DNA from: Nitrospira sp. | Lineage (GTDB): Bacteria; UBA10199; SBBF01 | DNA length: 43,917 nt | Direction of reading: 5' to 3' | Assembly (NCBI GenBank): GCA_005240075.1 | Contig: SBBF01000075.1 | Location: forward strand, 1 to 43,917 | Shown here: in pieces, positions 1 through 43,917 of the stretch | Layout: every line of letters begins with the position of its first letter | Position numbering within the stretch: position 1 is the first letter of the stretch | Translations under genes and position numbers: made by a program | The notes under the pieces: model-generated | Told to the model about the DNA's origin: nothing | The model's database searches: none | Seen by the model: only the letters and a program-made list of their open reading frames with translations

Positions 1-3000
1 ATCGTGATCCTCATCCAAATTATAAACCCCATCATTGGCGGCAGTATCAACGGGAATGATTTCCGCCGGATCGCCCAACGAAGCCCAGGGGGGAAATTCT
101 TCCGATTCGGCAGGATCGGGTTGAACCTTCAGCGCCGCGCCGTCATCATAATCGGCAAAACGAATGCCTCCTTGTGCCTCTTCCCAAACGCGGGCGTTGT
201 GGTCGGTGCGGGTTTCGGGCGCAATACCTTCTTCGGGAGCGATGAATCGTGCCCCTCCGATAAATCGGTCGGCTGAATTACGAGGTGTTCCCGAATTATC
301 TTCACCCTCTCCAGTAGCTGGACTTCCTGAATCACCTCCCGAATTTGGATCAGAGGCAACAAGAAGACGGCTGGCGATATCATTAAATGTATTATGACCG
401 AGTGACTCTCTCAGTCCTGCCATAATGGCCTCCGCGGCAACTGTTCGGGTCCCTTTGATCAATTCTTGGACTTGAGTGTTGTTTTGCTCCAGCCATTCAA
501 GAATCGCCCGATCATTCGCCATCATTTCATCGACGGTAGCTCGCGAAGCATTTCGAATTTCTGCCGGATACAACGAGTGTAATCGCTCCAAGGCCAAGGC
601 GTAGGAAACAGGCTTTCCCATTCCGGTCAGACGCGAGTCAGCCTCAATAACCCCCCTCACAATGCGGTCTTCGGCAAGCCGCCGCTGCAACTGGTGGTGG
701 AAGAAACGGCGGGATTCTTTCCAGGGGACAATACCATCGATCACCCCCTTGGCCTCCATCCGTTCCGGTTTGTCATGAAGATCGGCAAAAGCTTCGGCAA
801 CAGATTGGTAGTAAGGAAGCAAATCTGCTTCTCTCCTTCTTATCGAACTCTTTAAGCTTTTGACTTCCTGATCTGACAAGCCTTGCTGTAGAAGTGCCTG
901 ATCAAAATTGATCAGTTGTTCATCCAGACGATGCATGGTCCTGATGAGTTCGGGATCCCTGTATTTGATTTTTCGGAGTCCCGAAGGCTCCAAAACTCCT
1001 CCGCGAGCGGTGGGGTCGGCATAAAAACGGATCTGGTCCGGATTGATCATCGGATCAACCACAACCCAGGAACCCCCCCGGAGTTCCGCATGGGGAGGAA
1101 GATAAATAAAGATCGGTTGTTTGTAGTGGCGAAGATTATCGACAATATAAGAACCGTATTTCAGCACCTCGAAATACATGTCCCTCGTCCCGCCGGAAAA
1201 TCCGCGAACATTGATAAAAATCATCAAGGGCAACCCTTCCCGGTCAAAATCGGCAATCGTTTGCGCGGTTTTGTAGGAAGAATCAGGGTACCAAACCTGT
1301 CCCGCCTGTTTTTCAATTCGTTCAGCCGAGGTTCTGTCTCCCGGATCGGCCGGAATCTTGCGTTCTACCAGTCGGGTATCGAAAGCAATCACCCCGGTCG
1401 GAATTCCTCCCAATCGGGCTCTGCCCGTTACCACTGTTTTTCCCCATCCTGCGAGAGTTTCGGTAAAAGAACCCTTATCAAAAAAACCACTGACCCACCG
1501 GTCGTTACTATATGTGGCTCCCTCAATAAACTGCCGGGGATCGTAAGGCCCTCCAAAAGGGGCAAAATCGACGTCACGACCAACGGGATCGGCATGATCA
1601 AGCCTGGGGAGTTCTCCCCCTTTCCGGAGAGGGACATAACCAAGCCACCTGATTATTTCACCCATCCCTTCCAGATCGTCTTGAACCACACGATGGGTCA
1701 TTCCATTGGGGAACATGATGGGAGTTCCTCCCAATTCCCTGTTGGATTGATAAACATTCTGTTTGAGAAGGGCATTAAGCGCCTCATATCCGGTAAGAAT
1801 GATATCAGCTCCGTTCCTTTGGATAACGCGTTGTCCCAGACGGGTAACGTACGAACCAATTCCCACATTAACCCCCGAAACATAGGTCAGGGTGAAGGTT
1901 TCATCGTAAGCGGCCGAGGTTTCTCCTGCTATCAGTCCCGAGCCCCGCAAATTTTCCTGATTGATGCCATCTTTCTTGCCAATTACCGCAATAATCTTGT
2001 AACGAATTTCTTCTCCTTCCTCGATCCTTTCTGCAATCACGGAACTCTTGTGTGCTTCGTAATCGTCCGGCGTCAGATAGAAATAGTCCAATTTTGTCTG
2101 GTCTCCCTCTCCCGTTTCAGCCACCCGATAGAGCGACTTGATCTCATCGGCCATTCCGATCCGTGCCCCAGAGTTGGCGGCAATAAAAATACGGGGAATC
2201 CCTTCCCGACGTGCCAGCTCAGAGGCCTTTTGGTAGAGTTGATCCTCTTGAACCGAAAAAGAACCATTCTGGTGGGTGATGTCATTGGCAATCAGAATAA
2301 TATCCCTCCCTTCAGGAGCCTCAGGAGTTACAAGAGTGAGCCTCCAGGCAACCATCCCTATATTATTTCGGCCATCCGGTCTTTCGACTTCAACAAGTTC
2401 TCCCCCCCTGCTTAAAACAAGTTCCCTCTTCTCCATCACCCTCACAGGCACATAGGGAGCCGTGATTGATCGAGAAGTAGCATGCCGATTCCAGACTGTT
2501 CTTAAGGAATTCTCCAACAAAATCGGAAAATCATAAACATAGGAGGTCCCTTTGCTCCGGGCTAACACTCTTTTTCTTTCAAGTGGGTTTAACGGCTCAT
2601 AGGGAGAATCAACCTCTTTCCCTTCCCTCATACCTGGATCATTAGCTCTTAGGCTCTTCAAAACATAACGGCCCTTTTCATCCTTTGTCTCCCGATAGCC
2701 ATCAATGTGCAAAAATGAACCGGTGGGATTGGTTAAAAAATACCGAAGAGTCTGCTTGTCACCTCCACTATTCAAAACGAGCCTGACCTCTACTTCGTTG
2801 ACTTTAAGTTCCTTGAGCCTCGAGGCGTATCGGCGTGCCAAACGACCCATGTAGTCTTGAACCACCGATTCCTCTAAAACCAGTCCAGGAAGGATATTGA
2901 GATAAATATGGTTTAATTCCGTCTTATTCACCCCATTGCCATTGGAACGAAGAGCCAGTTCAAGTTCATCCAGAGCAGACACAAAAGAGTGCTCCACTTC

Positions 3001-6000
3001 TGGCACTTCCAGGTGCCTGTCAGCTTCTGCCAAATTCTGTGTAACCGTTGCTCCCCGCACCACAGCTCGCGCGAAAAGACGCCTGTCCAAATCGGAAGCT
3101 TTGACCCCTTCTGATGGATCAGATTTTTGCACAGCATGATAAACATGAATCTGACGATTTTCAGAAGGGGAATAACGATAATCAAATTTTTCCAACCGTC
3201 GCATTTCCAGTTGAAAAGCCAAAGGGGGTTCAATATGTCGTACGTTTACGTCTTCTTGATAACCTGTTTCCCTCCTGAAAGTGTAATAGGATGGAAATTG
3301 TCTGGTGTGCCCCACCACAAAGGTAACTCTTCCCGCCCCGGCTCTCTGGAGGGCATCATGATAAGGGGTCAGCATGCCTCCCAGATGGGCAATCAATCGC
3401 CCCTCATCGGAAATGGGGGGTTCCTTGACAGCAATGGTCAGGCTATTATCAAGTTCAGGATTTGAAATGGCTTCGTCATACAACCGGATCAAACGGGGGA
3501 GATTTCCTTCCAAATCTTCCAGCGATTTGAAATAAGCCATTACCCCTTGCCTGGCAGGTCTCTCGTGCGAATCTCTCAGGTAACCGTAAGACCAGGTCGC
3601 TTTCAAAAAACCGGACTCTTCATTGATCTCAAGATTTTGTATCGGATAGAGCCGATAGGCCCTTTTCACATAAACTCTCATGGCCGCTGCTCTCACCGAT
3701 GAACCCTCATCTGAAAAATAGGGGAAAAGAATGTCAAACATCGCTTCGGGACCCGCAACCAGTTCCCGAATGGTTTTTCTGTGTGTATCTCTGCCGGCTG
3801 AACTGGCCAGACGAAGTTTGCTCCCCAATTCTTCCGATCGATTCTCATAGGTCTGCAGGCGTTGTCTCACTAAAAGAAGCTTGGCCTTGGCCGCCACATC
3901 CGAATAATCCTCCCCTTCCAGAGAAGACAGTCCATCAAGCTCAGACAAAAAGCGATCAACCGATCTCGATGTTGAAATATGGTCCAAAAGTTCCAAAATC
4001 AGCTGGTTTTTGTGAGCAAGATTGGAATGGGACCGAACCACTTCATACACCTTGTCCCATCCCCCCAGGTTATCCTTTTCCTCTCGAAGTTCCCGAACCA
4101 CTTCGTCATATTTTTTTCCCCCCTGAAACCTCTTTTCAATATTGAGATAATGATTGAGATATTCTTTCAAAATAGAAACCACCCATTTTTCTGTTGTTGC
4201 ATGCCGGGCAACTGTTTCATCAAGAGGACGAACAGCGTTATCAAAAGCTGTCTGTTCTTCCTGATTGGAAAGGGCCTCCCTTTCGGATTGAATGACTGAA
4301 AGAATGTTATCAGATGGAAAGCCGGCGGATGGACCACCACCTTCTCCTTCCAAAACAGAACCGTAGTAAATCAGAGCCTCCCATACCGCCTCTTCAACCC
4401 TCTGCGGAAGCCTTCCCTGCAGGCTTTCCATAACCACCGAAACAGCCTCGACAGGAAGGCGAGGGCTATACAGGGTTGTCCATAAATCGTTTACAATGCT
4501 CCCAAGAGCTTTTTTAAAGTCATCTTCCGGATATCCGTAGCCATCCAGAATCCCCAAAACACCGTGATGAACTGATTGGAAAAGTCCCAGGACACTTAAA
4601 CCTTCTTCCTCTTCTTCATCCGTCAAACCAACGGGGCGATCAATTTCCACCGCTTTCTGAACTTCAACCCCTTCACCCAATTCAAGCGTTGCAATCAGTC
4701 CACCGACAGGAAAATCCCGGCCAGCTTGCAGAGCATAATGGATGACTCCTGCTTCCGGCGCCCTTATTTCTTGCTCCATCTTCATCGCTTCAATCACGGC
4801 AATCGGCTCATTTTTAGAAACCTTTGAACCATCCGGAACAAGGGGTCGAATCAGTTTGCCCGGCATGTCAGCTTTGATTTGAGTGGGGTCATATTCTTTG
4901 GTAAAAAGACAGGTATTTCCATCGATCTCTAACCGCAAACCATTCACTTCCTCCTGCACATAGACCAGATGAGCCATGCCATTGAATATGAGAAGGTACC
5001 CCCCATCAGCCTGTTTTCTGATCTGTCCTTCGACCCTCTCCCCCTTGAGAGTGATTACAAAGCGATTCAGACCGGTTCGGGTCACCACAAAAGGGTATTT
5101 GACGTTGTCATAGATCAGCTCCACATCAAAACTGGTCTTCAGAGCTTTCCGGGGGGGAATATGGCCCGATTGCAATTGGCTGACATACTGGGCTACTGTT
5201 TCATCAGCTCCGATATAGGCTTTGTAGATCGCTCCCGCCATCAGGGCAATGAGGGTATCCGGTTTTTCAGCTGTTTTTTTGGCTGTAATCAGCCCATCCA
5301 GCCAGCTGGTATCAACATGGTTGAATTTAAATTCCTCCGATTCAAGGAGAGTAATCAACATTTCCCTGTTGGTTCTGATTTCTCCCCGGATCGTCAGATT
5401 TTTTAAGGCCATGACAGCCCGGCGCCTTGCTTCTTCCCTCGTTTCCCCCTGGGCAAAGATATGACCAATTTGGGAATCGGCCAGTGTATGAACCTCGGAT
5501 CTCGGTCCAACTGAAAAATAACCCCACACATGGGGAGGGGGTTCAAACCTGATGTCCTGAACTAATCCGGCTGTGAGCTTGAAACCCTCATCTGCGTTTT
5601 CAGCGGTAATTCGGACGGCAATGACATGCCCTTTGGGAGAAAGATCGTGGATGGTTGAAAAGTCGATCTCCTCGTCGGACGCAGGATCTTTCCCAAAAAA
5701 TTTCCGGATTTCCGGGATACGATGAAGGGGGATCCCCATGCTGATGGCCAATTGAACGCCAGGGAGGTTGATTCCTGTAATTCCCTCCGTCACCGGATGT
5801 TCCACCTGCAAACGGGAGTTGAGCTCCAGAAAATAAAACTCCCTGGTTTCCGGATCATACATAAATTCCACGGTTCCCATTCCCTGGTAACCTACTTCTT
5901 TGGCCAAAGCGACCGCTTGATCCCTCATCCGGCGTCTGATTTCTTCCGGGGCTCCGATGGCAGGCCCCTCCTCGATAATTTTTTGATGCCGTCGCTGAAC

Positions 6001-7137
6001 GGAACAGTCTCTCTCATACAAAGCCACCGCATTTCCATGTGCATCCGCCGCCACCTGAATTTCAATATGGCGGCTTCGAGCCGAGGCCAGTTTCATCACA
6101 AAGATGGGGGAACCGGCTGATTCACCCATCACTTGGGAAAAAGCCGATTTCAATCCTTCGGGGCCCTGTACTTTTCTCATCCCCCTTCCCCCTCCCGTTC
6201 CAGAGGCCTTGATCATAACGGGATAACCAATACGATTTGCTTGGGCTTCTGCTTCTTCTGCGTTTCTAACAGTGGCCTGGCTGTAAACTTCTCTGGGAAT
6301 GCCTTGAGTGGCATAGTCAATCATCAAGCCATCTCCGCTCCAGGGAATCATGGAGACCCCTTTGGATTGGGCCACCAGATTGGCACCAATTTTATCCCCC
6401 AGGGCCATCATTGGTTTTTCTTCAGGACCCATGAAAATGATCCCTGCCTTGATCAGTTCCCGGGGCAATGCCGGGTTTTCGGACGCATGCCCCCAGCCGG
6501 GCCAGACCGCATCCACCTGCTGCTCTTTTGCCATCCTGACAATCAGGCCCACATTGGCATAATTGTTATTGTTGGGACCTCCAGACACTTCAATATAACG
6601 ATCAGCCATTCCAATGAAGGAGGCATTGGCCTTTAAATCTTCCGTGGTCGCCATCACCACAATTTCAATGGCATGGTCATCTCCCAGATTGTCATAGGCC
6701 CATTGACGGAACGAGCGAATTCCTTTAACCGCCGCCATGCCGTTGTTGGTAATCAAAATGCGCCGAATAGCTCTGGTGGGATTTCCCTGATAATAACGGA
6801 TGTAGTCCTCGACGGTAGAAAACCGGGGGGGCATGGAACCAAGGGTATTGGAAACCGGCCGTTGAAAACGAACAGCCATGGAATCCTGTAAGGGGGGGGG
6901 TGAAACCGGGGGAACCTCCCTTTCAAAAAAACTGAACGCGTCTTCAATAACAGCAACCTCTTTGGGGTTCTGGCCGCCTCCCGTTCGAAGCGCCGGCATG
7001 AGATTGGTGGCTGTAATCGCATCCCACTCCTCAGGATTCCCCCAATCATCTCGACTGGCCATGAGCTGATCCCAAATCTGCTGGTCATCGGGCCGTAATC
7101 GGTCCCTGAAACGTGCAACAATACTTTCACCCGACAT
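1..7137 (-). CDS. Eukaryotic-type single-chain acetyl-CoA carboxylase (C-terminal end cut by window edge)
   Basis: The protein carboxylates acetyl-CoA to malonyl-CoA using biotin, ATP and bicarbonate, the first committed step of fatty acid synthesis. The frame is open from ATG 7137 to base 1 (2379 codons, no stop seen), with GGAGGG at 7145-7150 as ribosome binding site. Visible in order: an N-terminal segment (1-118); biotin carboxylase with NNGMAAVKG (about 130), GGPNNNNYANV, WPGWGHASENP, the ATP-grasp loop GTGGGRGM and ELNSRLQVEHPVTE; a BT-like region; BCCP with biotinyl Lys786 in EAMKMEQ; a long central region (about 830-1560); carboxyltransferase with NIGMVAW, ANSGARIG, GRARLGGIPTGV, RGFSGG and ELRGGSWVVVDP (about 1580-2080); then an acidic, disordered-looking tail. 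Order, length and motifs match animal and yeast ACC, not the split bacterial AccABCD. Similarity includes the central region, so I am confident of the family. Presence in a bacterium is the oddity. An internal ATG at 6879 is in frame but has no such binding site. Confidence 0.95.
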   Translation of the reverse strand, partial: MSGESIVARFRDRLRPDDQQIWDQLMASRDDWGNPEEWDAITATNLMPALRTGGGQNPKEVAVIEDAFSFFEREVPPVSPPPLQDSMAVRFQRPVSNTLGSMPPRFSTVEDYIRYYQGNPTRAIRRILITNNGMAAVKGIRSFRQWAYDNLGDDHAIEIVVMATTEDLKANASFIGMADRYIEVSGGPNNNNYANVGLIVRMAKEQQVDAVWPGWGHASENPALPRELIKAGIIFMGPEEKPMMALGDKIGANLVAQSKGVSMIPWSGDGLMIDYATQGIPREVYSQATVRNAEEAEAQANRIGYPVMIKASGTGGGRGMRKVQGPEGLKSAFSQVMGESAGSPIFVMKLASARSRHIEIQVAADAHGNAVALYERDCSVQRRHQKIIEEGPAIGAPEEIRRRMRDQAVALAKEVGYQGMGTVEFMYDPETREFYFLELNSRLQVEHPVTEGITGINLPGVQLAISMGIPLHRIPEIRKFFGKDPASDEEIDFSTIHDLSPKGHVIAVRITAENADEGFKLTAGLVQDIRFEPPPHVWGYFSVGPRSEVHTLADSQIGHIFAQGETREEARRRAVMALKNLTIRGEIRTNREMLITLLESEEFKFNHVDTSWLDGLITAKKTAEKPDTLIALMAGAIYKAYIGADETVAQYVSQLQSGHIPPRKALKTSFDVELIYDNVKYPFVVTRTGLNRFVITLKGERVEGQIRKQADGGYLLIFNGMAHLVYVQEEVNGLRLEIDGNTCLFTKEYDPTQIKADMPGKLIRPLVPDGSKVSKNEPIAVIEAMKMEQEIRAPEAGVIHYALQAGRDFPVGGLIATLELGEGVEVQKAVEIDRPVGLTDEEEEEGLSVLGLFQSVHHGVLGILDGYGYPEDDFKKALGSIVNDLWTTLYSPRLPVEAVSVVMESLQGRLPQRVEEAVWEALIYYGSVLEGEGGGPSAGFPSDNILSVIQSEREALSNQEEQTAFDNAVRPLDETVARHATTEKWVVSILKEYLNHYLNIEKRFQGGKKYDEVVRELREEKDNLGGWDKVYEVVRSHSNLAHKNQLILELLDHISTSRSVDRFLSELDGLSSLEGEDYSDVAAKAKLLLVRQRLQTYENRSEELGSKLRLASSAGRDTHRKTIRELVAGPEAMFDILFPYFSDEGSSVRAAAMRVYVKRAYRLYPIQNLEINEESGFLKATWSYGYLRDSHERPARQGVMAYFKSLEDLEGNLPRLIRLYDEAISNPELDNSLTIAVKEPPISDEGRLIAHLGGMLTPYHDALQRAGAGRVTFVVGHTRQFPSYYTFRRETGYQEDVNVRHIEPPLAFQLEMRRLEKFDYRYSPSENRQIHVYHAVQKSDPSEGVKASDLDRRLFARAVVRGATVTQNLAEADRHLEVPEVEHSFVSALDELELALRSNGNGVNKTELNHIYLNILPGLVLEESVVQDYMGRLARRYASRLKELKVNEVEVRLVLNSGGDKQTLRYFLTNPTGSFLHIDGYRETKDEKGRYVLKSLRANDPGMREGKEVDSPYEPLNPLERKRVLARSKGTSYVYDFPILLENSLRTVWNRHATSRSITAPYVPVRVMEKRELVLSRGGELVEVERPDGRNNIGMVAWRLTLVTPEAPEGRDIILIANDITHQNGSFSVQEDQLYQKASELARREGIPRIFIAANSGARIGMADEIKSLYRVAETGEGDQTKLDYFYLTPDDYEAHKSSVIAERIEEGEEIRYKIIAVIGKKDGINQENLRGSGLIAGETSAAYDETFTLTYVSGVNVGIGSYVTRLGQRVIQRNGADIILTGYEALNALLKQNVYQSNRELGGTPIMFPNGMTHRVVQDDLEGMGEIIRWLGYVPLRKGGELPRLDHADPVGRDVDFAPFGGPYDPRQFIEGATYSNDRWVSGFFDKGSFTETLAGWGKTVVTGRARLGGIPTGVIAFDTRLVERKIPADPGDRTSAERIEKQAGQVWYPDSSYKTAQTIADFDREGLPLMIFINVRGFSGGTRDMYFEVLKYGSYIVDNLRHYKQPIFIYLPPHAELRGGSWVVVDPMINPDQIRFYADPTARGGVLEPSGLRKIKYRDPELIRTMHRLDEQLINFDQALLQQGLSDQEVKSLKSSIRRREADLLPYYQSVAEAFADLHDKPERMEAKGVIDGIVPWKESRRFFHHQLQRRLAEDRIVRGVIEADSRLTGMGKPVSYALALERLHSLYPAEIRNASRATVDEMMANDRAILEWLEQNNTQVQELIKGTRTVAAEAIMAGLRESLGHNTFNDIASRLLVASDPNSGGDSGSPATGEGEDNSGTPRNSADRFIGGARFIAPEEGIAPETRTDHNARVWEEAQGGIRFADYDDGAALKVQPDPAESEEFPPWASLGDPAEIIPVDTAANDGVYNLDEDHD

Positions 7138-7371
7138 GTAAAAACCCTCCGCTCGTTGAACATGAATAGATCAAAGGTTGATTCCTTCTTTTCGGCAACT
7201 CTCCAAAAAAGTTGCTTAAAAAATGCAAAAAATTTCTTTTTTTTTGACTTGGCCCCCTTTGAGGGTTTCCCCTCGGCCAAAATGGCAGAATTGGGCAGGG
7301 CTATGACAATTGGGGGAGGCTTGTCAAGGAAAGGGGGAGAACAAAGAAGACAAATGAGAGATTTGAGGTGA

Positions 7372-7400
7372 TTGACAATATGTATTAAATTTAATACATT
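7372..7400 (+). promoter_or_regulatory. Promoter of the XRE-nucleotidyltransferase module
   Basis: A perfect -35 hexamer TTGACA (7372-7377) and a -10-like TACATT (7395-7400) are separated by 17 bp. The predicted start site lies about 7 bases downstream, essentially on the ATG at 7407. No Shine-Dalgarno sequence precedes that ATG, so the transcript may be leaderless. Confidence 0.6.
7381..7398. promoter_or_regulatory. Perfect 18-bp palindromic operator
   Basis: TGTATTAAATTTAATACA is identical to its own reverse complement. It fills the spacer between the -35 and -10 elements just ahead of the XRE regulator gene. This is where an autorepressing XRE antitoxin would be expected to bind. The binding itself is an inference. 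Confidence 0.65.
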
Positions 7401-7406
7401 ATTTCA

Positions 7407-7868
7407 ATGTTGTCCCAATTCCAGGCCTGGCGAGAAGCCAAAGGGGTAACCCAAAATCAAATCGCCTCCCTGACAGGGATTTCGCGCCCCAATATTTCGG
7501 CCTTTGAAAGGGGGCATCGGGATATCACCCTGACAACCCTTGGAAAACTGGCTTTGGCACTGGGGGTATCCCCCGGCCAACTGCTCGATCAATCCCCTCA
7601 ACTTTTCACCCAGCTTAATCGATACGAAATTGATGAAATAGCGGAGGCTGTGGTCACTGGAAAAAGGGGGGTATCCATCGAAAAAGACCGCTTGGCTGAT
7701 GATGTGGCAAGCCTGGTAATCAACCTGCTGGAAGCTCATCAGGCGCTTGGTTTGAAGAGAGTCAGAAGACTTTCCCGAAAAGATTCCCATCGGGCTCTGG
7801 TAAAAAAATTTTTGTATGACGAAACAACGCTTAAACGGATCATGGAGCGGATTCCAAAATATCTCTGA
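7407..7868 (+). CDS. XRE-family helix-turn-helix regulator, probable antitoxin
   Basis: A 153-aa protein with an N-terminal HTH_3 domain (about residues 4-60, including TQNQIASLTGISRPNISAFERG-type helices) followed by a helical region of about 90 residues that I do not recognise. The next gene, a nucleotidyltransferase-fold protein, begins two bases after its stop, so the two form one unit. XRE regulators paired with such nucleotidyltransferases are commonly antitoxins that repress their own operon. The perfect palindrome in its promoter fits that role. Start at 7407 was chosen because it directly follows the promoter. Confidence 0.8.
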   Translation: MLSQFQAWREAKGVTQNQIASLTGISRPNISAFERGHRDITLTTLGKLALALGVSPGQLLDQSPQLFTQLNRYEIDEIAEAVVTGKRGVSIEKDRLADDVASLVINLLEAHQALGLKRVRRLSRKDSHRALVKKFLYDETTLKRIMERIPKYL

Positions 7869-7870
7869 AA

Positions 7871-8459
7871 ATGGACCCATCAAACATCGACCACTTTTTT
7901 GAGGAACTGGACAGACAATTGTCCCGCCCCGCCACCATCATCCTTGTGGGAGGAGCCGCGGCCCTTCTTTTGGGGGGGGGGGCGGCCAACGCAGGATGTT
8001 GATTTTTCAATCGAGACAAAAGAGGCTCCGGAAAAAATTGTGGAGGCTATTGCCACCTCTGAAAAACGGGGGGGAATGAGGGCGGAATATTCATCCGACA
8101 TCGAACGATGGTCGATGTTTAACCTTTTAGACTACAAAAAAAAGGTCCGCCCGTACAAAAAATTTGGAAAAATAAACGTCACCCTGCTGGAACCGGAATA
8201 TTGGTCGATCGGCAAAATGGGGCGGTATTACGATTCGGACGTTCAGGACATGGCTGCTGTTTTTAAAAACCAGAAAACTCCCCTCTCCCGGCTGATTGCT
8301 GTCTGGCAAAAGGTCCTTAAAAAAAGCCCTCTCTCTGATGATCTTTTCCATTTCAAGAAACATATTGAACATTTTTTGAATCATTCCGGAAGAGAACTCT
8401 GGGCAGAGAAAGAGAGAGACGAAGCGTTAAAGGTGTTTGCCTCCCATGAAGAGTTTTAA
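7871..8459 (+). pseudogene. DUF6036-like nucleotidyltransferase, frameshifted in a G11 tract
   Basis: From ATG 7871 the protein begins MDPSNIDHFFEEL and reaches IILVGGAAALLL, then runs out of frame in a tract of 11 G and stops after about 40 codons. Removing one G gives LLLGGGRPTQDVDFSI and continues open to 8459 (about 195 aa). The GGAAALLLG...RPT-DVDF pattern is the signature of the nucleotidyltransferase fold in DUF6036/AbiEii-like toxins. The later part (MFNLLDY, KINVTLLEPEYW) also fits. It is coupled to the XRE gene upstream and tail-overlaps the convergent RHH gene by 4 bp. The shift may be slippage-based on/off switching, a true inactivation, or a homopolymer sequencing error; the sequence alone cannot tell. 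Confidence 0.75.
7972..7982 (+). repeat. G11 homopolymer tract at the frameshift
   Basis: Eleven consecutive G lie inside the glycine-rich loop of the nucleotidyltransferase gene. Ten would restore the reading frame. The tract falls at the functionally critical GG motif. Confidence 0.95.
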
Positions 8460-8701
8460 TCTCCCAACAGGATTAACTCAAGATCAGCCCGTTTCCGGAT
8501 TTCTTTGAAATGTTCCGGACGAAAACGACCGTAGAGTTTCATGTGCGCTTTGAGCACCTTTTGGCGGAGAACCTCTTTTTCCATCAATTCCCGCAGAGTT
8601 TCGGAAAGGTTCCGACTGGGATAGAGTTGGGTGAGGCGCGCTACCAGCGGCTGCGGCATTCTGGCCGAAATTCTGATCCATTTTGTTTCATTGATCTGCA
8701 T
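8456..8701 (-). CDS. Small ribbon-helix-helix-like protein (orphan antitoxin?)
   Basis: An 81-aa protein. Residues about 8-45 (WIRISARMPQPLVARL, then NLSETLRELMEKEV) have the strand-helix-helix pattern of CopG/Arc-type DNA-binding antitoxins. The C-terminal 35 residues are basic and unassigned. It lies 55 bp downstream of the 971-aa gene on the same strand, and its stop overlaps the stop of the convergent nucleotidyltransferase gene by 4 bp. No toxin partner is adjacent on its own strand, so it could be an orphan antitoxin or a stand-alone regulator. Confidence 0.6.
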   Translation of the reverse strand: MQINETKWIRISARMPQPLVARLTQLYPSRNLSETLRELMEKEVLRQKVLKAHMKLYGRFRPEHFKEIRKRADLELILLGD

Positions 8702-8756
8702 AACAAAAAAAGCATACCATATGTGTCAGACAAAAGCCAATTTTTGTCTTAAAATT

Positions 8757-11672
8757 TTATCGCGCCAGACGCACGGCTCGGACTATACTTGAACGGACGG
8801 CTTGGCGGGTGAATGTGGTTGCTCTCCGGCGGGGCGTTCTCTTTCTTCCGCGGGAGGGGGAGATTGGTTCATCCACATTGGCAGGGGGCGGCATCGTTCC
8901 GGGTGAACCGGCACCGGAAAAACCGGGCGCCTCTTCATCCAAAACAACAGCCGATCGCCGCGCATCCCTGAATCCTTCCTTGTCAGGCAAACTTTCTTTT
9001 TGCGCCGCATCAAGAGCCAAATCGACTCTCCTGACCGCTTCCTTGAATTCCACTTTATCTTCAGCCCGCCGGATCGCTTTGTGATCGGTCACCGCCATCG
9101 TCACGGTCAGGGTTCTTTTAAAGGGGGCATAACCGGCAGAGGGCAATGAATCGTGGCTCCCGTAATACCAATCAACAATCTTGCCAGACGCCTCCCTTTT
9201 AACCCATATGGGAAGACGCCGATTTTCCTCTTTGGCCGGTTCCGTTAATCGTACGTTGATGCCTTGAGTCTGCAAATAACGGATAATCGTGTCAGGCGAA
9301 AGTTTTGCCCCCTGTCTGTTTGCTTTGGGAACGGTCAGAACATAATGATCAGTCCCCATCTTATCCAGATCCAGGGTCGCTTCCACATTTAAATCAAAAG
9401 AGAGCGCCACATCGGCGGCGCTTTTTTTGAGATCCTTACCCGAAAGATGACCGCCGATATCCGCAAGAAAGAGTTTCATACTTTCAACCTTCATGAAATC
9501 GTGAAACAGTTGAGGCTGGTAATGATTCCTCACCATCTGCTGGATTCTTTTGCAATAGGCTACCGGATCAACAGGATTTCCCCGACGATCTTCATGCGGA
9601 ACAGAAATATTGAGATGATCCCCCTTTCCCGGAATAATGACTATCTTGGATGGATCCATGTTCATTTCCTGCGCCACCAGAAAAAAGGCATCTCGAACAA
9701 AAAATATTTCACGGTCGTCGTCGGAGATGGCCGGATAAGTGCTTAAATAAGCTTTGAGGGAATCATATTCCAGCGCCAACAAAAAGCGGTTTCCAAAACG
9801 GGCAATTTCCTGAAGGGCAAAATTCGATTCCACCTCCTGAACTCTTCCCCCCCTTTGGACTCCAAACGTTTCATGTTTCTTGACTGTCCAGGCATAGCGG
9901 GGATCCATCGCAGAAAAGGAATAGACCGAAAGAATAGCTTCGCGGAGTTGGGAAGCAGTTTGCTGAGCAAAACTCAAAGCTCTCTGTCTTTCGTCAGAGG
10001 GGGTTCCGGGAGGGGGAAAGAAAAGAGAATAAAGTCCTTCCATCAACCGATCGCACAAGCGCCCGCTGTTTCCCCTGATCGGGTGGGAGAGAATGCCTGA
10101 AATTCTTCCCAGACGGGGAAAGATTCTGAGCAAATGGTTGACTAGAGGGGTCAATGCCGGATCATCGTTAATGTGAAGCCCCTGAATATCCAGACTCCTC
10201 AGATGAAACGTGGGACGGGCATGGGACGGCAGGTCTTTTAAATGAGGATGGGCAGAAGGATGATACTGCCCCGGCCCCACATAACCGGCGCTTGATTGAA
10301 TGAGTCTAACCCATTCTGGAGCGTGCTCATCACCCGGTTTTGGAATGTCCCCTTCTGTAAAAACGGAGCCTTTTCGTTCCTGCGAGGATGAAGTCTGATT
10401 TTTTTCAAAAAAAGTGGTCTGCGCTGCCAACAAGCGGTTGGCCTCCTGATTAGCCAGGAAAATAAGGGCATTAAGGGTTTGAACAAGAACCGGATCCCTG
10501 CTGGATCTAATGGCATTAAAGTCGGGGCTTTCCCATTTGAGAATTTGACGGGCTATAATCATCCCCCTTGATTTGAGATCATCGATATCAAAGCGTCCGT
10601 TAAGTTCCAGAATCGGTTTGAAAGCTTCCAGATCCTCTTCCGTTTTAATGGCATAGTCATAGAGACTGCCGCGGGACAGAACTATTTCCGAAACAACCGC
10701 TTCCGGTTTGAAATTGTGAACTCTTTCTGAAGAGACATCAAACGAAGTAAAAAGGTCCCGTGTGAGATCGCGGCTGAAATAGCGCATTTCTTTTTCCACC
10801 AGGTCGGCTGACTGGCCAATAAACTGAAAACTGGTATTCTCCGGATTTTTGACCAGATGGGCGTTGCCAAATTTTTTCTGGAGCCACCCTCCCACAAGCA
10901 CCAGATAAAGGTCTCCTAGTTCTCCTGTGGGGTCCAGTTCATTGATCGTCGTCATGTTGACATGAACACGGTAAATTTTAACCGGCTTGTCCGATTCCCA
11001 GAGGAGAGTGAACATCCGGTCGTATTGAGTCAGCCAGTGCATTTCGTTTTCCTGCAACAGATCCTTAAAGTCGGAGTTGGTAACCGTAAAAAAATGATCG
11101 ATGTGCTTTAAGGGGGAAAATTTAGAATGGGCAATCTGCTGTCGTACGTTGTCCGTCAGATCTTCCGCCGACAAAGCCCCGATCTTGCCCAACAGAAGAT
11201 CGGCCACCATCATTTCATCAAGAAAATGAGTTCGAAGTTCCGGGGGGAGAAGAAGATATTCCCGAAGCCCTTCATGCAGAGGGCTTGAAGCTCCCGGAAG
11301 CCCGAAGACAAAATAGAGAACTTCAAAACGAATGCGGTCGATTCTATTCTCCCAGAGGGAATCGGTAATCAGGGCTCTTTGTCTGTCTGATTCTTCCCGG
11401 TGATGCAGGCGGGCCACCGAATGATCCGCCGCTCCCAGATAGCGAAAGAGAGGCAAAACATAGGAGGATGTCCGGGCAAAAGGCTGCCCTTGGATCACCT
11501 GCCTAAGCGCTTCCTGGACATCGGTCCAATCTTGAAAGGTGAGCTCGTGAGAATGAGCCCGCTCCTCGATTCCGGACCAACGCCAAACAAGAGAATGGTC
11601 CGTTCCACCAATTTCGCCTAAATCTTTCCCCAAATTTTCAAGGGAAGCACTTAATGTTGGTGCTGTTGACAT
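8757..11672 (-). CDS. 971-aa protein of unknown function, possible degenerate GGDEF-like domain
   Basis: I do not recognise this family over its full length. There is no signal peptide or membrane segment, so it is probably cytoplasmic. Residues about 625-890 show a faint GGDEF (diguanylate cyclase) pattern: FLLALEYDSLKAY where the metal-binding strand would be, KIVIIPGKGDHLNISVP where the GGDEF hairpin would be, and LTVTMAVT followed later by RVDLALDAAQKES like the C-terminal strand and helix. An insertion of roughly 130 residues splits it, and GKGDH replaces GGDEF, so it would be inactive. The last 60 residues are Pro/Gly/acidic and then strongly Arg-rich, ending RAVRLAR. It starts 6 bp after the 782-aa gene, so the two are probably co-transcribed and translationally coupled. 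No strong ribosome binding site is visible. Confidence 0.7.
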   Translation of the reverse strand: MSTAPTLSASLENLGKDLGEIGGTDHSLVWRWSGIEERAHSHELTFQDWTDVQEALRQVIQGQPFARTSSYVLPLFRYLGAADHSVARLHHREESDRQRALITDSLWENRIDRIRFEVLYFVFGLPGASSPLHEGLREYLLLPPELRTHFLDEMMVADLLLGKIGALSAEDLTDNVRQQIAHSKFSPLKHIDHFFTVTNSDFKDLLQENEMHWLTQYDRMFTLLWESDKPVKIYRVHVNMTTINELDPTGELGDLYLVLVGGWLQKKFGNAHLVKNPENTSFQFIGQSADLVEKEMRYFSRDLTRDLFTSFDVSSERVHNFKPEAVVSEIVLSRGSLYDYAIKTEEDLEAFKPILELNGRFDIDDLKSRGMIIARQILKWESPDFNAIRSSRDPVLVQTLNALIFLANQEANRLLAAQTTFFEKNQTSSSQERKGSVFTEGDIPKPGDEHAPEWVRLIQSSAGYVGPGQYHPSAHPHLKDLPSHARPTFHLRSLDIQGLHINDDPALTPLVNHLLRIFPRLGRISGILSHPIRGNSGRLCDRLMEGLYSLFFPPPGTPSDERQRALSFAQQTASQLREAILSVYSFSAMDPRYAWTVKKHETFGVQRGGRVQEVESNFALQEIARFGNRFLLALEYDSLKAYLSTYPAISDDDREIFFVRDAFFLVAQEMNMDPSKIVIIPGKGDHLNISVPHEDRRGNPVDPVAYCKRIQQMVRNHYQPQLFHDFMKVESMKLFLADIGGHLSGKDLKKSAADVALSFDLNVEATLDLDKMGTDHYVLTVPKANRQGAKLSPDTIIRYLQTQGINVRLTEPAKEENRRLPIWVKREASGKIVDWYYGSHDSLPSAGYAPFKRTLTVTMAVTDHKAIRRAEDKVEFKEAVRRVDLALDAAQKESLPDKEGFRDARRSAVVLDEEAPGFSGAGSPGTMPPPANVDEPISPSRGRKRTPRRRATTFTRQAVRSSIVRAVRLAR

Positions 11673-11678
11673 AAAGAG

Positions 11679-14027
11679 TTAGATACTTCTTGTAAATCGC
11701 AGTATGTTACCTGGCCGTCGGGCAGCGGTCAGAGCAACTCCTCTATACCTCCTTGATTGCTCTTCCCTCATGACTTGCTTCCACCCCTTACCTCTCTCAC
11801 CTCCCTCATCACCCTTGTTTAAATCCATGACTGGTCGATTTTCATCGGGTCCTTTCACATCTTCCTCATCAGAAAAATAAAAATGATCATTCTCCATAAA
11901 ATTAATGATCGATTCGTTTTGACTGCTCACATTTTTCACTTCCACGGTTTTGAAAGCCAACGGAGTTTCTACCGGATAGAGGGCCAAAGCAGGGAGGCGT
12001 TTGATGATTTTTCTGGCCGTTTTCATAGATTCCTGATCTCCCGTTATGCGAAGAAGTTCCATTTCTTCATCAACAACAGAACCGATCTGTTCGGAAGCCT
12101 GCAGAACCAACTTTTCAAAACCGATCTCTCTCAATTCTTGTCGAGAACGATAAGACTTCCCCAAAGCCATCTCCCTCCGATCCGCTTCCAAACGGGCCAC
12201 AAAGGCAGGGTATTGGGAAAAAATTCCCCTCTCCAGAGGGATAAAATCATCAAGAGAAATTTTGACCGCCGCCAACCCCGTATAATCAAGGAGCAGCCGG
12301 GCCAAATCAGTTAGGGAGACAGCCGCAGGCTGAAATCCAGGGAGATAAAGAAAAAACTCAGCAGGCCTCTTCATATCAAGAGACAAGGTCATCAGACGAA
12401 CGGCATCTCCCCCATTCCAGGCCTCCGGATCATTCAAAATTTCAACAATCTCCCTGATTTTAACAAAAATATTTTCCACTGCTGCCTGGACCCGTTGCAG
12501 GGAAATCTGACCCATAAAAATATCATCCTCTGATCCTGGACCGATCCGTTTGAATTCAACAATAACCTGATTTTTGCCATCTGGCTTAAAAGAAAAGGAG
12601 AGCCTCCGGCGTTTCTTCAGCAGAGGTGAATTGTCCACCAGGTTCAGCCGGTGGACCATGGCTTCAATTTCGTTCATGAGAAAAGGGGTAGGACGGCTTG
12701 ACAAATGAAAGAGGAGTGCCTCAGGCTCGGAATCGATATCGAGGGTAAAATCAGGAAAGCCAGCATCGGGTTCATCAGGAACAAAGGCATACATCAACCG
12801 ACGATCGGAAGGTTGAACTCTTAATTCCCAGGTTCCGCTTCCCAGCGCCTCTGCCATTAAAGAAACGAGATTGTCCACTTCGGCACAAATCAGAAAATGG
12901 AGATGTTTATCCATTAACATCGGTTTGGCTATGGGATCTGAAAAAGAAAAAATGAGCGCTTCGCTATCTCCCTCCGGGAATAATCCGGTATAAATAATAC
13001 AGGATGCACTGTGAGAAACCGGTGCAAGAGCCATCCAATTCCCCCGCGGCAGATAGCGTTGTAAAAGAGAGTCGCCAATGATGTGAGCTCTTTTCCCTCC
13101 TCTGTCATCAGCGTCTTCAGGGGAAGAACTATTTTCCAGAGAACGAATTTGACGGGCTATATCTTTCAGATTTTCTTGATTTTCTTGAAGCTTCACCATC
13201 TGGGGATCCGTCGGCTTTTGCATAAAACAAACCTGCAAGGCTTGTCCCACCAGGCGAATCATGATCTGCAGTTTTTGAATCAGATGATTCCTTGATTCCG
13301 AGCCAGCCCGATCATCCAGATGCAAAGCCTCCAGAGCTGATTGCAGTTCATTCACCACAATCAGCACAAGGGGAAGATAGATGCCTCTTGTTTCCAACTC
13401 CTGGATGGGAGGAGCCTCATAGGAAAGACCCAAATGTTCGGAGGCTTTTTTTGCCATTTCCTGAAGCCTTTGATCAGCCCCCGGAACTTTGCTTTCTGGT
13501 TCCAGACACTCAACAGAGTACCAGAGGAAACGCCGAAGTTCGGCTATTATCACAACATTTGCCCACTTTCCCCTTTGCTCCTCGTAGTGCTGAAATTCTT
13601 CCAAGTTTGATTCCAGATTTGCCAAAATCTGGGGCCCTATAAAACCGGCTAGCCGTGCAACAGGAACTGATCTCACAATGCTGACAAGCCTGTCGATATC
13701 TTCAAGGGCCAGGGCAAAATTGGGGAAGGAGCAAAAAGGGGCTTTTAAGGGATTCCCCTCCTCTTTTGCAAAAAGCCGCTCCGCATGGGTTCTGAAAGGG
13801 TGTCTCACACGAGTCAATCTTTGTAGATCATCAAGATCCCGCCTGAAAGATTCAACGCTCTGGAAGATATGAGGATGAACTGCAGGCGGAATTCCTTTGG
13901 CTGTAAGCTGGTCGGACAAGACTTTCCCCTCAGGAATAACCAGCTCTTCCAAGGGTTCATCCGGTTTCATGACGCCAATTTCTCTCAAAAGATCAATAAG
14001 TTGGCTATATCGGGCTACAATATCCAT
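11679..14027 (-). CDS. 782-aa protein of unknown function
   Basis: Unrecognised. The start is MDIVARYSQLIDLL. The N-terminal 300 residues look helical (many Leu/Glu/Arg heptads, for example residues 130-170 and 215-300). The middle (about 320-560) looks mixed alpha/beta with hydrophobic strands such as ALIFSFSDPI and LSFSFKPDGK. A basic KKRRR patch lies near 490. The C-terminal 75 residues are an acidic linker and then an Arg-rich tail with RRYRGVALTAARRPG and ILRFTRSI. There is no signal peptide or membrane helix. It is the first gene of a pair with the 971-aa gene, with a 6-bp gap. It is transcribed divergently from hicAB. Together with the neighbouring AceE and carboxylase it may belong to a shared assembly, but that rests on position and on the tail only. 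Confidence 0.7.
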   Translation of the reverse strand: MDIVARYSQLIDLLREIGVMKPDEPLEELVIPEGKVLSDQLTAKGIPPAVHPHIFQSVESFRRDLDDLQRLTRVRHPFRTHAERLFAKEEGNPLKAPFCSFPNFALALEDIDRLVSIVRSVPVARLAGFIGPQILANLESNLEEFQHYEEQRGKWANVVIIAELRRFLWYSVECLEPESKVPGADQRLQEMAKKASEHLGLSYEAPPIQELETRGIYLPLVLIVVNELQSALEALHLDDRAGSESRNHLIQKLQIMIRLVGQALQVCFMQKPTDPQMVKLQENQENLKDIARQIRSLENSSSPEDADDRGGKRAHIIGDSLLQRYLPRGNWMALAPVSHSASCIIYTGLFPEGDSEALIFSFSDPIAKPMLMDKHLHFLICAEVDNLVSLMAEALGSGTWELRVQPSDRRLMYAFVPDEPDAGFPDFTLDIDSEPEALLFHLSSRPTPFLMNEIEAMVHRLNLVDNSPLLKKRRRLSFSFKPDGKNQVIVEFKRIGPGSEDDIFMGQISLQRVQAAVENIFVKIREIVEILNDPEAWNGGDAVRLMTLSLDMKRPAEFFLYLPGFQPAAVSLTDLARLLLDYTGLAAVKISLDDFIPLERGIFSQYPAFVARLEADRREMALGKSYRSRQELREIGFEKLVLQASEQIGSVVDEEMELLRITGDQESMKTARKIIKRLPALALYPVETPLAFKTVEVKNVSSQNESIINFMENDHFYFSDEEDVKGPDENRPVMDLNKGDEGGERGKGWKQVMREEQSRRYRGVALTAARRPGNILRFTRSI

Positions 14028-14131
14028 AGAATTTCTTTTTTAAGATGAAATGTTATCGGCAGGAATCAAAAAAAGTTGCTTGAAATCAGTTGCCATCATC
14101 TCCAACCTCTCATAAAGATCTGCTTCACTGA

Positions 14132-14317
14132 ATGAAGGTTCGTGATATAATCAAGCAGATTGAGAAAGACGGCTGGGGTTTGGTCAGAACACGCGGCAGC
14201 CACCGTCAGTATAAGCATCCGAGAAAGGCTGGCCTGATCACCATTGCCGGCAAACCCAATAATGACCTGGCACCAGGAACTCTCAACAGTATTTTGAAAC
14301 AGGGGGGTTATAAATGA
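14132..14317 (+). CDS. hicA: HicA-family mRNA interferase toxin
   Basis: A 61-aa protein with the small dsRBD-like HicA fold. It contains GWGLVRTRGSHRQYKHP, whose GSH-x-x-Y carries the catalytic His of HicA ribonucleases, and ends with ILKQGGYK as HicA proteins usually do. It overlaps hicB by 4 bases (ATGA), the normal toxin-first HicAB order. HicA cleaves mRNA and is neutralised by HicB. It starts about 100 bp from the divergent 782-aa gene. No clear Shine-Dalgarno sequence is visible. Confidence 0.92.
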   Translation: MKVRDIIKQIEKDGWGLVRTRGSHRQYKHPRKAGLITIAGKPNNDLAPGTLNSILKQGGYK

Positions 14318-14529
14318 AAAAATTTCTGATTGTCATCGAAAAAACAAAAACAGGCTATTCCTCCTACTCACCCGATCTGCCGGGTTGCGTGGCAACGGCC
14401 AAAACGAAAGGATCGGTTACCCAAAAAATGAAAAAAGCGATTGAATTTCACCTTGAGGGATTGCGGGAAGAGGGAGAAAAAATTCCTCCTCCTCACAGCC
14501 ATTCGGCTTATCTGTCCGTCGCCGCCTGA
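14314..14529 (+). CDS. hicB: HicB-family antitoxin
   Basis: A 71-aa protein with the HicB partial RNase H-like fold: YSSYSPDLPGCVATAKTKG and then IEFHLEGLREEGEKIPPP, both typical of short HicB proteins. It neutralises the HicA encoded immediately upstream. It lacks an obvious C-terminal DNA-binding domain, so autoregulation may need other contacts. It is convergent with aceE; their stops are about 22 bp apart. Confidence 0.92.
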   Translation: MKKFLIVIEKTKTGYSSYSPDLPGCVATAKTKGSVTQKMKKAIEFHLEGLREEGEKIPPPHSHSAYLSVAA

Positions 14530-14551
14530 TTTTTTATCTCACAAAAATTTC

Positions 14552-17500
14552 CTATTTTCTGACAACGACTTCCAAAACCGGTCTCCGGGCGGCAGGTCCA
14601 CGTACAATTCTATTTCCAGCAATTAACCGACCATGATTTCCGCGGCCATTTCCAGAAGCCCCCTCGTCCGCTCCATCCGTATTAGCGGCGACCGCTTCAT
14701 CAAGATCCACCACTAACCTTGCAGGATCATAAGTAGCTGGATCCGGTTTTTTGGGATCAATTTTTAAATCGTTCATGATTTGTTTCAACCGCCCCTTGTC
14801 AAACTTCCCTTCCTGGGTCAATCCATGCAACGTGGAATAAACAATGTAGCGGTGATCAATTTCAAAATGATCGCGAAGCGCTTCACGCGTGTCGCTCATT
14901 CCAAAACCGTCCGTTCCCAGGGTGATCATTTTTCCCGGAATATATTTGGTAATCTGGTCAGGAACCGCTTTCATGTAGTCGCTCACCGCCACCACCAGAT
15001 TCGCGTCTCCCAGCATTCGGGTGACGTAAGCGGTTTTTTGGGGTTGATCGGGATGATATCGGTTCCACCGTTCCACCTCCATCGCCTCCCGACGGAGCTC
15101 CGTGTAGCTGGTGGCGCTCCAGACATCGGACAAAACCCCATACTCTTCCGCCAGAATTTTTTGGGCTCTTAACGCTGACTGGATTAACGGACCGGAGGCC
15201 AGAATGTACGTTCGGGGATGATCCTCTGACCCATTGGCATAAATTTCATTGGCAGAAGCAAATTGATAGAGCCCTTTCAGAATTCCTTCCCGAACCCCTT
15301 CACCAACCGGCAGGGGGGGCTGGATAGTATTTTCGTTGTAAGCGGTGACGTAGTAAAAAATATCCTCGTTCTCTACATACATCCGTCTTAAACCCTCTTC
15401 CATGATCACGGCAATTTCATAGCCAAAAGCAGGATCGTAGCTTTTGAGATTGGGAACCACACTGCTCATCAACAAACTGTGTCCATCTTCATGCTGAAGT
15501 CCTTCACCATTAAGAGTGGTTCGTCCTGCTGTGGCTCCAATCAAAAAACCACGCCCGCGGGCATCGGCGTTCTGCCACCATTGATCCCCGGTTCGTTGAA
15601 TCCCAAACATCGAATAAAAAATATAGATCGGCACCATCGGAACGCCATGCGTCGAGTAGGAAGTGGCCGCGGCAATAAAAGAAGCCATCGCCCCTGCTTC
15701 GCTGATCCCCTCCTGCAAGAGCTGTCCTGTTCTTGAAGTTTTGTAGGTCAGTAGAGTTCCTCCGTCGGCCGCTGTAAAATTCATCCCCTGCGGATCATAA
15801 ACTCCCCGACTAAAAAGTTCCTCCATTCCAAAGGTCCTCCCTTCATCGGGAATGATGGGAACCAGGCGAGAACCCATTTGTTCACTTTTCATGAGTCTCT
15901 TCATCAAATCGACCAGAGCCATGGTTGTTGAAATGGAACGGGTTCCCGATCCTTTGGCGGCCGGTTCAACAAGAAAATCTTTTGGGATCATTTCCAGGGG
16001 ATGAGTAGCCTCATCAGAACGCGCCGGCATGAAACCGCCAAGATTCTCGCGACGTTCCCGAAGATAAATCATTTCAGGTGAACTTTCTTCCGGTTTGTAG
16101 AATGGAAAATCAGTTTTTAACTCGTCATCTGAAAGAGGAATTCCATACAGATCGCGAAGAGCTGGCAGATCTTCATCTTTCACCTTTTTTTCCTGATGGG
16201 CCTTCATAATCCCGGCCATCGGTGTTTTATATCCCTTGATGGTCTGGGCCAGAATAATTGTCGGCTGACCCGTTGTTCGATAAGCCTGTTCGTAAGCGGC
16301 ATACACTTTAACAGGATCATGCCCCCCGCGATCCATCACCAACTCTCTCACTTCCTCATCAATCATCCCTTCAACAAATGATTGGAGTTCCGGCGTGTTG
16401 AAAAGATGATCCCGAATGTATTTTCCGTCTCGAACCACATAGGTTTGCCAATCCCCATCGGGCACTTCTTCCAGACGTCGGGCTAGAATTCCCTGAGAAT
16501 CCATGGCAAAAAGAGGATTCCACCGGGAACCCCACAACAGTTTGATCACATTCCATCCTGCTCCTCTGAAACTCGCCTCCAGCTCCTGAACGATATGGCC
16601 ATTGGGACGAACCGTTCCGTCCAGACGCTGCAAATTGCAATTCACAACAAAGATCAAATTGTCCAAGTCATCTCGTGAGGCGATATGAGCCGCCCCGCGC
16701 GCTTCTACCTCATCCATTTCCCCATCTCCCAAAAAGGCCCAAACCCGTCCTGTAGATCCTTCGGCAACGATTCCCCGATTTTCCAGATACCGATTGAACC
16801 GAGCCTGATAGATAGCAGAAATCGGCCCCAGTCCCATGGAAACAGTGGGAAACTGCCAAAAATCGCGCAAGTGCCAGGGATGGGGGTAGGAGGGGAGCCC
16901 CAGACCATCCGCTTCTCTGCGAAAATGTTCCAGTTGTTCTCTTGTCAGGCGTCCTTCCAGATAAGCCCGTGCATAAAAACCGGGAGAGGCATGTCCGTGA
17001 GGGTATAATAGGTCATCCACCTTAAAAAAATGATTCAACCCCACTTCAACGAGGGTCGCCTCCGAGGCATACGTAGCAATGTGCCCTCCCAACCCCGGAA
17101 ATTTGTTGTTGGCGGCATGCGCCATGATGAGCGCGTTCCAGCGAATCATATCTTCAATCCTCCGCTCCAGTTCCAAATTTCCAGGATACTCCGGCTCTTC
17201 ATCGGCTGAGATTGTATTGACGTAGGGGGTGTTGATCGACGCGGAGGGAGAAACAGGAGCCAGAACAGTTTGACCGGTAGAAACCTGCAGAACTTCCACT
17301 TCCATCGCCACCAGCGCCACCTCTTCCAGCAACTGCTGGCCCAAAAAGCCTGCATTGTAGGCCCCCGCGCTATCAGTCAAGGCACGAAAGTTTGGCTGAT
17401 CCCCCATTCGCTCCCAGAGACGCCCTACCAGTTGCTCAAATGGACTATCCCCCGGGCTCAAACGGGTTGAAGGACGACTTCCCCAATAACGGGAAACTCC

Positions 17501-17686
17501 TGTGACCATTTGGCCGGATGGAGTTTGCCGAAGATCCCGCATAAAACGCATGATCTGATCTTCAGAAAATTTCCCTTGGCGTAGTTTATCTTCTAGAGCA
17601 GCTGCCGGAACCGGCTCGGATCCTTGCAAGAGTCCATGCTCACGTTGGAGAAAAAGAAGAAGCGTTGAATCGATAGATAAAGACAT
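14552..17686 (-). CDS. aceE: Pyruvate dehydrogenase E1 component (homodimeric type) with terminal extensions
   Basis: This is the thiamine-diphosphate E1 of the pyruvate dehydrogenase complex, which decarboxylates pyruvate and acetylates the E2 lipoyl arm. At 1044 aa it is about 155 residues longer than E. coli AceE. PEYPGNLELERR, at about residue 70 in E. coli, is at about 165 here. The thiamine motif GDGEMDE...NCNLQRLDG is intact, as are SYPHPWHLRDFWQFPTVSMG, RTTLNGEGLQHEDGHS and LGTDGFGMSDTRE. After the normal end (near KIDPKKPDP) there are about 57 extra residues: an acidic/Gly linker and then a basic tail, NRIVRGPAARRPVLEVVVRK. E2 and E3 are not in the window. ATG 17686 is used because the extension is open and continuous; no good ribosome binding site precedes it. 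Confidence 0.95.
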   Translation of the reverse strand: MSLSIDSTLLLFLQREHGLLQGSEPVPAAALEDKLRQGKFSEDQIMRFMRDLRQTPSGQMVTGVSRYWGSRPSTRLSPGDSPFEQLVGRLWERMGDQPNFRALTDSAGAYNAGFLGQQLLEEVALVAMEVEVLQVSTGQTVLAPVSPSASINTPYVNTISADEEPEYPGNLELERRIEDMIRWNALIMAHAANNKFPGLGGHIATYASEATLVEVGLNHFFKVDDLLYPHGHASPGFYARAYLEGRLTREQLEHFRREADGLGLPSYPHPWHLRDFWQFPTVSMGLGPISAIYQARFNRYLENRGIVAEGSTGRVWAFLGDGEMDEVEARGAAHIASRDDLDNLIFVVNCNLQRLDGTVRPNGHIVQELEASFRGAGWNVIKLLWGSRWNPLFAMDSQGILARRLEEVPDGDWQTYVVRDGKYIRDHLFNTPELQSFVEGMIDEEVRELVMDRGGHDPVKVYAAYEQAYRTTGQPTIILAQTIKGYKTPMAGIMKAHQEKKVKDEDLPALRDLYGIPLSDDELKTDFPFYKPEESSPEMIYLRERRENLGGFMPARSDEATHPLEMIPKDFLVEPAAKGSGTRSISTTMALVDLMKRLMKSEQMGSRLVPIIPDEGRTFGMEELFSRGVYDPQGMNFTAADGGTLLTYKTSRTGQLLQEGISEAGAMASFIAAATSYSTHGVPMVPIYIFYSMFGIQRTGDQWWQNADARGRGFLIGATAGRTTLNGEGLQHEDGHSLLMSSVVPNLKSYDPAFGYEIAVIMEEGLRRMYVENEDIFYYVTAYNENTIQPPLPVGEGVREGILKGLYQFASANEIYANGSEDHPRTYILASGPLIQSALRAQKILAEEYGVLSDVWSATSYTELRREAMEVERWNRYHPDQPQKTAYVTRMLGDANLVVAVSDYMKAVPDQITKYIPGKMITLGTDGFGMSDTREALRDHFEIDHRYIVYSTLHGLTQEGKFDKGRLKQIMNDLKIDPKKPDPATYDPARLVVDLDEAVAANTDGADEGASGNGRGNHGRLIAGNRIVRGPAARRPVLEVVVRK

Positions 17687-17772
17687 ATAATGATGGTGAA
17701 ACGAAAGGGAGGCTTATTAAAATTCCGGGCGGCTGGCAAGTGGATTTGGTGAAACCGGATTTACTGATTACT

Positions 17773-18072
17773 TCACAAATCTCTTTCGAAAAGGGCGATG
17801 ATATCGCGTGCGCTGTGAAGAATGCGGATGATTTCAACACACCCCTTGTTCTGCCGATAGAAAATGACATACTTTCTAACCGGCAAGCTACGAAGCCCGA
17901 ATGCAAGTTCTGCACGGGACCTTCCTATGGCAGGCATTTTGGCGATGGATTCACATTTCTTTTCAATAAAATTGATTAATCGAAGCGCCGCTCTGGAATT
18001 ATCGTCAGCAATAAAATCATGGATTTCTTCAAGGTCCTGCAGTGCTTGAGGGGTAAGAAAATAGGCAGCCAT
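17773..18072 (-). CDS. parE: ParE/RelE-superfamily toxin
   Basis: A 99-aa protein. The start AAYFLTPQALQDLEEIHDFI, the middle IGRSRAELAFGLRSLPVRKYVIFYR and the end VEIIRILHSARDI are the standard ParE pattern: two helices, then a four-stranded sheet. ParE toxins poison DNA gyrase; RelE relatives cleave mRNA. The sequence favours ParE. It follows the antitoxin gene by 9 bp in the usual antitoxin-first order. Confidence 0.92.
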   Translation of the reverse strand: MAAYFLTPQALQDLEEIHDFIADDNSRAALRLINFIEKKCESIAKMPAIGRSRAELAFGLRSLPVRKYVIFYRQNKGCVEIIRILHSARDIIALFERDL

Positions 18073-18081
18073 TCCTCTCCT

Positions 18082-18333
18082 TTAACGGTTTCTGTTTCGG
18101 CTACAGACCTTGTTAAAGGCTTCTTTGCCGCTGATAAGCTCCCCCCGGTCGGCTTGTTTGATTCCGATGGCGATATCCTTGCGAAGATTCTCGAGTTTTG
18201 CCTGGTATAAACGTTTTTCATCTTCGAACAGGCGCAGGGCTTCTCGGATTACCTCACTGGCAGAGGTGTATAGCCCACTAGCCACCTTCCGCTGGACAAG
18301 CTTTTCAAGAGCCGGTGTCAGTGAAATATTCAT
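18082..18333 (-). CDS. parD: ParD-family antitoxin
   Basis: An 83-aa protein with an N-terminal ribbon-helix-helix (MNISLTPALEKLVQRKV, then YTSASEVIREALRLFE) that binds DNA and a C-terminal toxin-wrapping region ending in ELISGKEAFNKV. It precedes parE by 9 bp. A good GGAGGA binding site lies just upstream of the ATG. A 21-bp inverted repeat about 40 bp upstream is a likely operator. Confidence 0.92.
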   Translation of the reverse strand: MNISLTPALEKLVQRKVASGLYTSASEVIREALRLFEDEKRLYQAKLENLRKDIAIGIKQADRGELISGKEAFNKVCSRNRNR

Positions 18334-18371
18334 GGTTTTTCCTCCTCCTGTTCGTCAACTCTTATATAATA

Positions 18372-18392
18372 ACAAAGATTATCAATCTTTGT
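18372..18392. promoter_or_regulatory. Inverted repeat upstream of parDE (operator or weak terminator)
   Basis: Two perfect 9-bp arms, ACAAAGATT and AATCTTTGT, are separated by ATC. On the minus strand a TATTAT -10-like hexamer follows, so the palindrome overlaps the likely parDE promoter and fits ParD autorepression. It is also 40 bp past the cyclophilin stop, so a terminator role is the alternative, although the stem is AT-rich and there is no U-run. Confidence 0.5.
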
Positions 18393-18431
18393 CATTATTA
18401 ACTTTCAAGTATTTAAGCTGAAAACGAATAT

Positions 18432-18986
18432 TTATTCAACAACTCTGATTTCAATATCGTTGATTTTATCCCCCGGCCGGATTTGTTGAACCACGTCCAT
18501 TCCTGAAACCGTCTGTCCAAACACGGTGTATTGCCCGTCTAAATGAGGAGTCGCTTCGAGAGTAATATAAAATTGAGACCCGCTGGAGCGCCGTTCGGGG
18601 TTGACCTGATCTCCTTGCCTGGCCCAAGCTAGCGCCCCTTTCGCGTGAGGCAAACCAATTTCAGCCTTGACCGTATACCCAGGACCGCCGGTCCCATCAC
18701 CTTTTGGATCTCCCCCCTGAACTACAAATCCCGGCACAACGCGATGAAAAGTCAGCCCCTTGTAAAAACCTTGATTTGCCAACTGAACAAAGTTGGTCAC
18801 CGACAAGGGAGCCTTGTCCGGATAGAGTTCGCAAACAATATCCCCTTTGGAGGCATGAATGACCGCTTCATATTTTTTTCCTGATTCAAAATTCATTGGC
18901 TTAGTTGGTTCGATTGTCATGAAAGTTTCTCCTTGGGTGTTGGGAATAGATAAAAAAAATAAGACCAAAAAAATTAAAGAATGCAT
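18432..18986 (-). CDS. Exported cyclophilin-type peptidyl-prolyl cis-trans isomerase
   Basis: A 184-aa protein with an N-terminal signal peptide (hydrophobic residues about 2-15, likely cleavage near TQG-ET), so it acts outside the cytoplasm. The cyclophilin core has FHRVVPGFVVQGGDP (catalytic Arg), the GDGTGGPGY loop, then SSGSQFYITL and HLDGQYTVFGQ. It catalyses proline isomerisation during protein folding. The stretch GALAWARQGDQVNPE has Trp where most bacterial cyclophilins have Met. GGGGG lies 4-5 bases upstream of the ATG. Neighbours are TA modules, so it is probably a single-gene unit. Confidence 0.93.
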   Translation of the reverse strand: MHSLIFLVLFFLSIPNTQGETFMTIEPTKPMNFESGKKYEAVIHASKGDIVCELYPDKAPLSVTNFVQLANQGFYKGLTFHRVVPGFVVQGGDPKGDGTGGPGYTVKAEIGLPHAKGALAWARQGDQVNPERRSSGSQFYITLEATPHLDGQYTVFGQTVSGMDVVQQIRPGDKINDIEIRVVE

Positions 18987-19004
18987 ATAACCCCCAAAAT
19001 TTTT

Positions 19005-19343
19005 CTAAAAAATTCTGAGAAACGCGCGGTGGATCGTCTTCCAGTCTCTTAAAGAGAGAGCCCCCAGTTTTTGGTGAACGAGATTTTCCTCCACAGTCAC
19101 CATTTTGGCAAGCCTCACTTTCGAAGGACTCACTAAACCAGCCTCCTTCCAATCGTCAATCAAAAGGTCTCCTTTGATTTTTGGCCCTTCTATTTGGCTT
19201 GTCACCATAGCAATAATCACCAAGTCAGGAAAAGTTTTTATCGGAATAGAGGCCATCACCAAGGCCGGTCTTTTTTTGTGGGTTGATAAATCGGTAAAAG
19301 GAAAGGGAACCAGGACAACATCTGCCGGTTTATAAGTTGTCAT
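19005..19343 (-). CDS. MazF/PemK-family endoribonuclease toxin
   Basis: A 112-aa protein starting MTTYKPADVVLVPFPFTD, the classic PemK/MazF opening. It continues with KKRPALVMAS and GLVSPSKVRLAKMVTVEE, where Ser/Lys/Arg line the active groove. These enzymes cut single-stranded mRNA. The ATG at 19343 is preferred over an upstream in-frame start because the family begins there. It overlaps the upstream antitoxin gene by 14 bases, implying translational coupling. Confidence 0.92.
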   Translation of the reverse strand: MTTYKPADVVLVPFPFTDLSTHKKRPALVMASIPIKTFPDLVIIAMVTSQIEGPKIKGDLLIDDWKEAGLVSPSKVRLAKMVTVEENLVHQKLGALSLRDWKTIHRAFLRIF

Positions 19344-19548
19344 AAACAGAATCGCGCGGGTTGTCCCATTCCGCAAAGGCCTTTTCAGCCAAAGCCAAGG
19401 CCGCCTGGTTTTCACGACGGTGAGTGAGATAATGCTCCAAAGCCTGAACGACAATCTCCCTCACTGTTCTTCCTTCCTGCGCCGATTCCAGACGAAGCAG
19501 TTTAAAAAGCTGGGGATTTTTAAGATCAATGGTCAATCGGGTATCCAT
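19330..19548 (-). CDS. RHH-type antitoxin of the MazF/PemK module
   Basis: A 72-aa protein. MDTRLTIDLKNPQLFKLL and then GRTVREIVVQALEHYL form a ribbon-helix-helix DNA-binding domain. An Ala-rich helix and the acidic tail EWDNPRDSVYDNL look like the part that blocks the toxin. It lies directly upstream of the PemK/MazF gene with a 14-base overlap. A TTGACA promoter element and an inverted repeat precede it. Confidence 0.87.
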   Translation of the reverse strand: MDTRLTIDLKNPQLFKLLRLESAQEGRTVREIVVQALEHYLTHRRENQAALALAEKAFAEWDNPRDSVYDNL

Positions 19549-19554
19549 AAAATC

Positions 19555-19583
19555 ATAGAAACATAAAAATGTTTATATGTCAA
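19555..19583 (-). promoter_or_regulatory. Likely promoter and operator of the mazEF-like module
   Basis: The minus strand has a perfect -35 TTGACA (19583-19578). An inverted repeat AAACAT/ATGTTT (19559-19574) sits in the spacer. The -10 is unclear: TTCTAT at 17-bp spacing, or TATGAT further downstream at a poor 20-bp spacing. The arrangement resembles the other TA promoters in this window. Confidence 0.45.
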
Positions 19584-19613
19584 TGGACAAAAAAGGCGGT
19601 CGGATTTGTTGGA

Positions 19614-20300
19614 CTACTTCTCCATAAATTTTTTTGAAATTATTTTTTGGCTGGCCAAAGAGGTTCTTTTTTTGATTTCCTTCCAGTCAGTATAGGGTTT
19701 TTGAAGAGCTTTATAATGGCTGAGATCGGTCTCCGACAAATCCCATGGCTTGGGATCCGCCAGTTGCAGGGCTAATTGCCGGGCAATCGATTCCCCATTA
19801 TCCTGGGGATAAAGGCGATCCATAGGTTCAAGAGCAGAAAGAGATTTTTCAACTCCCAGAGTATCAAAGAGAGCGGCAAAGTCGATAAAATCGCGGGTCG
19901 TGTTCCTTCGAACAATGAGATAGGCTTTAATCCGAAATATCTCCTCGGTAGTTGGAACGCGAAGACCTTTAATGACCGTGGTTTCCAAAGGGGCTTTGCG
20001 AATGAGTTGCCGGATTCCGGTCCGGACTCCTTTAAAATGACCCAAAATAAGGACAGGAGGTTCCAATCTTTTGGTAATCCATCCCACCTCCTGTTCCACT
20101 TGCCTTAAAATTGCTTCAAAACGTTTTTTGAGATCGGCAACAACATAATCGGCATCCATGGAAACACGGTGGCCCGCATGAAGCGCGGCGGCAGTCCCTC
20201 CCACGAGAACTGATTGGGGAAAATGAGACTGAAACAAAACCTGGGCTGAAAGGAGCCTTTCCCATTCTGGCAATTCCTGTAATGGCTTTTTTTTCTTCAC
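19614..20300 (-). CDS. AbiEii-like nucleotidyltransferase-fold protein, probable toxin
   Basis: A 228-aa protein. VLVGGTAAALHAGHRVSMDADYVV (about residues 31-54) is the nucleotidyltransferase core with the GG motif and the D-x-D metal pair. The GHR-S-D-D pattern is close to AbiEii-type toxins. Later RVPTTEEIFRIKAYLIVRRNTTRDFIDF matches the KL-A-x-RxxxRDxxD region of the same family. AbiEii toxins transfer nucleotides to RNA targets. It overlaps the upstream 131-aa gene by 4 bases (ATGA), so they form a two-gene module. The Lys-rich C-terminus is unassigned. Confidence 0.72.
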   Translation of the reverse strand: MKKKKPLQELPEWERLLSAQVLFQSHFPQSVLVGGTAAALHAGHRVSMDADYVVADLKKRFEAILRQVEQEVGWITKRLEPPVLILGHFKGVRTGIRQLIRKAPLETTVIKGLRVPTTEEIFRIKAYLIVRRNTTRDFIDFAALFDTLGVEKSLSALEPMDRLYPQDNGESIARQLALQLADPKPWDLSETDLSHYKALQKPYTDWKEIKKRTSLASQKIISKKFMEK

Positions 20301-20692
20301 AATGATGAGCCCCCTTGAGCCGTTTTGAGAATCCCTGTCCAGAGGGGAGTCACCCCATATATTTTTGTGGACGACAATACTCTTTCAAGAGCCAGAGTTG
20401 TTGCACCAAAAGGACGGTTGATCACCTCAAGATAAAGAACTCTCCAATCATCGAGAGATCCCTCCATCAGCAACTCCTCCAAAAAAACAGGATGGGACAG
20501 GTTGGATTGATTGACTCGGACACTCGACCAAGACCCTTCTTGAGAGTCAAAACCTTTCCCCCAGCGCGCCTGGGCCGCTTTTTTGGCAATGAGGGTTCGT
20601 TCAAGACCAGAAAGAGACCGTTTACGCATGACTCCCCCCTGGCGACCATAATTCTCAAAGAGACGCCTGGTTTTTAAGGATAACCTGTTCAT
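20297..20692 (-). CDS. Probable antitoxin partner of the AbiEii-like protein
   Basis: A 131-aa protein that I do not recognise by name. The N-terminus is basic, with RKRSLSGLERTLIAKKAAQARWGKG, a short helical and Arg/Ala/Trp pattern seen in small proteins encoded beside AbiEii-like nucleotidyltransferases. The rest (residues about 60-125) looks alpha/beta, for example DWRVLYLEVINRPFG. It overlaps the downstream toxin-like gene by 4 bases. The start may instead be the Met at residue 22. The function is inferred from position. Confidence 0.55.
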   Translation of the reverse strand: MNRLSLKTRRLFENYGRQGGVMRKRSLSGLERTLIAKKAAQARWGKGFDSQEGSWSSVRVNQSNLSHPVFLEELLMEGSLDDWRVLYLEVINRPFGATTLALERVLSSTKIYGVTPLWTGILKTAQGGSSL

Positions 20693-20744
20693 GAGAATAT
20701 TTTATGCTTACGGGGTAAGGATAGTCAATGAAAAATACAGGGAC

Positions 20745-20777
20745 AAAAAAAGGCGTGGTTTTTGACCACGCCTTTTT
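20745..20777 (-). terminator. Intrinsic terminator of glnA
   Basis: A perfect 8-bp GC-rich stem, GGCGTGGT (20752-20759) with ACCACGCC (20765-20772), is flanked by A7 on one side and T5 on the other. On the minus strand it ends in a run of T, 27 bp after the glnA stop. The A/T flanks make it usable in both directions. Confidence 0.9.
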
Positions 20778-20803
20778 ATCGAGATACTGATTTTTTTCAC
20801 CCA

Positions 20804-22222
20804 TCAAACATCGTAATACATGAAGAACTCCTGCGGCACTGGGCGAAGGCGAACGGGGTTGATTTCGTTCTCCTTCTTGTAGTCAATCCAGGTTTGGATT
20901 AAATCCTGGGTGAAAACTCCTCCTTTAAGCAGGAATTCATGATCCCGTTCTAATGCGCAGAGAGCCTCTTCCAGGCTTCCCGGCGCCGAGGGGACTTTCT
21001 TCAATTCCTCCGCCGACAAACCGTAGATGTTCTTATCCAGCGGTTGACCCGGATCGATCTTGTTTTCAATTCCATCCAGTCCGGCCATTAACATCGCCGC
21101 AAAGGCAATATACGGATTGCAGGAAGGATCTGGCGTCCGGAATTCCAATCTCTTGGCTTTTGGCGACGGCGAATACATCGGGATTCGGACCGATGCCGAA
21201 CGATTGCGGGATGAATAGGCCAGGTTGATCGGCGCCTCAAAACCGGGAACCAACCGACGGTACGAATTGGTAGTCGGATTCGAAAAAGCGCAAATCGCCG
21301 GCGCATGTTTCAGAATGCCGCCAATGTAATGAAGCCCCATCTGGGAGAATCCGGCATACTTGTCCCCCGCAAAAAGCGGCTTGCCCGCTTTCCAGATCGA
21401 TTGGTGAGTGTGCATCCCCGAACCATTATCGCCAAATAACGGTTTTGGCATAAAAGTGACCGTTTTGTTATGCCGCTTCGCGACATTCTTCACAATGTAC
21501 TTGTACCAAAGCATCTTGTCCGCCATGTTGACCAGCGAATCAAAACGGAGATCAATCTCCGCCTGCCCCGCTGTGGCCACTTCATGGTGGTGTTTTTCGA
21601 CAACGATTCCCGCCTTTTCCATTTCAAGAATCATTTCCGAACGGATGTCCTGGAGACTATCGGTCGGAGAAACCGGAAAATATCCTTCTTTATGACGCGG
21701 CTTGTAGCCCAGATTTTTCTGGTCCCCATTTTTTCCGGTGTTCCAAACCCCTTCTTCCGAATCGATGTGGTAGTACCCTTCGTGGGCTTTTTGGTCAAAA
21801 GAGACATTGTCAAAAATAAAAAACTCCGCCTCCGGTCCAAAGTAGGCCACATCCCCCAAACCGGTCGATTTGAGGTAATCTTCCGCCTTTTTGGCAATGC
21901 CTCGGGGATCGCGGCTATAGGCTTCGTGAGTCACCGGATCAGCAATATTTCCGATGATCGATACGGTGGTTTCCGCGCAAAAAGGATCAATCTTGGCAGT
22001 GGACGGATCGGGCATGAGCAACATGTCCGATTCGTTGATGGCTTTCCATCCCCGGATGGAAGAACCGTCAAAACCGTTCCCCTCCTCAAAAAGGGCTTCG
22101 GTCAGTTCGGATAGCGGCAACGAATAATGTTGCCACGTTCCCAGCAAATCACAAAACTTGAGGTCAACGATCTTGCATTTGAGATCCTTGGCCCACGCAA
22201 TTACTTCTTTTGGTGTATTCAT
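20804..22222 (-). CDS. glnA: Glutamine synthetase, type I
   Basis: A 472-aa protein, the normal length of dodecameric GSI. It joins ammonia to glutamate with ATP. Recognisable are FDGSSIRGW, the metal/glutamate site [26 protein letters not shown], the loop [24 protein letters not shown]-type NRSASVRIP and [13 protein letters not shown]. The Tyr in [12 protein letters not shown] aligns with the adenylylation site of the beta subtype. ATG 22222 is chosen over an upstream in-frame start because AAGGAG (22231-22236) precedes it and family members begin here. It is the last gene of the nitrogen cluster. A structured leader lies immediately upstream and a terminator follows. Confidence 0.98.
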
Positions 22223-22243
22223 TGAATTGGCTCCTTTTATATA

Positions 22244-22283
22244 CCTTCCGGTCTCTCCGCCCAAGGCAGAGAGCCCATGAAGG
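22244..22283 (-). ncRNA. Structured leader A, upstream of glnA (candidate glutamine-responsive RNA)
   Basis: The minus-strand RNA folds as outer stem CCUUC/GAAGG, asymmetric loop AU versus G, pair GG/CC, a G-A mismatch, then a 9-bp stem (CUCUCUGCC/GGCGGAGAG) with a UUG loop. The flanks CCCTTCATGGGC and GACCGGAAGGTATATAA are identical to those of the leader before glnB, while the inner stem differs in sequence but still pairs. The 3' arm ends 7 bases before the glnA ribosome binding site, so folding could control translation. It recalls the glnA glutamine-riboswitch motif (UUCAU...GAC-GGAAG) but lacks its known extra stem. Confidence 0.6.
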
Positions 22284-22332
22284 GTGTGTTACTCAAATCA
22301 AACTTCGCTCTGGAGAGCAAGCAAAATCTGCC

Positions 22333-24224
<1,892 letters not shown>

Positions 24225-24394
24225 AACCCCTCCTTTAAAAGGCTTTAAGTTTAAACAACAAACAATTTTTGGTGTGTTTGTAATTGAGGTAAGGAACTCG
24301 ACAACTCCGCGGACCTACACTCTCCCACATGACACCCCAATGACCAACCTTTAATACTACCTGCAAAAAATAATCAACGCTAAAAAACAAAAAA

Positions 24395-24745
<351 letters not shown>

Positions 24746-24803
24746 TCAGAGATTCTCTCCCTCTCCCATTTTTAAGAAGAGAGAGAAAATCCCCATGATC
24801 CCT

Positions 24804-26180
24804 CTACATATGACCTGCCGTAGCCGGTTGAAAATCAGGATAAGCCTGGTTGCCATGCTCGCCCACATCCAGTCCTTCCTGTTCTTCTTCCTTGGAAACA
24901 CGCAACCCCAGAACGATCTTGATCAGCCCCCAAGCGACCAACGAACCAACAAAGGTATAAACGGCCACCGCCAAAACCCCCTTTAACTGGGCCATAAAGA
25001 GGGTCCAACCGCCGCCAAAAAAGAGACCATCTCCTGTGGCTGTTGCCACCAGACTGTTTTGCGCAAAAAGCCCCACGGAGAGAGTCCCCCAAATTCCATT
25101 GACCAAATGAACTGAAAGAGCGCCCACCGGATCATCGATCCTCATTTTGTCAAAGAAAAGAACTGCCAACACAACCAAAACTCCGGCAACCGCTCCGATA
25201 ATCAATGCACTGAAAACACTGACAAAAGCGCAGGGAGCGGTAATCGCCACCAGTCCAGCCAGTGAGCCATTTAAAATCATCGACAAATCGGGTTTTCCCA
25301 ACATCACCCACGACGTGAACGTAGCCGTCAAGATCGCCATGGCACAAGCCATGTTGGTGGTAAGCGCAATGTGGGCAATATCCTTGGCCGCCGCCCCCAT
25401 GGTGCTCCCCGGATTAAATCCAAACCAGCCGAGCCACAAAATCAGAGCTCCCAGCGTGGCCATTCCCATGTTATGCCCCGGAATGGGATGGACCTTGCCA
25501 TCCTTGAATTTGCCGATGCGAGATCCCAGCATTAAAATTCCAGCGAGCCCCGCCCATCCCCCAACCGAGTGAACCACGGTAGATCCGGCAAAATCCCACA
25601 TCCCCGCTTTGGCCAGCCATCCCCCTCCCCAGATCCAATGGCCGGTGACGGGATACATCAAAGCCACAAGAATAAAGGAAAAAACAATGAAGGAGAGGAA
25701 TTTGATCCGTTCCGCCACGCATCCCGAAACAATCGTGGCCGCTGTTCCAGCAAAAACAAGCTGGAAGAAGAATTTGGCATACAACGGAATACCGGTCCAG
25801 TTGATCGAAGAATAAACCCCCTGATAGGCCTCCCCTGTGGCAGGAGAATTGTCTGCCCCCAACAGGGACCAGATTCCGTTGGTTCCGACAAAACTGTTGC
25901 CATCTCCAAACATCAACCCCCACCCGATGACATAATAGGCAAGCGATGAAATGGCAAAAACAATGAAATTTTTGGCCAGGATGTTAACCGCGTTCTTGCT
26001 CCGGCAGAGTCCTGCTTCCACCATGGCAAAACCGGCGTTCATCCAGAACACCAGAAATGCAGTGACAAGAGTCCAGACTGTATCCAGCGCGATTTTCAAA
26101 TCCCCCACCTCCTGAGACCACCCCAGGCGGGGAAGAACCAGGATAAAAAAAGTCAACAAGCAAAAAAGTTTCCGACGCAT
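24804..26180 (-). CDS. amtB: Ammonium transporter (copy 2)
   Basis: A 458-aa protein with an N-terminal signal peptide (RRKLFCLLTFFILVLPRLGWSQ) and then the Amt channel domain: WMNAGFAMVEAGLCRSKN, twin-His regions GHWIWGGGW and ALSVHLVNGIWG, and the C-terminal tail QEGLDVGEHGNQAY. ATG 26180 is chosen over an upstream in-frame ATG because AAGGAG lies just before it and the signal peptide starts there. It is clearly diverged from copy 1, so this is not a recent tandem duplication. The sigma-54 promoter about 75 bp upstream implies induction under nitrogen limitation. Confidence 0.97.
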   Translation of the reverse strand: MRRKLFCLLTFFILVLPRLGWSQEVGDLKIALDTVWTLVTAFLVFWMNAGFAMVEAGLCRSKNAVNILAKNFIVFAISSLAYYVIGWGLMFGDGNSFVGTNGIWSLLGADNSPATGEAYQGVYSSINWTGIPLYAKFFFQLVFAGTAATIVSGCVAERIKFLSFIVFSFILVALMYPVTGHWIWGGGWLAKAGMWDFAGSTVVHSVGGWAGLAGILMLGSRIGKFKDGKVHPIPGHNMGMATLGALILWLGWFGFNPGSTMGAAAKDIAHIALTTNMACAMAILTATFTSWVMLGKPDLSMILNGSLAGLVAITAPCAFVSVFSALIIGAVAGVLVVLAVLFFDKMRIDDPVGALSVHLVNGIWGTLSVGLFAQNSLVATATGDGLFFGGGWTLFMAQLKGVLAVAVYTFVGSLVAWGLIKIVLGLRVSKEEEQEGLDVGEHGNQAYPDFQPATAGHM

Positions 26181-26255
26181 GTTCCTCTCCTTATGTCTGT
26201 TAATGAAGTTTATATGATACACACACCCCTTTTTTACCTCCCCTGCCCCGCGTCA

Positions 26256-26271
26256 TGCAAAACTCGTGCCA
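26256..26271 (-). promoter_or_regulatory. Sigma-54 promoter of amtB2-glnK
   Basis: The minus strand reads TGGCACGAGTTTTGCA: -24 element TGGCAC, 5-bp spacer, -12 element TTGCA, an essentially perfect RpoN consensus. The expected start is near 26245, giving a 5' leader of about 65 bases. An NtrC-type activator would be needed. No clear NtrC site was recognised upstream. Confidence 0.88.
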
Positions 26272-26369
26272 AAATTGTAAAATAATTAACTGTCTGATTT
26301 ACATGTGATTCAGTAAAACAACCTTCTCATCAAATCGCTTATTAAAAAGGCAATGATGAAAAAAGAGGC

Positions 26370-27401
26370 TTAATAAACCATCCCTAAATTAAAAAAGAGG
26401 GTAAAATCGACTGAAGGACCGGTGGAGGTGACATCTTCCATCAAAGCGGCCCGATAGAAAACTTTGTTTAAACCCCGTCTCACAAATCGTTCACCGGTAA
26501 AACAGATCGTCAAATCAACCGCCGGATCGGAGAGTTCCGAAATTTGTACATTCTGGAAAAGAGGAGAGATCAGATCGATTTGAACCAACATCGAGAGATG
26601 CTCAAAAAGATTGAACTCAACGCTCTCACCGAAAACAAATCCCCCTTTTTTTTGGATGAGACTTAAGTCGTCATGAACTCCCAGAGCCAAAAAGCCGATT
26701 TGCGAATAACTGTGAAGACGTTTATACGACTTTTCCGCCAAAAGGGTGAACCCCATATCAACCTCACCGCTACCGGTCCCCTCCGAACGACTCCCCGTTG
26801 GGAGTTTAAGTGAAGTTCGGATAGCGAACGCGGGAATTGTTTTGGTTTCGTCAAACAATTTGAATTTCTGATGCAGTACAAGATCACTCAAACCAAAACT
26901 GGATTGATCCACCCGATAAAGAACCGCTCCATTGTTTGTTGCCCGATAAGAAAAACGCCCCTGGTCAACTTTTTGCCGCCCGGCGTTTGGAAAACCAAAA
27001 GCGTTGTGATAACCCTGGATAAACGAATCAAGAAATCCGGCGGAAAAAGAAAGAAAAGGGAGTTCAACTCCTATTTCAATTCGATCAGTCAAACCATAAT
27101 GGGTACGGAGGGCCGTTCTTGCCAATTCCATATCCAGATCCAATCCAACCCCGACAGCTTGAATGTGCCGTTCAAAAAGATTGGAGAAAGAAAAATCGAT
27201 GGAAGAAGAAGACTTGCCTTGCGGAAGAGTTTCGGTCCGTTCGAGCGGTTGGGATATAAAAAGAAGATGGAGCGGATTTTGCGTCCGAACCGGCAGGGGG
27301 CCGTAAGGGTCATAGGAAGAAACATCAAAGATACCGGCAAAGACAGATTTTGAAAAAAGAAATAAAACAGCAACGGAAAAAAATAAATATTTTCTCAACA
27401 A
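26370..27401 (-). CDS. DUF3187 family outer-membrane-like protein
   Basis: A 343-aa protein with a signal peptide (LFFSVAVLFLFSKSVFA). The mature part starts with YDPYGPLPVRTQNPLHLLFISQPLER, the opening of DUF3187 proteins. It continues with alternating beta-strand segments such as HYGLTDRIEIGVELPF, AIRTSLKLPTGS and GSGEVDMGFTLLAEK, consistent with a beta-barrel. These proteins are of unknown function, probably in the outer membrane. It lies downstream of trxB on the same strand, separated by the palindromic repeats. It is transcribed towards the amtB2 promoter region. Confidence 0.78.
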   Translation of the reverse strand: MLRKYLFFSVAVLFLFSKSVFAGIFDVSSYDPYGPLPVRTQNPLHLLFISQPLERTETLPQGKSSSSIDFSFSNLFERHIQAVGVGLDLDMELARTALRTHYGLTDRIEIGVELPFLSFSAGFLDSFIQGYHNAFGFPNAGRQKVDQGRFSYRATNNGAVLYRVDQSSFGLSDLVLHQKFKLFDETKTIPAFAIRTSLKLPTGSRSEGTGSGEVDMGFTLLAEKSYKRLHSYSQIGFLALGVHDDLSLIQKKGGFVFGESVEFNLFEHLSMLVQIDLISPLFQNVQISELSDPAVDLTICFTGERFVRRGLNKVFYRAALMEDVTSTGPSVDFTLFFNLGMVY

Positions 27402-27406
27402 ATCGG

Positions 27407-27477
27407 CAGGGGCGAATCTTGTATTCGCCCTGAAATAAAAAATTAGATTTAAGGGCGATCACAAGGATCGCCCCTAC
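27407..27477. repeat. Inverted pair of REP-like palindromes
   Basis: Two hairpin-forming palindromes, GGGCGAAT/ATTCGCCC (27410-27430) and GGGCGATC/GATCGCCC (27453-27473), lie in opposite orientation about 20 bp apart. Both have the loop core CTTGT on their respective strands and an AGGGGC-type outer edge. The trxB stop codon (TAG, 27474-27476) lies inside the edge of the second copy. The pair resembles REP/BIME arrangements and may also act as a terminator. Confidence 0.7.
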
Positions 27478-28388
27478 TCTTCCAGATACCGCTCTGCATC
27501 GATCGCCGCCATGCAACCGGTGCCGGCGGCTGTCACCGCCTGCCTGTAATAATGATCCTGAACATCGCCGGCGGCAAAAACGCCGGTAATGTTTGTTTTC
27601 GTTGTTTTGCCGTCGGTCAAAATATAACCATTTTTCATCTCTAGCTGTCCGTAAAACAGTTTCGTGTTCGGTTCATGGCCAATCGCCACAAAAAAACCGC
27701 CGCAGGGAAAATCTTTTTCCTCTCCATTCCGGACATTTTTAATTCTGACCCCCGTCACGGAATTCTCTCCCAACACATCAATGATTGCTGAATTCCAGAC
27801 AAATTTTATTTTGGGATTTTTAAAAGCCCTCTCCTGCATGATTTTAGAGGCTCTCAATTCCGCGCGTCGATGAACCACCGTCACTTCACTGGCAAAACGG
27901 GTGAGGAAAATGGCTTCCTCCATGGCAGTGTCCCCTCCCCCTACCAAAACCAGTTTTTCATTCTTGAAAAAAGCACCGTCACAGGTGGCACAAGCCGATA
28001 CCCCTTTTCCCATCAATCTTTTTTCATTTTCAAGACCTAAAAGTTTGGCTGTCGCTCCTGTTGAGATGATTACCGTCTTGGCCTCAAACAACTCTTCCCC
28101 CACCCAGATTTTTTTGGGATTGGCTTTTAAATCAACACGCGTCACATCTTTGGTGACCAATTCCGTCCCAAAACGCTCCGCCTGTTTGCGCCACAACTCC
28201 ATCAGCTCCGGTCCCATGATGCCATCCGGAAAGCCGGGATAATTTTCCACATCCGTGGTAATCATCAGTTGGCCTCCCGCCTGATAGCCTTCAAACAAGA
28301 GAGGCTTTAAATTGGCCCGAGCTGAATAAATCGCCGCCGTCAGTCCAGCCGGACCAGAACCGATGATGATTACATTGTAAATAGTCAT
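27474..28388 (-). CDS. trxB: Thioredoxin-disulfide reductase
   Basis: A 304-aa low-molecular-weight flavoenzyme that reduces thioredoxin with NADPH. It shows the FAD motif IIGSGPAGLTAAIY, the redox-active CxxC in SACATCDGAFF, the NADPH motif VGGGDTAMEEA, HRRAELRAS for NADP phosphate recognition, and FAAGDVQDHYYRQAVTAAGTGCMAA near the end. It ends YLEE exactly where a GTAGGGGC palindrome supplies the stop codon. It is divergent from the large plus-strand protein at 28480, with about 90 bp between them. Confidence 0.97.
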   Translation of the reverse strand: MTIYNVIIIGSGPAGLTAAIYSARANLKPLLFEGYQAGGQLMITTDVENYPGFPDGIMGPELMELWRKQAERFGTELVTKDVTRVDLKANPKKIWVGEELFEAKTVIISTGATAKLLGLENEKRLMGKGVSACATCDGAFFKNEKLVLVGGGDTAMEEAIFLTRFASEVTVVHRRAELRASKIMQERAFKNPKIKFVWNSAIIDVLGENSVTGVRIKNVRNGEEKDFPCGGFFVAIGHEPNTKLFYGQLEMKNGYILTDGKTTKTNITGVFAAGDVQDHYYRQAVTAAGTGCMAAIDAERYLEE

Positions 28389-28479
28389 GGAAAAAGCTTG
28401 TCTACCAAATCACCAAAAATTTTCCACCACTATTTCGTTTGCCTAAAACTTCAAGATCCGGTATTTTTTATTATTCCAA

Positions 28480-31400
28480 ATGAGATACTCCTGTTTGATT
28501 GTTTTTTGTTTTTGTTTTTTTTTCTCATCAGTCGTTCATGCGGCCTACTTTAAACCCACACTTGATATCTACACGGTAAAAACTGACCATTTTTATATTC
28601 ATTACCCGAAAGAAGCGGCGTCAGTTGCCGAAGATGCGGCTGAAATTGCCGAAAGAGTTCATGCCAATTTGAGCGAGAAATTGAAATGGAAGCCGTGGGG
28701 GCGGACTCACATGGTTTTAGTCGACCGGACCGATCAGGCCAACGGGCTGGCCACCGTTCTGCCGGCCAATTATATGGTGCTCTACATCACGCCGCCAACC
28801 GCCGATTCGTCGTTGGACAATTATAAAAACTATCTGGAACTTCTGATCACGCATGAATATACCCACATTCTTCATATCGATCAACACAACCGATGGAGCG
28901 ATCCCCCCCATTGGGTTTTGGGCAAAATCATTGCCCCCAATGGATTGACCCCCGGGTGGATGCGCGAAGGGATCGCCGCCTGGAAAGAAACGGTGGAAAC
29001 GGGACGGGGGCGGGGCAACTCGTCTTACAGCGATATGATGCTCCGCGCGTCTATATATGATGATACATTTCCAGGAATTGATCAGGCCTCCGGCAATGGC
29101 ATCAGCTGGCCCGGCAACAACTACCAATATATCTATGGAGTCAGGTTCTGGCAGTGGCTGGCTGAAAAATATGGCGAAGAATCGATCACACGTTACATGG
29201 AGGAATATGCCTCCGGTTTGTGGCTTTTCTCCCTGAACAACAAGGCGCGTCGGGTTTTCAACAAAAGTTTTTATCAATTATGGAAGGAATGGAAGGAAGA
29301 GCTCCAAATCGAGTACGCTCAAACCAAATTGGACCTGACTGACAAGGGGCTCACCCCTTTTCAGGATCTGGTCAAAAACAAAAATCAGCTCTCCTACCCA
29401 ATCCTTCATCCCTCGGGAACCGGATACGCCTACATGGAAGAAAGTCTGGATGAATCTTCCCGCATTGTCATTCAAACGGGGGAAGGAAAAGAGCCAACCT
29501 TCATCAAAAGAGCACTCTTCGGCCAGATGAGTTTTAGCTCAGATGGCAAGAAACTGGCTTATGCGAGCCTTTCCGGAGTTGAATCGTTCAACGCCTACTC
29601 CGAAGTTTTTGTCTATGATCTGGAGACCAAAAAAACAAACCGGGTTCATGAAAAAGGGAAGACCAAAAAATCGATGAGAGCTTCGGATCCCGACTTTGCC
29701 CCTTTCGACGGTGGAAACCGCTGGCTGGTCATGGTGAGAACTGAGCTGGGAACAGACAATCTGTACGTTTATGATCTGGAGGCAAAAAAGGGATATTATT
29801 TGACCAATTCTTCCGAATATACCCAGTTTTCCAATCCCCGTTTTTCGCCTGACGGAGAAAAAATTGTTGTTTCGCGGAAAGACCACGAAGGGAATCGGGA
29901 TATTGTTCTCTACGATAAAAGAGGAAATGAAATCAAAAAAATCACCAACGATGAAGCCAACGACAATTATCCGGTCTGGTCCCCCGGTGGGGGTTCCATT
30001 TATTTTGCTTCCGATTCCAGTGGAATCTCGAATATCTACCAGCTCGATCTGGCCAGTGGGACCAAAAATCAAGTCACGAACGTTCTAACCGGCGTTTTTC
30101 ATCCGCAATTATCGAAAGATGGAAAGACTCTTTACGTTTCTTATTATACCAGCCAAGGGACTCATTTGGCAGTCACGAATCTGAATGGATCATCCTTTGC
30201 TAACGTTCCCAACTTCTCAAACTTTGAAGCTCCTAAACTCTCAAGCTCCAACGCTTCCAAACTCCCAAGTTCTTACGCCCATCATCTCAGCAAATCCGAA
30301 GAACCGGAACTTGTTTATCCCAAATCCAAAAAAGTGGAAGAAACAGAAACAAAAGAGGTTCCCCCCAGCGAGTATGCCCCTTTTGTAGAAGACAAACTCC
30401 CTCCGGTTCGTGAAGAGGTCTCTCTCCCAGGTGCCAAAAAATACCATGCCTTTCCGCAGGTCCTTGTCCCCCGTTATCTAGTTCCCACCTTTTCCACACT
30501 GGACGAAGGTTTCCTGTTTGGTTTTGCCACCGGACGTTTTGATCCCCTCTATCGGCACAACTGGAACGCGTATGCCAATTACCGAACCGACGCGGCGTTT
30601 ACAGGTGGAGGGGCTTCGTATGCTTACACCCGTTATCAACCAACATTCTACATTGGAGGAATTCGCTATGCTTTAAATTGGGGAGACATTTTTGCGATTG
30701 GCGAAGATTTTTTTGAGCAGAGAATGCAGGGGTATGCGGGGGCCAGTCTTGGAATTCCGCATCATGCTTTTTCGCTGACCTATTTTTATGAAGACCGCGA
30801 CAACCTCTCCGACATTCCGGCTGGATTTGCGCTGGCCAATCTGGATCGTTACGCCGGTTTCAGGACACAGTACCTCTATTCCCGCACCAAGGCTTATCCC
30901 CATTCGATCAGCCAGGAAAATGGCCCTTATCTTAAATTGGGTTTTGACATCACCGATGAAATTTTCGGAGCGGCTGATGTGAATGAACAGCAGATTTTTA
31001 CCGGTGACTTTCGCTATTATTTTGAAATGCCCTGGTCGGATCACCATGTGTTTGGACTACGCGCCGCGGGGGGCTTTGCCTGGGGGGATGCCCAGTTTGC
31101 CGGTACTTTCCGGTTTGGCGGTCCTTTTGGAGAAGGAAACCTGGCCGGTTACAGCGATCGTCTCTTTCCCTTGCGTGGTCTTCCCGGAATTACTTTTTCC
31201 GGCGACCGGGTGATGCTTTTTTCGGCCGAGTATCGTCTCCCCATCGCCAAGATCGAACGGGGTTTGGGCACCTGGCCTGTTTTTTTCAACAAGGTTCACA
31301 TGTCTTTTTTTGGAGATTATGGAGATAGCTGGTTTAACGACGGCAAGGTGGGACGGGGATTTTTTGAGGATTTCTTTTTGGGAGTGGGTGTCGAGCTCAA

Positions 31401-31560
31401 ATCGGACATGGTGATCGGCTATGGACTTCCGGTCACCGCCCGGCTGGGCTACGCCATTATTGTCTTGAACCGCGACCAGATCGCCGGCCTTGAGGATTCC
31501 CTGACCGGCATGGATCTTCAAAACGGCACCGCCTATTTCCAGTTCGGAACGGCGTTTTGA
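28480..31560 (+). CDS. Metalloprotease-like, TolB-type propeller and outer-membrane barrel fusion
   Basis: A 1026-aa exported protein with a signal peptide (residues 1-22, ending VVHA). Residues about 30-290 resemble a peptidase-MA-like gluzincin domain, with the zinc motif LLITHEYTHILHID (HExxH) and a downstream Glu candidate in MREGIAAWKE. Residues about 300-560 hold PD40/TolB-like propeller repeats, for example FSSDGKKLAYAS, FSPDGEKIVVSRKD and WSPGGGSIYFASDSSG. A low-complexity Ser/Pro/Lys linker follows (about 565-650). The last 350 residues have alternating beta strands and end in FQFGTAF with terminal Phe, as in BamA/Omp85-type barrels. I infer a surface or periplasmic protease anchored by its own barrel. 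The substrate is unknown. Confidence 0.8.
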   Translation: MRYSCLIVFCFCFFFSSVVHAAYFKPTLDIYTVKTDHFYIHYPKEAASVAEDAAEIAERVHANLSEKLKWKPWGRTHMVLVDRTDQANGLATVLPANYMVLYITPPTADSSLDNYKNYLELLITHEYTHILHIDQHNRWSDPPHWVLGKIIAPNGLTPGWMREGIAAWKETVETGRGRGNSSYSDMMLRASIYDDTFPGIDQASGNGISWPGNNYQYIYGVRFWQWLAEKYGEESITRYMEEYASGLWLFSLNNKARRVFNKSFYQLWKEWKEELQIEYAQTKLDLTDKGLTPFQDLVKNKNQLSYPILHPSGTGYAYMEESLDESSRIVIQTGEGKEPTFIKRALFGQMSFSSDGKKLAYASLSGVESFNAYSEVFVYDLETKKTNRVHEKGKTKKSMRASDPDFAPFDGGNRWLVMVRTELGTDNLYVYDLEAKKGYYLTNSSEYTQFSNPRFSPDGEKIVVSRKDHEGNRDIVLYDKRGNEIKKITNDEANDNYPVWSPGGGSIYFASDSSGISNIYQLDLASGTKNQVTNVLTGVFHPQLSKDGKTLYVSYYTSQGTHLAVTNLNGSSFANVPNFSNFEAPKLSSSNASKLPSSYAHHLSKSEEPELVYPKSKKVEETETKEVPPSEYAPFVEDKLPPVREEVSLPGAKKYHAFPQVLVPRYLVPTFSTLDEGFLFGFATGRFDPLYRHNWNAYANYRTDAAFTGGGASYAYTRYQPTFYIGGIRYALNWGDIFAIGEDFFEQRMQGYAGASLGIPHHAFSLTYFYEDRDNLSDIPAGFALANLDRYAGFRTQYLYSRTKAYPHSISQENGPYLKLGFDITDEIFGAADVNEQQIFTGDFRYYFEMPWSDHHVFGLRAAGGFAWGDAQFAGTFRFGGPFGEGNLAGYSDRLFPLRGLPGITFSGDRVMLFSAEYRLPIAKIERGLGTWPVFFNKVHMSFFGDYGDSWFNDGKVGRGFFEDFFLGVGVELKSDMVIGYGLPVTARLGYAIIVLNRDQIAGLEDSLTGMDLQNGTAYFQFGTAF

Positions 31561-31575
31561 CTGATGCAAGTTGTC

Positions 31576-32040
31576 CTAAATATGTGCTGGGGTTTTGACT
31601 TCATCATTGATAGGATCAAATACTTTTAAGAATCCGAATCGCCTGAAATCCGTATCATGAGTAAAAATGGTAACTATTCCGTTTTCCTTCATGATACCTG
31701 CAATATGACAATCATGGATTAAATTCCCTTGGGCTTTTTGGATATCCTTCAGGGTCTCTTTAACATAAATCGCGTGATCGGGGCCTTCTCTGATCACTTC
31801 CACACTCCTGACATGTAACAGGGCATCAATAAATCTCCACGATTCGTCCCATTTGAGTGGTTTCGACGAAAAGCGAGAATGGGTTGTGACTCTCAGAAAC
31901 TCATAAATGACTGGCCAACACAAATAAGTATTGTCGTTTCCTGTGAATCGAGATTCAAGGAAGGAACGCGCCATGGACGACCGAGGGTCGTCACAGTTTG
32001 CAGCATAAACAAGAATATTCGTATCAACAAGACCGTTCAT
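31576..32040 (-). CDS. vapC: VapC-type PIN-domain ribonuclease toxin
   Basis: A 154-aa PIN-domain protein. The acidic metal-binding residues are visible in GLVDTNILVYA (Asp), YEFLRV (Glu), NLIHDCHIAGIM (Asp) and FTHDTDFRRF (Asp). VapC toxins cleave specific tRNA or rRNA. It overlaps the vapB start-proximal gene by 17 bases. It is convergent with the large plus-strand protein, with a 15-bp gap. Confidence 0.92.
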   Translation of the reverse strand: MNGLVDTNILVYAANCDDPRSSMARSFLESRFTGNDNTYLCWPVIYEFLRVTTHSRFSSKPLKWDESWRFIDALLHVRSVEVIREGPDHAIYVKETLKDIQKAQGNLIHDCHIAGIMKENGIVTIFTHDTDFRRFGFLKVFDPINDEVKTPAHI

Positions 32041-32272
32041 CCTGATCCATTAAATCCCAAAGAAGTGACCGGTCGGCGGGATCAATAGTTGGAATCCCCA
32101 TAGAAAAAGAAGGAAGCTTGACGACATCCGGGCTGCGGGAAGGCCTATCTTCTTGCAGACCCCTACGAACATATATCTTCACCAAATCAGTCACATTTTT
32201 TCCCTCTTGAGCCGCTTTTCGCTTAAGGCCTTTGATAAGGCCATCATCTAAAAGAATGGTGGTGCGGTGCAT
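32024..32272 (-). CDS. vapB: VapB-type RHH antitoxin
   Basis: An 82-aa protein from the ATG at 32272: MHRTTILLDDGLIKGLKRKA, then KNVTDLVKIYVRRGL, a ribbon-helix-helix fold. The C-terminal IDPADRSLLWDLMDQDERS would occupy the VapC active site. An upstream in-frame ATG at 32290 is rejected because it lies inside the promoter -10 region. With the start at 32272, the transcript would be nearly leaderless. Confidence 0.88.
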   Translation of the reverse strand: MHRTTILLDDGLIKGLKRKAAQEGKNVTDLVKIYVRRGLQEDRPSRSPDVVKLPSFSMGIPTIDPADRSLLWDLMDQDERSC

Positions 32273-32309
32273 ATGTATGATATGATACATAAATATTATG
32301 ATATGTCAA
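32273..32309 (-). promoter_or_regulatory. vapBC promoter with overlapping operator
   Basis: The minus strand has -35 TTGACA (32309-32304), a 16-bp spacer and -10 TATCAT (32287-32282). An inverted repeat ATGTAT...ATACAT (32273-32290) covers the -10 element and reaches the start codon. Binding of VapBC there would block transcription. The predicted start is only 2-3 bases from the vapB ATG. Confidence 0.65.
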
Positions 32310-32352
32310 TAACGAATTGAATTCCCCTGATCTGGAGTATATCTCTTTGTCG

Positions 32353-32463
32353 ATGTCTACCGATCCCGATACATCCACAGCCGATTCTGGTTTGAACACC
32401 GCAACAGCCGGTTGTCAAGAGTATGCAACGGCTTGCGGATTTTCTTCAACCGTTTGTCCGTGA
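32353..32463 (+). CDS. Possible small Cys/Thr-rich peptide
   Basis: ATG 32353 opens a 36-codon frame (MSTDPDTSTADSGL..., ending CGFSSTVCP). An in-frame TTG two codons earlier (32347) is better spaced from GGAG at 32333-32336. The peptide has three Cys and many Thr/Ser in its second half, somewhat like a ribosomal-peptide precursor core, but no modification enzyme is encoded nearby. A strong hairpin follows at 32489. It is too short for codon use to prove coding. It may be chance. Confidence 0.25.
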   Translation: MSTDPDTSTADSGLNTATAGCQEYATACGFSSTVCP

Positions 32464-32488
32464 TTGACTTTTTTGAGGGGGCTCATTC

Positions 32489-32529
32489 AATAAAGCCCTC
32501 GCTGTCTTGAGGACAGCGAGGGCTTTATT
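32489..32529 (-). terminator. Intrinsic terminator downstream of the SpoIID-family gene
   Basis: Perfect 18-bp arms, 32489-32506 and 32512-32529, with a 5-base loop, sit 12 bp after the stop of the SpoIID-family gene. The outer part of the stem is A/T (AATAAAG/CTTTATT), so it can work in both directions and would also end any plus-strand transcript from the small ORF. Confidence 0.85.
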
Positions 32530-32541
32530 AACGACGGGCCT

Positions 32542-33483
32542 TTAATAGATTTGAGTGACCATAATTCCGGGATAATATTTCGAAAGAATCGTTCGATATT
32601 TTTTTCCCTGCGTGGCCATCCGCTCGGCGCCGTACTGACACATGCCGACTCCATGGCCAAATCCATGGCCGACAAAATGGATTTCATCCTCTTCACTCCT
32701 CAAATCAAACAAAAGACTTTTGAGTCGCATGGAACCCATCAGCGACCGGAATTGATCGCCGCTCAACGATCTTTCTCCACGGGCATCCGCTATTTCAACC
32801 GCTTTGACATAGCCCCCTTTATCTTTCGATTTGATCCGAATATCTTTCAGATCTTCAACGTTATATCCTTTTTTACGAAAGAGGTTGGTCAAGTCATCCA
32901 GCGTTGTAGAAACAACCCAGCTTCTAAAGGGGGAGCGTTTGCAATAGGAATCCTTGCGAAAACCGGCAATCGGGGAATTTTCAGAAAGCCCTGCCGCTTC
33001 GGCCGATCGGCTCAGGCCCCCACAGGTGGAACTGTAAAAAGCCTGCACGACCCCTCCATTGGCCCACAACACTTCGCCACGAGTCTGGGCGACAATCGAG
33101 GCAAGATAATTATTTTTGATATCTCTCTGCCTGAAAACCTGATCCCCTTGGGTGGCCACCAGATCAAACTTGCGCCCTTCCCTGCGGGCCTCTTTCATAC
33201 GATACAAGGCATACGAACGAGCCGCCACCGCCTGCGCTTTAAGCGCCTCTACCGGCCAACGCCGACTCATTTCGTTACCGATCACTCCAGCCAAATAAGT
33301 TTCCATGGGAACTTTAAGGACATGATGATGACGCCGCCGACCGGCTACTAAAACCCGGATGATCGGTTCTTCGTCAATGGCTTTGATTTCGTCACTTGAA
33401 CGAACCGCCTGTTGGGATAAGGAACAGCCTCCTGCCACTGCACTGATCAGAAGAAATACAATGAAGGATATTTTTTTCTTCAT
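32542..33483 (-). CDS. SpoIID/LytB-domain lipoprotein
   Basis: A 313-aa protein with a lipoprotein signal (IVFLLISAVAGGC, Cys at about 20). The SpoIID domain is clear: VPMETYLAGVIGNEM, EALKAQAVAARSYALYRM, VVQAFYSSTCGGLS and the C-terminal GHGFGHGVGMCQYGAERMA. SpoIID is a lytic transglycosylase that acts on peptidoglycan lacking stem peptides. In non-sporulating Gram-negatives these homologues are probably involved in wall remodelling or division. It is divergent from the Cys-rich lipoprotein gene and followed by a strong terminator. Confidence 0.92.
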   Translation of the reverse strand: MKKKISFIVFLLISAVAGGCSLSQQAVRSSDEIKAIDEEPIIRVLVAGRRRHHHVLKVPMETYLAGVIGNEMSRRWPVEALKAQAVAARSYALYRMKEARREGRKFDLVATQGDQVFRQRDIKNNYLASIVAQTRGEVLWANGGVVQAFYSSTCGGLSRSAEAAGLSENSPIAGFRKDSYCKRSPFRSWVVSTTLDDLTNLFRKKGYNVEDLKDIRIKSKDKGGYVKAVEIADARGERSLSGDQFRSLMGSMRLKSLLFDLRSEEDEIHFVGHGFGHGVGMCQYGAERMATQGKKYRTILSKYYPGIMVTQIY

Positions 33484-33640
33484 TCAAACCCCTGTCTTTG
33501 ATTAAATTATACCTTATTTTTTTGATCGTCAGCAAATGAATAATACTGACGCAATTAGTCAAAATAAGACCACTTTTTATAATTATAACCTTACAGTGGG
33601 TATTATTTTACCTGATTTATTATTATGAAAAGATACATTT

Positions 33641-33671
33641 TTGACGGTATTTTTTATATTTTTTGTAGAAT
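33641..33671 (+). promoter_or_regulatory. Possible promoter of the Cys-rich lipoprotein gene
   Basis: TTGACG (33641-33646) and TAGAAT (33666-33671) are separated by 19 bp, slightly long, in a very AT-rich 250-bp divergent region. The predicted leader would be about 65 bases. Nothing else recognisable was seen in this gap. Confidence 0.4.
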
Positions 33672-33741
33672 GACGATTCGTTTCCTAGTAAAATAGGGCA
33701 TCACTTTTAAACCTTAAAACCTTTTGAAAGGGGGGCATTCC

Positions 33742-34962
33742 ATGAAAAAAATATTATTTAACCTGGTTCTTGTGTTCTCTTTGGGCGCCATGACCCAATG
33801 CGGAGGGGGTTCCTCCGGTACAAGCAGTGATGACGATGGGGATGATGGGGCGACCGAAGTGAGCGACACGGTGGTGGCTACTACGGGTACCGTATCGGCC
33901 GTTACCGATAGCGTCAGTTCCCTGGTCAGCAGTTTTGGCGGTTCAGGGGGGGGCGCTTTAATCAAAGGGGGGTCAACAGATGAAGGGAAAGGAGAAGTGA
34001 CCTGCACTGACGATTTCTCTGAATGCACCTTCGGTTGTCCGGGGGGGGGATCGGTTACCGAGACCTTCAATGACGACTTTTCCGATAGTGAGTGTGACAT
34101 GGGGGATGGAACCACCGGATTTGCGACCGATTATGAGACAACCGGTACGATGACATTCAACGATTGCGTGATGGAAGAGTGCGGCACAACCATCACGATC
34201 AGTGGAACCAACTCCTTTTCGGGAAGTGGCAGTTTTAATGGCTGCACCGGGGAATGGGATTTTTCGGGAACCTTTAGTAGCGGGGAAGGGGACAACATCT
34301 GTGGAAGCGATCTGACAGCTAGCCCGGCAGATGGAGCGGCCATTGCTGTCGTCTTTGAAATGACCTATGCGGCGAGCGGCAATTTTGCAGATTTCACAGA
34401 AGATGTGAGCGGTTCTTTCGGGGCGGCTGAAGAAACAGCCACTGAATGTACCGTCAACACGTTTGCAAGCTGGCAGGAGCTGGAGGAGCTGTTTGACTCC
34501 CAGCATTCCTGCGACGCGGCGGAAGAGGCTCATCACATTGACGAATGCATTGAAAACTGTACGACCGGCTGTACCGATAGCGGGGAAGATGCCGATGTCT
34601 GCGCCGTGGCCTGCAAGAGCGATTGCTCCACGGACGTTTCCTGCGAAGAGGGGCATATGAATGACTGCGTCGACGCCGGCGGATCCGAGGCTGATTGCGA
34701 AGCGGAAGCGGCGGAGCTCTGTTCCATCGATCCCGAAGATTGTCAAACCGATTGCGTCGACTTCTGCATGGCTGAAGGACATCCGGCAAAGGATTGCGAT
34801 GCCGGTTGCACCGACGTCTGCAGTGGTAAATTTGATGAAGAAGGAGAAGGTTCCGGAGAACTGAATGAAGAGTGCTTTGATGAATGCTCCTCCAGTTGTG
34901 AAAGCCATGGAGAAAGTGCAGAAAAATGTGATTCAATCTGTTTAGATAGCTGCACGATGTAA
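33742..34962 (+). CDS. Cysteine-rich lipoprotein with four 27-residue Cys-hairpin repeats
   Basis: A 406-aa protein. ATG 33742 is preferred over an upstream in-frame ATG because AAAGGGGGG lies just before it. The N-terminus is lipoprotein-like (KKILFNLVLVFSLGAMTQC, followed by GGGSSG), though the lipobox is imperfect. An acidic/Ser/Thr/Gly region follows, then beta-like segments with scattered Cys. The C-terminal third has tandem repeats with the spacing C-x3-C-x3-C-x9-C-x3-C-x3-C at residues 269-295, 334-360 and 378-404. A fourth copy at 301-327 is C-x7-C-x9-C-x7-C, identical spacing with the two middle Cys missing together. This suggests antiparallel helical hairpins held by a ladder of disulfides, or a metal-binding bundle. 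I recognise no named family. Confidence 0.85.
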   Translation: MKKILFNLVLVFSLGAMTQCGGGSSGTSSDDDGDDGATEVSDTVVATTGTVSAVTDSVSSLVSSFGGSGGGALIKGGSTDEGKGEVTCTDDFSECTFGCPGGGSVTETFNDDFSDSECDMGDGTTGFATDYETTGTMTFNDCVMEECGTTITISGTNSFSGSGSFNGCTGEWDFSGTFSSGEGDNICGSDLTASPADGAAIAVVFEMTYAASGNFADFTEDVSGSFGAAEETATECTVNTFASWQELEELFDSQHSCDAAEEAHHIDECIENCTTGCTDSGEDADVCAVACKSDCSTDVSCEEGHMNDCVDAGGSEADCEAEAAELCSIDPEDCQTDCVDFCMAEGHPAKDCDAGCTDVCSGKFDEEGEGSGELNEECFDECSSSCESHGESAEKCDSICLDSCTM

Positions 34963-34983
34963 ATTGAAATTGTTTATACGAGG

Positions 34984-35014
34984 AGGGGCGCGGTCTCCGC
35001 GCCCCTATTTTTTT
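34984..35014 (+). terminator. Intrinsic terminator of the Cys-rich lipoprotein gene
   Basis: A perfect 10-bp stem AGGGGCGCGG / CCGCGCCCCT (34984-34993, 34997-35006) with a 3-base loop is followed by ATTTTTTT. It is a textbook plus-strand terminator and also a member of the AGGGGC palindrome family seen elsewhere in the window. Its T-run overlaps the stop of convergent queA. Confidence 0.9.
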
Positions 35015-36014
35015 ATTCAATCAACATACAATCCCCGTAACTGAACAGCCGGTATTTCTCCCGAATGGCCTCTTGATAGGCAGACAAAATCAATTCAGGT
35101 CCGGCAAATGCGGCGACCAAAAGCAGCAGGGTCGATTGAGGCTGATGAAAATTGGTCAAAAGCCGGTCAACGATTTTGAATGAATAGGGGGGATAGATGA
35201 ATTTTTCGGTATACCGCTCGCTCCAACAACTCTCCAACGCCCGGACAGCGGTTGTCCCCACCACTGTCACCCGCCGTTTTTCAGCTTTGGCCTGATTGAT
35301 GATTTGTGCCGTTTCCTGGGGAATTTCAAAATACTCCCCTTTCATTGTATGATTCTCAATTTTCTCGGCCCGAATCGGCAGGAAAGTTCCCACCCCCACA
35401 TGAAGGGTCACAAAAACAATTTCTACCCCTTTTTGTTTGAGTTCAGCCAAAATCTTTTCTGTAAAATGGAAACCGGCGGTGGGCGCGGCGACCGAGCCGG
35501 TTTTATTGGCAAAAACAGTCTGATACCTTTCGCGATCATTAACTTCATCCGCTCTCTTGATGTAACGGGGCAGGGGAATATGACCAATTGTGTCCAAGAT
35601 GTGATGGAGTGATCCTGTATAATCGAGCTGGATACGCCTCGTTTCCGCTCCCCCCGCCCCTCTCACAGTCCCTTTTAAATTTTCAGAAAATACCAACCCC
35701 GTCCCCTCAATAATTCTTTTTGAATCAGTAATCAAACAGTCCCATACTTTCTCTTCCACTGCACGGATCAAAAAAACTTCCACCTTCCCCCCGGTCGGTT
35801 TTTTGGCAAAAAGCCGGCAGGGAAAAACTTTGGAGTTGTTGAGGACCAAAACATCCCCCTTTTTGAAGTATTCCGGGATTGCTTTGAAGATCCGGTGGCT
35901 CCATTTTTGAGACATGCGGTTAATTACCATCATCCGGCTGGCCGAACGGTCTTTAAGAGGGTACTTGGCAATCAGTTCGGAAGGATAAGAATAGTCAAAA
36001 TCAGATAAGCGCAT
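35013..36014 (-). CDS. queA: S-adenosylmethionine:tRNA ribosyltransferase-isomerase
   Basis: A 333-aa protein. QueA moves the ribosyl part of AdoMet to preQ1 in tRNA to make epoxyqueuosine. Typical motifs are MRLSDFDYSYPSELIAKYP, RSASRMMV, GDVLVLNNSKVFPCRL, GHIPLPRYIKR, ERYQTVFA, GSVAAPTAGFHFT, VGVGTFLPIRAE and TNFHQPQSTLLLLVAAFAG. It starts 6 bp after the TPR gene stop, so it is probably in the same operon as the TPR gene and the inositol monophosphatase gene. Confidence 0.97.
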   Translation of the reverse strand: MRLSDFDYSYPSELIAKYPLKDRSASRMMVINRMSQKWSHRIFKAIPEYFKKGDVLVLNNSKVFPCRLFAKKPTGGKVEVFLIRAVEEKVWDCLITDSKRIIEGTGLVFSENLKGTVRGAGGAETRRIQLDYTGSLHHILDTIGHIPLPRYIKRADEVNDRERYQTVFANKTGSVAAPTAGFHFTEKILAELKQKGVEIVFVTLHVGVGTFLPIRAEKIENHTMKGEYFEIPQETAQIINQAKAEKRRVTVVGTTAVRALESCWSERYTEKFIYPPYSFKIVDRLLTNFHQPQSTLLLLVAAFAGPELILSAYQEAIREKYRLFSYGDCMLIE

Positions 36015-36020
36015 TCAAAA

Positions 36021-36656
36021 TTACACGATCTGATCCAACATCCGTCGAATCAATTGTTGGTAAGGTTTTTCTTTGGTTGTTTGCGTCCATTTAAGCGCCA
36101 TTTCCAAATATTGGCGGCACAAATCTTTTTCCTGCTTTTTTTTAACCAGCTCTCCCACCAGCTTGAAATCGAGGTTGGCGGCGGTCTGCAATCCCTTAAA
36201 TCCATCTGCCATGCTTTTTCTAAAAAAATCGATCCCCCTTTTCTTGTCCCCTTTTTTGAAAGAAGCATAACCGGCCAGTGTGTTCGCTTGATGTTGAAGA
36301 ATCGGATCCTCCTTCGCCAACTGAATAACTTTTTCCATTTTTCGGATGACGGTGTCGTACTGCCCGAAATAATCAGCCAGCAGGCGGCAAGAAATAAGCT
36401 TCAAAGAAAGATCATCCGGAATACATTTTTCGGCTTGTTCGTAAAACTTCCAGCTTTTGCGAAATTCCTTCTTGAGCTTTAACAAAACGCCGAAAGCGGA
36501 AGAATAAACCCCGACCAAAACAATATCCTTCTTTTGTTCGGCCTCTTTCATCCCCTTCTCCAACAAGGCCTCGGCTTCGTCATATTTCCTGGTCTTCATC
36601 AGCTCAAAAGCGCTGTCCAGATTTTTTTCGGCTAAGGGGGTTTTCAAGGATTGCAT
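36021..36656 (-). CDS. TPR-like helical repeat protein
   Basis: A 211-aa, wholly helical protein without a signal peptide. Residues about 12-120 fit TPR units (SAFELMKTRKYDEAEALLEKGM; SWKFYEQAEKCIPDD), and another lies near 125-150 (TLAGYASFKKGDKKRGIDFFRKS). It is presumably a protein-interaction scaffold; the partner is unknown. It overlaps the inositol monophosphatase gene by 13 bases and queA follows 6 bp later, indicating tight co-translation. Confidence 0.75.
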   Translation of the reverse strand: MQSLKTPLAEKNLDSAFELMKTRKYDEAEALLEKGMKEAEQKKDIVLVGVYSSAFGVLLKLKKEFRKSWKFYEQAEKCIPDDLSLKLISCRLLADYFGQYDTVIRKMEKVIQLAKEDPILQHQANTLAGYASFKKGDKKRGIDFFRKSMADGFKGLQTAANLDFKLVGELVKKKQEKDLCRQYLEMALKWTQTTKEKPYQQLIRRMLDQIV

Positions 36657-37417
36657 AAAATTTTTGAGAATGCGTCATGAATCAGGCCATTGGAAGCAAG
36701 CGTTTCCTTTTCGTAAATGGAAAAGGGGTTTCCGGAAAAATTGGTCACCTTTCCTCCCGCTTCACAGACAATCAAAAAACCGGCCGCAATATCCCAGGGG
36801 AAAAGATTGAGCTCCCAAAAACCATCAAAACGGCCGCAGGCCACATAACAGAGATCAATTGCCGCCACCCCATCCCTCCGGATTCCCTGTACCGCCATGA
36901 TCATATGACGAAAATGGTTCAAATTGTTCCGCTTGGCTTTTTTGACATTATAAGCAAATCCGGTGGCTGCCAGGGTTTTGTTAAGCTCAGCGGTTTGTGA
37001 AACCGAAATTTTCTTTCCGTTCAAAAAACTCCCCTTCCCTTTTTCGGCATGAAAAAGTTCGTTCCGGTTGGGATCGAAGACAACACCAACAATAATCTCC
37101 CCTTTGAATTCCAGAGCGATGGAAACACAAAAAAGGGGATACCCATGAGCATAGTTGGTGGTCCCATCCAACGGATCGATGATCCACTTGTACTCCGAAT
37201 TTTTTCGCCCTCCCCCCCCCTCTTCGGCCAAAATATCATGATCTGGAAAATGACCGGTGATTTTTTGGGCAATAAGATCTTCGCAGGCCCGATCGACATC
37301 GGTCACCAAATCGATCTCCCCCTTGTATTCGATCTGATGACTTTGAGAAAGCCGGCTGATTTGCAAGTTCCCCGCCTCGCGGGCTGATTCAATGGCTACT
37401 TCAAGACAAGATGACAT
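36644..37417 (-). CDS. suhB: Inositol monophosphatase family protein
   Basis: A 257-aa metal-dependent sugar/inositol phosphatase. Motifs for the metals and phosphate are present: EIDLVTDVDRACE, ILAEEGGG, WIIDPLDGTTNYAHG and ELNLFPWDIAAGFLIVCEAGG. SuhB-type enzymes dephosphorylate myo-inositol 1-phosphate, and some also bind RNA polymerase or NusA. Whether this one does is not visible. It overlaps the next gene by 13 bases. The symbol is by family and the substrate is uncertain. Confidence 0.93.
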   Translation of the reverse strand: MSSCLEVAIESAREAGNLQISRLSQSHQIEYKGEIDLVTDVDRACEDLIAQKITGHFPDHDILAEEGGGGRKNSEYKWIIDPLDGTTNYAHGYPLFCVSIALEFKGEIIVGVVFDPNRNELFHAEKGKGSFLNGKKISVSQTAELNKTLAATGFAYNVKKAKRNNLNHFRHMIMAVQGIRRDGVAAIDLCYVACGRFDGFWELNLFPWDIAAGFLIVCEAGGKVTNFSGNPFSIYEKETLASNGLIHDAFSKILCNP

Positions 37418-37467
37418 GACCGGTATTCATGCCAGAAAGAATAACGGGTGTCAAAGTAGACAATTGT

Positions 37468-38538
37468 TTATTCGACGGTCGTCCCTTTGTTGAGACCGAT
37501 TCCCAAATAGACCAGATGTTGGGAATCGTTTTCACCCGGTAGGGCTTCTGCTGGAGCCACCAAAAAATAACCGCCGCGCATCACGAATCCATTGGCTATC
37601 CGAACAATGAAGGTGATTGGTTCGATGGTATGTTCCACCATCTCCCCATTTCTCATATACGAATAGGCTCCGGTAAAGATCACCCGATCGCCGGGAATAG
37701 CAATGGCCATCGCGGCATTGGCCCCATGGGTAGTTATTTGATCCTGGACATTAAAAGCATAACCGAATCCCGCCTGCATCGGCCCCAGTTTTTGGCCGTA
37801 AAAAAAGCCCGCCCCCTTTTTATCAGCCGGCAATTCCGAATTGTAGGCAGGATCCCCCGGTTCCGGAGAATCAAGAAGAGAACCATAAACAGAAAGGGTG
37901 CTGGAAGCCGGTTCTCCGGTAACTTGATAATCTCCTCCAAAACCAACCTGAGCCGTTGTTACCCACGGCGGGATCGGCTGAAAACCTCCGTCCGGTCCGG
38001 TCTGCAGAACCAATCGCAAGCCTTCAGCAAAAGGGGGCATCCATTCCGTTCCAAAAACGAAACCAATTTTTCCGGTATAAATATTGGCACCGCTGGTATT
38101 GTCCAAAACACTATAGTTAAAACTGTTGGCAGAGGTACCATCTTCAAAGGTCACCGCATTGAAATTGTAGGGATAAACATAGTCTTCCTGGGGAGAGATG
38201 CCGCCATAAAATTTTAATCCCGGTTTGACGAACCTCCCTTCCAGGTTAAATTTGGTAACCCCCAAATAAGGGGGAGCCAGATTAAAACGGCTTCGATAAA
38301 CAACCCAGCGATCAACAGCTCCTCCCAACAAAGTCGCTTCATCCCCCTGAAAGCTGTCAATCCCCGCCATGATTTTATAACTCAAAGCAAGATCAAAATT
38401 TTCGCCCGTCGGAAATTGCATGGTAGCTTGGCCAAACCCCAACCCTTCCAGAGGAACCTCTATCACCGATTCATCCTGACGAAAACCGACCATCCCCTCG
38501 GCACCCGCAGAGGCTGTTAATGAAGAATTTTCTGCCAT
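37468..38538 (-). CDS. Beta-rich protein of unknown function under a sigma-54 promoter
   Basis: A 356-aa protein. The ATG at 38538 is chosen because AGAGGA precedes it and an upstream ATG (38559) would fall at or before the sigma-54 start site. It has no signal peptide, which is odd because the sequence looks like a beta-barrel: strands such as TLSVYGSLL, MQAGFGYAFNV, DRVIFTGAYSYM, GFVMRGGYFLVA and HLVYLGIGLN alternate polar and hydrophobic residues. It lacks a C-terminal Phe. I do not recognise the family. It may be part of the inositol monophosphatase-TPR-queA transcription unit, whose first gene is 51 bp downstream. Confidence 0.7.
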   Translation of the reverse strand: MAENSSLTASAGAEGMVGFRQDESVIEVPLEGLGFGQATMQFPTGENFDLALSYKIMAGIDSFQGDEATLLGGAVDRWVVYRSRFNLAPPYLGVTKFNLEGRFVKPGLKFYGGISPQEDYVYPYNFNAVTFEDGTSANSFNYSVLDNTSGANIYTGKIGFVFGTEWMPPFAEGLRLVLQTGPDGGFQPIPPWVTTAQVGFGGDYQVTGEPASSTLSVYGSLLDSPEPGDPAYNSELPADKKGAGFFYGQKLGPMQAGFGYAFNVQDQITTHGANAAMAIAIPGDRVIFTGAYSYMRNGEMVEHTIEPITFIVRIANGFVMRGGYFLVAPAEALPGENDSQHLVYLGIGLNKGTTVE

Positions 38539-38566
38539 ATTGTTCCTCTTAAACCCCATCTGTTAA

Positions 38567-38582
38567 AGCAAAAAACGTGCCA
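38567..38582 (-). promoter_or_regulatory. Sigma-54 promoter of the beta-rich protein gene
   Basis: The minus strand reads TGGCACGTTTTTTGCT: TGGCAC, 5-bp spacer, TTGCT, matching the RpoN -24/-12 consensus TGGCAC-N5-TTGCW. The expected start near 38557 leaves about 19 bases before the chosen ATG, with AGAGGA inside. Confidence 0.8.
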
Positions 38583-38688
38583 AAATGGATGAAAAAAATT
38601 TCAAATGATCCTGAGAGAATACACAACAATCCCCGGAAACAATCGCCCGGAAATGCTTATACAATCAGCAATTGACGCTTTTTTAGGC

Positions 38689-38705
38689 ACCGGCTAGTGG
38701 CCGGT
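38689..38705 (-). terminator. Hairpin directly after the comF stop
   Basis: ACCGGC/GCCGGT arms with a 5-base loop begin one base after the comF stop codon. No U-run follows, so it may be a weak or factor-assisted terminator. It also separates comF from the downstream sigma-54 promoter. Confidence 0.4.
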
Positions 38706-39410
38706 TTAGGCAAAATTACCCTTGTTGTAAGCAAGCGTTACGGCAACAACCCGACAGGAAAACGAGTCTTTGAGAGCCTCTGCACAGGCCGACAGGGTGC
38801 TCCCTGTGGAATAAACATCGTCAATCAAACAGACCCTCTTTGAATCAAGATTGTGTTCTTTGTCCCTCCACTCAAAACAACGGTCAAGATTTCTGATTCT
38901 TTCATCCCTTGTCAAAGTGGTTTGAGGAGGCGTTGATTTGATTTTCTGAAGTGAATGAAGGAGAAGCGGAATTCCTGTTTTTTTAGAGATGATTTTGCCA
39001 AGCTCCGCACTTTGATTGAAAGTCCGCTCACTCAAACGTTTCCAGAAAAGAGGAACCGGAATCAGGTAATCGCTCTTCAAAATCACCTCTCCCCATTTTT
39101 CAATTACCGCCGTCGAAAAAAAATCGAGGAGTTGAAACCCGGCCTTGAATTTCAAACGATGAATGATCTCTCTCGCAATGCCATCATAAATAAAGAGAGA
39201 GCGATGTGATTCGAAAGAAGGTATGTTTTGAAGGCAATTGGAACAGGGATGGGACAAGGCGCTCTCCGCATCAAAAGGAAGGCCGCAGTGAGTACAGAGA
39301 GGTTCCTGGATCAAATCAACGTGCAACAAACAAGATGGACAGAGCCCCTCCGAACGAATGAGCACTCCGCAAGAACCACAAACCGCAGGAAAAAAAAAAT
39401 CAATGAACAA
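38706..39410 (-). CDS. comF: ComF family phosphoribosyltransferase-like protein
   Basis: A 234-aa protein. The N-terminal zinc-finger-like part has CxxC pairs (VCGSCGV, CPSCLL, CTHCGLPF, CSNC). The C-terminal phosphoribosyltransferase fold has the PRPP loop VCLIDDVYSTGSTLSAC. The middle has LIPVPLFWKRLSERTFNQSAELG, the standard ComF signature. ComF proteins help in DNA uptake and possibly in branch resolution or priming after uptake; the enzymatic role is unclear. It overlaps the gpmI end by 11 bases. Confidence 0.94.
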   Translation of the reverse strand: MFIDFFFPAVCGSCGVLIRSEGLCPSCLLHVDLIQEPLCTHCGLPFDAESALSHPCSNCLQNIPSFESHRSLFIYDGIAREIIHRLKFKAGFQLLDFFSTAVIEKWGEVILKSDYLIPVPLFWKRLSERTFNQSAELGKIISKKTGIPLLLHSLQKIKSTPPQTTLTRDERIRNLDRCFEWRDKEHNLDSKRVCLIDDVYSTGSTLSACAEALKDSFSCRVVAVTLAYNKGNFA

Positions 39411-40941
39411 TCAGGCTCTCCCCCGTCATCTCCGGCGGTTTTTTGATATGGAGCAGTTCAAGCAACGTGGGGGCCACGTCGCAAAGCCTCCCCCCCTCTT
39501 TTTTTAAACGAACGGAATGATGAGAAGGGGAAATCAACATGAAGGGAACAAGATGGGTGGTATGGGCGGTATGCGGATTCCCCTGCTCATCCACCATCTG
39601 CTCCGCATTGCCATGATCGGCGGTCACCACCACAGCCCCTTTCATTTTCAAGACCAGGTCAACAATTTGTCCCAGACAATCATCGAGTACTTCGACTGAT
39701 TTGATAATCGCCTCCGGCTTGGCGGTATGCCCTACCATATCGGCATTGGCAAAATTCAGGATGATCACATCGTACTTTTCCTGATTGATCCGGTTTAAAA
39801 CCTCTTCCGTAATCCTCCGTGCTCCCATTTCGGGTTTAAGATCATAGGTGGGAACATCACGAGGAGAAGGAATCAACACCCGCTCTTCCCCCGGAAAGAC
39901 ACGATCCACCCCTCCGTTAAAAAAATAGGTGACATGGGCATATTTTTCCGTTTCGGCAATTCTCAACTGGTTTAAACCTTTCTGGCTGATCACTTCCCCA
40001 AAAACTTTTTGGGGACGCGGGGGATAAAAGGCAACCGGAAGTGAAAAATTTTCGTTATAGGGACCCATACAAACAAATTGGGAAAGTCGTGGCAATTTTT
40101 TCCGGTCAAATTCTCTGAACAACGGATCGGTCAAAGCCCGTGTGAGTTCCCTGGCCCGGTCAGGGCGAAAATTGAAAAAAATAACCGCGTCCCCATCCTG
40201 TATGGACCCCACAGGATCTCCCTTTTCATCAACAACAGACTGCGGAATGACAAATTCATCGCTGATCCCTGCCCGATAGGAAGCCTCAATAATCCCCTCT
40301 GCCGTAGAGATTCCATGAACATCAAAACCGGTCAGCACATCATAGGCTTTTTCAATTCTGTCCCAACGATCATCCCGGTCCATGGCATAATAACGCCCGC
40401 TCACACTCGCGATTTTTCCTCCCCCCTTTTTGGCGATTTGACTGGTCAAGCTGCGGATATATTCCAGACCGCTTTTCGGAGGAGTATCGCGGCCATCCAT
40501 AAAACAGTGAATGAACAGATCGCCAATGCCCTGCTCCCGGGCCAGATCCAAAAGGGCATAGAGATGATCCTGATGACTGTGGACCGCACCGTCAGAGACA
40601 AGCCCCATCAAGTGGAGGCGGGAACGATTGTGTTTGACCGCTTGGGTGGCTGAAATGAGAGCGGGATTGGCAAAAAAGCTTTTGTCCGAAATCGCCTGAT
40701 AAATTTGGGAGAGCCCTGAGAAAATAATCCTCCCCCCCCCCAGATTCATGTGCCCCACCTCCGAATTCCCCATGATTCCCTCCGGCAATCCGACGCTTTT
40801 TCCGGAACCATCGATTGGGGTGTGGGGATACGATTTCCAAAAATGATCAAAATGGGGTTTGCGGGCCAACGCAATCCCGTTGTCTTTTTTTTCATGCCGG
40901 ATTCCCCAGCCATCGAGTATGATGAGAATAAGAGGTTTCAT
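39400..40941 (-). CDS. gpmI: 2,3-bisphosphoglycerate-independent phosphoglycerate mutase
   Basis: A 513-aa Mn-dependent enzyme that interconverts 3- and 2-phosphoglycerate in glycolysis. It is of the alkaline phosphatase superfamily. Motifs are LIILDGWG, the catalytic Ser region IMGNSEVGHMNLGGGR, HCFMDGRDTPP, VSGRYYAMDRDDRWDR, the metal site NFANADMVGHT and VTADHGNAEQM. The NLGGG stretch is encoded by a C10/G10 run that is in frame. It is followed closely by comF. Confidence 0.97.
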   Translation of the reverse strand: MKPLILIILDGWGIRHEKKDNGIALARKPHFDHFWKSYPHTPIDGSGKSVGLPEGIMGNSEVGHMNLGGGRIIFSGLSQIYQAISDKSFFANPALISATQAVKHNRSRLHLMGLVSDGAVHSHQDHLYALLDLAREQGIGDLFIHCFMDGRDTPPKSGLEYIRSLTSQIAKKGGGKIASVSGRYYAMDRDDRWDRIEKAYDVLTGFDVHGISTAEGIIEASYRAGISDEFVIPQSVVDEKGDPVGSIQDGDAVIFFNFRPDRARELTRALTDPLFREFDRKKLPRLSQFVCMGPYNENFSLPVAFYPPRPQKVFGEVISQKGLNQLRIAETEKYAHVTYFFNGGVDRVFPGEERVLIPSPRDVPTYDLKPEMGARRITEEVLNRINQEKYDVIILNFANADMVGHTAKPEAIIKSVEVLDDCLGQIVDLVLKMKGAVVVTADHGNAEQMVDEQGNPHTAHTTHLVPFMLISPSHHSVRLKKEGGRLCDVAPTLLELLHIKKPPEMTGESLIVH

Positions 40942-41059
40942 TTTAATGGGGGCCCTGATGGCCCTTTAAAGCAGTTACTCACATCAATCATATTTGCTGT
41001 TGGACTATCAATAGCCCCCAAATCCCCGCGCCTCAGGCTGGCCAAGCCAGTCGCTCGGC

Positions 41060-41422
41060 TCATTTTTTCCTAAAAACAACTCGTTTGGCGTCATGCCACA
41101 AATGTTCGAGACGGTAGAATGCCCGGCTTTCTTCATTAAACACATGACAAATAACATCCCCATAATCAACCAGCACCCAGAGGCCGTTACTGGCCCCTTC
41201 AACTCCCAGGGGGATCCGTTTGAATTTCTGTTTGATTTCTTTCTGGATATTTTCAGCGATCGCCTGAACCTGACGGGAGCTGGTTCCGGAACAGATCACC
41301 ACATATTCGGTAAAACTGGTCAGTTTGCGGAGGTCCAAAACCACAAGGCCCTCCCCCTTGGTATTCTGGGCGGCAACATAAATTTGTCTTGCAAGCTCCC
41401 GAACGGAGTCTTTTCTAGTCAT
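41060..41422 (-). CDS. rsfS: Ribosomal silencing factor
   Basis: A 120-aa protein. RsfS (YbeB/Iojap) binds L14 of the large ribosomal subunit and blocks subunit joining in poor growth conditions. Signature segments are VVLDLRKLTSFTEYVVICSGTSSRQVQAIAE and WVLVDYGDVICHVFNEESRAFYRLEHLW. ATG 41422 is chosen for the GAGGGGG binding site ahead of it. The start overlaps the end of the upstream exported protein gene by 8 bases. It lies about 120 bp upstream of gpmI. Confidence 0.96.
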   Translation of the reverse strand: MTRKDSVRELARQIYVAAQNTKGEGLVVLDLRKLTSFTEYVVICSGTSSRQVQAIAENIQKEIKQKFKRIPLGVEGASNGLWVLVDYGDVICHVFNEESRAFYRLEHLWHDAKRVVFRKK

Positions 41423-42248
41423 GAACCCCCTCGTTATCAGAAGAGAGACTCGCGTCAAGCGATTGGTGTCGATTGATATTGATCTGGGTCACCTGATATT
41501 CCATATTTTCATGAAAAAAATCGAGAAAACCCTTTAACGGCGAAGGCGCTCGAGCGGAGTTGAAAGTCACGCTTAATACCAGCGGATTCCCCCTCGATCT
41601 CAAGACCACATACCGTACAAAATCATTGGCCAGAATAACAACCGGCACCTCTATTTTTTTGCCGTTCACAACCAGAGGCCAATTCTGGTTTTTCTCAAGC
41701 CGAACTTCGCTGAATTTTTTCGAAAAATCAGTTTCCACACTCGCCGTAGTGCGGAATTGACCGACTGTGTTGACAACATTGGCCGGCCCCTTTGAAAAAC
41801 TGAAAAAAGAAGTGTTTAAAAACCCGGGTTCAAAAGAGACAATTTTTTTTCCTTCGTCAAAAAGGGAAGGAGGCCCCCATAACAATCCGTTGTCGCTCAA
41901 ACTGACAAGACCTGAAACCCAGAGAGCGGGATGGGCCATGCTGGAGATATGCCCCAGGCCGTTGGTCCACAAGGCCCCCTTTTTCATGATGATTTTGTAG
42001 ATCGGCCACTTGGCATCGTCAACCGGCACGCGGAGGGGGGAATACCATTTAAGTCTGATCCCTTCAGCATCTCTCTCGGCTGTCACCGTTTTTATACCCG
42101 TTCCACTGGACGAATCAAGATTGCGGGGCACCAGACGAATCTCCAAGGCCTCCCATTTGGAAAGAACATCGAGGGAAATAGAATCGGTGGTCCAAACAGA
42201 CCGGATTCCAATAAACTCCAAAAAAAGCAGAAGAAATAACAGTTTCAT
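41415..42248 (-). CDS. Exported protein of unknown function upstream of rsfS
   Basis: A 277-aa protein with a signal peptide (MKLLFLLLFLEFIGIRSVWT). The rest looks beta-rich with conserved-looking Trp/Gly turns (LRLKWYSPLR-like, IIMKKGALWTNGLGHISSMAHPALWVSG, VVILANDFVRYVVLRSRGNPLVLS). It may be periplasmic. I do not recognise the family. An in-frame TTG at 42260 is an alternative start; neither start has a convincing ribosome binding site. Overlap with rsfS by 8 bases suggests one operon. The 42280 palindrome lies in its promoter region. Confidence 0.7.
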   Translation of the reverse strand: MKLLFLLLFLEFIGIRSVWTTDSISLDVLSKWEALEIRLVPRNLDSSSGTGIKTVTAERDAEGIRLKWYSPLRVPVDDAKWPIYKIIMKKGALWTNGLGHISSMAHPALWVSGLVSLSDNGLLWGPPSLFDEGKKIVSFEPGFLNTSFFSFSKGPANVVNTVGQFRTTASVETDFSKKFSEVRLEKNQNWPLVVNGKKIEVPVVILANDFVRYVVLRSRGNPLVLSVTFNSARAPSPLKGFLDFFHENMEYQVTQININRHQSLDASLSSDNEGVHD

Positions 42249-42279
42249 CGAGCCGGACAAATATGATACAAGATTTTCC

Positions 42280-42298
42280 CTTAAGTTTTTAACTTAAG
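42280..42298. promoter_or_regulatory. Palindrome in a divergent promoter region
   Basis: CTTAAGTT and AACTTAAG arms are separated by TTT, between two divergent genes for exported proteins. The AT-rich stem and the position suit an operator better than a terminator. No binding protein can be named. Confidence 0.45.
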
Positions 42299-42348
42299 TT
42301 AATTATCTACTACCTGAATCTTAAAAAAAAAAGAAAGGAGAAAATAGT

Positions 42349-42801
42349 ATGAAGAAGCACCTTGCAGTCTTGTTTACGCTCTTATTAACAGCCCCGTTGG
42401 TCACCATGGCCTTTGACATTCCCACGGGAGGGAATCCAACAGCGGCCAAAGTCAAATCGGTCACCAAGGAGGCAACCAAACAGGTCACCACCTCGGCGAT
42501 TAATGACAAGCTGAAAAAAGAGAACTGTCAGTTTGTCAAAGGAAAATCGGATCAGGTCACCTGTGACTTGAACAAAATCCTCAAATACTTGACCGACTGG
42601 AAGTCTGGCTTGGAAACAACCGGAGTGACCAGCGACTTTGACATCCATGCGGAAGCCAGTGCGGAAAACAGCGACTTGGCCTGGAAACGGGTAAGCTTTG
42701 TCGAGGGGAAGTTGAAACAGAAAGTCAGTTACTGGGATTGGTGGTCGCACAAGACAACCGATAACGGCGACGGCCTCAAAATCTGGATTAAACAGAATTA
42801 A
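42349..42801 (+). CDS. Small exported protein of unknown function
   Basis: A 150-aa protein with a clear signal peptide (KKHLAVLFTLLLTAPLVTMA) and an AAGGAG binding site 7 bases before the ATG. The mature part is Lys/Thr-rich. It contains one Cys pair (ENCQFV...VTCDLN, 14 residues apart), probably a disulfide, and ends with an aromatic segment SYWDWWSHKT. The central SDFDIHAEASAENSDLAWK may form strands. Not recognised. Its stop is followed directly by a palindromic repeat. Confidence 0.75.
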   Translation: MKKHLAVLFTLLLTAPLVTMAFDIPTGGNPTAAKVKSVTKEATKQVTTSAINDKLKKENCQFVKGKSDQVTCDLNKILKYLTDWKSGLETTGVTSDFDIHAEASAENSDLAWKRVSFVEGKLKQKVSYWDWWSHKTTDNGDGLKIWIKQN

Positions 42802-42969
42802 TCATGTAGGGACACGGCTTTCCGTGCCCCTGCACCTTTCGCCTTTTGACGTTTTGTATTTTTCGGTCAGTGTTACTTGAAGGGAATCAATATCGGACGG
42901 GGTCAAAAAACCATCTTGCGCCTCCGGATGATTCAGAACACCTGGCAGATTAATGATTCGATAGCTCAT
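42802..42969 (-). CDS. Small protein of 55 aa, C-terminus encoded by a repeat
   Basis: ATG 42969 with AAAGGA 6-7 bases upstream opens MSYRIINLPGVLNHPEAQ, then FLTPSDIDSLQVTLTEKYK. The last 10 or so residues (RCRGTESRVPT) come from the GC-rich palindrome at 42806-42833, so the original C-terminus may have been altered by its insertion. Not recognised. The good ribosome binding site supports it, but the short length limits confidence. Confidence 0.5.
   Translation of the reverse strand: MSYRIINLPGVLNHPEAQDGFLTPSDIDSLQVTLTEKYKTSKGERCRGTESRVPT
42806..42833. repeat. REP-like palindrome (GTAGGG...CCCTGC)
   Basis: GTAGGGACACGG and CCGTGCCCCTGC arms with a CTTT loop and one mismatch. It starts 4 bases after a plus-strand stop and contains the end of the minus-strand small gene. 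It has the same outer core as the elements at 27407-27477 and 34984-35006. Confidence 0.65.
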
Positions 42970-43058
42970 ATACATCCTTTCTTTCCACCCTCGAGACTTC
43001 CACGGTCTTTTTATCGTCAAACTTGCCTGTAAGGTTGCTTTTTATTAAGATCTTTCAA

Positions 43059-43091
43059 AAATTTTCGTTCACAAAAGTGAACAGAAAATTT
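43059..43091 (-). terminator. Intrinsic terminator of ychF
   Basis: The stem AAATTTTC-GTTCAC / GTGAAC-A-GAAAATTT has an AAAA loop. On the minus strand it starts about 22 bases after the ychF stop and ends in a T5 run. The single bulged A is the only interruption. Confidence 0.8.
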
Positions 43092-43113
43092 ATCATCAGA
43101 CGCAACTCTTAAA

Positions 43114-43917
43114 TCAGACATTAAACTTAAAAAACATCACGTCACCGTCTTTGACAATATATTCTTTCCCTTCACTCCGCATCAGCCCCGCTTCTTTCAC
43201 TTTTTGCTCCCATCCCAAACGGATGAGATCATCATAATGATACACCTCCGCGCGGATAAAACCTTTTTCAAAATCGGAATGAATCTGGCCCGCCGCCTGC
43301 GGAGCATGAGCCCCCTGGACCACCGTCCAGGCCCGGACTTCCTTGGGGCCTGCCGTAAAAAAAGTGATGAGATTTAAAAGATGATAACCGGCACGGGCCA
43401 GCCGATCGAGGCCTGATTCCTTCAATCCATAGTCGGCCAAAAAAGCCTCTTTTTCGTCCTCCTTCATCTGGGCAATTTCTGATTCAATTTTGCCACAAAT
43501 CACCACCGCATCAGCTCCTTCACTCTTGGCATGATCGTTAACCTGTCTGACTGCCGCTGTAGCTTCATCCGTCACATGAGCTTCATCGACATTGCAGACA
43601 TAAAGCTCCGGTTTCATGGAAATAAGAAAGAGGGGTTGAATGAGTTCTTTTTCTTCCGGCGTCAAGACAAGACTCCGTGCCGGTTTTCCGTCATTCAAGG
43701 TTGCCGCTATTTTTTCGTAAAGGGCCAGCTCGAAAGCGGCCTCCTTGTTCCCCACCTTGGCCAACCGTTTGACTTTGTCGATTTGTTTGGTTACCGATTG
43801 AAGATCGGCCAGCAACAATTCTGTATGAATGACTTGAATATCCCGAAGAGGATCAACCCCCCCATGAACATGCGCAACATCTGGGTCCTCGAAACAACGG
43901 ACAATATGCGCAATCGC
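43114..43917 (-). CDS. ychF: YchF/OLA1-family ATPase (N-terminal part beyond window edge)
   Basis: The frame is open from the right edge to the stop at 43114 (267 codons visible of a usual 363 or so). The visible part begins AIAHIVRCFEDPDVAHVHG, followed by VDPLRDIQVIHTELLLADLQ, typical of YchF just after its G3 region. It then has the coiled-coil insertion and the TGS domain with LITFFTAGPKEVRAWTV, GAHAPQAAGQIHSDFEKGFIRAEV and the ending DGDVMFFKFNV. YchF binds and hydrolyses ATP and associates with ribosomes. The Walker A motif is outside the window. Confidence 0.97.
   Translation of the reverse strand, partial: AIAHIVRCFEDPDVAHVHGGVDPLRDIQVIHTELLLADLQSVTKQIDKVKRLAKVGNKEAAFELALYEKIAATLNDGKPARSLVLTPEEKELIQPLFLISMKPELYVCNVDEAHVTDEATAAVRQVNDHAKSEGADAVVICGKIESEIAQMKEDEKEAFLADYGLKESGLDRLARAGYHLLNLITFFTAGPKEVRAWTVVQGAHAPQAAGQIHSDFEKGFIRAEVYHYDDLIRLGWEQKVKEAGLMRSEGKEYIVKDGDVMFFKFNV

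Follow-up and report, generated by a model that had tools for sequence, protein, structure and literature searches.

A putative prokaryotic member of the eukaryotic-type homomeric acetyl-CoA carboxylase family in a bacterial genome

Introduction

Does a single-chain acetyl-CoA carboxylase (ACC) with the domain plan of the animal and yeast enzymes, found at the end of a bacterial contig, belong to its bacterial host and, if so, how is it related to its eukaryotic counterparts? The gene in question belongs to a genome deposited as Nitrospira sp. (GTDB lineage Bacteria; UBA10199; SBBF01) and lies on contig G000:C29, which was analyzed in its entirety (43,917 nt; in the following, the window). Bacterial AccABCD, for which the same reaction is presumed, is composed of four subunits, whereas a single chain is encoded here. 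The central domain was described as unique to eukaryotic ACC in a structure paper from 2016 (PMC4833862), and the placement of eukaryotic ACC among the bacterial ones was left open by Lombard and Moreira (2011) because of extreme divergence (PMC3199775). Livieri et al. (2019) reported that SACE_4237, a multidomain ACC of Saccharopolyspora that possesses a central region, is homodimeric and essential, and suggested that eukaryotic ACC is of actinobacterial origin (PMC6491548).

Our overall reading, based on sequence comparisons, is that the window probably encodes a native, presumably working bacterial ACC that follows the eukaryotic domain plan, belongs to a prokaryotic family and does not come from animals or fungi.

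The gene and its genomic context

The ACC gene is a single open frame of 2379 codons on the minus strand that runs from its ATG at position 7137 to base 1 and off the contig, i.e., the C-terminal end of the protein is cut by the contig edge (Table 1). The 7.1 kb frame contains no introns, and the strong Shine-Dalgarno sequence pointed out in an earlier note on this DNA is indeed found upstream of the start codon. GC content (0.497), GC3 and codon usage are like those of the neighbors (codon usage r=0.83 vs. the rest of the window). Upstream follow ordinary bacterial genes, namely those for pyruvate dehydrogenase E1, cyclophilin, glutamine synthetase, two ammonium transporters and QueA. The source genome measures 1.96 Mb, with a completeness of 96% and a contamination of 0.01%. 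Homologs of the ACC are encoded in separate assemblies of two relatives, one from the same family (G001; 2703 aa) and one from the same order (G006; 2803 aa).

The high similarity to eukaryotic ACC and the position at a contig end could be taken to indicate eukaryotic contamination or an assembly chimera. Against this stand the long intronless frame with its Shine-Dalgarno sequence and host codon usage, the adjoining bacterial genes, the homologs from separate assemblies of two relatives and the low contamination of the genome. In practice, this reading is refuted by the bacterial context, the relatives' homologs and the contamination value, and we consider its probability negligible. That is, the ACC gene is native to its bacterial host, given its Shine-Dalgarno sequence, the host codon usage and the homologs within family and order, as the earlier note had assumed from the bacterial surroundings.

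Between the ACC gene and positions further upstream, the window holds two large ORFs (8757-14027; 971 and 782 aa), neither of which has a Pfam match; a homolog of part of the 971-aa ORF is encoded on the contig of G001 that carries the ACC gene. At 19005-20692, a PemK-like toxin gene adjoins an AbiEii-like nucleotidyltransferase gene.

Table 1. Features of the ACC gene within the window (res: residues of the encoded protein).
Feature	Position	Strand	Basis
Single-chain acetyl-CoA carboxylase, 2379 aa, C-terminally incomplete	1..7137	-	open frame and domains
Shine-Dalgarno GGAGGG, ends 7 nt before ATG	7145..7150	-	sequence
Biotin carboxylase N-terminal domain, Biotin_carb_N, res 124-243	6409..6768	-	PF00289, E 2e-28
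Biotin carboxylase ATP-grasp, CPSase_L_D2, res 287-472	5722..6279	-	PF02786, E 4e-55
Biotin carboxylase C-terminal domain, Biotin_carb_C, res 508-614	5296..5616	-	PF02785, E 6e-21
ACC-type BT domain, ACCA_BT, res 627-745	4903..5259	-	PF21385, E 5e-32
BCCP biotin carrier domain, Biotin_lipoyl, res 753-818	4684..4881	-	PF00364, E 5e-13
Codon of biotinylated Lys786 (EAMKM, res 783-787)	4780..4782	-	motif IEAMKMEQE
ACC_central, res 853-1499	2641..4581	-	PF08326, 449 bits, E 3e-134; Foldseek E 1e-33
Carboxyltransferase domain, Carboxyl_trans, res 1606-2151	685..2322	-	PF01039, E 7e-128

Domain organization and comparison with eukaryotic ACC

Pfam domains are arranged in the order BC-BT-BCCP-ACC_central-CT within one chain, as in eukaryotic ACC. 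The collinearity of the 2379 residues with animal and yeast ACC, which had first drawn attention to this locus, is thus seen in the Pfam annotation as well as in the PDB matches, where the top matches along the whole chain are human ACC1 (1703 bits), yeast (1568) and Chaetomium (1521). Sequence identity to human ACC1 amounts to 54% for BC and 51% for CT (51-52% for CT when both human ACC1 and ACC2 are considered). Identity to the homologs from its own family and order is 43-48%, i.e., lower than to human ACC. The motifs KASGTGGGRG, RRHQK, ELNSRLQVEH, EAMKM, RGFSGG and ELRGGSWVVVD are all present, and the biotinyl lysine falls at residue 786, where the earlier note had placed it. The window enzyme shares its domain order, a full-length central domain and about 50% BC/CT identity with eukaryotic homomeric ACC (human ACC1/ACC2, yeast ACC1), but differs in being bacterial and in its biotin motif (EAMKM vs. 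eukaryotic EVMKM). Within the BC site, it shows NSR where the aligned eukaryotic ACCs have NPR.

The match of the central region spans positions 35-720 of the 726 PF08326 model positions. An AlphaFold model of this region, run with three sequences, is weak overall (pLDDT 59); its sole significant PDB matches are ACC central domains, i.e., those of yeast and human. Similarity of the central region to eukaryotic ACC, on which the earlier note had made its claim depend, is hence observed for both profile and fold. A model of the archaeal ACC discussed below (pLDDT 42) was set aside. Judged by its sequence, the window protein is a newly recognized prokaryotic member of the eukaryotic-type homomeric ACC family.

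In the proposed mechanism, BC would carboxylate the biotin on Lys786 with ATP and bicarbonate, the tethered BCCP would swing to CT, and CT would pass the carboxyl group to acetyl-CoA; the central domain would provide a scaffold with hinges, like its counterparts in the yeast and human enzymes. In yeast ACC, a 36-residue CDC1 loop bears the inhibitory phosphoserine 1157 (PMC4833862). When aligned to the yeast enzyme, the window ACC does not show an SNF1/AMPK-type CDC1 regulatory loop with conserved serine. Since its loop comprises only about 8 residues, kinase control via CDC1 appears absent, and the short loop may serve as a reference for how such control was added.

Distribution and relation to other bacterial carboxylases

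The earlier note had proposed to search bacterial genomes with the central region. PF08326 matches were found in 10/46 genomes of the phylum and in 3 of about 340 genomes from other bacterial phyla, all of the latter weak, while none of the 14 control genomes showed a match. Among the 293 genomes around a Thermoplasmatota archaeon, five have one. When BC domains are listed by frame length, single-chain forms are seen in 21/46 phylum genomes; these include compact chains of 1850-1900 aa with the central domain undetected, the ligase-fused chains of G028 and G015 described below and, in G010 and G017, chains that have a central domain and no detectable BCCP. A search of genome contigs by two peptide patterns only, which is not a census, found two loci. 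Viral contigs were scanned twice and revealed no relative, and our literature search found no paper on this ACC family in the phylum or in Thermoplasmatota.

Some of the architectures stood out. Two ACC-like chains (L021:2157-9536, L020:5482-16938) combine BC, central domain and CT with the biotin carrier domain undetected. Four genomes (G021, G026, G031, G043) hold a gene related to this BCCP-less form plus a second form, which bears BCCP where scanned (L027). Single-chain carboxylases of G028 (L026:5465-12622) and G015 (L033:5637-13010) carry a C-terminally fused biotin protein ligase domain, which could attach biotin to the carrier domain of the same chain.

BC, BCCP and CT are likewise joined in one chain in long-chain acyl-CoA carboxylase and in further single-chain carboxylases of bacteria, but these, unlike the window ACC, are without a eukaryotic-type central domain (PMC4833862). 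For the actinobacterial single-chain enzymes, the earlier note was wrong in stating that they lack the central region, since SACE_4237, an essential malonyl-CoA supplier, is likewise a single chain that contains one (PMC6491548). It is smaller, with about 200 kDa vs. more than 260 kDa for the window ACC. We made the comparison through proteins of G220 (GC 0.77), G173 and G309, which are presumed to be SACE_4237-type by their size. For these, the central model yields only about 38 bits vs. 449 for the window ACC, and in our trees they branch far outside the window clade. The proposal of an actinobacterial origin appears weakened, because the window family is far closer in the central region than these likely actinobacterial-type proteins.

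Phylogeny and origin

Trees of BC and CT, likewise suggested by the earlier note, agree with each other. For both domains, the window protein falls with eukaryotic ACC and is separate from the PCC and MCC types. The window, G001, G006 and opisthokont ACCs form one clade, to which a Thermoplasmatota archaeal ACC clade is sister, while other bacterial forms are placed outside. In the concatenated tree (1320 columns), the clade with the window protein receives a support of 100/99 and the sister position of the archaeal clade one of 100/100. The opisthokont ACCs, which are the only verified eukaryotic sequences in the trees, are monophyletic (100/100) and exclude the window protein.

AU tests reject a grouping of the window protein with human alone (p=5e-10) or with fungi alone (p=6e-10). 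Grouping it with all opisthokonts without G006 is mildly disfavored (p=0.026), and a joint clade of window, G001 and G006 is not rejected (p=0.14). The branches of G001 and G006 are long, and the trees do not settle the branching order among the three. Because the tests reject a position within the opisthokonts (p about 5e-10), neither animals nor fungi were the donors of the gene. Thus, of the two origins offered by the earlier note, transfer from a eukaryote does not hold with regard to animals and fungi, while a bacterial relative of the eukaryotic enzyme is favored by the trees. Among the prokaryotes examined, the window ACC is, by these trees, the apparent closest relative of the animal and fungal enzymes.

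A different donor would be a deep-branching eukaryote that is neither animal nor fungus, from which the ancestor of the bacterial order could have taken the gene, followed by rapid divergence in G001 and G006. Such a history would fit the higher identity of the window protein to human ACC than to its family and order homologs as well as the patchy spread within the phylum, and the eukaryotic side of the trees is limited to opisthokonts. We nevertheless consider it unlikely: the opisthokonts strongly exclude the window protein, and the branches below it are those of divergent bacterial forms and of a distinct archaeal clade. In an exploratory analysis of low weight, a grass plastid ACC fragment also grouped with the opisthokonts (86/94), leaving the window protein outside.

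We therefore favor, over animal or fungal transfer, a prokaryotic relative of eukaryotic ACC as the likely identity of the window protein. A more far-reaching proposal is that eukaryotic ACC derives from a prokaryotic single-chain ACC, with this order as its closest living relatives and the archaeal branch beside it, and that the pairing of one-chain ACC with type I fatty acid synthase (FAS-I) known from fungi was already present in prokaryotes as a gene module; we regard this as tentative, its prospects falling a little short of even. Our main reading, which we hold to be probable, is that the opisthokont ACCs branch from the range of a prokaryotic family with members in this bacterial order and in an archaeal lineage; the direction of any ancient transfer is inferred. 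Since the long eukaryotic-ACC branch is broken by the window ACC, the archaeal clade and the divergent bacterial forms, the question of where eukaryotic fatty acid synthesis came from becomes testable. The value of the window ACC lies in this question on the origin of the eukaryotic enzyme.

Fatty acid synthesis context

With regard to accABCD in the same genome, which the earlier note had asked for, canonical accA and accD are absent, i.e., none of the 46 phylum genomes has a match above the family cut-off, compared to 7/14 and 6/14 control genomes, respectively. The genome of the window also encodes a PCC-type multi-subunit carboxylase (CT on C39, BC and BCCP on C22) and an MCC-type carboxylase pair on C73, so that the window ACC need not be the sole source of malonyl-CoA.

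On a contig other than that of the ACC, the same genome encodes a FAS-I of 4081 aa (G000:C40:11324-23566; L080, L081). Its domains (SAT, ER-helical, meander, MaoC, MPT/AT, ACP, FAS_I_H, KS) follow the fungal/mycobacterial FAS-I order, and its best PDB matches are fungal and mycobacterial FAS-I. The sole KS match of the genome lies in this FAS-I-type gene, and the applied threshold yields none of FabF size; one KASIII-like gene is located near lytB. In other genomes, the ACC gene adjoins a FAS-I or PKS megagene (G006, G027, G039 and the archaeal G389) or FAS-like genes of less certain typing (G005, G017). Of the 12 genomes in which a FAS-I-type KS match is strong, 11 also contain a single-chain ACC (Fisher p=4e-4); the p-value is 0.046 if only genomes with any BC are considered, both values being without phylogenetic correction. 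G001 has the ACC and no KS match.

Most likely, malonyl-CoA from the window ACC would be used by the single-chain FAS-I, whose gene lies on another contig of this genome. An alternative is a broad acyl-CoA carboxylase that supplies a pathway to polyketides or special lipids and not the synthesis of bulk fatty acids. This would be in accordance with the PKS/PUFA-type neighbor of the ACC in G389 and with the additional PCC- and MCC-type carboxylases, and substrate choice is not revealed by domains. On the other hand, the only KS match of the window's own genome is part of a FAS-I-type gene, with none of FabF size, and CT shares about 50% identity with known acetyl-CoA carboxylases, such that we judge this alternative quite improbable and retain the supply of FAS-I as our preferred reading.

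The megasynthase of G389, a Thermoplasmatota MAG, has the architecture KS-AT-4xACP-KR-DH-ACPS and lies 34 bp upstream of the eukaryotic-type ACC (L074:768-10742, L062:4777-11259). Finally, 15/46 phylum genomes, several of them more than 95% complete, have neither a biotin carboxylase domain nor a KS match, which suggests a loss of fatty acid synthesis.

Follow-up and report, generated by a model that had tools for sequence, protein, structure and literature searches.

The four Cys-rich repeats at the C-terminal end of a 406-residue lipoprotein probably form a string of disulfide-stapled helical hairpins on an exported protein, a reading to which a probability of about 0.75 was assigned. The gene (positions 33742 to 34962, + strand) lies in a window of 43,917 nucleotides, the whole stretch of DNA that was analysed. 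Its product starts with a putative signal peptide (33742 to 33801, +) that ends at a lipobox-like MTQC containing Cys20, and the aligned homologues have LNQC, LTAC, VTQC, LNAC, and LISC at this position. An N-terminal all-beta domain follows (residues about 85 to 251; 33994 to 34494, +), with AlphaFold2 strands from residue 94 to 241 and 10 Cys, counting as far as Cys257. A fold search with this domain returned generic barrel matches alone, the best being BAM-EspP with a Z of 9.5. Disulfide formation, lipidation, and a surface or envelope location are predicted properties of the protein.

The repeat array extends from 34546 to 34953, exactly from the first Cys of repeat 1 to the last Cys of repeat 4, as an earlier reading of the sequence only had placed it. 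A pattern search recovered three exact copies of C-x3-C-x3-C-x9-C-x3-C-x3-C starting at 34546, 34741, and 34873, corresponding to repeat 1 (34546 to 34626), repeat 3 (34741 to 34821), and repeat 4 (34873 to 34953), all on the + strand. The remaining copy, second in order (repeat 2, 34642 to 34722, +), keeps the same spacing as a four-Cys pattern, with His and Ala in place of Cys2 and Cys5. The copies had been described as tandem, which holds in that four stand in a row; the linkers of 5, 6, and 17 residues, however, mean that the array is not strictly periodic. The exact six-Cys pattern had no occurrence in 100 dinucleotide shuffles of the window, and the looser four-Cys pattern occurred on average 0.05 times per shuffle, with four copies in 0/100. 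Residues 265 to 406 hold 22 Cys in 142 residues; when this region was shuffled by residue 200,000 times, one motif appeared in 183 shuffles, two in 2, and three in none. A Gly four residues past Cys3, absent from the earlier description, was invariant in 4/4 repeats and in the one-repeat homologue from genome G002. The repeat region is strongly acidic, with 41 Asp/Glu versus 4 Lys/Arg. A recent duplication of the repeats at the DNA level was rejected, as pairwise identity between them was just 29 to 41 of 90 bases; the repeats are therefore old or strongly diverged. At the protein level, when the four repeats and that of G002 were compared, 2 to 6 of the 24 non-Cys positions were in common.

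AlphaFold2 was run on the full protein with a 6-row alignment containing five homologues (mean pLDDT 68.7, pTM 0.47; pLDDT 44 to 89 over the repeats in 10-residue blocks) and on the repeat region alone as a single sequence (mean pLDDT 66.9, pTM 0.29). In the first run, helices were placed at residues 256 to 279, 284 to 295, 301 to 311, 316 to 327, 331 to 344, 349 to 360, 376 to 388, and 393 to 404, with two helices in every repeat; each of them contains a Cys triplet or what is left of one. The second run again gave eight helices, two per repeat. The helix pairs anticipated from the sequence were thus predicted with and without an alignment, at moderate model confidence. Overlay with Ole e 6 (PDB 1SS3) suggests that the two helices of each repeat pack as a hairpin. 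Foldseek with the repeats-only model returned 17 chains at E ≤ 10 and none at E ≤ 0.001; 1SS3 had the highest probability (0.75), with an E-value of 3.8 (fourth by E-value) and an rmsd of 2.2 over 37 columns. With VIA-align, the repeats model matched 1SS3 with a Z of 4.1 and an rmsd of 7.4, behind a designed helical repeat (Z 4.5). A fold search with the full-protein model gave nothing at E ≤ 0.001.

CHCH proteins, to which the repeats had been likened, are helical hairpins tied by facing Cys, with two CX9C motifs, one per helix. In these proteins the x9 is a Cys spacing inside a helix, whereas in the lipoprotein every helix carries C-x3-C-x3-C and the x9 is the turn between helices. The comparison therefore stands for overall geometry alone, and it missed a much closer match, as the closest known fold is the hairpin of Ole e 6 and the plant 6C alpha-hairpinins. 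Ole e 6, an olive pollen allergen, has the identical C-x3-C-x3-C-x9-C-x3-C-x3-C spacing and the same Gly after Cys3, and it aligned with repeat 1 without gaps, the Cys and the Gly all matching in position. It is described as an acidic protein of two antiparallel helices with a short loop (PMC8198727). It was also the sole PDB sequence match, weak at E 0.058 for the repeat region and E 0.37 for repeat 1, and the Pfam family Ole_e_6 (PF09253) scored 14.3 bits (E 0.039), under its gathering cut-off of 27.7 bits. Given that score, the fourth rank by Foldseek E-value, and the VIA-align Z of 4.1, the likeness appears to lie at the level of fold and motif, and homology is not claimed. Ole e 6 differs in being a stand-alone plant peptide whose long tail is unstructured, while the bacterial repeats are in tandem on a lipoprotein.

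The plant 6C alpha-hairpinin motif, C-X3-C-X3-C-X4-20-C-X3-C-X3-C, is reported with a nine-residue loop in 134 of 1057 predicted peptides (PMC11591084). It fits three of the four repeats exactly, and the fourth is without one facing pair. For the 4C alpha-hairpinins, a helix-loop-helix with nested bonds Cys1-Cys4 and Cys2-Cys3 is described, and their Cys motif is given as part of the thionin motif, with a fold shared with scorpion hefutoxin (PMC7191063). Plants also make tandem modular precursors of 2 to 12 modules (PMC7191063, PMC11591084), and both the 4C and the 6C versions were found here in bacteria too. The plant forms are defence peptides released by proteolysis, whereas the lipoprotein repeats are probably membrane anchored and strongly acidic; the plant family trait of a cationic secreted peptide from a plant precursor was not seen in this lipobox-bearing protein. 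The Hairpin Loop Peptides of fungi and insects are likewise reported to have six mirror-symmetric Cys, two helices, and, by model, three nested disulfides, but they differ in their length of about 85 residues, signal peptide, 15-residue loop, and hydrophobic, generally uncharged character (PMC13357843).

If two of the 24 Cys were lost at random, they would be a predicted facing pair in 12/276 cases, about 4%, so the joint loss in repeat 2 alone is weak evidence for pairing. Further hairpins were therefore compared. Profile searches elsewhere gave a match (E ≤ 0.001) in 1/58 genomes and matches in 7/298 and 5/377 genomes, and a wider profile matched 5/52 genomes of one class. The comparison covered 42 cores of the form C3-x3-G-x5-C4 in 15 open reading frames (ORFs), namely, 13 found by profile, the window protein, and the G002 protein. 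L251, which has a stop inside the match, was left out, as were the pattern-scan matches, because these had been chosen for all six Cys. Written as the presence or absence of Cys1, Cys2, Cys5, and Cys6, the observed states were 0110 (32 cores), 1111 (7), 1001 (1), 0000 (1), and 1100 (1). The 1001 core is window repeat 2, the 0000 core is L249, probably a chance match, and the 1100 core is L256, a half-length match and the sole violation, with both pairs broken. In 40/42 cores at least one further facing pair was kept with no lone member. Mismatched pair members numbered 2, compared with a mean of 18.3 in label shuffles, and none of 20,000 shuffles was as low, in a test that ignores relatedness and tandem copying although many cores stand in arrays or related proteins. 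Independent loss of single Cys, which the sequence-only reading had named as evidence against itself, was thus almost never seen, and the facing Cys appear to be kept or lost together, like disulfide partners.

The genome of the window encodes VKOR and DsbA domains with a CPFC motif in one 411-residue ORF, and another of its contigs holds a second DsbA-domain match. The family profile gave 13 matches, of which 11 were clear (E ≤ 5.5e-15). Without the acylated Cys, the Cys count was even in 11/11 clear homologues (32, 10, 16, 8, 8, 6, 8, 10, 38, 8, and 8), with the G002 protein cut at its N-terminus. The marginal homologue L167 (E 0.0069) has an odd number, 5. The marginal L163 (E 0.0092), which matched the first 50 profile positions alone, was left out of the count because its ORF runs past the end of the locus.

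A profile of six family members matched 8 of 46 phylum genomes at E ≤ 0.01, with G039 marginal at 0.0092. The hairpin profile was clear (E ≤ 1e-10) in 2/46 genomes, namely, that of the window, which holds four copies, and G002, which holds one; weak matches, with E between 0.03 and 0.08, came from three others. The G002 gene ends in one exact hairpin. Its syntenic orthologue in G001, with a clearly similar downstream gene start, stops nine residues past the last conserved domain Cys and differs by that one hairpin, and both G001 homologues are without it. The window's genome also encodes a paralogue whose tail at the same alignment position is acidic, of low complexity, and Cys free. Since G002 has one hairpin, G001 has none, and the paralogue tail is Cys free, the hairpin behaves as an add-on unit, and its number ranges from none to four among close relatives. 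A whole-protein tblastn of plasmids gave no match, and a whole-protein search of the genome contigs confirmed 0/98 pattern stretches. At one further locus (L006, 622 to 1452), a 276-residue regulator-like ORF, perhaps of the TIGR02147 type, lies just upstream of two tandem paralogues of the window lipoprotein that have no hairpin.

The Cys at i, i+4, and i+8 on facing helices could instead act as thiolates in a store for Cu(I) or another soft metal, the alternative offered by the sequence-only reading. Csp copper storage proteins are four-helix bundles lined by reduced Cys that bind Cu(I); for the lipoprotein, the models give two helices per repeat. The density of 22 Cys in 142 residues at helix spacing would suit such a store, and four repeats could take up many ions, but a thiolate cage has no need for Cys to be gained or lost in facing pairs. 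The even Cys counts in all of the clear homologues, the VKOR-DsbA protein of the host, the Cys-free paralogue tail, and the two G001 homologues without a hairpin also argue against it. As the paralogue tail keeps the charge but not the Cys, a stiff acidic binding or shielding module is favoured over a thiol store, which is considered improbable.

An even smaller chance is given to the array being a precursor of released antimicrobial or inhibitor peptides. Plant tandem precursors with up to 12 hairpins (PMC7191063, PMC11591084) provide a model for this, but the bacterial protein has a likely lipid anchor and strongly acidic repeats, no common cleavage site or loop Arg was seen by eye, and no immunity or export partner was recognised among the window proteins scanned. 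The same stapled hairpins could also form a purely mechanical, stiff acidic tail with no specific ligand, a proposal that differs from the preferred one in function alone and that we regard as possible but doubtful. It would agree with the variable hairpin number among close relatives, the low-complexity acidic tail at the same place in the paralogue, and the poor conservation of the residues between Cys. On the other hand, every repeat has preserved its Cys spacing and loop Gly although the other residues have diverged, which makes selection on the structure probable.

In the preferred reading, that of a disulfide-stapled hairpin string, the exported lipoprotein would consist of a beta domain anchored to the membrane and, C-terminal to it, four hairpins of the 6C alpha-hairpinin/Ole e 6 type. 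Once the protein is exported, VKOR-DsbA would oxidise the facing Cys to nested disulfides 1-6, 2-5, and 3-4, or to 1-6 and 3-4 alone in repeat 2, and each 27-residue unit would become a rigid, protease-resistant, strongly acidic rod. The predicted helices, the paired Cys loss, and the VKOR-DsbA protein support the earlier proposal of helical hairpins each held by two or three disulfides. At the end of the existing lipoprotein, hairpins would come and go as complete units or be cut back, again unit by unit, to two disulfides. Our best guess for the array is a stiff module with negative charge that binds or shields at the cell envelope, although this role is tentative at best.

Tandem four-Cys hairpins with the same nine-residue loop and Gly were found in L253, L255, L259, L260, L263, L264, and L265. 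Those from the phylum of G063 (L253, L255, L260, L263, L264, and L265) share with the window protein a lipobox-like sequence and the tandem arrangement, but they have the Cys2-Cys5 and Cys3-Cys4 pairs alone and linkers of Gly/Ser, KGDG, or other types. Pfam Plant thionin was above cut-off in 4/5 scanned four-Cys ORFs (L253, L255, L259, and L260, but not L254; L263 to L265 were outside the scan), with scores of 26.9 to 50 bits versus a cut-off of 23.6, and L253 and L255 also matched the Hefutoxin family under its cut-off. The six lipoprotein-like ORFs of the G063 phylum carry a DAG-x-WW motif after the anchor. L255 and L260 have a C-terminal cytochrome-like domain (weak NCBIfam match, SO2930 type), and L264 and L265 end similarly, judged by eye. 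L252, an 849-residue frame, is a DUF1592/DUF1588 planctomycete-cytochrome-type protein with an inserted acidic stretch, in which an exact six-Cys hairpin is accompanied by another Cys cluster of irregular form.

When the pattern was guarded with the loop Gly, at least 118 stretches were found in genome contigs, with at least 51 matches having an internal stop and at least 88 open; many of the open-frame matches look low-complexity or non-coding by eye. The G002 hairpin was recovered (L028). Among the matches listed, plausible single six-Cys hairpins were seen in L103 (Bacteriovoracaceae), L066 (Bipolaricaulota), L119 and L139 (Actinomycetota), and L130, a small Xanthobacteraceae protein. One Bacteroidota protein family accounted for further plausible single hairpins in L026, L054, L086, L113 (= L248), and L250, and a secretion tail in L248 scored above the NCBIfam cut-off and just under the Pfam cut-off. 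L083 and L097 (Verrucomicrobiota) are possible hairpins. Judged by eye from their sequences, it is plausible that the other hairpin proteins are exported as well. The unguarded Cys pattern matched 7 of 46 class genomes, and a reversed control pattern matched 6/46; the real hairpins were in G000 and in one of four matches in G002 alone, and the remaining matches, which resemble simple repeats or short non-genic frames, were rejected.

Small peptides of this kind, helical hairpins with nested disulfides, are known from plants, fungi, and scorpions, where they act in defence or block channels. Here such hairpins appear as tandem modules on bacterial lipoproteins, with facing Cys apparently gained or lost in pairs. 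A literature search, with most subscription journals outside its coverage, found among the papers listed no title or abstract start describing bacterial hairpin arrays. It is conceivable, though we hold it at somewhat below even odds, that these proteins represent an undescribed bacterial class of exported, often lipoprotein-borne, often tandem alpha-hairpin modules, all sharing the core C-x3-G-x5-C between facing helices, around which opposed Cys are gained or dropped pair by pair. Such a class would have spread over several phyla as a swappable envelope module, and the peptides of plants, fungi, and scorpions would be uses of the same unit that arose in parallel or even descend from it. Common descent of the bacterial and eukaryotic hairpins is not claimed, as a fold of this size could well have evolved more than once. 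The data suggest that this compact fold serves bacteria too, as a repeated add-on module. The arrays provide a natural experiment on the evolution of a minimal disulfide-stapled fold, with specific disulfide pairings predicted, and offer a very small acidic repeat scaffold.

Other Cys repeats were encountered in the same scans. In viral contigs, the guarded pattern gave 71 stretches and 42 open-frame matches; by eye, most of these are C-x3-C arrays without interruption or low-complexity sequence, and all were set aside. Four of the viral-contig frames (L224, L230, L239, and L242; 942, 2430, 794, and 695 residues) have long C-x3-C arrays rich in E/Q/S/T, and we would guess that they are tail proteins. 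In bacterial contigs, L107, L109, and L118 carry Cys-Pro-rich CPxxCPxxC-like arrays, another type of Cys repeat.

Around the lipoprotein gene, both adjoining genes are on the opposite strand, so it is probably transcribed alone. It is flanked by a promoter-like site (33556 to 33583) and a terminator-like stem (34984 to 35006); 4 promoter-like sites were found versus 1.9 expected, and terminator-like sites showed no excess over chance (1 versus 1.8 expected). An Rfam scan of the window gave nothing at gathering scores. Gene neighbours in the window include a SpoIID-like protein, a queuosine synthase, and an inositol monophosphatase, and the scanned window proteins gave no functional hint for the lipoprotein. 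On the - strand, at 31576 to 32290, a PIN-domain protein overlaps a small ribbon-helix-helix-like (RHH) protein, with the RHH match just under cut-off, and the two are likely a toxin-antitoxin pair.
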